IMG/VR virus record: IMGVR_UViG_3300032323_000842
Location: 1-31,772 of that record
Length of the DNA: 31,772 nt
Direction: 5' to 3' (one strand)
Source of the DNA: a virus
In this document: positions 1-31,772 of the stretch, in pieces
Position numbering within the stretch: the stretch's first letter is position 1
Layout of the letters: each line of letters begins with the position of its first letter
Program-made: the position numbers and the translations under genes
The notes under the pieces: model-generated
Seen by the model: only the letters and a program-made list of their open reading frames with translations
Database searches by the model: none
What the model was told of the DNA's origin: nothing

Positions 1-714
1 AAAGACCGCTTTGAAAATTGATTTATCGTGAACACCTTCTATCAATAAAGATTCAAATTCAACATTGATTTCTTCATTGATACCCATACCTTGTCTAACA
101 TGATTAAACATTTCTTTTGCATGAGCATCGGTCATCTTAGATGGAACACCACTACGAAAACCAGGTTTGATTACTTTACCTTTTGCGTTTTTGATATCGT
201 GGAATCTATTTTCACTGGCAGCTTCACGCATTTTACTTGCGGACATACCCTCAACACCTTCTGCATCAGGGTCTCTATCACCGGCAGAATGAACTTCGAT
301 GTGTTTAAAGTTGAAGTGTCCGTGTGGACCTTTTACATTATTGTATTTGTTAAGAAGATGTTCATATTCTTTCACACGGTCAGAACCACCAACCATGTGG
401 AAATGTGTAACACCTTGTTTATGTAATTTTGAGGCTTGTGCCAAGAAGTTGGGTGCATCTTTGTCAGACGATGAAACATTTACACCAGGAAATGCTCTCT
501 TGGCATGCTTAAGTTTCTGTGCTGAAGTAAGTGGATTTTTCTTTGGGTCTTGCGAATGTGATACGACAATGTGAGCCGAACCACCAACTTTTTTCGCAAT
601 CTCTTGGACTTTATTGACTAATTTTTCGTGGCCGACAGTCACAGGGTTCATGCGGCCAAATGCCATTACGGCATGTTTTTCTTTCTGCTCTTGCAGAAAA
701 TCTCTAAATCTCAT
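1..714 (-). CDS. HxGH-type nucleotidyltransferase-like protein (3' truncated)
   Basis: The frame is open from an ATG at 714 to base 1, so the C-terminus lies outside the window; 238 residues are visible. It belongs to the cytidylyltransferase/adenylyltransferase superfamily. A phosphate-binding TVGH (residues 26-29, within GRMNPVTVGH) follows the first strand, and SASKMR (158-163) stands where the family has its ISSTxxR loop. The substrate cannot be read from sequence. The start has a GGAG Shine-Dalgarno 6 nt upstream and lies 44 nt below a perfect T4-type late promoter. The N-terminus, MRFRDFLQEQ, resembles the T4 capsid-targeting peptide (MKTYQEFIAEA), so the enzyme may be packaged in the head; this is inference. 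Confident of the superfamily, not of the role. Confidence 0.8.
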   Translation of the reverse strand, partial: MRFRDFLQEQKEKHAVMAFGRMNPVTVGHEKLVNKVQEIAKKVGGSAHIVVSHSQDPKKNPLTSAQKLKHAKRAFPGVNVSSSDKDAPNFLAQASKLHKQGVTHFHMVGGSDRVKEYEHLLNKYNNVKGPHGHFNFKHIEVHSAGDRDPDAEGVEGMSASKMREAASENRFHDIKNAKGKVIKPGFRSGVPSKMTDAHAKEMFNHVRQGMGINEEINVEFESLLIEGVHDKSIFKAVF

Positions 715-757
715 ATATCTCCGCCTCTACAGCAGTTAATTTAATTATTTAATGTGG

Positions 758-765
758 TATTTATA
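758..765 (-). promoter_or_regulatory. T4-type late promoter (TATAAATA)
   Basis: The minus strand reads TATAAATA exactly, the T4 late promoter core recognised by gp55 with the gp45 clamp and gp33. It sits in the 52-nt gap between the glycosyltransferase stop and the nucleotidyltransferase start at 714, giving an expected leader of about 37 nt. Confidence 0.75.
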
Positions 766-766
766 A

Positions 767-1726
767 TTAAATGAGGCTTAGAATGTCATCAACAGTATGT
801 TTAATTAGATGGTTTTGTAAGACATATTTGTAAGACAATGCAGTTTTTACACAGTCGGCAGGATTCCATGATTTTAGTATTTCGGTAAGTTGTTCTTCGG
901 TATCATAGACTGTCCCAAATCGGGCAAGTAGTTTTGCACCAGCAATATTCCGTGCAATCCATGGCGTCTTGTTTAACATCGATTCCAGTATCACTAGACC
1001 AAATCCCTCTGCATCCGAATTCATAATGTAACAGTCTGCATCAGCAATCGCATCTTTGACATCCTTAGGGTCTTCCACCATTAACGGTATCACATTCTCT
1101 GAGGCATGTGGCATGATACCGAAACGATTGTCATACCCGGTAGTTACAAGAATGGCATCTTTTAAATCTGCCTTACGGAATGCATCGGCAAGTTCCATCA
1201 TTTTCTTATTTGGCCAGTAACCACCGCAAGACAAGAACATTGTCTTATCTTTTGGAATATTGTATTTGTCTTTGAAACGACCTTCTGTGCCAATACAATC
1301 ATTTGGTGAAATACCATGAATAACTTTATGAGATTTGTGTTCTTGTTTCCACTTCTTTACATGGTCCCAATCTTCTGGTGCAGAACAACCAATATATTTG
1401 GCATCTTGTAGACCTTTTAGACAAGTAGGACTTTCAGATGGTTTAATCAACATGTAAAGAACAGGTGAATTAATTCGATGTGCATTTTCCAATACAAAGT
1501 TTTGAACACCAACATCACCACCATGAACAACAATTAAATCTTTGTCCATTAATTCTTGTGCTTCTGATGTTACTCTCACGCCATTTAAATGACCTTTGTG
1601 TTCACCTGCCAATACAGTTACATCATGGTGTCTTTGCACACATTCTTCTGCCATTTGTTGCACATAATATTCCGAACCACCAGGGAAAGGTGCATATCGG
1701 TGAACTACAAAACAAATTTTACTCAT
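767..1726 (-). CDS. Glycosyltransferase, GT4-like (GT-B fold)
   Basis: A 319-residue GT-B glycosyltransferase. The N-terminal domain opens with a glycine-rich loop PGGSEYY (residues 15-21). The C-terminal domain starts near SCGGYWPNKKM and carries the donor-binding signature around NSDAEGFGLVILESM, matching the EGFGLxxLE pattern of GT4 retaining enzymes. It should move a sugar from a nucleotide donor to a surface glycan or another acceptor; donor and acceptor are unknown. It is the last gene of the sugar cluster and overlaps the upstream nucleotidyltransferase-cupin gene by ATGA. At 319 residues it is slightly shorter than usual GT4 enzymes (about 350-400). Confidence 0.85.
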   Translation of the reverse strand: MSKICFVVHRYAPFPGGSEYYVQQMAEECVQRHHDVTVLAGEHKGHLNGVRVTSEAQELMDKDLIVVHGGDVGVQNFVLENAHRINSPVLYMLIKPSESPTCLKGLQDAKYIGCSAPEDWDHVKKWKQEHKSHKVIHGISPNDCIGTEGRFKDKYNIPKDKTMFLSCGGYWPNKKMMELADAFRKADLKDAILVTTGYDNRFGIMPHASENVIPLMVEDPKDVKDAIADADCYIMNSDAEGFGLVILESMLNKTPWIARNIAGAKLLARFGTVYDTEEQLTEILKSWNPADCVKTALSYKYVLQNHLIKHTVDDILSLI

Positions 1727-2478
1727 CTTCTTTCAATGTCCTCTTCAACGCACTTTTGACCCCATTGAATTTCTACAATATGCAATGGTTCGTTTGATTC
1801 ATTTGATAACTTATGCCATACACCAGAAGGAATATTCACATGATGGTCTTTATACAATTCTTTTCTAATTGCGGAACTAGGTCTTTCTTCGTGAACAACA
1901 CCTTGTCCTGATACCACATGCCAATATTCATTACGATATGTGTGTCTCTGCATACTCAAAGATAGACCTGGATTTACTGTCAATTCTTTTACTTTACAAG
2001 TTGGTGTCTCATAAAGAACTCTATAATAACCCCATGGTCGATTTGTCTTATTCTCAAAGTAGTTACCTAAAATCCATGAAGAAGAATTCATTTTGTGTTC
2101 ACCACCAACACCAAATGCAAACTCTAGGTTATCATCAGGATATCCCATTTCTAGTGTGTTCTTATCACCTCTGTCACCACCATTTGCAAAGATAATTCTA
2201 TCATTTGGAAATAATTGTCTAGTGATTGTAATTGCAAGATTTGAAGAATCGTCATCATCATTATATTCAATCACATAATCAACCATCTTCAAATTCTTTA
2301 CGATTTGACTTCTTTCATACCAAGTCATAAATGGTCGACCTTTCTTACGGGTCAACCATGCATCTGAATTCAGACCAACAACAAGAACATCACCTAGTGC
2401 CTTTGCGGCATTAAAGTATGCAATATGTCCTGAATGAATTGGGTCAAAACCACCAGTCACTAATACAATTTTTTTCAT
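1723..2478 (-). CDS. Bifunctional sugar nucleotidyltransferase (HldE C-domain-like) fused to a ManC-type cupin
   Basis: Two domains are visible. Residues 1-135 form an HxGH nucleotidyltransferase like the RfaE/HldE C-terminal domain: GGFDPIHSGH at 9-18, a conserved YERSQIV, and KMNSSSWIL in the position of the ISSTxxI motif. Residues 147-245 form a cupin like that of mannose-6-phosphate isomerase type II (RPWGYYRVL, then RHTYRNEYWHVVSG with candidate metal histidines). The expected role is activation of a sugar 1-phosphate, with the cupin isomerising or sensing the sugar; the actual reaction is not provable here. It overlaps gmhA upstream and the GT4 gene downstream by ATGA, so the three are probably translationally coupled. 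Confidence 0.8.
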   Translation of the reverse strand: MKKIVLVTGGFDPIHSGHIAYFNAAKALGDVLVVGLNSDAWLTRKKGRPFMTWYERSQIVKNLKMVDYVIEYNDDDDSSNLAITITRQLFPNDRIIFANGGDRGDKNTLEMGYPDDNLEFAFGVGGEHKMNSSSWILGNYFENKTNRPWGYYRVLYETPTCKVKELTVNPGLSLSMQRHTYRNEYWHVVSGQGVVHEERPSSAIRKELYKDHHVNIPSGVWHKLSNESNEPLHIVEIQWGQKCVEEDIERR

Positions 2479-3080
2479 AGTTTAATTCCATCGTTTCTAC
2501 TATTTGTTTCACGAATGTGTTGTGCCAAGATATGCATTAATGCTTGATGACAATCTTCAACGATACCATAGTTATCTTCTCGCACATGTAAAACATAATC
2601 AGCAAGTTCTGCGGCTTTACCACCATCAAAACCTACAAACGCAATTACTTCCATATTCAGTTTGTGTGCCTGATTGATTGCTCTGATAATGTTTGGTGAA
2701 TTACCTGATGCAGAAATCGCAACGAGAATATCACCTGCACTACCTTTCATACTCAACTGAAATGCAAACACATCATCATATCCAATATCGTTTGCAATTG
2801 CGGTCAAAATAGAACCTGAAGTCAATGGTTCAATTTTTGGTCGCAACAGAGCATCATAGTGTGTACCTTTTGCATGGTCGCAATGAAAGTGGTCACTCAT
2901 CGTAAGAGAACCGCCATTACCACACACAAAAACTGGCAATCTTTTCTTGTATGCCAGTTCTAAAGTTTCTAAAACTTTTTGTAATTGTAACTTATCTACT
3001 GATTCTAAACCTGCGTTTACTCGGTTTGCGTAATTAGATAGTCGTTGATTTATTTGCGATGTTATTGACATACCATTCAT
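2475..3080 (-). CDS. gmhA: Phosphoheptose isomerase (GmhA-like, SIS domain)
   Basis: A 201-residue single SIS domain, the usual length for GmhA, which converts sedoheptulose 7-phosphate to D-glycero-D-manno-heptose 7-phosphate. The sugar-phosphate loop is VCGNGGSLTMSDHFHCDHAK, followed by AISASGNSPNI, the second SIS phosphate-binding segment. Polar residues near the C-terminus (EDCHQALMH) match the region of the GmhA catalytic histidine. The start at 3080 lies inside the upstream reductase gene (47-nt overlap) and has AAAAAGG just before it; an internal ATG three codons later (3071) is the alternative. With the HddA-like kinase two genes upstream it defines the entry to a heptose pathway. Confidence 0.9.
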   Translation of the reverse strand: MNGMSITSQINQRLSNYANRVNAGLESVDKLQLQKVLETLELAYKKRLPVFVCGNGGSLTMSDHFHCDHAKGTHYDALLRPKIEPLTSGSILTAIANDIGYDDVFAFQLSMKGSAGDILVAISASGNSPNIIRAINQAHKLNMEVIAFVGFDGGKAAELADYVLHVREDNYGIVEDCHQALMHILAQHIRETNSRNDGIKL

Positions 3081-4002
3081 AAGCCTTTTTCAATCCAATA
3101 TTTAAGTCTGTTTTAGGTGTCCAACCTAATCTTGTAATTCTACTATTATCAGTAAGTTTGTTCATAGTTCCATCAGGTTTACTGGTATCATACACAATCT
3201 CACCATCATAGTCAAGAGCTTGTTTTGCGATTTTTACAAACTCACCGATTTCGATATCATGGCCTGCGCCAACATTCACAAATGCCTGCATAGGTTCTGT
3301 TACTGATTCCCATAATTTTTTATCGACATTCATTACATGAATTGCGGCATCTGCCATATCGTCAACATAAACAAATTCTCTACGAGGTTTACCTGTTCCC
3401 CAAACTATGAATTGTTTATCACCATTTACTTTTGCACGATGAATTCTTTGAATCACACCTGCGGCCAAGTGACCATTTGCTTCGTCATAGTTATCACCAG
3501 GTCCATAAAGATTACATGGTAGAATAGAACGATAGTCTGTACCAAATTGACGATTGTAACTTTCACACATTTTGATACCTGCAATCTTGGCAACTGCATA
3601 TGGTTCGTTTGTTGGTTCTAACTTACCAGTCATTAGTGTTTCTTCTTTGATTGGATTCTCAGCAAACTTAGGAAGAATACATGTAGAACCCAAAAACAAA
3701 AGTTTCTGCACACCATGAACATATGCTTGATGAATTACATTTGATTGAATCATCAAATTCTTATAAATGAAATCACCAGGATAAGTATTGTTACCTACAA
3801 TGCCACCCACTTTTGCAGCTGCGACATAAACTTGGTCGATTTTATTTGTTGCGAAAAAATCTTTTACTGCTTGTTGATTTGTTAAATCTAATTCATTATG
3901 TGTTCTTGTAATGATATCATTTTTATTGACACCACTATCAATCAGTCTGCGAACAATTGCAGAACCGATAAGTCCTCGGTGACCTGCCACAAAAATTTTC
4001 AT
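3034..4002 (-). CDS. GDP-L-fucose synthase-like epimerase/reductase (extended SDR)
   Basis: A 322-residue extended short-chain dehydrogenase. It has the Rossmann motif GHRGLIGSA (residues 7-15), GSTCILPKF where GDP-fucose synthases have GSSCIYPKxA, and the catalytic YAVAK. Family enzymes epimerise C3/C5 and reduce the 4-keto group of a GDP-4-keto-6-deoxy-hexose with NADPH. Given the heptose genes around it, the true substrate may be a GDP-4-keto-6-deoxy-heptose, as with the WcaG-like reductases of Campylobacter capsule pathways; this is inference. The RBS is GAGG, 6 nt before the ATG, one base after the kinase stop codon. Confidence 0.88.
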   Translation of the reverse strand: MKIFVAGHRGLIGSAIVRRLIDSGVNKNDIITRTHNELDLTNQQAVKDFFATNKIDQVYVAAAKVGGIVGNNTYPGDFIYKNLMIQSNVIHQAYVHGVQKLLFLGSTCILPKFAENPIKEETLMTGKLEPTNEPYAVAKIAGIKMCESYNRQFGTDYRSILPCNLYGPGDNYDEANGHLAAGVIQRIHRAKVNGDKQFIVWGTGKPRREFVYVDDMADAAIHVMNVDKKLWESVTEPMQAFVNVGAGHDIEIGEFVKIAKQALDYDGEIVYDTSKPDGTMNKLTDNSRITRLGWTPKTDLNIGLKKAYEWYVNNIANKSTTI

Positions 4003-4003
4003 A

Positions 4004-5005
4004 TTATACCTCTTGGTCTTGATAATCGTGATATATTAATTGACTGCCCAAATATTCAAAATCGATGGGCACTTCTTTAAGTCCTAATGCGTATGCAACA
4101 TTCTTTTGTTTGTCTGGTGGTGTTAAGAATAACATAAACCCACCACCTCCAGCACCTAACAGTTTACCACCAACTGCACCTGCACGAAGTCCTTTTGTGT
4201 AAATCTCATCAATGTCACTATTGGTGATTGACTTCTCAATGGTCTTTTTATGTTTCCATTGTTCATCCATTAACTTACCCAACTCTTGCACTTTTGTTTC
4301 ACTATTGGAGAACAAGATTCTTTCGGCTTCTTCTGTGATTTGTTTTACGATATTCAAATCAACAGATTTTGCCTTAATGTTTTCAATTTTCTTTTCTGCA
4401 ATGTCCGAAGCATTTCTCAATTGTTCAGTAAAGAATACTTGAACCCATGATTCTAGTTCTTTGATTGTATTCTTATTGACATGCATCGGAGAACATAAAA
4501 ACTCGGATGCACCACCAAATGTAACTTTATTGAAACCACCAAATGCAGCTGCAACTTGGTCTTGTGAACCAACAGATTCACCAAGAATGTTTTGTTCTAA
4601 GTTAATTGCTTCGAGTGCAAGGTCTCTTTTAGTTGGGTTTTTGTTTTGTAATACAGAAAGACCATGCAATAATCCTACTGTAAAACTAGAACTTGAACCG
4701 ACACCTGTGCGATTTGGTAAATCACCGTGATGAGTAATATCAAGTCCATCTGTGAAACCCATGTGACGAATCGCCTCACGAATTACAGGTACTTGAATAT
4801 CTTCAACAGAATTTGTTTCTTGTCTATCGTAATACCTGATTCTATATTTGTAATCAAAGATAGGTGGTAATTTTCTCAATACAAGAAAAGAATATTTGTT
4901 GATGGTGGTAGAAATGACTGCACCACCATGTTCTCTGTACCATGCGGGATAGTCTGTGCTACCGCCAAAAAATGAAATGCGATATGGTGTTCTAATGATA
5001 ATCAT
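4004..5005 (-). CDS. hddA: D-glycero-D-manno-heptose 7-phosphate kinase (HddA-like GHMP kinase)
   Basis: A 333-residue GHMP-superfamily kinase. The N-terminal RTPYRISFFGGSTDYPAWY is close to the HddA signature. The ATP-binding loop is TGVGSSSSFTVG, and the third GHMP motif is KLLGAGGGGFMLF near the C-terminus. HddA phosphorylates heptose 7-phosphate at the anomeric position, the step after GmhA. The gene overlaps the FkbM methyltransferase by ATGA. Length and motifs are complete. A fucokinase-type activity is the alternative, but the combination with gmhA favours a heptose. Confidence 0.87.
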   Translation of the reverse strand: MIIIRTPYRISFFGGSTDYPAWYREHGGAVISTTINKYSFLVLRKLPPIFDYKYRIRYYDRQETNSVEDIQVPVIREAIRHMGFTDGLDITHHGDLPNRTGVGSSSSFTVGLLHGLSVLQNKNPTKRDLALEAINLEQNILGESVGSQDQVAAAFGGFNKVTFGGASEFLCSPMHVNKNTIKELESWVQVFFTEQLRNASDIAEKKIENIKAKSVDLNIVKQITEEAERILFSNSETKVQELGKLMDEQWKHKKTIEKSITNSDIDEIYTKGLRAGAVGGKLLGAGGGGFMLFLTPPDKQKNVAYALGLKEVPIDFEYLGSQLIYHDYQDQEV

Positions 5006-5541
5006 AGAATGTGTTTAATTTTTTCATAGTGAGATTCGTGAACAAACACATCATCGATATGATGTTCACCATGTTTAATCTCTGCAATCAAATAATAACC
5101 TTTATCTTCCATCATCTGACGAGCAGGGTCTCTTGTTGAAGTATCTCTATAATAATCAACTTCGAAAGTAACCACATTGAAGATATACTTTGTTTCCATA
5201 ATCTTGCAGAATGCCTGATAGGTAACTTCAGGTGGTTCTAAGTCAACAGACAAATAATCAATTACATCGGGCATGTTATTGTCTGCAAGAACTTTCACAT
5301 AATCAACTTTCAATGCATCTTCATTGATATAGAATGTATTTGGTCGATTCTTCCAACCTTCATTATATCTTTCATCGATTTCAACTGCAACACCTCGCCA
5401 CAGTCTTTCTTTCTCAAAGAAATAACTATTGTTCATTTTATCGAAGAATGAACCACCAACATCAAGAAAAGTGCCATTTACTTTTTGTTGCATTATTCTA
5501 TCGACAAGAACATCTTGTCCTAATTGTGAATAGTATGTCAT
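5002..5541 (-). CDS. FkbM-family SAM-dependent methyltransferase
   Basis: A 179-residue class I methyltransferase. YYSQLGQDVLVDRIM is the typical FkbM opening, FLDVGG (residues 25-30) is the SAM-binding motif I, and DYLSVDLEPPE is the conserved acidic segment. FkbM enzymes O-methylate sugars or small molecules. Inside this cluster the likely target is a hydroxyl on the glycan or on the activated sugar. It is shorter than many FkbM proteins (about 230-280), but no motif looks missing. It overlaps both neighbours by ATGA. Confidence 0.85.
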   Translation of the reverse strand: MTYYSQLGQDVLVDRIMQQKVNGTFLDVGGSFFDKMNNSYFFEKERLWRGVAVEIDERYNEGWKNRPNTFYINEDALKVDYVKVLADNNMPDVIDYLSVDLEPPEVTYQAFCKIMETKYIFNVVTFEVDYYRDTSTRDPARQMMEDKGYYLIAEIKHGEHHIDDVFVHESHYEKIKHIL

Positions 5542-6554
5542 CGTGTTAAAAACTTTCCTTTATTTTCTGCAACTCGTTCACGCCAGTAATTCAACAAATC
5601 TTCCATTGTCTGTTTGTATGCAATCTCTGGTTTCCAACCTGTATGTAAACGAAACTTTTCTGTGTTTGGAACTTGTAAGTCTGCATCAATTGGTCGCAAC
5701 CTGTCAGGGTCAACTTCTACACGAATCTGTTCTTTCATTGTAGATAGTGACAATAGAGTATTCAACACATCACCAATTTCACAAGTAAATGTACCACCAA
5801 TATTGTAGTATGCACCTGGTACAGGATTGTGTGTTAGTAACAGATAGTATGCTCTTACGGCATCTCTCACATCTGCAATTGTTCTGAGTGATTTTAAATT
5901 ACCAACTTTAACAACTGGTTCAATATAACCTGCCTCAATCATTGCAATTTGTTTTGCGAATGTAGATTCTGCAAATACATCACCACGGCGAGGACCTGTG
6001 TGTGTAAACATTCTTGTAGTCTGCACATTCATATTGTATGCTTCTGCATAGAAACGACCAACTAGGTCTGTACCACATTTTGAAATGGCATATGGTGATG
6101 CAGGATGAAAACTACATTCTTCATCGATTGGTAGTTTATCTTGTGGTACTCGACCAAAAACTTCTGATGAAGCACAAACATGAATCTGTGCTTGTGGCAC
6201 ATGTTTCTTACAGGCATCTAGTAGTCTTACTGTGCCTTGAACATTGACATTTAGTGTTTCGATTGGCGAATCAAAACTGGTTTTAGGAAAACTTTGGGCC
6301 GCCAAATGGAATACATAGTCAGGCGCATTGTCTTTGATTGCTGTATCAATCGAAATTCCATCGTTTAAATCTCCGTAAACTAATTTAACACGATTCTTGG
6401 TGTTAATATTCTCAATTAAATTTTTAATATTGTCAAGTGGACTTCTCCAACGAATAAGACCGACAATATTCCAATCAGTATTCGCAATCAAATATTCAGC
6501 AAGGTGTGAACCAACCATGCCGGTGATACCAGTAATAAAGGCTACTTTTGCCAT
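5538..6554 (-). CDS. GDP-mannose 4,6-dehydratase-like SDR
   Basis: A 338-residue extended SDR close to GDP-mannose 4,6-dehydratase. It shows ITGITGMVGSHLAEYL (NAD(P)-binding), SSEVFG, the catalytic YAISK, HTGPRRGDVFAES and LRTIADVRDAVRAYY, all Gmd landmarks. It produces a GDP-4-keto-6-deoxy sugar. Campylobacter and Yersinia homologues act on GDP-manno-heptose, and the gmhA and hddA genes in this operon make that plausible here. The start at 6554 has GGAG 5 nt upstream and overlaps the preceding glycosyltransferase by 13 nt. Confidence 0.9.
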   Translation of the reverse strand: MAKVAFITGITGMVGSHLAEYLIANTDWNIVGLIRWRSPLDNIKNLIENINTKNRVKLVYGDLNDGISIDTAIKDNAPDYVFHLAAQSFPKTSFDSPIETLNVNVQGTVRLLDACKKHVPQAQIHVCASSEVFGRVPQDKLPIDEECSFHPASPYAISKCGTDLVGRFYAEAYNMNVQTTRMFTHTGPRRGDVFAESTFAKQIAMIEAGYIEPVVKVGNLKSLRTIADVRDAVRAYYLLLTHNPVPGAYYNIGGTFTCEIGDVLNTLLSLSTMKEQIRVEVDPDRLRPIDADLQVPNTEKFRLHTGWKPEIAYKQTMEDLLNYWRERVAENKGKFLTR

Positions 6555-7567
6555 GCCATCTCCGATGCTTCAATCATATCATTCAAACGATTGATGTAAG
6601 TGTGTTTATCTTTTACTTTTTTCATTTGATTCAAAATCAAATCTTTTGTCTTTGGGTTGTCTTGCATTTCTTTTGCAATGTAAAACAACTCACTTGTATC
6701 GGCAGAATATGCAATCTCTTGGTCAAAGAAATCATATGCAGTCTTAGAGTTTGTAATGCCAAGACAACCATAACTCACATTCTTAATTGAACGACAAGAC
6801 ATGTAACCATTTGCAAGGTGATTGTTTGGTCGAACTTCAAATGGCAGATAAGAATTCAAAACAAATTCTTTTAATTGTTCTGATGGTAATGGATTCTTAT
6901 GTGGGTCATTGTGAACAAAAGGAATATTATTCTTCTTACATTCTTCTGCAAACTTCACAACATAATCATAGTTGCCATCATCTTTGCTTTGCCAACCTTG
7001 TGTGATTGAACCACCAAATGATGCATACTTGGGTTCGTGAAATGGTCTGAAACGATTCTCAAAATTGATTTCATTTGGTAACAAGTCTGTCGCCCAAATA
7101 GAATAAAAGATATCGTATTTGTCACCAGATTCAAAGAATGAAGTGCCATCGTTAATTGGTGTGTATTTCTCTTTTTCAAAATAGTATGCATAGTTTTTAT
7201 CTACGACACCATTGACACCCCAATTACACGCAAATCTAAAATCAATCAAACGACCTACTTTACCAAGGTACATGTCCGCACCTGGATTTCCTTCAACAGG
7301 TCCTTTATTACCAAGATAATGAATGATGTATGTTGAAGTGGGTCTGAGTGGCAGATTGTTGCTGATGCCATTTTGAAATACTAACCATTGTTCAGAAATG
7401 ATAAGTGCATCATCAAAGAATTCATCTGGCAAGTTATCTCTGTTATCTAACCAGTATGTTTGATATCCTTCATGTAGTGATGCACGAACAAGAGCATCAT
7501 GCACAAAGGCATGAGTGTGTCTTGTATCAGGTTTTGCACCCCAAATAATTACTTTTGAATGTCTCAT
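6542..7567 (-). CDS. Probable GT-B glycosyltransferase (CgeB/GT1-like C-terminus)
   Basis: A 341-residue protein without a strong family signature. Its last 90 residues (SYGCLGITNSKTAYDFF, then an acidic surface segment and KDKHTYINRLNDM) follow the usual end of glycosyltransferase group 1/CgeB proteins: a loop replacing the donor site, a helix, then a terminal HTYxxR segment. Aromatic residues are frequent, and no signal peptide or membrane segment is seen. The gene sits between a dehydratase and a methyltransferase in the sugar operon and overlaps both. A glycosyltransferase is the best guess, with moderate certainty. Confidence 0.6.
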   Translation of the reverse strand: MRHSKVIIWGAKPDTRHTHAFVHDALVRASLHEGYQTYWLDNRDNLPDEFFDDALIISEQWLVFQNGISNNLPLRPTSTYIIHYLGNKGPVEGNPGADMYLGKVGRLIDFRFACNWGVNGVVDKNYAYYFEKEKYTPINDGTSFFESGDKYDIFYSIWATDLLPNEINFENRFRPFHEPKYASFGGSITQGWQSKDDGNYDYVVKFAEECKKNNIPFVHNDPHKNPLPSEQLKEFVLNSYLPFEVRPNNHLANGYMSCRSIKNVSYGCLGITNSKTAYDFFDQEIAYSADTSELFYIAKEMQDNPKTKDLILNQMKKVKDKHTYINRLNDMIEASEMAWQK

Positions 7568-8205
7568 TTAATTAGAAACCACGCATTATTTTCAACAATC
7601 TTCACAGGAGTTTCTTTAAAGAATTCTTTGACTGCAGCATCAACTGAAGTTAAATTGATATCGTGACCTGCAAAGAGTCCGCCTTTTTTAACTTTAGGCC
7701 AATAACTTTGAATGTCTGCAAGTGTTGCTTCGTAACTGTGGTCACCATCTACGAAAACGAAATCTAGTGAATCATCTTCGAGAGTTTGTGCAAAATTTAC
7801 ACTATGCTCATATGCGAATGTAACTTTGTCACCAAACTTTTCTAGTCTTGATTTACACAATCTCTTTGTAACTTCTTGTCTCTCTACGGTGATTCTAGTG
7901 CCATCCCAATCGATAAAAGAAGGATAGTTATCTACAACATATAGTTTTTTAATTGTAGGTGTGTTTTTAAGAAAATACTCTGATGTGAATCCATGACATA
8001 CGCCAATCTCACAACCAACTAAGTCACCACTCAACTCTTGGATAAAAGGTAGAAGTCCACGACCAGAAATATTCGATTCGATTCGACCATATTCAATTTG
8101 TTTCTGCACCCATTCTTCAGGACCTAGATGGTCGTATGGGTCACGGCATTGAACAGGTTCTTTTACTAAATTTGATGTTGTATCAATAATTAATGTATCA
8201 CTCAT
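7564..8205 (-). CDS. Class I SAM-dependent methyltransferase (Methyltransf_24-like)
   Basis: A 213-residue methyltransferase. GCEIGVCHGFTSEYFL is motif I, and DFVFVDGDHSYEATLADIQ followed by KKGGLFAGHDI is the hallmark of the Methyltransf_24/cephalosporin-hydroxylase-like group. It probably decorates a glycan. The ATG at 8205 is preferred over an in-frame TTG at 8217. It overlaps the upstream stop codon by 8 nt and lacks a strong Shine-Dalgarno, so coupling to the upstream gene is likely. It overlaps the downstream gene by ATGA. Confidence 0.82.
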   Translation of the reverse strand: MSDTLIIDTTSNLVKEPVQCRDPYDHLGPEEWVQKQIEYGRIESNISGRGLLPFIQELSGDLVGCEIGVCHGFTSEYFLKNTPTIKKLYVVDNYPSFIDWDGTRITVERQEVTKRLCKSRLEKFGDKVTFAYEHSVNFAQTLEDDSLDFVFVDGDHSYEATLADIQSYWPKVKKGGLFAGHDINLTSVDAAVKEFFKETPVKIVENNAWFLIK

Positions 8206-9052
8206 ATTTTTTCTCAATTATTTGTTTCCACTCAGGAACTCTATCATACTGATGAACGATTGAAAATGGTCGACCATCACTTGTGCAAACCATATTATCT
8301 ACTAAAATTGGAGATTTTTCAACCAGCTTGTCAGCATATTTACCTGCAACATGAGGACCTGTTGTACCTAACTGAGCAGCATAACCATCTTCACTCATTG
8401 CAAAGTTTGTGATATCTTTGTATGGTTTCATGTTCAAAAGAATGTTGACTGCTGCCTGGTCAGGACCACCACCGCCTTCTGTCCAATGACTTGTGCCATT
8501 ACACAACATGTAAACATTCAAAAAGAAATCGAGCATTGTATCAAACTTACCCGATACTGTGCCTGCATTATAGATTAGATTGTTTTGATTGTGGTCGTGA
8601 ACTAATGGACCAAATGCTTTGAAAAGATTGTGATTACCCCAATCTTCGTCTTTGTAACGAATAGATTCACATGCAACATTAATCTCTTTGTCGCCAATGT
8701 TCTTTTCAATCCATTCAGATGGGTTGGTCTGAAAGATTACATCTTTAACATCGGTAGAAATAATGTATCGGTATTGTCCTTGAAACTTCTTTAGAAAATA
8801 CCACATGTGAAGAAATCTCTCTACAACAATAGAGAAGTTTTCTTTGTATTCGAATTTTTTGAGATTGTCGTTCTTACCGAACGCCAAAACTGTGTATTGT
8901 CTTTTGACAAGTTCTTCCACGGTTTCATAATCTACATTATAACAAATCATGGCTTTAACACCATCAAAACCAGACCTGTCTAACGAATTAACCCAAGGTT
9001 TGATTTTGTCAAATGTATAACCAGTGATACAACCAACCACAATGTCTTTCAT
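8198..9052 (-). CDS. Putative GT-A type glycosyltransferase
   Basis: A 284-residue protein with a nucleotide-diphospho-sugar transferase layout. An N-terminal strand (DIVVGCITGYTFDKI) is followed by a segment ending in YIISTDVKDVIFQ, where the acidic DxxD stands in for the metal-binding DxD of GT-A enzymes. Farther on, NAGTVSG and GGGGPDQAAVN resemble acceptor and catalytic loops of this fold. The ATG at 9052 has GGAG 8 nt upstream and is preferred to the in-frame TTG at 9064. It is the first gene of the sugar cluster. Confidence 0.65.
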   Translation of the reverse strand: MKDIVVGCITGYTFDKIKPWVNSLDRSGFDGVKAMICYNVDYETVEELVKRQYTVLAFGKNDNLKKFEYKENFSIVVERFLHMWYFLKKFQGQYRYIISTDVKDVIFQTNPSEWIEKNIGDKEINVACESIRYKDEDWGNHNLFKAFGPLVHDHNQNNLIYNAGTVSGKFDTMLDFFLNVYMLCNGTSHWTEGGGGPDQAAVNILLNMKPYKDITNFAMSEDGYAAQLGTTGPHVAGKYADKLVEKSPILVDNMVCTSDGRPFSIVHQYDRVPEWKQIIEKKYE

Positions 9053-9072
9053 AATAAACTCCAATGATATAA

Positions 9073-9375
9073 TTACTTAGTCTTTACATAATCACTAAAT
9101 GATTTAATTTTTTGTCCAGGTGTGTCTTTTTGATATTTCTTCCGAAGTTCATCGGTTCCCCACTCACCTGCACCATGTTCTTCATATACACTTTTATGTA
9201 GTTTAACTCCTGTAACACTTTGAATATGTTTCCAGGCACCCTTAGTGTCTTTCTTTTGTATTAATTGTTGCAACTTCTTTTTTTGTTCATCGTTTGCTTT
9301 TTGGTGAAACTTGAACATTTCCATTGCACCAATGTTGCCAACATATGCGGCTTCATCAATTTTACTTTTAAACAT
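9073..9375 (-). CDS. Small conserved T4-like phage protein, possible capsid-targeted protein
   Basis: A 100-residue, lysine-rich soluble protein not recognised as any named family. It starts MFKSKIDEA, so residues 6-9 (IDEA) fit the (L/I)xE-A cleavage pattern of T4-like prohead proteases. A helical, charged middle (KANDEQKKKLQQLIQKK) follows, and the C-terminus ends IKSFSDYVKTK. The start overlaps the upstream stop as TAATG. Its neighbours are other phage-specific late-region proteins, so a virion or head-internal role is possible but unproven. Confidence 0.65.
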   Translation of the reverse strand: MFKSKIDEAAYVGNIGAMEMFKFHQKANDEQKKKLQQLIQKKDTKGAWKHIQSVTGVKLHKSVYEEHGAGEWGTDELRKKYQKDTPGQKIKSFSDYVKTK

Positions 9376-9653
9376 TATCCCCTCGTCAACGATAGAATCT
9401 TTTGAATCTGTTTTTCAATTACAGGTCCACGATTTGGCCAATGAATGTATGGTTGTGCCTGTGTTTTCAAAAGATTAGTTAAGAAAGGCATAATAATCTT
9501 TTCTACTTGTTGTAGTCTTGCTTTATATTCTTCAGCAGTTTCTTCTTTTTCTGCAATAACTGCCTGATATTCTGCTTCATCAACTGCGGTGAAACCAAAA
9601 TCGGCTTCACCATATTCTTCCATAATTTTACTGATATCGTATGTCGATGCCAT
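9375..9653 (-). CDS. Conserved small T4-like phage protein with YIHWPNR motif
   Basis: A 92-residue soluble acidic protein. Its C-terminal half contains AQPYIHWPNRGPVIEKQI. I associate a similar aromatic WPNR segment with small uncharacterised proteins of T4-like cyanophages, from memory. A predicted helix (EYQAVIAEKEETAEEYKARL) precedes it. The ATG at 9653 overlaps the upstream stop codon (TAATG) and is preferred to the in-frame ATG at 9665. No function is assigned. Confidence 0.75.
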   Translation of the reverse strand: MASTYDISKIMEEYGEADFGFTAVDEAEYQAVIAEKEETAEEYKARLQQVEKIIMPFLTNLLKTQAQPYIHWPNRGPVIEKQIQKILSLTRG

Positions 9654-10879
9654 TATTTGTCCCATGCTTTCTGAGCATTAAAGTTTGCTTGACTGAATTC
9701 TAATCTATCAACCAACTTAACTGCATTACCTTTTAATTTATCTACTGCAACGAATCCTTCTGGTGCAGTAATTCTAAAACCTGTATCTGTTCTTACAAAT
9801 GTACCAATTGATTTGATTGTCTCTAGTTTACGAACAATCATCAACTTGGCATCAACTAACAAATTCATTAAATCAAAAATTGAAGTGAGTGAATTTGCAG
9901 AACTACGGAAGAATCTCATAATCTCAGTTTTTTCTGCGATTCGTTTTTTCTTCGTTTCTTCTTTTTTAACATCTGTAATGTTTTTGTTCAGTTTAGCTTC
10001 AACATACCGTATCAACTCTAATGTATGCGCTCTGGTATTTGTAATCTTTTTACCTTCACGAATTTTACTATTGTTGAATGTTTTGATATAAGTTAAAATG
10101 GTTTCACTTGAAGAAATTCTATTCAATGTTAAAGATGGTATGGTTTGAAATATACGACCTGCCAACGAAAGAATAGTAGTTAATTGTTTTGTTTCTTCTT
10201 CGGTAAATGTGGCAGAACCAGAAGCGTCTGTAAATGATGCATCACGGAACCAAATGTCTTTTGTTGCGGATAATTTACCAACATCAATGTTGAAAGATGC
10301 TTTCATATCTTCCATTGTGCGGCCAGTATATGATGTGTGAAATACTACACCAATTTGTGCCGCCAACATAGACTGAGCCAATTTAGAATCAGTAGGAACG
10401 GCATACACAATTGTATTTGGTTGGAAAATAATATATGATTCACCATCAATGATTTCTTTTTTAATATCACCTTTAGTGAACATCATGTCGCCTTGTAAAA
10501 CACCTTTGATGTTTAATTTTGGCAAGTATCTTAATGCAACTTTTAGTTTATTGTTTAGTCCTTCACCTGGATGATTTTCATCAATATCATCTTCTGTGTA
10601 ATTCAACTTTGCATTTTTGTTGAATACTGATTTTGTACCAACAAAGAACTTACCATTCTCTGGATTGATACCACAAAAGATTGCAGGTGCACCATCCCAC
10701 TTTGTAGTGATGTTTACTTTTGTCGATGAACTTCCTGCAAGCATGTCTCGTAATGATTGTAGGAAATTAACTGCACTTCTCGCACCCACAACACCGCCAT
10801 TAAGAACTTCATCTTCAATATGTTCAAGGTGAACATTTTTGCCTTCTTTGGCTTCTGTTAGATAGTCTGTAAATTTCAT
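9653..10879 (-). CDS. Phage protein with ligase-like KxDG motif (DUF6267-like)
   Basis: A 408-residue protein similar in layout to a family conserved in T4-like cyanophages. TTKWDGAPAIFCG places K60, D62 and G63 in the KxDG motif I pattern of covalent nucleotidyltransferases (DNA/RNA ligases and capping enzymes). GVLQGDMMF (126-134), FQPNTIVYAVP (152-162) and IGVVFHTSY (176-184) sit where motifs III, IIIa and IV would be; a motif V KxK is not evident. The N-terminus MKFTDYLTEA resembles a T4 capsid-targeting peptide with an LTE-A cleavage site. The C-terminal 200 residues are helical and lysine-rich. Enzymatic activity is a hypothesis; the gene itself is certain. Confidence 0.8.
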   Translation of the reverse strand: MKFTDYLTEAKEGKNVHLEHIEDEVLNGGVVGARSAVNFLQSLRDMLAGSSSTKVNITTKWDGAPAIFCGINPENGKFFVGTKSVFNKNAKLNYTEDDIDENHPGEGLNNKLKVALRYLPKLNIKGVLQGDMMFTKGDIKKEIIDGESYIIFQPNTIVYAVPTDSKLAQSMLAAQIGVVFHTSYTGRTMEDMKASFNIDVGKLSATKDIWFRDASFTDASGSATFTEEETKQLTTILSLAGRIFQTIPSLTLNRISSSETILTYIKTFNNSKIREGKKITNTRAHTLELIRYVEAKLNKNITDVKKEETKKKRIAEKTEIMRFFRSSANSLTSIFDLMNLLVDAKLMIVRKLETIKSIGTFVRTDTGFRITAPEGFVAVDKLKGNAVKLVDRLEFSQANFNAQKAWDK

Positions 10880-12283
10880 TTAAGATACTTTAATAAAAAA
10901 GGAACTCTGGTCTGTATTTGATGCGGCATACCTAAAAAAGTCTGTCGCAATTTTATTACGAATTGCTGCGGGTTTGCTTAAAAATATATCTATGAACTTC
11001 ATATTCATATACTTTGAAAATGCATAACCTAAAGAATCTTTCTGTTTTGCTTTAACAAACTTTTCAAATGCTTCCATTGTGACAGGTTGACCTGCAATAC
11101 CGGCTTCTTTGAAATGTTTCTTATATAAACTGTAAAACTCTTTCATAAAATCTTTTGTTTTTGTAAAGGCGAGAACTTCATCTTCTGTGCGATTAAACAA
11201 ACCTTTACCTGTATATTTCTTTAAGTAGAAGTTCACATTACCACCACCGATTTTACCACCTGCGGCAGTTTCTGCTTTAATCTCACCTTGCCAACTCTTT
11301 TCTCCTGATGTGGCACGAAACTGAATTTCTCTACCACTCACTTGCATATACAAGTCGATTGAATTAAAGAATGGTGGCAAAGCACCTCTTTCAGTTTTTG
11401 ATGAAACACGAAAACCTTCATAACGATATTCTTTCTTTACTAATTTAGGTTCATTGTATTCATCAATGTGTGCTTTATCTCCAACTTTTTTGAGAGACAC
11501 ACCTAACATCTGTTTTGCTTTGGCATATTTGTAGATATCCATATTCAATGACGACCAAGAATCTGTCGCAATTGGTGGTACGGCTCTCAATGTAGTCTGC
11601 CAAATGTCACCTGGATTCCACTTATCATCAGAAAACGAACCAGGTGCCTGTTGTGTCTTACTTGCCTTGTCTCTATCAAAAACAACTTTCTTGGCCGCAT
11701 ACACACCACTCATAAACTGTGAACCTCTGTGGAAGTAAACAGGTTTACCAGGTTGCATTTTGTAATTCTTAAATGTAATGTTTGCAGTTTTAATATAAGA
11801 CTGCACCCAATCTGGTGGTGATTTTTCAATCACAGTTTCCAAAGAATCACTTGCATCAACATATTTTGCGGCTTCTTTAAGATTCTCATACGACAAATCT
11901 TCCCACTTAATCTCTCGTTTAAGAACATTATATGCAATCGAAGAAATATAACATTGACCTGATTCTGTAATTGCAGTTAAGTCTGCACCTGCACCAGAAC
12001 CACCGCCACCGCCAAACTCTTTCGTCTTGGCAATCTTATTCATTTTATAAGTCTTGCCATTAATTGCTTTAAGTTGAATAGAATTATAACCTGATGCATC
12101 ACCAGGTTGTAATGCCTCTACTTTCTTGTAGATTGCAGGTTCATACTTAAAGACAACAGGAGTGCCATCGACCATTTCGAAAGGTGAGTTTGCCTTATAT
12201 TTGTCAAGGAAAACTTTCTTTCTATCTGGTCTACTTTTACTCGGAACTTTAAAAAATTCGTTTGCGTTTAGTGCTGACGCCAT
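10880..12283 (-). CDS. Uncharacterised phage protein of the late region
   Basis: A 467-residue protein I do not recognise. A glycine-rich linker (EFGGGGGSGAGADL, about residues 88-101) separates a small N-terminal domain of about 85 residues from a large alpha/beta region rich in aromatics and lysines. No signal peptide, transmembrane segment or catalytic motif stands out. It starts 25 nt below a CATAAATA late-promoter-like sequence with GGAG before the ATG, and abuts the KxDG protein. This suggests late expression and possibly a virion role. Confidence 0.75.
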   Translation of the reverse strand: MASALNANEFFKVPSKSRPDRKKVFLDKYKANSPFEMVDGTPVVFKYEPAIYKKVEALQPGDASGYNSIQLKAINGKTYKMNKIAKTKEFGGGGGSGAGADLTAITESGQCYISSIAYNVLKREIKWEDLSYENLKEAAKYVDASDSLETVIEKSPPDWVQSYIKTANITFKNYKMQPGKPVYFHRGSQFMSGVYAAKKVVFDRDKASKTQQAPGSFSDDKWNPGDIWQTTLRAVPPIATDSWSSLNMDIYKYAKAKQMLGVSLKKVGDKAHIDEYNEPKLVKKEYRYEGFRVSSKTERGALPPFFNSIDLYMQVSGREIQFRATSGEKSWQGEIKAETAAGGKIGGGNVNFYLKKYTGKGLFNRTEDEVLAFTKTKDFMKEFYSLYKKHFKEAGIAGQPVTMEAFEKFVKAKQKDSLGYAFSKYMNMKFIDIFLSKPAAIRNKIATDFFRYAASNTDQSSFFIKVS

Positions 12284-12307
12284 TCAATACTCCATCGATT
12301 AATGAAG

Positions 12308-12315
12308 TATTTATG
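12308..12315 (-). promoter_or_regulatory. Putative T4-type late promoter (CATAAATA)
   Basis: The minus strand reads CATAAATA, one mismatch from TATAAATA, inside the 41-nt gap between the DruA-like gene and the gene starting at 12283. It marks the switch from the replication block to the late block. Confidence 0.55.
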
Positions 12316-12324
12316 CTAACACTA

Positions 12325-13440
12325 CTACCGAATAATGTCAAGTTCTTTTTCACCTGTCCAGACCTCAATCTCGGAACGCAATCTTCCTTCAGTCTTTAGA
12401 TTATCATATCTGGCCTGTGCTTTCTTCTTCCACCACTCTATAATCGATTCCAGATAGTGTTTATCAAAGTTCTCTTTGTCTGGAATTAACTTGTCTGTTC
12501 TTCCCATTACAACATCGGTAAAGTTAGAGAATCCATAGTTTGAGGCATAATACCTTTTCTTCTCGGTAAGAGACAAGGCATTTTCAATTGTCTTATTGAA
12601 TTTCTCACCCTCTGGTGTTCCTTTGAGTGCAACCTTAGTCATTGAAATGATTGCATTGGAGATTTTTAGTTTACGAGAAGATGCATCGGCAGGTACAAAC
12701 TCACCAATGATATCTTCTACATAATTTTTCAAATCATCATATGGTTTGCCATGCATCATTGGAAGAAAATTACTGTCAGTCAGACCTTTGAATCTCAACA
12801 GAGGTTTCATACCATCATACTGTGATGATGATTTGGAACTACCATACAAACTGGTGGTTTCAAACAAACAAGTATTCATGCCATACTTCTTGTTCAACAT
12901 TTCACGGATTTCATGTGAACAACAAATCGCTGCCAATAATTTACCACCAAGGTAATTGAAACCGAAAGGTTGAGAAGGTACAATCACAAAACCCATAATT
13001 GATGTGTGATTAAATGCCTTTGAAGATTCTGGTGTTTGTGTGAATACACCACCAAGCATTTCATTGCGAGGTTTCATATTGATAACAGGAGAACCTAGAC
13101 GAATGAAACCAACCCACTTCTTTGTTTTCTTTTCTAAGACTGCCAATCTCAAACAACGACCAGGAATACTGGTCATATTTGAATGACTGGAAATCATATT
13201 CAAGTAAATGTCCCATGTATCTTGTGGTAATTCAACAAGTTCAAAGTCCATATCATTTGGGTTGATTGAAAAGTCTGAAAACAAATCATCTTCAGGTCCC
13301 ATACCTGGCAGTCCAGGTGGTCTTTGTGATAGACTATTCAGTTTTTGGTCACGAATGTAATCATCGATTCTTTCAAATCGGTCAAAGTAATTCGAGAATA
13401 CATTTGCACAATGTATTGCTTGTTCTTTATTCAAACTCAT
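12325..13440 (-). CDS. Conserved phage protein, possibly DUF4338/DruA-like
   Basis: A 371-residue soluble protein directly downstream of gp41 (ATGA overlap). The central part resembles the DUF4338 (DruA) pattern: WVGFIRLGSPVI (109-120), a hydrophobic strand MGFVIVPSQPFGFNYLGGKLL (149-169) leading to a helix, then KKYGMNTCLFETTSLYG (184-200), comparable to the YGxxPxLLETFVD segment of that family. DUF4338 proteins occur in Druantia defence systems and mobile elements, with unclear chemistry. The position beside the replicative helicase suggests a role in DNA metabolism. The family call rests on motif memory only. Confidence 0.5.
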   Translation of the reverse strand: MSLNKEQAIHCANVFSNYFDRFERIDDYIRDQKLNSLSQRPPGLPGMGPEDDLFSDFSINPNDMDFELVELPQDTWDIYLNMISSHSNMTSIPGRCLRLAVLEKKTKKWVGFIRLGSPVINMKPRNEMLGGVFTQTPESSKAFNHTSIMGFVIVPSQPFGFNYLGGKLLAAICCSHEIREMLNKKYGMNTCLFETTSLYGSSKSSSQYDGMKPLLRFKGLTDSNFLPMMHGKPYDDLKNYVEDIIGEFVPADASSRKLKISNAIISMTKVALKGTPEGEKFNKTIENALSLTEKKRYYASNYGFSNFTDVVMGRTDKLIPDKENFDKHYLESIIEWWKKKAQARYDNLKTEGRLRSEIEVWTGEKELDIIR

Positions 13441-14837
13441 ACTTTAATACCATCAAACTTAGAACCTAGATTTCTCTCACGATTACCGAAAGTATTCAAT
13501 GGTGGTGAATCATCTTGACCAGAATCAATGATTTCATCTTGTGCAGATTGTTCTGCATCATACAATCTCATCTTTGGTCGGTCAACACCAACAACAAATC
13601 GTTTGTAGAAGTTAGGGTCAGAGTATCGATTCTTCAATTGTTTGACAAGAATTTGATTCAGACCTTCAAGTTCTTCATTTGTGACAAGTGCAAACATAAA
13701 GTCGGCAGTTGCAGGCAAACCAAAAGATTCTGATGTATCTTCAAGACCAGGATCCGAGTTACTGTAACCTGAACGAGTTGTCTGTGTAGCAGATACAACA
13801 GGTAGAGCAAACTCAACGGCAAGACCACGAAGTTCTTCAGCAATGGACTTGATGTAAGTGTAACTGTTCACATTACCACCTGGTTTGATACGAGCAGACG
13901 AACAAATGTTTAGATAATCAATGAAGATAATATCTGGTTTGAAATTCTTCTTCAAACGAAGTTCATTCAACAATGCACGGAAATGTAGTGCAGATGCCGA
14001 TGCAGTAGGATATTCTTTGATGATTAGTTTACCATGTGTCTTGGACTTCAATGCATCAAACTTTCTTTCGTAATCATCACGACTGATAGATTGCAATTCA
14101 TTCAAATCAACATTCAACAGATTGGCGTCAATTCGTTCTGCAATTTTTTCTTCTGCCATTTCAAGTGTGATATACAACACATTATGACCTTGACTGATAC
14201 AACCTGCGGCCACATGACACATGAACAATGATTTACCAACACCAGTACCTGCAAGTGCAATGTTCAAAGTCTTAATTGGCAGACCACCTTTAGTAATCTT
14301 GTTGAAGATATCGAGGTCGAAACGAACACGGGTTTCTACTCTATGATAGAAATCATATCGTTCATTGAAGTCTTGCATGTAATCGTGACCAACATTACTG
14401 TCGAAAGATACACCAAGTGCATCAGCAAGAAGTTGTGGAATCTCACCTTTAGTTTTTTTACCATTCTTCTCATCAAGAATCGAAACAGATTCCATGATAG
14501 CATTGTAAATGGCTTTATCTTGGCAAAACTTTTCTGTCTGTTCGGTCAACCATTGCAGTTCGACCTTTTCTTCTTTGGTAATGTCAATGTCTTTGAGCAA
14601 TTCTAGTGAATCACGGACTTGCGATTCAGTTAGATTTGTTTTCTCTGTAATATTAATTACAAGAGATTCGTGTGTAGGGAGGTTTTTGTATTTGTTAACA
14701 AACTCAAATACTTCCTTGAATACGAGTTTTTCGGTTTGGTCAGAAAAATAATCTGCCTTTATGAAAGGCAGGACCTTACGAGTAAATTCTTCATTGTGAA
14801 TTAAGTTCTTTAGAATAATCTGTTCTAATCTGTTCAT
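13437..14837 (-). CDS. 41: Replicative DNA helicase (T4 gp41-like, DnaB family)
   Basis: A 466-residue RecA-fold hexameric helicase of the DnaB/gp41 family, which unwinds DNA ahead of gp43 and works with the primase. An N-terminal helical domain of about 150 residues is followed by Walker A AGTGVGKS (196-203), Walker B DIIFIDYLN (302-310), and the H4 glutamine segment SATQTTRSGYSN. Length is close to T4 gp41 (475). Two adjacent ATGs exist (14840, 14837); AAGG lies 6 nt before the second, and an in-frame TTG at 14852 is less likely. It overlaps the end of the preceding small gene by 47 nt. Confidence 0.95.
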   Translation of the reverse strand: MNRLEQIILKNLIHNEEFTRKVLPFIKADYFSDQTEKLVFKEVFEFVNKYKNLPTHESLVINITEKTNLTESQVRDSLELLKDIDITKEEKVELQWLTEQTEKFCQDKAIYNAIMESVSILDEKNGKKTKGEIPQLLADALGVSFDSNVGHDYMQDFNERYDFYHRVETRVRFDLDIFNKITKGGLPIKTLNIALAGTGVGKSLFMCHVAAGCISQGHNVLYITLEMAEEKIAERIDANLLNVDLNELQSISRDDYERKFDALKSKTHGKLIIKEYPTASASALHFRALLNELRLKKNFKPDIIFIDYLNICSSARIKPGGNVNSYTYIKSIAEELRGLAVEFALPVVSATQTTRSGYSNSDPGLEDTSESFGLPATADFMFALVTNEELEGLNQILVKQLKNRYSDPNFYKRFVVGVDRPKMRLYDAEQSAQDEIIDSGQDDSPPLNTFGNRERNLGSKFDGIKV

Positions 14838-15108
14838 CATCTGCCTTAGCAATCAAAATTTCGGTTAGTATGTCACCCATCATTGTATGAAAATTTTCAT
14901 TTTTATTCAAGTCATCTATGTCGTGATTACCTGGATGAACGATAGTATAACCGAAACTTAACCTTGCAACACCACCTTCTTCCTTTATCTCGGCACGATG
15001 ATAATGGTAGATTACATTTTCGAATTCATCTACCATTAAAATAATACCTGTTATGTCGGTGTTGTCAAAGTCAACATAATCAAAGTGTTTGCCCTTTTCA
15101 AGCTTCAT
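14791..15108 (-). CDS. Small conserved protein between uvsX and gp41
   Basis: A 105-residue acidic protein of unknown function. It looks like a compact alpha/beta fold: strands in DITGIILMVDEFENVIYHYHRAEI and VARLSFGYTIVHPG, then a helix MMGDILTEILIAK. There are no membrane segments. The ATG at 15108 lies 11 nt inside uvsX and overlaps its stop, so it is probably translated by coupling; upstream in-frame alternative starts would lengthen the overlap and have no obvious RBS. Its place between recombinase and helicase suggests a replication or recombination accessory. Confidence 0.75.
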   Translation of the reverse strand: MKLEKGKHFDYVDFDNTDITGIILMVDEFENVIYHYHRAEIKEEGGVARLSFGYTIVHPGNHDIDDLNKNENFHTMMGDILTEILIAKADDEQIRTDYSKELNSQ

Positions 15109-16153
15109 CGGCTTCTTCCAAAACTGGAGTTTCTCCCATAATTGAACCATAAGCGATAGCATATTTGTCTCTCACATATTCTTTGAAGTCGGAATCTGCA
15201 AGTAGTGGTTCCATAAATTCAGCAGTTTGTGTTTCTGCAAATCGTTTCTTGTCACCAATCTCACCAGTTTTGCGGTCTACTTTTGCATACCAACCGTTTG
15301 CAGGTTTTGTAACGAAATTACCATCAAGAGCAATATCAAGCAAACCTGAATACTTGTTAATGCCACCTTCAAACGATACTGAAATAGGAATCTTTGATTT
15401 CTCTTTCACATAACGAGATTTTTCCACATTGATGATAAAGTTATAACCAACAATCTCTGTGCCATCTTTTTCTTGTTGACGACCTAGAATGTAGATGTTG
15501 TCAGCAGAGTAGTAAGAACCTGTACCACCACCAACGATATCTTTCGGGAACATACCAATCTCTTTGTATGTGTGATTCACAACTACCATTGGAATATCTT
15601 TGATAGTCAAATGTGGAGTCACCATTCTGAACAAAGACTTAACTTGTTTTGCTCTCGACATATCTGCAACAGACTTACCTTCAAGTGCATCTTCAACTTC
15701 TTTCTTAGATGCCAAGTTACCAATAGAATCAAGGATAATCATCAACTTATCACCACGATTTACTTCTTGTAACTGTTGCATGATATCAAACTTCAACTGT
15801 TCAATATCAGTCAATGGAGTGTGCAACACTCTGTCCATATCGATACCAAATGTTTCAAAGTATTTGACTGGTGTGCCAAACTCTGAATCATAGAATAAAA
15901 GAACCGCCTCGGGATATTTGTCCATGTATGACTTTGCCATCAATAGACTAAAAGCGGTTTTAAAGTGTTTCGATGGACCTGCCCACATCGTAAGGCCTGG
16001 TGTCAGACCGCCATCAAGTTGACCACTCAATGCCACATTCACCATTGGCACTTCGGTTGATACAACATCTTTTTCAGTAAAGAACTTTGACTTTGCCAGA
16101 ATGGCAGAATCTTTAATCGTTGTATTCTTTTTCAATTTTTCAAGTAAACTCAT
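15098..16153 (-). CDS. uvsX: UvsX recombinase (RecA-like)
   Basis: A 351-residue RecA/UvsX-family strand-exchange protein for recombination-dependent replication and repair. Walker A is GPSKHFKT (59-66), the unusual UvsX form of the loop; Walker B is KLMIILDS (136-143). VVVNHTYKEIGMFPKDIVGG covers the L1/L2 DNA-binding region. Length is close to T4 UvsX (391), with a shorter C-terminus ending in an acidic tail (EEADEA). It overlaps the membrane-protein gene by ATGA. Confidence 0.95.
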   Translation of the reverse strand: MSLLEKLKKNTTIKDSAILAKSKFFTEKDVVSTEVPMVNVALSGQLDGGLTPGLTMWAGPSKHFKTAFSLLMAKSYMDKYPEAVLLFYDSEFGTPVKYFETFGIDMDRVLHTPLTDIEQLKFDIMQQLQEVNRGDKLMIILDSIGNLASKKEVEDALEGKSVADMSRAKQVKSLFRMVTPHLTIKDIPMVVVNHTYKEIGMFPKDIVGGGTGSYYSADNIYILGRQQEKDGTEIVGYNFIINVEKSRYVKEKSKIPISVSFEGGINKYSGLLDIALDGNFVTKPANGWYAKVDRKTGEIGDKKRFAETQTAEFMEPLLADSDFKEYVRDKYAIAYGSIMGETPVLEEADEA

Positions 16154-16971
16154 TTTATATCTCCATCAATTTTGGCAATTTTGTCTTTCGGTATATGTTC
16201 AAGTCCATCATCTTTAAAGAAGGATTCTAAACTAGGACCACTAGGTGTGTCAAGTTCTTTTTTCTTTTTTGCCTTCTTACTTGGCACAACCGCTTCAGGT
16301 ATTTTTATGTTTCGTAATGTCTGTTGTGATGCAATCAACAATAGAATCGCAAGTGGGTCAAAAACGATTATGATAATGAAAATAACTGTTCTTACTGCTT
16401 TATCTATAAAGTTAGGGTCATCTTTTGAATAGAAAACTTCGGCGATATACTTGATAGGACCAATCTCTGCCGCTAACTTATTTTCTTCTGCTAAGAGAGG
16501 AAGTTTTTCATTTGAAATTCGTTTTAATTCTGCCTGTGTTTCTTGTATCTGTTTGTCGATTCGATTAGATGCAGTTGCCGGGTCACCTGCTCTCTGTAAG
16601 AGATATGTTAATCTATCTTTGGCAATCTTTTCTTGTGTCTCTAATGTTTTTATTTGAACACTATTTGCACCAAGAACAACATTTGATTCAAGGTGTGCCT
16701 TTGAAAGATAACCAAAGATACCCATTGAAGTAATCAACATCAACAAAACAATTGCAACACTAAAATAGTATCGCATAACTCTGTTGGTTTCTTTCCAGTT
16801 ATTATACAACCAAGATACTGTCACCAATTTTGCAACTTCTAATACTGAACCCATTAGAATAATTGGCCAAAATGAACCTGGAAAGATTTGTGCAAGTCCT
16901 ATTACCGAATAAAATGCGGCAATTCCAGACAATGCAATCGCAGTTAAAAACGGTAATAGGATTTGGGTCAT
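16150..16971 (-). CDS. Membrane protein with coiled coil and clamp-binding-like motif, next to gp43
   Basis: A 273-residue integral membrane protein. Predicted transmembrane segments are at about 4-28, 33-56, 67-90 and 193-216. A charged helical, probably coiled-coil region (about 105-170) lies between the third and fourth. The C-terminal tail is lysine-rich and carries PSLESFF (246-252), close to the gp43 C-terminus SSLEDFF, which fits the phage clamp-binding motif. The ATG at 16971 overlaps the gp43 stop codon (ATGA), and uvsX follows at once. It may anchor replication proteins to the membrane; this is inference. An in-frame start at 17022 would extend 51 nt into gp43 and is unlikely. Confidence 0.8.
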   Translation of the reverse strand: MTQILLPFLTAIALSGIAAFYSVIGLAQIFPGSFWPIILMGSVLEVAKLVTVSWLYNNWKETNRVMRYYFSVAIVLLMLITSMGIFGYLSKAHLESNVVLGANSVQIKTLETQEKIAKDRLTYLLQRAGDPATASNRIDKQIQETQAELKRISNEKLPLLAEENKLAAEIGPIKYIAEVFYSKDDPNFIDKAVRTVIFIIIIVFDPLAILLLIASQQTLRNIKIPEAVVPSKKAKKKKELDTPSGPSLESFFKDDGLEHIPKDKIAKIDGDIK

Positions 16972-19502
16972 GCGAAGAAGTCCTCTAGTGAAGATTGTTT
17001 CTCTGTTTTCCAATCGATACAATTGAGAATAACTCTGATAGGTTCTATGTAGGCTTTCTCAAACTGTAAGTCATAATTTACATACTCTTGCAAACCAAAC
17101 TCTTTTGGCAATCGAACAGGGAAAGAAACAACATCTTCTTTCATTGGGTTTGGTGTTTTAAGATATGTGAACTTCAATTTCTCGCCTTCTTGAATCAGAG
17201 GGTAAGATTTAGTAAGTCCTTTTTCTTTCAACATATGATTGTAAAGAATCGCACCTCTCACATGAATTGGTGTGCCTTTCTTGTAGAGTGTGGCAGAATC
17301 AGAATAATCTTTGAGACCATTGATGCCACGGGGAAACGCAACATCTTCTGGTGGTAAAGTTTTGAATTCTTGTTTGAACTTCTCAATAAAGTCCTGAACA
17401 TCTTCTTCTGTGGCATTTACAATCAATGAAATAGTTTGTTTCATCTTCTCTCGTATAACTGCCGGAGTAGATGACTTAACCATTTCAAGACCCATCACTT
17501 TCATTTGTGGTTCTTCATATTGAACACCCTCGTTGTTATACACATTGAGAATGTATCGTTTCTTTGCAGTCCAAATGCCTTTGTCGGATAAAGCTTCACG
17601 CTTCATTTGCATTTTTTGGGCATACGCATGGACATACGAAGCAAGTTCCTGATAACTTTGGTCAATAAAAGGTTGTATTTTATCTTCACAAACTTTATCC
17701 ATGAATTCGATGATTCGGTTAGGATCCTTTGTCTGCGAATACACTTTATTAACCAACTCACCAAGGCGGAGATAAATCGAGTCTGTGTCAGAGGCGATAA
17801 CATAATCTTCATTTTCAGTCTTTAATAGTTTATTCATGTATTGATTTAACTTATTTTCAATCCAACGAATAGACAATTGACCGGCAAGTGTAACTGCCAA
17901 TGCCTGTCGCAAATCATAGAATCGAAAATACTGTGACCCTAACGCACCATAAGCGGAGTTTAGAGACACTTTCTTTGCAAGTTGAAGATTATTATATCGT
18001 GCAACAAGTTTATCAATCTCGACCTTTTTGACCGGGTCTTTTTCATTGACATAATCTTGTTTTGCCTTTAACATCATTTTCTTAAACTTCTTTCTATCTT
18101 CATACATTTCTTCCATCATCTTTGGTAAGAAACCTTGTATGTCGGTTCGAAAGAATTGACCATTTGGTGTTAAGGTACACCCATGTAGTTTGGAAGTATC
18201 AACTTCTGATGCCAACAAACTATTTACATTGACATTCTGTTTCAGAACATCACGCATTTCTTGGGTGTGGTTTTCTGGTTCAATCAATGTCTCTGGTGAA
18301 ATATTGTATTGAATCAGAAGATGCGGATACAGACTGTTCAAGTCAAACGATGCAACCCAATCGTGCATGCCGACCTGTGGGTCTTTCACATATGCGCCTT
18401 CAAATGCAGAATTTTTTCTTTGAATCACTTTTGGTGGGACAATAATCTTCTTCTCAAGCAAATGAGAATAGATTAGAGCATCCCACATACGAGTTTGTGC
18501 GAACACATCTTCGTAGTTTGTTTTTGTATCATATGCCAGAGTAAGTGCCAACTCAAGCAGTTTTAGTTTATCTTCAAGTTTGACGATAAGTTCCACATCT
18601 TTGATGTTATATTCAATAAATTTTTGATAGTTAAGTCTATACAGTTGATGTAGGTTGTCGTATTCGTCATACGAGAGTTTGTTTTCGCCAAGTTCGACAT
18701 TCGCAATATTATCCAGTTTATAAGATTCTTGGGACTTGCCACCTGGCGCATACCATTTATACAGTTCAATATAATCAAGGGCAGAAACACCACCGATATT
18801 ATACTGAATCAATTCTCGGCCATTAATTGTGACCTTTCTTTCCCACATGTAGTTCCAAGGAGAAAGTTTCTTTGCTTCATCTGCACCGAGAACCATACGA
18901 AATCTATTGACAAGATACGGCACATCAAAGAAGTCAATGTTCCAACCTGTGACAACATCGGGACAATTTTCAGACCAATCTTTCAGAAATCTTTTGCAAA
19001 GGTCTGATTCACTATCGCATTTGATATAGACTTCTTCACCTTTTGTTTCGTAGTCACCACAACCATAAACAGTAGTACCACCATTCAATGTTTTCCATGC
19101 GATGGCAGTAATAGGTTCAGTTGCTTTGTATGGGTCTGGGAAACCATTCTCAGAACCCACCTCAATATCGATAATGGCAATGTTGATGTGTTGAATGTCC
19201 CAATCAATTTGTCCAACAAATTCATCCGCAATAAACGAATATTCGAATCTGTCGTTACCATAGATTTTGAAATTCTCAACACCATCATACTTGCGAACAA
19301 AGTCTTTAGCGTCACGAATGTCGCTGAACTTCATAGGCTCAAGATTATCACCGAATAGTGTTTTCCATTCGGATGGTTTCTTTGATGGCAAAAACAAAGT
19401 AGGCGAGTATTGTATTTTTAACTTTACTCGCCTACCGTTCTTGACACCTCTAAAAAGAATGTTGTTGCCTTGAACGGCAACATTGGTGTAATATTTACTC
19501 AT
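16968..19502 (-). CDS. 43: DNA polymerase, family B (T4 gp43-like)
   Basis: An 844-residue replicative polymerase with proofreading. Exonuclease residues are visible in IIDIEVG (D112, E114), GWNIDFFD (around 187-193) and YNIKDVEL (D302). Polymerase motif A is DLNSLYP (387-393), motif B is KVSLNSAYGALGS (511-523), and motif C is SDTDSIY with D572 and D574. The C-terminus SSLEDFFA is a typical gp45 clamp-binding peptide. It is slightly shorter than T4 gp43 (898). No clear Shine-Dalgarno precedes the ATG (AATTATTGA), so initiation may depend on coupling or be regulated, as in T4 where gp43 represses its own translation. Confidence 0.97.
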   Translation of the reverse strand: MSKYYTNVAVQGNNILFRGVKNGRRVKLKIQYSPTLFLPSKKPSEWKTLFGDNLEPMKFSDIRDAKDFVRKYDGVENFKIYGNDRFEYSFIADEFVGQIDWDIQHINIAIIDIEVGSENGFPDPYKATEPITAIAWKTLNGGTTVYGCGDYETKGEEVYIKCDSESDLCKRFLKDWSENCPDVVTGWNIDFFDVPYLVNRFRMVLGADEAKKLSPWNYMWERKVTINGRELIQYNIGGVSALDYIELYKWYAPGGKSQESYKLDNIANVELGENKLSYDEYDNLHQLYRLNYQKFIEYNIKDVELIVKLEDKLKLLELALTLAYDTKTNYEDVFAQTRMWDALIYSHLLEKKIIVPPKVIQRKNSAFEGAYVKDPQVGMHDWVASFDLNSLYPHLLIQYNISPETLIEPENHTQEMRDVLKQNVNVNSLLASEVDTSKLHGCTLTPNGQFFRTDIQGFLPKMMEEMYEDRKKFKKMMLKAKQDYVNEKDPVKKVEIDKLVARYNNLQLAKKVSLNSAYGALGSQYFRFYDLRQALAVTLAGQLSIRWIENKLNQYMNKLLKTENEDYVIASDTDSIYLRLGELVNKVYSQTKDPNRIIEFMDKVCEDKIQPFIDQSYQELASYVHAYAQKMQMKREALSDKGIWTAKKRYILNVYNNEGVQYEEPQMKVMGLEMVKSSTPAVIREKMKQTISLIVNATEEDVQDFIEKFKQEFKTLPPEDVAFPRGINGLKDYSDSATLYKKGTPIHVRGAILYNHMLKEKGLTKSYPLIQEGEKLKFTYLKTPNPMKEDVVSFPVRLPKEFGLQEYVNYDLQFEKAYIEPIRVILNCIDWKTEKQSSLEDFFA

Positions 19503-19514
19503 TCAATAATTGTA

Positions 19515-19826
19515 TCATACTTTTGGAATTGCAGAGGCAATTTGAATGCCAGAACCGAATACCTGATTGTATTGATTTTCTAGTTCACGGCCTGGAGTTG
19601 TTACGCAAAGAACATCAATCTTTTGAATTTCAATGCCTGTTTTGAATTCTTCGGCATAATCCAAGAATGGTGCGAAACCCATCATCGGGCCTTCTTTTGT
19701 TGGTTGAACAACTACTTGAACTGGTTGTTTAATTTTGAAACTGTTGAATAGTTTGTTATCCAATTCTTCATCAGTATGAGCCAGGATTGTGTGGTTCGTC
19801 TTGAATGTTATTAGTTTTATCGTCAT
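19515..19826 (-). CDS. Small conserved phage protein, Sm/LSm-like layout
   Basis: A 103-residue protein of unknown function. The beginning (MTIKLITFKTNHTILAH) and the strand IKQPVQVVVQP resemble the short antiparallel barrel of Sm/LSm proteins. The C-terminal NQYNQVFGSGIQIA is, from memory, a shared feature of related T4-like cyanophage proteins. The ATG at 19826 is chosen; earlier in-frame starts would enlarge an already 56-nt overlap with the preceding gene. It lies immediately before gp43. Confidence 0.72.
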   Translation of the reverse strand: MTIKLITFKTNHTILAHTDEELDNKLFNSFKIKQPVQVVVQPTKEGPMMGFAPFLDYAEEFKTGIEIQKIDVLCVTTPGRELENQYNQVFGSGIQIASAIPKV

Positions 19827-19953
19827 AGTGTTTAATCTCAATTACCGAATCTCTCGGTTGTTTTAAAGAAAAGTCTGTTGCTTCTTGGAAAGTATCGAAG
19901 CATTTAGTGGAAACCATACTGCCGTTTCCAAAATAATAATACACTTTATACAT
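19771..19953 (-). CDS. Small conserved phage protein (60 aa)
   Basis: A 60-residue protein with a compact beginning (MYKVYYYFGNGSMVSTKCF), a helix (TFQEATDFSLKQP) and a strand (DSVIEIKHYDD), then a polar tail. The start overlaps the previous stop by 8 nt and has AAAGG close upstream. The last 56 nt overlap the following gene in another frame, so the tail after about residue 42 may be poorly constrained. No function recognised. Confidence 0.6.
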   Translation of the reverse strand: MYKVYYYFGNGSMVSTKCFDTFQEATDFSLKQPRDSVIEIKHYDDKTNNIQDEPHNPGSY

Positions 19954-20170
19954 TGACCTTTGTCTCCGCAGGAACAACACCGATGGTCACCCATCGTTTA
20001 GGGAATAACATTTCTCGACCTTGAAAATCTCTCATATCAGAGGTCGGGTCTTGCATCCATCCAATTACCTCAACCATATCATCGAATTCACGGAGAAACA
20101 AATCATATCTCTCTGCACGGGGCATTTTGTTTTCGATGGCGAGTTTCTTAGCAATTTCACGGGTGTTCAT
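19946..20170 (-). CDS. Small conserved phage protein (74 aa)
   Basis: A 74-residue soluble protein of unknown function. The N-terminal half is helical and charged (REIAKKLAIENKMPRAERY); the C-terminal half holds EMLFPKRWVTIGVVPAE, probably strands. It overlaps the upstream gene by ATGA and the next by 8 nt, within the tightly packed set of small genes upstream of gp43. Confidence 0.7.
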   Translation of the reverse strand: MNTREIAKKLAIENKMPRAERYDLFLREFDDMVEVIGWMQDPTSDMRDFQGREMLFPKRWVTIGVVPAETKVNV

Positions 20171-20817
20171 TCTTTTCTTTCCTTAAAGTCGTAGAAAAAA
20201 TCATTGTTATTTCGAGCAGAATGCTTATTGAATTTCTCTACTGAATATAACTTTGTTGCAATTTTAAAATCTGGAATCTTAAACTCTGGTACAGTCAAAG
20301 AAGCATCATAGAATAATGTTTTATTGTTTGGTTGTGCGGCAAATTGTCCGTTATCCAACTTAATAAAATTATAACTCTTATGTTCTTCTACTGTTTCAGA
20401 AAATCCTGTATTAAGATAACCAGGGTCATTTTGGCAAAAATCTACGGTGAACATATACTCACCGAAGTGCCATTTTCTATCCTTGTCCAAGAACTTACAC
20501 TTCAACATACGAAGGTTGTCTTTTTCAATGACAGTAAAATTATAACTCAAAGCGTCCCAAATTTGCAAGTAGTCCAGAGGCAAAGATGCATCTTTTAAGT
20601 TATCTTGCCTTGATACGAAGGCATGTAGTGGTAGTTTATCATATAAAGCACCATAATTGGGCAATAGTGCTTCGATTCGGAATGCCTGTCCTTTGATACA
20701 CTTCATGGTCATCCAAAGACATGGTTCGTATTCACCATAACCTTTTTCGAAATCGTATAAGAATTCTTTCTTAACAAAACATTGAACAGGTGGTAGGTTG
20801 TGGACTAAAAATGCCAT
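20167..20817 (-). CDS. Conserved T4-like phage protein of unknown function (216 aa)
   Basis: A 216-residue soluble protein without a recognised domain. Aromatic and cysteine residues cluster early (CFVKKEFLYDFEKGYGEY, then PCLWMTMKC). The middle has LPLHAFVSRQD and WHFGEYMFTVDF, suggesting a beta-rich fold; the C-terminus is charged (KHSARNNNDFFYDFKERKE). Similar proteins occur, from memory, in T4-like cyanophages near replication genes. It overlaps MazG-like upstream (TAATG) and the 74-residue gene downstream (ATGA). Confidence 0.75.
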   Translation of the reverse strand: MAFLVHNLPPVQCFVKKEFLYDFEKGYGEYEPCLWMTMKCIKGQAFRIEALLPNYGALYDKLPLHAFVSRQDNLKDASLPLDYLQIWDALSYNFTVIEKDNLRMLKCKFLDKDRKWHFGEYMFTVDFCQNDPGYLNTGFSETVEEHKSYNFIKLDNGQFAAQPNNKTLFYDASLTVPEFKIPDFKIATKLYSVEKFNKHSARNNNDFFYDFKERKE

Positions 20818-21182
20818 TATTTAACGAACTTACTAAAGTTAGGTGGTTGCCATCCTTCAGGTTTCAAAACTTTACCATCTTCTCGTTTCAACACCTTTCG
20901 GGTCTCTTTATCAATCTTCTTCAAATTACTTAGTGCGCCTTCATCCCAAATTCTTTCACAGTCCCAACCTTTCGACAACATATACCCTACAATTACCCAA
21001 ATCATATCGAAACAGGCATCAATTTCTTCAACTTCATCTTTGGCATTTTTTGCTTGAATGTATTCGTTGTATTCTTCAACAATTAGATTGTGATAAAGTG
21101 ACGATTGTGGAATGTTGGTTTCAGATGTGGTTTGCCCTGCAGCGGTCATAAAGACCTGCACATCGGTAAAAACTTTAGTCAT
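20817..21182 (-). CDS. MazG-like NTP pyrophosphohydrolase
   Basis: A 121-residue all-alpha NTP pyrophosphatase-like protein. LIVEEYNEYIQA gives the metal-binding ExxE of the first helix, and DEVEEIDACFDMIWVI gives the second acidic helix (ExxD). This is the MazG/PRA-PH arrangement that hydrolyses nucleoside triphosphates to monophosphates. In T4-like phages such proteins may adjust nucleotide or alarmone pools. The C-terminus (EGWQPPNFSKFVK) is longer than the bare domain. It follows the cytidylyltransferase-like gene after one base. Confidence 0.8.
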   Translation of the reverse strand: MTKVFTDVQVFMTAAGQTTSETNIPQSSLYHNLIVEEYNEYIQAKNAKDEVEEIDACFDMIWVIVGYMLSKGWDCERIWDEGALSNLKKIDKETRKVLKREDGKVLKPEGWQPPNFSKFVK

Positions 21183-21183
21183 T

Positions 21184-21642
21184 TTAAACTTTCTTATTCA
21201 ATTCAGATTGATAGGTTCTTTGTCTCAATTCGGAAGAACTAAACCGATGTGTGCGAGAGTTGTAGTATGTTTTAATACCTCTTGCATCACAAATTTCACG
21301 ACCTGTTAAAGGTTTATCTTTATATTCTTCACCACAAATACGAACTGTGATAGGTAAGAACATCAACAAATCTTCTAGGTCTTTTTCGGTGTCATAGACG
21401 ATAATCTCATCTACGAATTTTACGGCAGATAGTTGAACATATCTTTCAACTACTGATTGAACTGGTTTGTTTTTTGTATTTGGTCTGTCGATTGTTGGGT
21501 CAGATTGTAGACCAACAATTAAGTGGTCACAAACAGATTTACATTCTGCCAACATTAGAATATGACCTGCATGTAAGAGGTCAAAAGTGGAACAGGTAAA
21601 GCCGATAGGGCGGCCAATCATATCATCAGGTAGAACTAACAT
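21184..21642 (-). CDS. Cytidylyltransferase-like protein (TagD/HldE superfamily)
   Basis: A 152-residue HxGH nucleotidyltransferase near glycerol-3-phosphate cytidylyltransferase in size. TCSTFDLLHAGH is the nucleotide-binding start; ERYVQLSAVKFVDEIIVYD is the typical middle; RFSSSELRQR replaces the RTxGISTT loop. Substrates are unknown. Two adjacent ATGs exist (21645, 21642); GGAG lies 4 or 7 nt upstream, favouring the second. An 8-bp hairpin and a late-promoter-like element lie just upstream, separating it from pqqA. Confidence 0.85.
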   Translation of the reverse strand: MLVLPDDMIGRPIGFTCSTFDLLHAGHILMLAECKSVCDHLIVGLQSDPTIDRPNTKNKPVQSVVERYVQLSAVKFVDEIIVYDTEKDLEDLLMFLPITVRICGEEYKDKPLTGREICDARGIKTYYNSRTHRFSSSELRQRTYQSELNKKV

Positions 21643-21665
21643 CATATAACTCCATCATAAAGGTT

Positions 21666-21686
21666 GTCCGGTCATTGCGACCGGAC
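21666..21686 (-). terminator. Perfect 8-bp hairpin below pqqA
   Basis: Arms GTCCGGTC (666-673) and GACCGGAC (679-686) pair perfectly around a 5-nt loop. It is much more GC-rich than its surroundings. On the minus strand it follows the pqqA stop by 10 nt, but only AACCTTT follows it, so it is a weak intrinsic terminator at best. It could instead be a 5' structure of the next mRNA. Confidence 0.5.
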
Positions 21687-21689
21687 TCC

Positions 21690-21697
21690 TATTTATT
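21690..21697 (-). promoter_or_regulatory. Possible late promoter (AATAAATA)
   Basis: One mismatch from TATAAATA, overlapping the pqqA stop codon and 48 nt above the cytidylyltransferase-like start. AT-rich chance matches are possible. Confidence 0.35.
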
Positions 21698-21768
21698 TAG
21701 CGATTTGCGATATACATCGTGATTTCAAATCCATAACGCATTTCTACCGCTTCAGGTTTTGTCCACAT
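21697..21768 (-). CDS. pqqA: PqqA, pyrroloquinoline quinone precursor peptide (23 aa)
   Basis: A 23-codon ORF with the PqqA hallmarks: an MWTKP start and a GFEITMYIANR end, in which Glu15 and Tyr19 have the obligatory E-x-x-x-Y spacing. In bacteria PqqE, with the chaperone PqqD, cross-links these two side chains; proteases and PqqB/PqqC then complete PQQ, cofactor of methanol, glucose and alcohol dehydrogenases. Length equals that of many bacterial PqqAs (22-24). The ATG has AAGGAG 6 nt upstream, the best RBS in this region. No pqqBCDE is present, so host enzymes would be needed. It has its own promoter-like sequence, a 16-bp palindrome upstream and a hairpin downstream. Confidence 0.88.
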   Translation of the reverse strand: MWTKPEAVEMRYGFEITMYIANR

Positions 21769-21789
21769 AATATTCTCCTTTTAAAAGAA

Positions 21790-21805
21790 GTGGAAATATT
21801 TCCAC
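21790..21805. promoter_or_regulatory. 16-bp perfect palindrome, candidate operator
   Basis: GTGGAAATATTTCCAC is its own reverse complement. It lies 9-24 nt downstream of the pqqA -10 hexamer, covering the expected transcription start, and 21 nt above the ATG. A dimeric repressor site or a short 5' hairpin would both fit. Confidence 0.5.
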
Positions 21806-21813
21806 AATACTAT

Positions 21814-21840
21814 ATTATATGAAACTCTAAAGAATATCAA
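21814..21840 (-). promoter_or_regulatory. Putative sigma70-type promoter of pqqA
   Basis: On the minus strand TTGATA (835-840) and TATAAT (814-819) are separated by 15 nt. The -10 is perfect and the -35 has one mismatch, but the spacing is short. It lies in the 94-nt gap between ahpD and pqqA. Confidence 0.5.
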
Positions 21841-21862
21841 TACGCAAAATCATTAAAACAAT

Positions 21863-22369
21863 CTACGAATTTAACACTTTCGCCACACTATTCATAACTG
21901 ATGCGATTCTTCCGATATCTCTCAGTTGTTCAACACTATAACCCATCTTTTTCAGACCATCATAGTGTGCTTTAACACAGAAGTGACATTTACCAACGAT
22001 AGAAGCGGCAAGAGAATATGCCTCAAATCTTTCTTTGGTTGTACCACCATGAGTTGAAATTGCGTTCATGCGAAGTTGTGCAGGTAGTCCTTTGAGTTGC
22101 TCATCTTCTGCCATCTCAACATATGGATACCACACATTGTTTTGTGCCATCAAACTTGCAGCAGTCATAGCGGCATTTGCTTCAACGGGTGCATCAGCAA
22201 GTAGAACCGCTAGTAATTTACCATTACCAGTTGCGGCCAAAGCGGCAACTGCACAACCCATCGCTTCATCTGCATTGAGTGTGCTACGCAAAAGAACCGC
22301 ATCAAGGTTTAACTTGGCGTCTTTTGCATAGTCAGGCAACGCTTCTTTAACAGAATCGATGAATGCCAT
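21863..22369 (-). CDS. ahpD: AhpD-like alkyl hydroperoxidase / AhpC reductant
   Basis: A 168-residue all-helical AhpD/CMD-family protein. The active-site signature is complete: E116, C128, H129, C131 and H135 in KCHFCVKAH, with the E-12-C-3-C-4-H spacing of mycobacterial AhpD. AhpD passes electrons from a lipoyl partner to AhpC and has weak peroxidase activity itself. Length (about 170-177 in bacteria) is normal. It overlaps ahpC by TAATG, so the two are coupled. The alanine-rich composition is unlike most phage proteins nearby and suggests recent bacterial origin. Confidence 0.9.
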   Translation of the reverse strand: MAFIDSVKEALPDYAKDAKLNLDAVLLRSTLNADEAMGCAVAALAATGNGKLLAVLLADAPVEANAAMTAASLMAQNNVWYPYVEMAEDEQLKGLPAQLRMNAISTHGGTTKERFEAYSLAASIVGKCHFCVKAHYDGLKKMGYSVEQLRDIGRIASVMNSVAKVLNS

Positions 22370-22911
22370 TATAGTGTTTCTCCACCTACTGCACGATTAC
22401 ATGCACAGAGTTCACCTGTTTGCAATGCATCCAAAATACGCAATGTTTCTTCTGGATTACGACCAACATTCAAGTTGTTAACTGTAACATGTTGAATCTC
22501 ATTCTTTGGGTCAACAATCAATGTAACTCGTAATGCTGCGCCAGCAGGTTCATAGAAGTAACCTAATTGTTGAATGAGAGATTTTTCCCAATCACGGCTA
22601 ACATCTGCAAACTGAATGTGTTTAATCTTCTGCAAATCTGGATGTGCTTTTTGCCACGCCACTTTACAGAATTCGTTGTCTGTCGAACCAGTCAATAGAA
22701 CTGCATCACGGTCCTCAAAGTCTTGTGCCAATTTATCATATGCAACAATTTCAGTTGGACATACGAATGTGAAATCTTTTGGATAGTAAACAATTACTTT
22801 CCACTTACCTGGAAAAGATTCTTCTGTAATTGGGAAGAAAGCATCTTCAGGTTGACCGGGTTTTACACCTGTCACTACAAACGATTCTAATTTATCGCCT
22901 ACGGTTTTCAT
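22369..22911 (-). CDS. ahpC: AhpC peroxiredoxin
   Basis: A 180-residue 2-Cys peroxiredoxin that reduces hydrogen peroxide, organic peroxides and peroxynitrite. The peroxidatic Cys51 lies in DFTFVCPTEI. The C-terminal GELCACNR gives Cys169 and Cys171, the CxC pair seen in AhpD-dependent (mycobacterial-type) AhpC. The ATG has AGGAG 6 nt upstream. A promoter-like sequence and dyad lie in the 76-nt gap above. Neighbouring ahpD supplies the matching reductant, so this looks like a functional pair rather than a stray gene. Confidence 0.94.
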   Translation of the reverse strand: MKTVGDKLESFVVTGVKPGQPEDAFFPITEESFPGKWKVIVYYPKDFTFVCPTEIVAYDKLAQDFEDRDAVLLTGSTDNEFCKVAWQKAHPDLQKIKHIQFADVSRDWEKSLIQQLGYFYEPAGAALRVTLIVDPKNEIQHVTVNNLNVGRNPEETLRILDALQTGELCACNRAVGGETL

Positions 22912-22937
22912 TTAAATCTCCTAATAGTTAAATTCAA

Positions 22938-22950
22938 TCAGTATTACTGA
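22938..22950. promoter_or_regulatory. Dyad in the ahpC leader
   Basis: TCAGTA-T-TACTGA is a perfect 6-bp dyad about 20-32 nt downstream of the -10 hexamer of the ahpC promoter candidate. It is a possible operator; AT-rich DNA makes chance dyads fairly common. Confidence 0.35.
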
Positions 22951-22969
22951 ATCAATAATACTTATTAAT

Positions 22970-22998
22970 AGTATAGTCAATAAACCATTATTTGTCTA
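22970..22998 (-). promoter_or_regulatory. Putative sigma70-type promoter of ahpCD
   Basis: On the minus strand TAGACA (993-998) and TATACT (970-975) are separated by 17 nt, each hexamer 5/6 to consensus. The -35 lies in the end of the AbrB-like gene. An expected start near 22963 gives a leader of about 50 nt. Confidence 0.5.
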
Positions 22999-23176
22999 AT
23001 GATTTTTTCCTATGTTCCTCATCGATTTTTTTAATAATGATATTGCCATTCTTTTCGGAGATATCAAGGGTGTCGCCTTCTTTCCATCCCGTTTCTTCCA
23101 ATAATTCAGGTGGCAATTCTACGATTGCATCACCATTATCGCATATTTCAAGAACTTTTGAGGTAAATGTTTTCAT
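22988..23176 (-). CDS. AbrB/SpoVT-type DNA-binding protein
   Basis: A 62-residue swapped-hairpin AbrB-family protein: DAIVELPPELLEETGWKEG, then DTLDISEKNGNIIIKKI, which matches the MazE/AbrB strand-turn-strand layout. Such proteins bind DNA as dimers and serve as transition regulators or antitoxins. No toxin gene is adjacent, so a transcription regulator is more likely. It overlaps the dCMP deaminase gene by ATGA and sits directly above the ahpC promoter. Confidence 0.8.
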   Translation of the reverse strand: MKTFTSKVLEICDNGDAIVELPPELLEETGWKEGDTLDISEKNGNIIIKKIDEEHRKKSLDK

Positions 23177-23667
23177 ACTTTACTCACTTCAACACCACAT
23201 TGTTTTAAAAAGTCGGTACCTTTTTCATCACGGTAACTGTTTCTGTAATACACATTGTTGATACCTGATTGAAAAATTAATTTCGCACAATCAAGGCAAG
23301 GTGCATGTGTAACGAACAAAGATGCACCATCACTTGAATTGGTGCTTCGTGCAATCTTTGCTAACGCATTTGTTTCGGCATGTAATACTTCTGGTTTGGT
23401 TTTTAAAGTATAACGACCACCATCTTCTTCAAGATATTGCCATCGTTCTTCAATCTCATCAGGATTCAACCAACCACCGGCATCTCTGTCCATGTAGTGT
23501 TTGTATTCACAATCGTTTGTCCATCCTGATGGCATACCATTGTAACCAATACCAATGATTGTATTATCTTTTACAACAACACAACCTACCTGTAAGCGTC
23601 TTGCAGAGGAAAGTTTTGCATAGACCTCTGCTGTCGCCATATGGGCGTCAATGAACTTCTGCTTCAT
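23173..23667 (-). CDS. cd: dCMP deaminase
   Basis: A 164-residue zinc-dependent deoxycytidylate deaminase converting dCMP to dUMP for dTMP synthesis. HAETNA holds the zinc ligand H96 and catalytic E98; PCLDCA supplies C124 and C127. GYNGMPSGWTNDCE is the typical substrate-side segment of phage and bacterial dCMP deaminases, with an insertion between the two zinc motifs as in T4 Cd. Coupled by ATGA to the small gene upstream and to the AbrB-like gene downstream. Confidence 0.93.
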   Translation of the reverse strand: MKQKFIDAHMATAEVYAKLSSARRLQVGCVVVKDNTIIGIGYNGMPSGWTNDCEYKHYMDRDAGGWLNPDEIEERWQYLEEDGGRYTLKTKPEVLHAETNALAKIARSTNSSDGASLFVTHAPCLDCAKLIFQSGINNVYYRNSYRDEKGTDFLKQCGVEVSKV

Positions 23668-23837
23668 GCTGATGCAGAATCTTTTTTGTTTTTCTTGTCT
23701 GATTTAAAAGGTTGAGCGCCTGCAATCTCAGCTTCAATCATGGCATTTTTAAACTGTGACCTTTTAACAGGGTCAATAATGGTTGCCATGTATCGCTTCG
23801 TTTGTTTGCTCAGTTTGAAATTCTTATCACGCTTCAT
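23664..23837 (-). CDS. Small basic conserved phage protein (57 aa)
   Basis: A 57-residue, very basic protein: MKRDKNFKLSKQTKRYM, then TIIDPVKRSQFKNAMIEAEIA and a lysine-rich tail. From memory, similar short proteins with a KxSKxTKRxxATIxDPxKR pattern occur in T4-like cyanophages, without known function. GGAG precedes the ATG by 7 nt, and the stop overlaps the dCMP deaminase start (ATGA). The charge suggests nucleic-acid binding. Confidence 0.75.
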   Translation of the reverse strand: MKRDKNFKLSKQTKRYMATIIDPVKRSQFKNAMIEAEIAGAQPFKSDKKNKKDSASA

Positions 23838-23853
23838 AATATCTCCATAATTT

Positions 23854-23879
23854 AAAAAAGTGGGGCGAAATGCCCCACT
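23854..23879 (-). terminator. Intrinsic terminator of hsp20
   Basis: On the minus strand an AGTGGGGC arm (872-879), a 5-nt loop and a GCCCCACT arm (859-866) are followed by a run of T (854-859). It lies just after the Hsp20 stop and is a classic rho-independent terminator. Confidence 0.88.
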
Positions 23880-23882
23880 CGG

Positions 23883-24365
23883 TTACGCAGCTTTCTGTTC
23901 TTGCAGAAGTTGTGGTTTGAATTCTTTCAATTCAGAACCAATTTCAATCTTGCGTGGTTTCTTATGTTCAGGAACAATATTCTCCAAACCAATGCGAAGA
24001 ATACCATCTTTGAACTCAGCACCTTTCACTTCAATTGTATCTGCGATAGTGAGTGTTTTGGTGAATGACCTTGTTCCAATACCACGGTGAATGTATTGAA
24101 CCTCAGTCTCTTTCTCCTTTTTCTCACCCTTAACAGTTAGTGTATCATCTTCAACAGAGATTTCAATTTCGTCTTTAGAAAAGCCGGCAACGGCCAATTC
24201 TACGACATAACGAGAATCATCTAGTTTAATGATGTTGTGTGGTGGGAAATTGGATACAGTTTTTTGAACATCCATGCTCATTAGTTTTTCGACTTCATCA
24301 AAAAACCTATCAAAACCCAATGTAGTTTGGGTGAGTGGACCGAATGAAATGCGTCCTAGTGTCAT
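23883..24365 (-). CDS. hsp20: Small heat-shock protein (Hsp20/alpha-crystallin)
   Basis: A 160-residue alpha-crystallin chaperone. A short N-terminal arm (GFDRFFDEVEKLM) is followed by the crystallin domain from about residue 42 to 142: VVELAVAGFSKDEIEISVEDDTL, then GIGTRSFTKTLTI and GAEFKDGILRIGL, close to the GxLxxxxP-type end of the domain. It prevents aggregation of unfolding proteins, and is common in T4-like cyanophages, where an assembly role has been proposed. AAGGAG precedes the ATG. An intrinsic terminator follows. Confidence 0.95.
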   Translation of the reverse strand: MTLGRISFGPLTQTTLGFDRFFDEVEKLMSMDVQKTVSNFPPHNIIKLDDSRYVVELAVAGFSKDEIEISVEDDTLTVKGEKKEKETEVQYIHRGIGTRSFTKTLTIADTIEVKGAEFKDGILRIGLENIVPEHKKPRKIEIGSELKEFKPQLLQEQKAA

Positions 24366-24397
24366 AGTTTATCTCCTTTTAAGCGAGTTTACAAAAG

Positions 24398-24430
24398 TGT
24401 GACCCATTAGGCGTCACAAATCTATTTATT
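24398..24430 (-). promoter_or_regulatory. Late-promoter-like element and leader hairpin above hsp20
   Basis: AATAAATA (423-430, minus strand, one mismatch to TATAAATA) overlaps the stop of the 60-residue gene. A 6-bp stem, TGTGAC/GTCACA (398-403 and 413-418), lies about where transcription would start. It could also be a weak terminator, since CTTTTG follows. Confidence 0.35.
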
Positions 24431-24604
24431 CACGATTTCATAGGCCTGGCGATTTACTAAAAATATTCTGCCAGGATTCTCTGCGTGATAAACCATGATG
24501 AATTCGTAGTTGCCTTCTTTACGAACATCATCATAGTTTTCTGTATATACTACCTCTGAAGAATATCTGTTCTTCAGTTTTATTACTTTCACTTTTTTGT
24601 CCAT
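24422..24604 (-). CDS. Small unknown phage protein (60 aa)
   Basis: A 60-residue protein, not recognised. Strand-like segments VKVIKLKNRYSSEVVYTE and YEFIMVYHAENPGRIFLV flank a short charged turn, with a final helix (RQAYEIVNK). It is basic and soluble. It starts 14 nt after the regA stop and ends before the hsp20 leader, so it is probably the last gene of the clamp-loader operon. Confidence 0.65.
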   Translation of the reverse strand: MDKKVKVIKLKNRYSSEVVYTENYDDVRKEGNYEFIMVYHAENPGRIFLVNRQAYEIVNK

Positions 24605-24618
24605 GATAATTCACCATG

Positions 24619-25023
24619 TCAATAATCTTGTGTTTTCTTACCTATGTTATACTTGGTGATTAATTGCCATTCATCTTTTTCTTTGAATGAAATAATCTTA
24701 ATTTGATGTAGAGGTGCAATATTATCTTTCATCAAATCTTTGTTCAAAATTTTTATCAATCCCCATTCTTCTAATAGGTTCGCAATTGCATTTCTTCTTT
24801 GAACATCGTTCTCGGTTAGATTAGATGGTTTTCCATCCAATGCGAATAACTCTTTGAAATGAACAATGTAGTAACGACCTTGTTTGTGAAGAATATGGCA
24901 AGATTGATAAAGGACTTTCTCCTTACGAGAAGATACGCCAATCCGAGTAAGTGTCTCTCTTACTTTCAGAAAATCGTCTTGTTCTCCTAGGCTGACCTCA
25001 ATAAATTTAGTCAAATCTACCAT
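24619..25023 (-). CDS. regA: RegA translational repressor
   Basis: A 134-residue protein, strongly like T4 RegA (122 residues). KVLYQSCHILHKQGRYYIVHFKE is almost identical to the T4 segment; RRNAIANLLEEWGLIKI and IKIISFKEKDEWQLITKYNIG match the rest. RegA binds AU-rich ribosome-binding sites of early mRNAs, including those of clamp-loader genes, and shuts off their translation. AGAGG lies 5 nt before the ATG at 25023; an ATG three bases earlier (25026) overlaps the gp62 stop. There is a short N-terminal and C-terminal extension compared with T4. Confidence 0.95.
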   Translation of the reverse strand: MVDLTKFIEVSLGEQDDFLKVRETLTRIGVSSRKEKVLYQSCHILHKQGRYYIVHFKELFALDGKPSNLTENDVQRRNAIANLLEEWGLIKILNKDLMKDNIAPLHQIKIISFKEKDEWQLITKYNIGKKTQDY

Positions 25024-25025
25024 CA

Positions 25026-25415
25026 TTACCTCTTACTTAATCCACCCGTTTGGGTTTGTTCTTTTAATTGTTGGATTTGTTCTTTGCTAAGAAGGCGGAG
25101 AGCCTCACGGGCTTTTAGTTCGGAGAAACCATAGACAGTTCTAATACATTCTAAATCGTCACTTTTCTCAGATTTTACCCACTTCGCAAACGGTCTTTTG
25201 GTTGACCGCACGGTATTTAGTAAAAAGTCAAATTGCAGTTTCTTGTCGATAAAGTGTCTGCGATTCATTTCATTCGCATACATTAGACAGTCTTTATGAT
25301 AACTCAAAGACCTATTCACCAGAAAGGGAGTATAATCCTTTTCTGTAATCTCATCGACAATTAACTGTTTCTTATTTTGTAAGATGGCATTAACATAATC
25401 AAATGGATTACTCAT
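25026..25415 (-). CDS. 62: Clamp loader small subunit (gp62)
   Basis: A 129-residue gp62, matching the short cyanophage type rather than the 187-residue T4 protein. NPFDYVNAI, then EKDYTPFLVNRSLSYHKDCLMYANEMNR and KLQFDFLLNTVRSTKRPFAKW are characteristic. One gp62 joins four gp44 subunits to load gp45 onto DNA. The ATG at 25415 overlaps the upstream stop (TGATG); AAGG lies 8 nt upstream. A GTG one codon earlier is possible. Confidence 0.92.
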   Translation of the reverse strand: MSNPFDYVNAILQNKKQLIVDEITEKDYTPFLVNRSLSYHKDCLMYANEMNRRHFIDKKLQFDFLLNTVRSTKRPFAKWVKSEKSDDLECIRTVYGFSELKAREALRLLSKEQIQQLKEQTQTGGLSKR

Positions 25416-25699
25416 CACAACATCCTTACTAGACCGATTGTGTCGATTGTGGTAAGTAGAATATAGTTGGCGAGCATTCCAAAGGACTTCCTAGTCCATG
25501 CAGCCCAAGCATACATAGCACAACCAACAATCCAAATAGGGTATAGAATGAGCAAAGGCGGAGTGGGGACTGTAAGTGCCATTGTGATTGAGCAACCAAT
25601 ACTAATAGCCCAAGCAAGAAGCTCGACAATAAAGCGAAAACGACCAGAAGTCCAATCATCCTTAATCCATTCAATAGTGGGTTTAAATAATTCTATCAT
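25415..25699 (-). CDS. Small membrane protein between gp44 and gp62
   Basis: A 94-residue protein with three predicted transmembrane helices (about 22-42, 48-68 and 74-92) after an amphipathic, charged start (MIELFKPTIEWIKDDW). The ATG at 25699 overlaps the gp44 stop (ATGA); the in-frame TTG at 25711 is unlikely. T4 has no gene here, since gp44 directly precedes gp62. Function unknown; membrane anchoring or host-membrane modification is possible. Confidence 0.75.
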   Translation of the reverse strand: MIELFKPTIEWIKDDWTSGRFRFIVELLAWAISIGCSITMALTVPTPPLLILYPIWIVGCAMYAWAAWTRKSFGMLANYILLTTIDTIGLVRML

Positions 25700-26628
25700 A
25701 CAAACTCGCAATTCACCATCAACTCAGTCAAACATGCAACTGTATTGATTTCTTGGTCTGCCACAAAGGCAGCTTTGTATTGATAGTCTGCAAGAATCAA
25801 AACTGCTTGAGGTATAGATGTTGGTTTCATAACATCATACATTGCATCATATAATTTACGGAACAATGTGTTACTATCAATTTCATTCGATGCAACCCAC
25901 TTACGAATCGCACCAAAGTCTTTTGTAGAAACATACTTTACAATTTCTGTAATTGATACATCACCAATTTGTGCAAGGATGCCAGTATCAATCTTTCCAA
26001 ATTGTGAATAGCGTTGCAGTTCATTAATGACACGGCGAAAATCAGGAAAGTGTTTCTTAACAAGTTCAGCAATTACCTTGTCATCAAACTCAACTTTTTC
26101 ACTTTGCAAAACTGTCTGAATTCTCTTAAAAAACGATGCGGCCATCTTGGCCTTTTCACCATTCTTCAAACCAAAGTCAATTACCGCACAACGAGAGTGA
26201 AGCGGTTCAATGATTCGGTTCTTGTAGTTACAAGTAAAAATAAACGAACAGTTCGGTGCGAATTCTTCAATCGCATTACGAAGTGCAGGTTGTGTTGAAT
26301 TTGGATTTAGATAATCTGCTTCGTCAATAATGATGACCTTGCGACCACCAGATAGAGACATTGAAGAAGCATAGTTCTTGATTTTGGTACGAAAAGTATC
26401 GATGCCACTTTCATCAGAACCATTGATTACCATGTAGTCGCAACCGATTTCGTTGCACATGGCTTTCGCAACGGTGGTCTTGCCTACGCCAGCACCACCA
26501 CTCAACAGGAGATTGGGAATGTTTTTCTGATTCACATACTCCTGAAAGGGTTTCTTTAGACGCTCGGGAAGGATACAATCCTCGATTGTCTGTGGCCGAT
26601 ACTTCTCTGTCCACAACAGATGTTCCAT
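25696..26628 (-). CDS. 44: Clamp loader ATPase (gp44, AAA+)
   Basis: A 310-residue AAA+ clamp-loader subunit. LLLSGGAGVGKT is the Walker A loop (residues 40-51), VIIIDEADYL is Walker B (98-107), and SRC (145-147) supplies the arginine finger. WTEKYRP at the start is the RFC-type signature. Length is close to T4 gp44 (319). It opens the gp45 ring in an ATP-dependent way with gp62. AAAGG precedes the ATG. Confidence 0.97.
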   Translation of the reverse strand: MEHLLWTEKYRPQTIEDCILPERLKKPFQEYVNQKNIPNLLLSGGAGVGKTTVAKAMCNEIGCDYMVINGSDESGIDTFRTKIKNYASSMSLSGGRKVIIIDEADYLNPNSTQPALRNAIEEFAPNCSFIFTCNYKNRIIEPLHSRCAVIDFGLKNGEKAKMAASFFKRIQTVLQSEKVEFDDKVIAELVKKHFPDFRRVINELQRYSQFGKIDTGILAQIGDVSITEIVKYVSTKDFGAIRKWVASNEIDSNTLFRKLYDAMYDVMKPTSIPQAVLILADYQYKAAFVADQEINTVACLTELMVNCEFV

Positions 26629-26656
26629 AATATAAACCTTTCACAAAAATAATAAT

Positions 26657-26827
26657 TTAATTTGCTGTATTCAAACGAGATACAACATCAAGGATTGGGT
26701 CATTCAATAAAATTGAACCATTTGTCGTTACAACAAATGTATTCCCAGCCACATCATAAACATTTACTACATGACGATTATCAATCGCAACTTGGCGACC
26801 ATATGAATTAGTAAACCAAACTAACAT
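26657..26827 (-). CDS. Small unknown phage protein between gp45 and gp44 (56 aa)
   Basis: A 56-residue protein starting inside the gp45 stop codon (TAATG overlap). Three strands are suggested (MLVWFTN, AIDNRHVVNVYDV, TFVVTTNGSILL), followed by a helix (PILDVVSRLN). The layout recalls small FlbD-like proteins, but the similarity is only in pattern. It is conserved in position within the clamp operon, with normal codon use. Function unknown. Confidence 0.7.
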   Translation of the reverse strand: MLVWFTNSYGRQVAIDNRHVVNVYDVAGNTFVVTTNGSILLNDPILDVVSRLNTAN

Positions 26828-27510
26828 TAGGCAGCCTCAAACTTAGAACCCGCTTCAGTAGAAATATAATACTGGAGTGGCAAGTTTTTGTTTTTGAAGT
26901 GTGATACACCTTTAGAAGAAATGGCAATCTCATATGCACCTGCCAAAACTTTCGTGAGGTTTTCAGTTTTGAAAATCATTTTAAATTTACTGCCATTACC
27001 TTCTGCAACTTCAAGTGCATCAGTATGTGCTGAATCATTTTGCAAATCAAGTGTAACGATACTGATTTTCTTACCATCAGATTCGATTGCAATATGTGGT
27101 GAAGAAAGAACAGATGCCGCACGGAGAATCCAGTCAAAATCTTCCGTTGAAAGAGTGAAATTGATTTCAGCAGATGGCATTACAAATTGTTTCTCAGGTG
27201 GAGTAACAATCATAGTTGGTTCACAGAAACGATATTTAATTTTACTGCGACCTTTGTTACCAACGATTACAACATGTTTCTCATCGAATTCAAACGATGG
27301 GTCGTCTTTGTGTAGAGACACAACTGACAAGAAATTGTTCAAGTCATACACGCCAAAGTCAGCGGGAATTTCTTCTTTGATTGTAACTTCAGCAAGAATG
27401 TTTTTATGTGAAGATACAGTTTTAAGAGTTTTACCTTGTTTGAAATAGATACCTTGGTTGATTGTTCCAAAGTTTTTCAATACAGATAGAGTTTCATTTG
27501 ATAGTTTCAT
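26827..27510 (-). CDS. 45: Sliding clamp (gp45)
   Basis: A 227-residue sliding clamp, the same size as T4 gp45 (228). It starts MKLSNETLSVLKNFGTINQGI, the expected gp45 opening, with LPLQYYISTEAGSKFEAA at the end. It forms a trimeric ring that tethers gp43 and, in T4, also activates late transcription with gp33 and gp55. This fits the late promoters in the window. The RBS GAGGTG lies 5 nt before the ATG. Confidence 0.95.
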   Translation of the reverse strand: MKLSNETLSVLKNFGTINQGIYFKQGKTLKTVSSHKNILAEVTIKEEIPADFGVYDLNNFLSVVSLHKDDPSFEFDEKHVVIVGNKGRSKIKYRFCEPTMIVTPPEKQFVMPSAEINFTLSTEDFDWILRAASVLSSPHIAIESDGKKISIVTLDLQNDSAHTDALEVAEGNGSKFKMIFKTENLTKVLAGAYEIAISSKGVSHFKNKNLPLQYYISTEAGSKFEAA

Positions 27511-27524
27511 TTAACACCTCATAA

Positions 27525-27863
27525 TTAAGATTTATCAACAGAATACATTGTATCATGCTCATACAAGAACATGAGGCAACAAAGTGCATGTGCAAGATGG
27601 TGTCTGCCGGATTCTGGATCCATTTGTTCACCTTCTTTCCATGCCCACATATGCCTTTGTAATGCATCAAAATACCTGCGTTTGGAATCTGGCACAACTT
27701 TCCAATTGTCAGGTTCATACTTTTCTGCACCAAAAGTCAACACATCGACCGTGGCTTTTAACGCAAGTGGTGGAAGTAAACCATATTGCAGTTTACCACC
27801 ATCAAACTTGCGACCACCGGTCGTTGTATTTTGGGACTTTTTAATTTCCTCTTTTGTTGCCAT
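27525..27863 (-). CDS. dATP/dGTP pyrophosphohydrolase-like protein (DUF5664)
   Basis: A 112-residue protein of the phage dATP/dGTP diphosphohydrolase N-terminal domain family. RKFDGGKLQYGLLPPLAL, then VLTFGAEKYEPDNW and RHMWAWKEGEQMDPESGRHHLAHALCCLMFL are its conserved blocks, with acidic and histidine residues for metal binding. It may degrade particular dNTPs to adjust pools; specificity is unknown. The ATG at 27863 overlaps the upstream stop (TAATG), so a start at 27950 is rejected. Confidence 0.82.
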   Translation of the reverse strand: MATKEEIKKSQNTTTGGRKFDGGKLQYGLLPPLALKATVDVLTFGAEKYEPDNWKVVPDSKRRYFDALQRHMWAWKEGEQMDPESGRHHLAHALCCLMFLYEHDTMYSVDKS

Positions 27864-28678
27864 TACAGTTTGCCTGTATATTGTGCTACAGCAGGCATGT
27901 TGCCAGTAAACGCATATGTGCCGATATGCTGAGTTTTCATCCATGGACACAGATAGATTTGTCCACCCATCTTACGCCACATTTGACAGAACATATAATC
28001 TTCACTTAGATAACGGTCAGAACCGCCTCCAACGATGGATTCTTTTGTGTCGATTACTGTATCAAAGTAAGCATGAATGTAACGAGTACCATCAAAATTA
28101 GCTTGTCCAACATGGTCTGGTTTGTATCGAATCATTGGATATTCTTTTTCCATTTTTTCAAATACTTCCCGTTTAACCATCATAAAACCTGTGCCGATTT
28201 CCATGACTTCAAGTGGGTCTGTAACAGTAAATTGTTTTGTGCCTTTTACGACATTGAAAACATATTCACCAACAAGAGATTCTAGTTCTCTTGGTTCCAT
28301 ATTTGGGTGTGAACGGGCAGCTTGTGCGACATTACCCCAATTGATAGATTTTTTAGGATACGGACCACCAATTACATCCTTGTCCAATGCCATGAGAGCA
28401 AGAACATCTTGTGGATTGTAGTGAATGTCCGAATCAATGAATAACATGTGTGTGTGGTCTGAGCGGAGAAATTCGTCAACTAGGTAATTTCGAGCTCGTG
28501 TGATAAGTGATTCATTGAACAAAAACGAAAACTTAGTTTCGATTCCATATTTGTTCATAGTTGTCTGTAAATCGAGGCATGATTTGATATACAAACCATG
28601 TGCCATGCCACCATACATTGGTGTCGCAATAAACAGTTTATTTTTTCTTAGTTTTTCTAATTCAACTTTAATTTCCAT
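27863..28678 (-). CDS. Conserved phage glycosyltransferase (GT-A-like)
   Basis: A 271-residue GT-A-fold protein. LFIATPMYGGMAHGLYI opens the nucleotide-sugar domain, and HMLFIDSDIHY contains a DxD metal motif (D-S-D). IGTGFMMVKREVFEKM and GGGSDRYLSEDYMFCQMWRKMGG are typical of the acceptor side. From memory, similar proteins lie among replication genes in T4-like cyanophages, apart from glycan clusters, so it may modify a phage component. GGAG precedes the ATG; an intrinsic terminator lies just above. Confidence 0.75.
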   Translation of the reverse strand: MEIKVELEKLRKNKLFIATPMYGGMAHGLYIKSCLDLQTTMNKYGIETKFSFLFNESLITRARNYLVDEFLRSDHTHMLFIDSDIHYNPQDVLALMALDKDVIGGPYPKKSINWGNVAQAARSHPNMEPRELESLVGEYVFNVVKGTKQFTVTDPLEVMEIGTGFMMVKREVFEKMEKEYPMIRYKPDHVGQANFDGTRYIHAYFDTVIDTKESIVGGGSDRYLSEDYMFCQMWRKMGGQIYLCPWMKTQHIGTYAFTGNMPAVAQYTGKL

Positions 28679-28694
28679 GACAACTCCATAAACG

Positions 28695-28731
28695 AAAAAG
28701 AGGAAGTGGTACCTATATGTATCACTTCCTC
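28695..28731 (-). terminator. Intrinsic terminator of the winged-helix gene
   Basis: Arms GAGGAAGTG (700-708) and CACTTCCTC (723-731) form a 9-bp perfect stem that extends to 13 bp with one G-T pair. On the minus strand it is followed by TTTTT (695-699). It lies 20 nt after the stop of the winged-helix gene. Confidence 0.88.
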
Positions 28732-28750
28732 ATTGCTTTAAACCTTAAAA

Positions 28751-29023
28751 TTAGGCAAAAGCACGCTCACCTTGTGAACGAATTGCGGCGATGCCAGCGG
28801 CAACCATACGCTTAGTAGGTGTGCCTAGACGGTAGAAAGAAACTTTCTCACCGTTTGAATTGATGCGAGAATTCAAATAAATCGCATGACCTTCGTTACG
28901 CAAGTCATTGATAGCTGCAGAAGGATTTGCAACACCAAAAACAGATTGCATCTTCTGTGCAGTCAAAGTGTTGTAACCGCCGTCTTTAGAAAGATAAGAA
29001 AGGATTTTAGATTTAGTAGTCAT
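28751..29023 (-). CDS. Winged helix-turn-helix protein (90 aa)
   Basis: A 90-residue DNA-binding-type protein. SKILSYLSKDGGYNTLTAQKM and NPSAAINDLRNEGHAIYL fit helix-turn-helix with a recognition helix, and INSNGEKVSFYRLG is the wing. It may be an early transcription regulator. The ATG at 29023 has GGAG 9 nt upstream; an in-frame TTG (29038) overlaps that RBS and is rejected. It forms a monocistronic unit, with a near-consensus promoter and 5' hairpin above and an intrinsic terminator below. Confidence 0.8.
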   Translation of the reverse strand: MTTKSKILSYLSKDGGYNTLTAQKMQSVFGVANPSAAINDLRNEGHAIYLNSRINSNGEKVSFYRLGTPTKRMVAAGIAAIRSQGERAFA

Positions 29024-29062
29024 TACAAAATACTCCAATAAAATGGTCTCACAATTAGGAAC

Positions 29063-29089
29063 ATTTGAGAGGAGACCGTTCTCTCAAAT
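29063..29089 (-). repeat. Hairpin at the 5' end of the winged-helix mRNA
   Basis: Arms ATTTGAGAG (63-71) and CTCTCAAAT (81-89) pair perfectly around a 9-nt loop. The start expected from the promoter is near 29090, so the transcript would begin with this stem. It may stabilise the mRNA or act as an operator. Confidence 0.6.
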
Positions 29090-29096
29090 TAGATTA

Positions 29097-29125
29097 ATTC
29101 TATCAGATTAAGATTTGTTTGTCAA
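29097..29125 (-). promoter_or_regulatory. Strong sigma70-type promoter of the winged-helix gene
   Basis: On the minus strand TTGACA (120-125, perfect) and TAGAAT (97-102, 5/6) are separated by exactly 17 nt. It lies in the gap below the CobS terminator, so it starts an independent unit. Confidence 0.8.
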
Positions 29126-29146
29126 CACTTATACAGGTAAATGTGT

Positions 29147-29176
29147 AAAAAACTCCCACAGTTTTACCTGTGGGAG
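29147..29176 (-). terminator. Intrinsic terminator of cobS
   Basis: Arms CTCCCACAG (153-161) and CTGTGGGAG (168-176) form a 9-bp stem with a 6-nt loop, followed on the minus strand by TTTTTT (147-152). It lies 16 nt after the CobS stop. Confidence 0.9.
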
Positions 29177-29192
29177 AAGTGCCGAACGATTA

Positions 29193-30392
29193 TTAGAAAG
29201 GAATATCTTCACCTTCTTTTGCTTCAGGTGTTTCAGATTCAATTACAGGGGCAAGGATTTGTTCTGCCGTTGCACCACCATCAACTTTGGTATACAAGTC
29301 AAGGAAAGATGCCTTGGTGTCATCATCAAAACGATTCAAACACAAAGTAATTGCCTTCATTTTGTCACCAAAGATACCGTAGGTTTCAACAATGTGAACC
29401 AAACGGCGGGTTGAAATCACTTCATCGCAACCGCCATCGGCGAAAGTTTTGCGAATCACATCAGCCCATGTAACAAGTTTCTCAGCGAAATCATTGTCGG
29501 CACGACCAACAGAGGTCAATTCTTTTTCGACAATCTTACGCTCAGTTTTAACAGGAGGGAATTCTTGTTCCATTGTGGTACGGAATCGTTCAAGGAATGC
29601 TTCGTTAAGCACATTGGTAAACATATAACGACCATCATCAGAACCTTTACCTTTAGTATTTGCAGTAGCGAATACTGTAAAACCAGGTGCAGGTGTAATC
29701 AATTCACCTTTCTTTTTCAACATGAAAGGTTTACCTTCAAGCACCCGTTGTAGTGAAGAAAGGTTTTGAGCACCATAATCAATCTCATCGATACAGAGAA
29801 CGGCACCTTGACGAGCAGCAGTGGTCACAGGACCATCACGCCATTCCATATTACCATCGATAAGAACATAGTTACCAAGAAGGTCACTCTCATCGGTTTC
29901 AGGTGTCATTGATACGCAAACGAATTTGCGTTTTGCTTTGGCACATGCCTGTTCAATCGACATTGTTTTACCATTACCAGAATGACCTGATACGAAAACG
30001 GGAAAGAATCGCATCGATTGAACGATTGAATAAACATCATCAAAGTTACCAAATGGTACATAATTTTTGTAAACATTTGGAACTAGGTTTGTATTGTCCA
30101 AGTCAGTTTGGACATTTTGAATTTTGTGTTCGGATTTTTCAACTGGTTTAGTCATTGGAACTACCTGTGCTTGTAGAGCAATTGTTTGAGCAGGTTGTGC
30201 AACAAAGGCAGAACCAGGCACTTTATAAACGCCACGCTTTACACGATTGGCATCATCATTAGTAAACCAGTAAGGATGAGCAATGTCAACTTTACTGCAA
30301 ATTTCTTTAATTTCATCGGTCGTTACAGTAGGTTTACCAAGAGCAACAACAGCATTGATAAACTTTTCACGAATTTCGGCACGCTTAGTCAT
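29193..30392 (-). CDS. cobS: CobS-like AAA+ ATPase (MoxR-type)
   Basis: A 399-residue AAA+ protein. A small N-terminal domain (1-60) and a proline/glutamine-rich linker precede the ATPase core: Walker A GHSGNGKT (136-143), Walker B AVLCIDEID (197-205), sensor-like VFATANTKGKG and LERFRT. It pairs with the VWA protein upstream, as CobS pairs with CobT in aerobic cobaltochelatase and MoxR with its VWA partners. In aquatic T4-like phages this pair is widespread, with unproven function. It has its own promoter and a strong terminator, so it can be expressed alone. GAGG lies about 11 nt before the ATG. Confidence 0.9.
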   Translation of the reverse strand: MTKRAEIREKFINAVVALGKPTVTTDEIKEICSKVDIAHPYWFTNDDANRVKRGVYKVPGSAFVAQPAQTIALQAQVVPMTKPVEKSEHKIQNVQTDLDNTNLVPNVYKNYVPFGNFDDVYSIVQSMRFFPVFVSGHSGNGKTMSIEQACAKAKRKFVCVSMTPETDESDLLGNYVLIDGNMEWRDGPVTTAARQGAVLCIDEIDYGAQNLSSLQRVLEGKPFMLKKKGELITPAPGFTVFATANTKGKGSDDGRYMFTNVLNEAFLERFRTTMEQEFPPVKTERKIVEKELTSVGRADNDFAEKLVTWADVIRKTFADGGCDEVISTRRLVHIVETYGIFGDKMKAITLCLNRFDDDTKASFLDLYTKVDGGATAEQILAPVIESETPEAKEGEDIPF

Positions 30393-30424
30393 AATATAAT
30401 TACCTCATCAAGTTTGATACATCA

Positions 30425-30453
30425 ATTGTAACATGGCTGAATTGAATTGTCAA
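30425..30453 (-). promoter_or_regulatory. Strong sigma70-type promoter of cobS
   Basis: On the minus strand TTGACA (448-453, perfect) and TACAAT (425-430, 5/6) are separated by 17 nt. It lies in the 87-nt cobT-cobS gap, with a leader of about 25 nt. Confidence 0.78.
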
Positions 30454-30464
30454 CCAGCCATGTT
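30430..30464. repeat. 10-bp inverted repeat straddling the cobS promoter
   Basis: Arms AACATGGCTG (430-439) and CAGCCATGTT (455-464) are perfect, with a 15-nt centre holding the -35 hexamer. There is no T-run after it on the minus strand, so an operator is likelier than a terminator for cobT. Confidence 0.6.
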
Positions 30465-30479
30465 GCGTAAAAACAACAC

Positions 30480-31772
30480 TCAGGCAGCGATGCCTTGAAT
30501 GAATTTGGAGACAAGCACTCGGTTGATTTGCTTCTTTTTATTCATTTTCATAAAGGCAGTTTTCAACTTGTTTGCTGTCACTTTACCCTCAATTTCAATT
30601 TCTTCATTTTCGGTTTTCAGGTCATCACCACCAGAAACCAAGAAGAAAGAATTGAAACCAGGAGTATTCGATACAAGAAACTTATCAGTTTTAAATTTCT
30701 TGGTAAGTTCTTTCACTTGCAAATCGATGGCTTGTTGTTCTTGCCATCTTTCAATACTTTTCTGTGCTTCTTGATATTTTTCAGCATAGGTTTTGCCATC
30801 TTCCATGACATAACGATAACTGATTGTGCTACGAACCCACGCTGGTCGAGAATCAGGAATCAGGAAGAAACCAAATACTTTAGCACCAGTCACTTTACGG
30901 AACCAAGAAAGAAGATAGTGTGTCATTTCATCACGGTTGCGAGTAGGTTTCATTTTCACTTCAAAATTGTTTTTACTGTCACGCAAAACAATATTGGTGT
31001 TGTAGGTATCGATAGATTGATAACGCATCTTCTTTACCATCTTACCATCACGGTCAGTTTCATCACGCATTACATTATAGTAATTTACAGAATCGGCATC
31101 ACCATCGTGAACAATTACCAAACTGGTCATATCAAGGTTATTAGATGCCTTGAAATTCTTCATAATTTCGGCAGTGGCCACAATCGCTTGGTTCAATGGT
31201 GTATTTGAAAGATGTTCACTTTCAGGACGACCACAAGCACGACCATAACGACCGCCTTCAAATGATTTTTTCAACAGAATCATATTTCGCAAAGCAGAAT
31301 TGAATTCAGCATTGGTCATTTTATTGTTCAAATACTCACGCAAGAATACTTGGCTGAGTCCCAAAGACTTAACTGAATTTTCAAACGATTCACGATTTGA
31401 AGAAGAATATTTCATTCTCTCATCATAGTTGTTTTGGTTGATACTCAAATCTTCCATGTTTGCTTCAATTGAATCACCGAAACCATATACAACGAAAGGA
31501 ATATTCACTTTGCGACAGAACATGGCAAGAACCAAAATCTGTTCGATTGAACCTGCCATGTTGTTTGACATAGAACCAGACTTGTCGAGCAACAGAACCA
31601 AACCGTGGTTCTTACCTTTTGGTGTCATCATCACTTTACGGAAGATGTTATCATCGAAGCGATATGTTGCCAATTTGTTGATATCAATATCACCAGTATC
31701 GGACAGTTTAGATTTACTAAATGCCTTTGCAGCTTTACGCATTTCAAATTCTTTTGCAAGTAGACCAATGTA
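30480..31772 (-). CDS. cobT: CobT-like VWA domain protein (5' truncated)
   Basis: The frame stays open to the last base of the window, so the N-terminus is missing; 430 residues are visible. VLLLDKSGSMSNNM is the MIDAS motif (DxSxS) of a von Willebrand A domain, with VIVHDGDADS later supplying a further metal-site aspartate. The segment before it (AKEFEMRKAAKAF, then TGDIDINKLATYRF) is typical of phage CobT-like proteins, so the ATG at 31742 is probably internal. The partner CobS gene lies downstream. A metal-chelatase or protein-remodelling role is inferred by family only. Confidence 0.88.
   Translation of the reverse strand, partial: YIGLLAKEFEMRKAAKAFSKSKLSDTGDIDINKLATYRFDDNIFRKVMMTPKGKNHGLVLLLDKSGSMSNNMAGSIEQILVLAMFCRKVNIPFVVYGFGDSIEANMEDLSINQNNYDERMKYSSSNRESFENSVKSLGLSQVFLREYLNNKMTNAEFNSALRNMILLKKSFEGGRYGRACGRPESEHLSNTPLNQAIVATAEIMKNFKASNNLDMTSLVIVHDGDADSVNYYNVMRDETDRDGKMVKKMRYQSIDTYNTNIVLRDSKNNFEVKMKPTRNRDEMTHYLLSWFRKVTGAKVFGFFLIPDSRPAWVRSTISYRYVMEDGKTYAEKYQEAQKSIERWQEQQAIDLQVKELTKKFKTDKFLVSNTPGFNSFFLVSGGDDLKTENEEIEIEGKVTANKLKTAFMKMNKKKQINRVLVSKFIQGIAA

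Follow-up and report, generated by a model that had tools for sequence, protein, structure and literature searches.

In PQQ synthesis, the host's PqqBCDE proteins are the catalysts, whereas each PQQ made consumes one copy of the peptide PqqA. In lakes and coastal seas, Methylophilaceae move a sizeable amount of carbon by PQQ-dependent methanol oxidation. According to a genome study, published Methylophilaceae genomes carry 3-12 pqqA copies and a single pqqBCDE (PMC4109929), that is, stand-alone chromosomal pqqA units dispersed beside one set of enzyme genes. Differential expression of pqqA, again chromosomal, has been described in a PQQ-producing methylotroph, in a paper according to which it is unclear how PQQ biosynthesis is regulated (PMC9851590). 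Neither a phage link nor an operator is given for these pqqA copies in the accessible portions of the two papers.

Phage pqqA has been reported before. In 2020, a Lake Baikal study described a Methylophilaceae phage population, VP_266, that encodes both PqqA and methanol dehydrogenase (PMC7678222), and a 2026 reservoir paper placed viral pqqA from sediment contigs among phosphorus-cycle genes (PMC13188868). Thus, the bare presence of pqqA in a phage is not new, and whether it had been reported earlier, a question that the first-pass annotation of the DNA analysed here had left open, is answered by that one Baikal virus. The genome papers of Melnitz (PMC9004378), MEP401/402 (PMC10580990), and MEP301 (PMC8024684) leave pqqA unmentioned as a phage gene, the first of them naming PQQ solely as a medium additive. 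Furthermore, neither the ubiquity of pqqA in methylophages nor its host-type control was found in the open-access literature searched, where absence is weak evidence. Phage genes behind a host-type box of a host nutrient regulator are known from cyanophages, whose genes are placed under host PhoBR (PMC10976474); the pqqA cassette described below appears to be arranged likewise, but it concerns another pathway, a putative regulator, and a gene for a 23-aa cofactor precursor. Here we describe the scale and wiring of phage pqqA, which go beyond the earlier reports.

Results

The window, by which we mean the whole 31,772-base stretch of virus DNA analysed, holds a single pqqA that runs on the minus strand from an ATG at 21768-21766 to a TAA at 21699-21697 (Table 1). 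The first-pass annotation had proposed a 23-residue PqqA here, strand unstated, with a strong Shine-Dalgarno sequence, E15 and Y19 in the E-x-x-x-Y spacing of the PqqE cross-link residues, and an intergenic gap of about 200 nt. All of these features are present, the gap measuring 217 nt between flanking ORFs at 21863-22369 and 21184-21645, both likewise on the minus strand. It had also named the lack of a PqqA HMM match at a permissive threshold as evidence against this identity; both profiles instead scored well above their cut-offs, PF08042 at 35.6 bits (cut-off 21.1, E 8.9e-9, all 19 profile positions matched) and TIGR02107 at 37.4 bits (cut-off 20, E 1.5e-9, all 21 profile positions matched). 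The window ORF is a genuine PqqA, far from chance. With the PqqA of Methylophilaceae hosts (PF08042/TIGR02107) it shares its length, the W-x-K-P and R-x-G-F-E-x-T-M-Y core, the Shine-Dalgarno sequence, an upstream operator, and a downstream hairpin; however, the window copy sits in a phage genome without pqqBCDE and has Y12, I16, and an IANR tail.

Table 1. Features of the pqqA locus and its neighbours in the window.
Feature	Coordinates	Strand	Description	Evidence
pqqA CDS	21697..21768	minus	23 codons + TAA; MWTKPEAVEMRYGFEITMYIANR	translation; PF08042 and TIGR02107 above curated cut-offs
Shine-Dalgarno AAGGAG	21775..21780	minus	6 nt 5' of ATG	sequence
Leader hairpin	21790..21805	minus	GTGGAAATATTTCCAC; 6-bp stem, at predicted mRNA 5' end	folding; stem enrichment in viral leaders
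Predicted -10 TATAAT	21814..21819	minus	-35 would overlap operator	sequence; conserved in sister-phage alignment
PQQ-operator-like site	21840..21855	minus	TAATGATTTTGCGTAT; 71 nt 5' of ATG	16.3 bits viral PWM, 12.0 bits host-trained PWM; sister-conserved
GC-rich hairpin	21666..21686	minus	GTCCGGTC...GACCGGAC; between pqqA and next gene	downstream stem enrichment
Cytidylyltransferase-like protein	21184..21645	minus	downstream neighbour, outside cassette	PF01467, phrog_7878
AhpD-like carboxymuconolactone decarboxylase family protein	21863..22369	minus	upstream neighbour, outside cassette	PF02627
AhpC-like peroxiredoxin	22369..22911	minus	further upstream, outside cassette	PF00578; 66-69% to Burkholderiales AhpC

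The window is a fragment of a T4-like phage and a genuine phage genome, marked as such by UvsX and by a T4-like family B DNA polymerase that is nearest to those of cyanophages at ~52%. The phage most likely infects a Methylophilaceae methylotroph; a search with its AhpC matched 44 stretches, the nearest being from Burkholderiales (best 69%). VP_266 is likewise a T4-like Methylophilaceae phage with pqqA, and its operator, hairpin, and breadth are undescribed in the accessible portion of the Baikal study (PMC7678222).

A tblastn search of 50,697 phage records with the window peptide found PqqA in 12, and a second PqqA type used as query returned the same 12. Nine are phages of Methylophilales/Methylophilaceae (MEP401, MEP402, MEP301, Venkman, P19250A, and four Melnitz records); the remaining three are an unassigned phage from spring water and a pair of records under the name Acinetobacter phage MD-2021a. 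The member of this pair that was inspected, CAKLQF020000010.1, contains ppk, fur, pqqA, and genes of the pqqBCDE type and resembles a bacterial chromosome rather than a phage. The Methylophilaceae phages fall into six types, which are all that were found (MEP431-434, HIM624-A, Venkman EXVC038S, MG-MTP1, and RSA-MFP1 are listed in taxonomy, did not turn up in the phage-record collection, and lie outside this set); all six were isolated on PQQ/methanol-dependent Methylophilaceae and carry pqqA, never annotated so. As the first-pass annotation had anticipated, 23 codons escape gene calling: in the phage records inspected, this stretch either has no annotation or lies under an unrelated opposite-strand 'hypothetical' CDS, because the gene is so small, and PHROGs contains no PqqA family.

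Among viral contigs, a degenerate PqqA DNA pattern gave at least 120 matches in IMG/VR, and all 120 listed are stand-alone PqqA genes with a stop; most viral copies among the matches listed have an AGGAG-like Shine-Dalgarno sequence. The subset in which Glu15 is encoded by GAG, counted completely in IMG/VR, comprises 82 contigs, compared to 10/120 in the first sample, which gives an estimate of ~1,000 IMG/VR contigs with pqqA (range 550-2,000, the binomial error of 10/120). The neighbours of viral pqqA sort into 66 groups upstream and 76 downstream, all contig ends being treated as a single group; the gene is frequently antisense to both neighbours. One viral contig bearing pqqA, IMGVR_UViG_3300023174_000036, is 356 kb long. 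A minority viral PqqA type, IRLGFEVTMYFKNR and its relatives (RLGFE[VI]TMYF...), was found on contigs L011, L016, L018, L022, L026, L027, L031, L038, L042, L080, and L119; some contigs of this type have portal or head-tail genes, an upstream operator is not evident by eye before it, and it probably belongs to another host group.

Records such as CAKLQF020000010, with its pqqBCDE, could be taken to mean that viral pqqA is non-functional passenger DNA from the host, or host sequence mis-binned into viral contigs. The occurrence of pqqA in six isolated phage types effectively refutes this, and together with the UvsX and family B DNA polymerase of the window, the dozens of distinct neighbour clusters, and the low dN/dS given below, it leaves such a reading scarcely credible. 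A phage methanol dehydrogenase as constant partner of pqqA was rejected: TIGR03075 detected none in 48 pqqA-positive viral records other than the window, whereas VP_266 was reported with one (PMC7678222). No PqqE scored above cut-off in 49 pqqA-positive records including the window, three of which gave weak matches below it, and a complete viral PQQ pathway, judged by pqqE within the same record, was found in none of the 49.

Loss of E15/Y19 in sister phages had likewise been named as speaking against a functional PqqA. Both residues are kept in 120/120 viral matches listed, in a scan whose pattern left both free. Across 139 copies compared, W2, P5, R11, G13, F14, E15, T17, and Y19 are invariant, some of these positions being fixed by the search patterns and R11 by none of them. 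For 126 distinct core sequences, pN/pS was 0.23 and the median dN/dS 0.12, and synonymous codons vary at the invariant residues. Phage pqqA is a host-type metabolic gene under purifying selection, and the selection acts on it as a PqqA peptide, in keeping with a role as PqqE substrate. The first-pass annotation had also considered a decoy or inhibitor, in which the phage peptide would occupy PqqD/PqqE and leave the host short of PQQ, perhaps to shut down methanol oxidation or to keep other phages out; PqqD is a peptide chaperone for PqqA (literature cited in PMC9851590), and a non-productive peptide could compete for it. However, a decoy gains nothing from the cross-link residues, yet every viral copy listed retains them although the search pattern did not ask for them; R11 is invariant as well, and a very common viral PqqA sequence is identical to the host's. 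This refutes any version in which the substrate residues should be lost, and we consider a decoy of any form very unlikely. The proposal that the phage supplies extra precursor for host PqqBCDE is supported, at the level of sequence, by the HMM matches, the retained Glu15 and Tyr19, the dN/dS, the Methylophilaceae phage isolates, and the lack of a recognisable PqqE.

The host family was reached via pqqA searches at the order level. A family-level draw around a 1.3-Mb genome had pqqA in 149 of 150 genomes, mostly in several copies, and methanol dehydrogenase was present in 7/7 presumed Methylophilaceae genomes tested. One 23-residue peptide is both the commonest host copy sampled (the host-family consensus) and a very common viral type. 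We infer that the family drawn is Methylophilaceae because of the 1.3-Mb scale, the pqqA copy number, methanol dehydrogenase in all seven genomes, and the peptide shared by host and virus.

Upstream of viral pqqA, 7-mers such as TAATGAT were enriched (43/137 vs ~3 expected), and motifs learned separately from 112 viral upstreams (TAATGATTTTCnGTAG) and 40 host upstreams (TCATGAWWWTCATKAG) converged. Of 112 non-redundant viral pqqA upstreams, 67% scored above 10 bits with the host-trained PWM, compared to 1.8% of random windows and 1.7% of other-ORF upstreams in the same contigs; conversely, the viral-trained PWM gave such scores for 62.5% of the regions preceding host pqqA and for 1.0% of random windows from host genomes. 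Thus, the 16-bp site that we propose as a candidate PQQ operator is enriched 5' of host pqq genes and phage pqqA over controls. Among the isolates, Melnitz, Venkman, MEP301, and P19250A have it and MEP401/MEP402 have no clear site, and ~30% of viral pqqA copies are without it at the threshold used. With at most one mismatch, the pattern occurs at 2-7 distinct places in each of seven presumed Methylophilaceae genomes, and in 7/7 it lies upstream of pqqA copies and of pqqB, the latter at a distance of ~80-190 bases; PqqB and PqqC at these loci were confirmed by NCBIfam where tested. Reading the upstream motif as a Fur (iron) box was rejected because near-exact sites are limited to these few places per genome, pqq genes included. 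Each perfect site in the six small host genomes adjoins a pqqA, and several of these genomes have one-mismatch sites away from known PQQ genes. A one-mismatch site within the bioF coding sequence of three host genomes was set aside.

In the larger host genome, G317, one of the two remaining places (L249, L486) lies before a TonB receptor gene and the other in the gap separating xoxF from a gene called xoxJ-like by reading only. The best solved relatives of the receptor are YncD and a PQQ transporter (E ~1e-82), and its match to the PqqU model is partial and below the full-length cut-off; we regard the PqqU-like receptor gene and the xoxF/xoxJ-like locus as candidate regulon members. At the order level, near-perfect sites were found at 4/8 Burkholderiales pqqA loci. 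An operator common to host and phage, on replicating phage DNA of high copy number, could also act as a sponge that titrates the host regulator and alters host pqq expression, the peptide being incidental. The strong purifying selection on the pqqA coding sequence, the reading frame and stop that are intact throughout the viral copies listed, and the many viral copies that lack the operator all argue against a sponge, to which we give very little weight.

Downstream of the operator-like site, the predicted -10 would start the RNA at the leader hairpin. A leader stem of at least 6 bp, located ~19-25 nt 5' of the ATG, is present in 45.5% of 112 viral leaders compared to 13.7% of shuffles, and 51 viral leader hairpins have 49 different stem arms: the structure is kept and the sequence is free. 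Similarly, 54% of viral copies have a trailer stem of at least 6 bp vs 12% of shuffles; the complete short pqqA RNA shows only a modest folding advantage over shuffles (z -1.9). In the sister-phage alignment, the operator, the -10, and the re-paired hairpins stand side by side. The stems may serve as RNA-stabilising ends of a tiny message.

At the window's place, pqqA is found in 15 of the first 20 relatives listed and is absent in most more distant ones. In a sister phage (L334) whose next gene is 95% identical, the ahpD-like gene is followed directly by a hairpin and the cytidylyltransferase gene, with no pqqA in between, and the unit of gain and loss is a cassette of ~165 bp. Since most relatives of the window's AhpC and cytidylyltransferase are without pqqA nearby, the gene is optional. 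Relatives of the window AhpC occur in at least 598 IMG/VR stretches, and 13 of the best 80 have pqqA nearby; no phage record in the collection searched matched the ahpD-ahpC pair at the DNA level. Because pqqA adjoins these ahpC/ahpD-like peroxide genes in the window phage and several sisters, PqqA might be put to another use than methanol dehydrogenase, with PQQ as an antioxidant or redox agent or a cross-linked peptide that acts by itself. However, this neighbourhood is one of many, and the xoxF locus of one host genome also has an operator-like site; we hold such a use to be improbable. Elsewhere in the window, 22988-23176 encodes a small MazE-type antitoxin-like protein (PF04014) with no obvious toxin partner, and a run of sugar-nucleotide and glycosyltransferase-like ORFs at 767-8217 on the minus strand, judged by reading translations, is perhaps for surface-glycan modification.

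Discussion

The reading that we prefer, with a probability of roughly 0.8, is that the window carries a self-contained, host-regulated pqqA cassette that resupplies the stoichiometrically consumed component of PQQ for host PqqBCDE. Judged from its sequence, the cassette most likely serves a phage of Methylophilaceae methylotrophs as an auxiliary metabolic gene. Its order would be a PQQ-operator-like site, a sigma-70-type promoter, the 5' leader hairpin, the Shine-Dalgarno sequence, PqqA, and the 3' hairpin. Upon infection, the cassette would provide extra PqqA, the host's PqqD/PqqE would cross-link Glu15 to Tyr19, and host PqqB/C would complete PQQ, the cofactor on which the host's own methanol dehydrogenases depend. 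Once host expression declines under the phage, the precursor would be the first component to run short. We propose that pqqA travels alone because each PQQ made costs one PqqA, whereas the enzymes can last, and phages without a recognisable PqqE or, in 48 records, methanol dehydrogenase would need only pqqA. By analogy with cyanophages and PhoBR (PMC10976474), the host operator would switch the cassette on at times of host demand for PQQ. One consideration against this reading is that a host with several pqqA copies may have enough PQQ without it.

Beyond the window, we lean towards the view that methylophages repeatedly took up a mini pqqA unit answering to an undescribed host PQQ regulator, which would act through TCATGAWWWTCATKAG-type operators at pqqA and pqqB. 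If so, the supply of PQQ precursor would limit methylophage infection in general and be under host regulation, and a bacterial PQQ regulon would be revealed through its viruses; in one genome such operators also lie at a PqqU-like gene and a xoxF/xoxJ-like site. The candidate operator offers an entry point to the regulation of PQQ synthesis. Altogether, these data suggest that pqqA, the gene for the only component spent in PQQ synthesis, is widespread in Methylophilaceae phages, and they offer a hypothesis as to which metabolite limits infection of streamlined methylotrophs.

Follow-up and report, generated by a model that had tools for sequence, protein, structure and literature searches.

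The ahpC and ahpD genes of the window (the whole stretch of 31,772 nucleotides that was analysed) probably form a working peroxide-reducing module, i.e. a Burkholderiales-type operon that is maintained by selection and sits in an exchangeable slot behind a dedicated promoter-like element. The window itself is a segment of a T4-like phage, with clamp loader, sliding clamp, RegA, Hsp20, dCMP deaminase and DNA polymerase genes around the pair. For this DNA polymerase, identity to cyanophage polymerases reaches 52.7%. As host-derived metabolic genes in a phage replication and structural context, ahpC and ahpD can be classed as auxiliary metabolic genes.

The AhpC and AhpD proteins

The ahpC gene (22369..22911, minus strand) encodes a 2-Cys peroxiredoxin of 180 amino acids and ahpD (21863..22369, minus strand) a CMD-fold adaptor disulfide reductase of 168 amino acids. 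Both reading frames are intact. At the junction (...CTATAATGGC...), the stop codon of ahpC overlaps the start codon of ahpD as TAATG. The cysteines of AhpC are located at positions 51, 82, 169 and 171, where C51 is the peroxidatic residue and C169-x-C171 the C-terminal resolving motif. In AhpD, the residues E116, C128, H129, F130, C131 and H135 can be read, the CxxC motif being formed by C128 and C131.

In Pfam, AhpC belongs to AhpC-TSA (PF00578, E=1.3e-18) and AhpD to the CMD/AhpD family (PF02627, E=7.1e-9). The more specific NCBIfam models give lower scores: AhpC obtains 104 bits against the AhpC equivalog TIGR03137 (curated cut-off 272) and is not assigned to it, while AhpD obtains 115.7 bits over the full length of TIGR00777 (curated cut-off 191.95) and passes the core-domain model TIGR00778 (28.3 against a cut-off of 27.8). 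Because these scores lie under the curated cut-offs, both proteins are regarded as divergent members of their families. The evidence for their folds comes from profile matches: the best solved structure is AhpC from M. tuberculosis (2bmx, E=9e-49) for the phage AhpC family profile, and AhpD from the same organism (1gu9, E=1e-31, full-length alignment) for the AhpD profile. The M. tuberculosis proteins share the CxC motif of AhpC and the CxxC motif with Glu and His of AhpD.

The catalytic residues are strictly conserved. P44, T48, C51 and R128 of AhpC (the P-x-x-x-T-x-x-C motif and the distal Arg) are invariant in all 24 phage and 78 bacterial rows that were aligned. C51, C169 and C171 are present in 114/114 distinct phage AhpC proteins, and E116, C128, C131 and H135 in 113/113 distinct phage AhpD proteins. 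C82 is likewise invariant in the phages and was considered as a phage-specific extra redox Cys; this was rejected, since a Cys is also found here in 21 of the 78 bacterial rows and the residue is thus inherited.

The AhpD relay of M. tuberculosis consists of E118, C130, H132, C133 and H137, in which H132 directly precedes the second Cys (PMC3141380). In the phage AhpD this place is taken by F130 instead, and the relay His is thus missing. H132 is, however, not absolutely conserved among AhpDs (PMC3141380); Phe also occupies its place in 46/78 bacterial rows, and the CHFC motif occurs in most Burkholderiales AhpDs. An earlier note on this DNA had listed E116, C128, H129, C131 and H135 for AhpD. 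Four of these are indeed catalytic, but H129 is an additional His, as the relay place belongs to F130. The other sequence features given in that note hold: the TAATG overlap and the AhpC residues C51 and C169/C171 are as described, and the loss of catalytic residues in sister phages, which was looked for, did not occur in any of the 114 AhpC and 113 AhpD proteins.

Outside the catalytic positions, the loop after residue 106 of phage AhpC varies in length, by insertions that reach about 18 residues (e.g. L104, L069 and L128). In locus L079, the AhpC reading frame comprises 294 amino acids and runs on into the C-terminus of a membrane protein, which forms a separate ORF of 138 amino acids in L060 (5583-5999). 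The L079 frame may be a real fusion or an artefact of assembly or a frameshift.

No AhpD, and hence no ahpC-ahpD pair, was found in 50,697 isolate phage records. AhpC homologues in these records reach at most 35% identity over at least 80% of the query, and many are located on short unannotated records. The uncultured viral contigs of IMG/VR, in contrast, contain at least 593 AhpD and at least 598 AhpC loci. Both genes are present in 154 of the 159 loci examined, always on one strand, with ahpC preceding ahpD. The -1 overlap is their most frequent spacing, and extra genes separate the two in some viral loci. On the 10.3-kb contig L057, ahpD occurs without ahpC, which could lie beyond the contig start. 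Together with the invariant catalytic residues, this co-occurrence bears out the view that the phage carries a matched AhpC-AhpD system and not a lone peroxiredoxin. The median dN/dS (Nei-Gojobori) is 0.075 for AhpC and 0.070 for AhpD, values that are rough given a median dS of about 1.3.

The records that carry the pair span 4 kb to 357 kb, and a Gp23-family capsid gene (in two score classes) was detected in 16/28 large records. As most ahpCD loci lack the flanking genes of the window, several lineages of phages have come to carry the module. A class-V aminotransferase (cysteine desulfurase-like) was seen near ahpC/ahpD in L299 (3660-4868) and in L057 (110-1354); in the latter, serine hydroxymethyltransferase and class II aldolase genes also precede ahpD.

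Ancestry and electron supply

A genome scan with the AhpD alignment placed the nearest cellular relatives in the Burkholderiales, where ahpC lies just upstream of ahpD wherever both fall within the fetched stretch, i.e. in the same tandem order as in the phages. Trees were built from 24 phage and 78 bacterial pairs, with the bacterial sampling within Pseudomonadota. All phage proteins form a single clade in the AhpC tree (support 100). In the AhpD tree, 22/24 phage proteins are united in one clade (support 98), and all 24 lie on one side of a weak branch (support 41); the AhpD of the L113/L095 group may represent a second, separate acquisition. In both trees the phage proteins fall in one group of 72 rows with the identical 48 Burkholderiales rows. 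Phylogeny had been named in the earlier note as the check on a joint origin, and the shared bacterial neighbours speak in its favour. The trees support a joint transfer of the operon from the Burkholderiales side and leave the precise donor at that level.

One candidate donor was rejected. The NCBI contig JAURFW010000053.1 (L168), which is binned in a Bacteroidota MAG, carries ahpC and ahpD; its ahpC is of the phage type and other genes lie between the pair. The contig is probably a mis-binned phage fragment and was excluded from the analysis.

The sampled Burkholderiales homologues of the Burkholderia thailandensis type show 60-69% identity to the phage AhpC and 47-62% to the phage AhpD. The B. 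thailandensis enzymes display the same ahpC-ahpD order and corresponding cysteines (C57, C171 and C173 in AhpC; C131 and C134 in AhpD), but the bacterial genes are 5-281 bp apart, whereas those of the phage overlap. The control also differs: ahpC of B. thailandensis is under OxyR, while the phage pair lies behind a phage-specific element that is absent from the bacterial loci.

It was shown for B. thailandensis that C57 of AhpC is peroxidatic and C171/C173 are resolving, that C131/C134 of AhpD are needed, and that AhpD binds AhpC directly (PMC6626918). In the same work, NADH was oxidised with peroxide in an assay of the chain NADH-Lpd-SucB-AhpD-AhpC; thioredoxin also reduced AhpC, and AhpC reduced peroxynitrite as well (PMC6626918). 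The phage proteins keep all of these functional Cys residues. No biotin/lipoyl domain was detected in any of the 28 large phage records, while one was found in 14/14 control genomes. Since no lipoyl partner is encoded by these phages, the electrons have to be supplied by the host. The tie to a host lipoyl protein, which had been proposed earlier for AhpD, is thereby strengthened, also by the published B. thailandensis assay (PMC6626918). By analogy with that system, the phage AhpD would draw on the E2/Lpd pair of the host.

The following course can be proposed. The pair would have come from a betaproteobacterium of the Burkholderiales type as a single operon, and purifying selection would maintain it in many uncultured tailed phages. 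Early in infection, C51 of AhpC would reduce H2O2, organic peroxides or peroxynitrite and then be linked to C169/C171 of the partner subunit by a disulfide. The C128-x-x-C131 motif of AhpD would reduce AhpC in turn, and AhpD itself would be re-reduced by the dihydrolipoyl E2 protein and lipoamide dehydrogenase of the host, at the expense of NADH. In related T4-like phages, rubrerythrin and rubredoxin would do the same job from an exchangeable slot, both versions of the module using one dedicated promoter-like element.

The exchangeable slot and its promoter-like element

The slot is bounded upstream by a small AbrB/MazE-like protein (22988..23176, minus strand; PF04014, with TIGR02609 and TIGR01439 under their cut-offs) and downstream by a cytidylyltransferase-like gene (21184..21645, minus strand; PF01467). 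Slot loci were fetched independently of ahpCD, with the neighbouring gene at 20167-20817 as bait. The latter (minus strand, 216 amino acids) is labelled "ferredoxin" by PHROG 3704, yet it matches no Pfam family and lacks an evident Fe-S cysteine motif, and the label looks wrong. In some records of 346-349 kb, its homologue is situated between ahpC and ahpD. Farther away in the window, a run of sugar/LPS-type genes (767-8217, minus strand) contains a glycosyltransferase, a SIS-domain isomerase, a fusion of cytidylyltransferase and mannose-6-phosphate isomerase, and a methyltransferase.

The slot is spanned in 57 of the loci, of which 16 contain ahpC and ahpD, 13 contain rubrerythrin and 28 contain neither. 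The two modules never occur together in these 57 slots, nor does ahpC or ahpD occur alone. This zero overlap has a hypergeometric P of about 0.007 if the loci are taken as independent, although they belong to related phages and are not; the mutual exclusion is accordingly seen as support, not as proof. Consistent with it, rubrerythrin is absent from all 26 large records with ahpC, and the whole record L315 contains rubrerythrin and lacks ahpCD.

In sequence, rubrerythrin (PF02915) and rubredoxin (PF00301) show no relationship to AhpC and AhpD. The alternative module thus shares the slot, the element and the inferred function, but differs in protein family and chemistry. A rubredoxin-like ORF and rubrerythrin occupy the slot in L260 (4345-4960) and also in L252, L257, L389 and L401. 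A second rubrerythrin type, followed by rubredoxin, was found in L252, L380, L388, L396 and others. Rubrerythrin with rubredoxin is chiefly known for reducing H2O2.

The loss of a module can be read directly from L267, a close relative of L260. The flanks of the L260 module (96% and 98.5% identical) meet in L267, where an internal deletion of about 654 bp has removed the element together with rubredoxin and almost the whole of rubrerythrin. At the scar (about 2856-2890), the AbrB-like protein is fused in frame to the last rubrerythrin codons and ends in ...LEAHKAEQ.

This deletion and the 28/57 slots without a module would be expected if the operon had been picked up by chance and were useless to the phage. 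Such a passenger role is nevertheless highly improbable: dN/dS stays at about 0.07 over diverse phages, the catalytic residues are invariant, the genes persist in hundreds of loci, and a non-homologous replacement by rubrerythrin has taken place behind the same element.

The element in question (22959..22998, minus strand; 41 nt) reads TAGACA-N17-TATACT-N5-ATAAGTA and is located 48 nt before the ahpC start. With fixed spacing, the form TTAGACA-N17-TA(T/A)ANT-AT-NN-ATAAGTA is shared upstream of ahpC and of rubredoxin/rubrerythrin. A consensus scan of the region ranks the element of the window jointly first among nine sigma-70-like sites (10/12). The 14 distinct versions observed differ in their spacers and lie 27-55 nt ahead of the gene. 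Its left block overlaps the last codons of the AbrB-like gene, and the conservation could therefore be partly coding. The element occurs at most once per record in fifteen phage records, where a reversed-pattern control yielded zero matches; it is absent from 28/28 slots without a module and from the bacterial ahpC-ahpD loci examined. When a stricter pattern was scanned over 2.9 million viral contigs, blind to genes, 34 matches were obtained: 17 directly before ahpC, 17 directly before rubredoxin or rubrerythrin and none elsewhere, although several stem from near-identical phages and the independent cases are fewer than 34. Among the 156 ahpC loci obtained with the ahp-based scans, only 7 have the element upstream of ahpC, which confines this dedicated promoter-like sequence to a single lineage of phages, that of the window. 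It may be a plain early promoter or an operator as well.

That an unrelated peroxide reductase is found in the same slot and behind the same element makes it probable that the phage needs this site for removing peroxide. We lean, by a modest margin, towards a broader reading, in which T4-like phages that infect freshwater bacteria maintain a dedicated, separately controlled slot against peroxide. Any available reductase (AhpC-AhpD, rubredoxin-rubrerythrin or rubrerythrin-rubredoxin) could be placed behind one conserved promoter or operator element with no other gene to serve, and the function would be selected, not the enzyme.

A related question is which oxidant is removed. The main substrate could be an oxidant from host defence or a nitrosative one (peroxynitrite, NO-derived) in place of H2O2 or organic peroxides, given that B. 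thailandensis AhpC also reduces peroxynitrite (PMC6626918). This is improbable, as the genes recognised around the slot include none for defence. The alternative rubrerythrin/rubredoxin, being an H2O2 reductase, points to peroxide as the shared substrate. The peroxide might arise from the forced metabolism that the earlier note named.

pqqA, the host and biological meaning

The next gene after ahpD is pqqA (21697..21768, minus strand), which is unannotated and encodes the 23-residue pyrroloquinoline-quinone precursor peptide MWTKPEAVEMRYGFEITMYIANR. PqqA scores 37.4 bits against TIGR02107 (cut-off 20) and 35.6 bits against PF08042, and the crosslinked Glu and Tyr are present in FEITMY. Among viral loci, 20 sequence variants were observed.

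PqqC forms H2O2, and in the window pqqA immediately follows ahpD; the module might thus serve a PQQ or methanol metabolism that is boosted via pqqA, clearing peroxide from PqqC and from faster oxidation. T4-like phages with 35% GC and pqqA from Lake Baikal were indeed assigned to Methylophilaceae (PMC7678222). This explanation is nonetheless unlikely. A coupling of pqqA to peroxide was rejected as the main explanation on the co-occurrence counts from the 57 slots, where pqqA accompanies ahpCD in 3/16, rubrerythrin in 3/13 and neither module in 14/28; it is present in 7/28 large records. Although it occupies the same variable region, pqqA is linked with neither module and was treated as a separate auxiliary gene. 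A methanol dehydrogenase in the ahpCD phages was rejected as well: the large ahpCD records gave a single weak TIGR03075 match below cut-off, in an ORF of 545 amino acids. The N-terminal part of this ORF resembles a phosphoribosyltransferase and not a dehydrogenase.

Methanol dehydrogenase was, in contrast, reported in the Lake Baikal phages (PMC7678222). As for the host, the window's phage resembles the Methylophilaceae phages described there, VP_139 and VP_266, which are likewise T4-like, low in GC and equipped with pqqA. That paper makes no mention of AhpC, AhpD or peroxide defence.

AhpC and AhpD themselves are ordinary enzymes. A virus-associated ahpC is likewise known from Microcystis virus populations of Lake Erie, for which a role in oxidative stress was proposed (PMC12542629); AhpD was not found in the part of that paper considered here. 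Phage AhpC-AhpD pairs were not found mentioned in the open-licence papers searched and are likely new, and the phage module, the module swapping and the dedicated element appear unreported.

Phage metabolic genes are usually assigned a function by annotation alone. Two unrelated enzymes that are interchanged at one controlled site provide independent evidence that peroxide reduction is selected during infection. The slot swap suggests that oxidative stress genuinely limits the replication of phages, and the fitness of the phage would be linked to the lipoyl enzymes and NADH of its host. The element and its cassette form a small, testable system.
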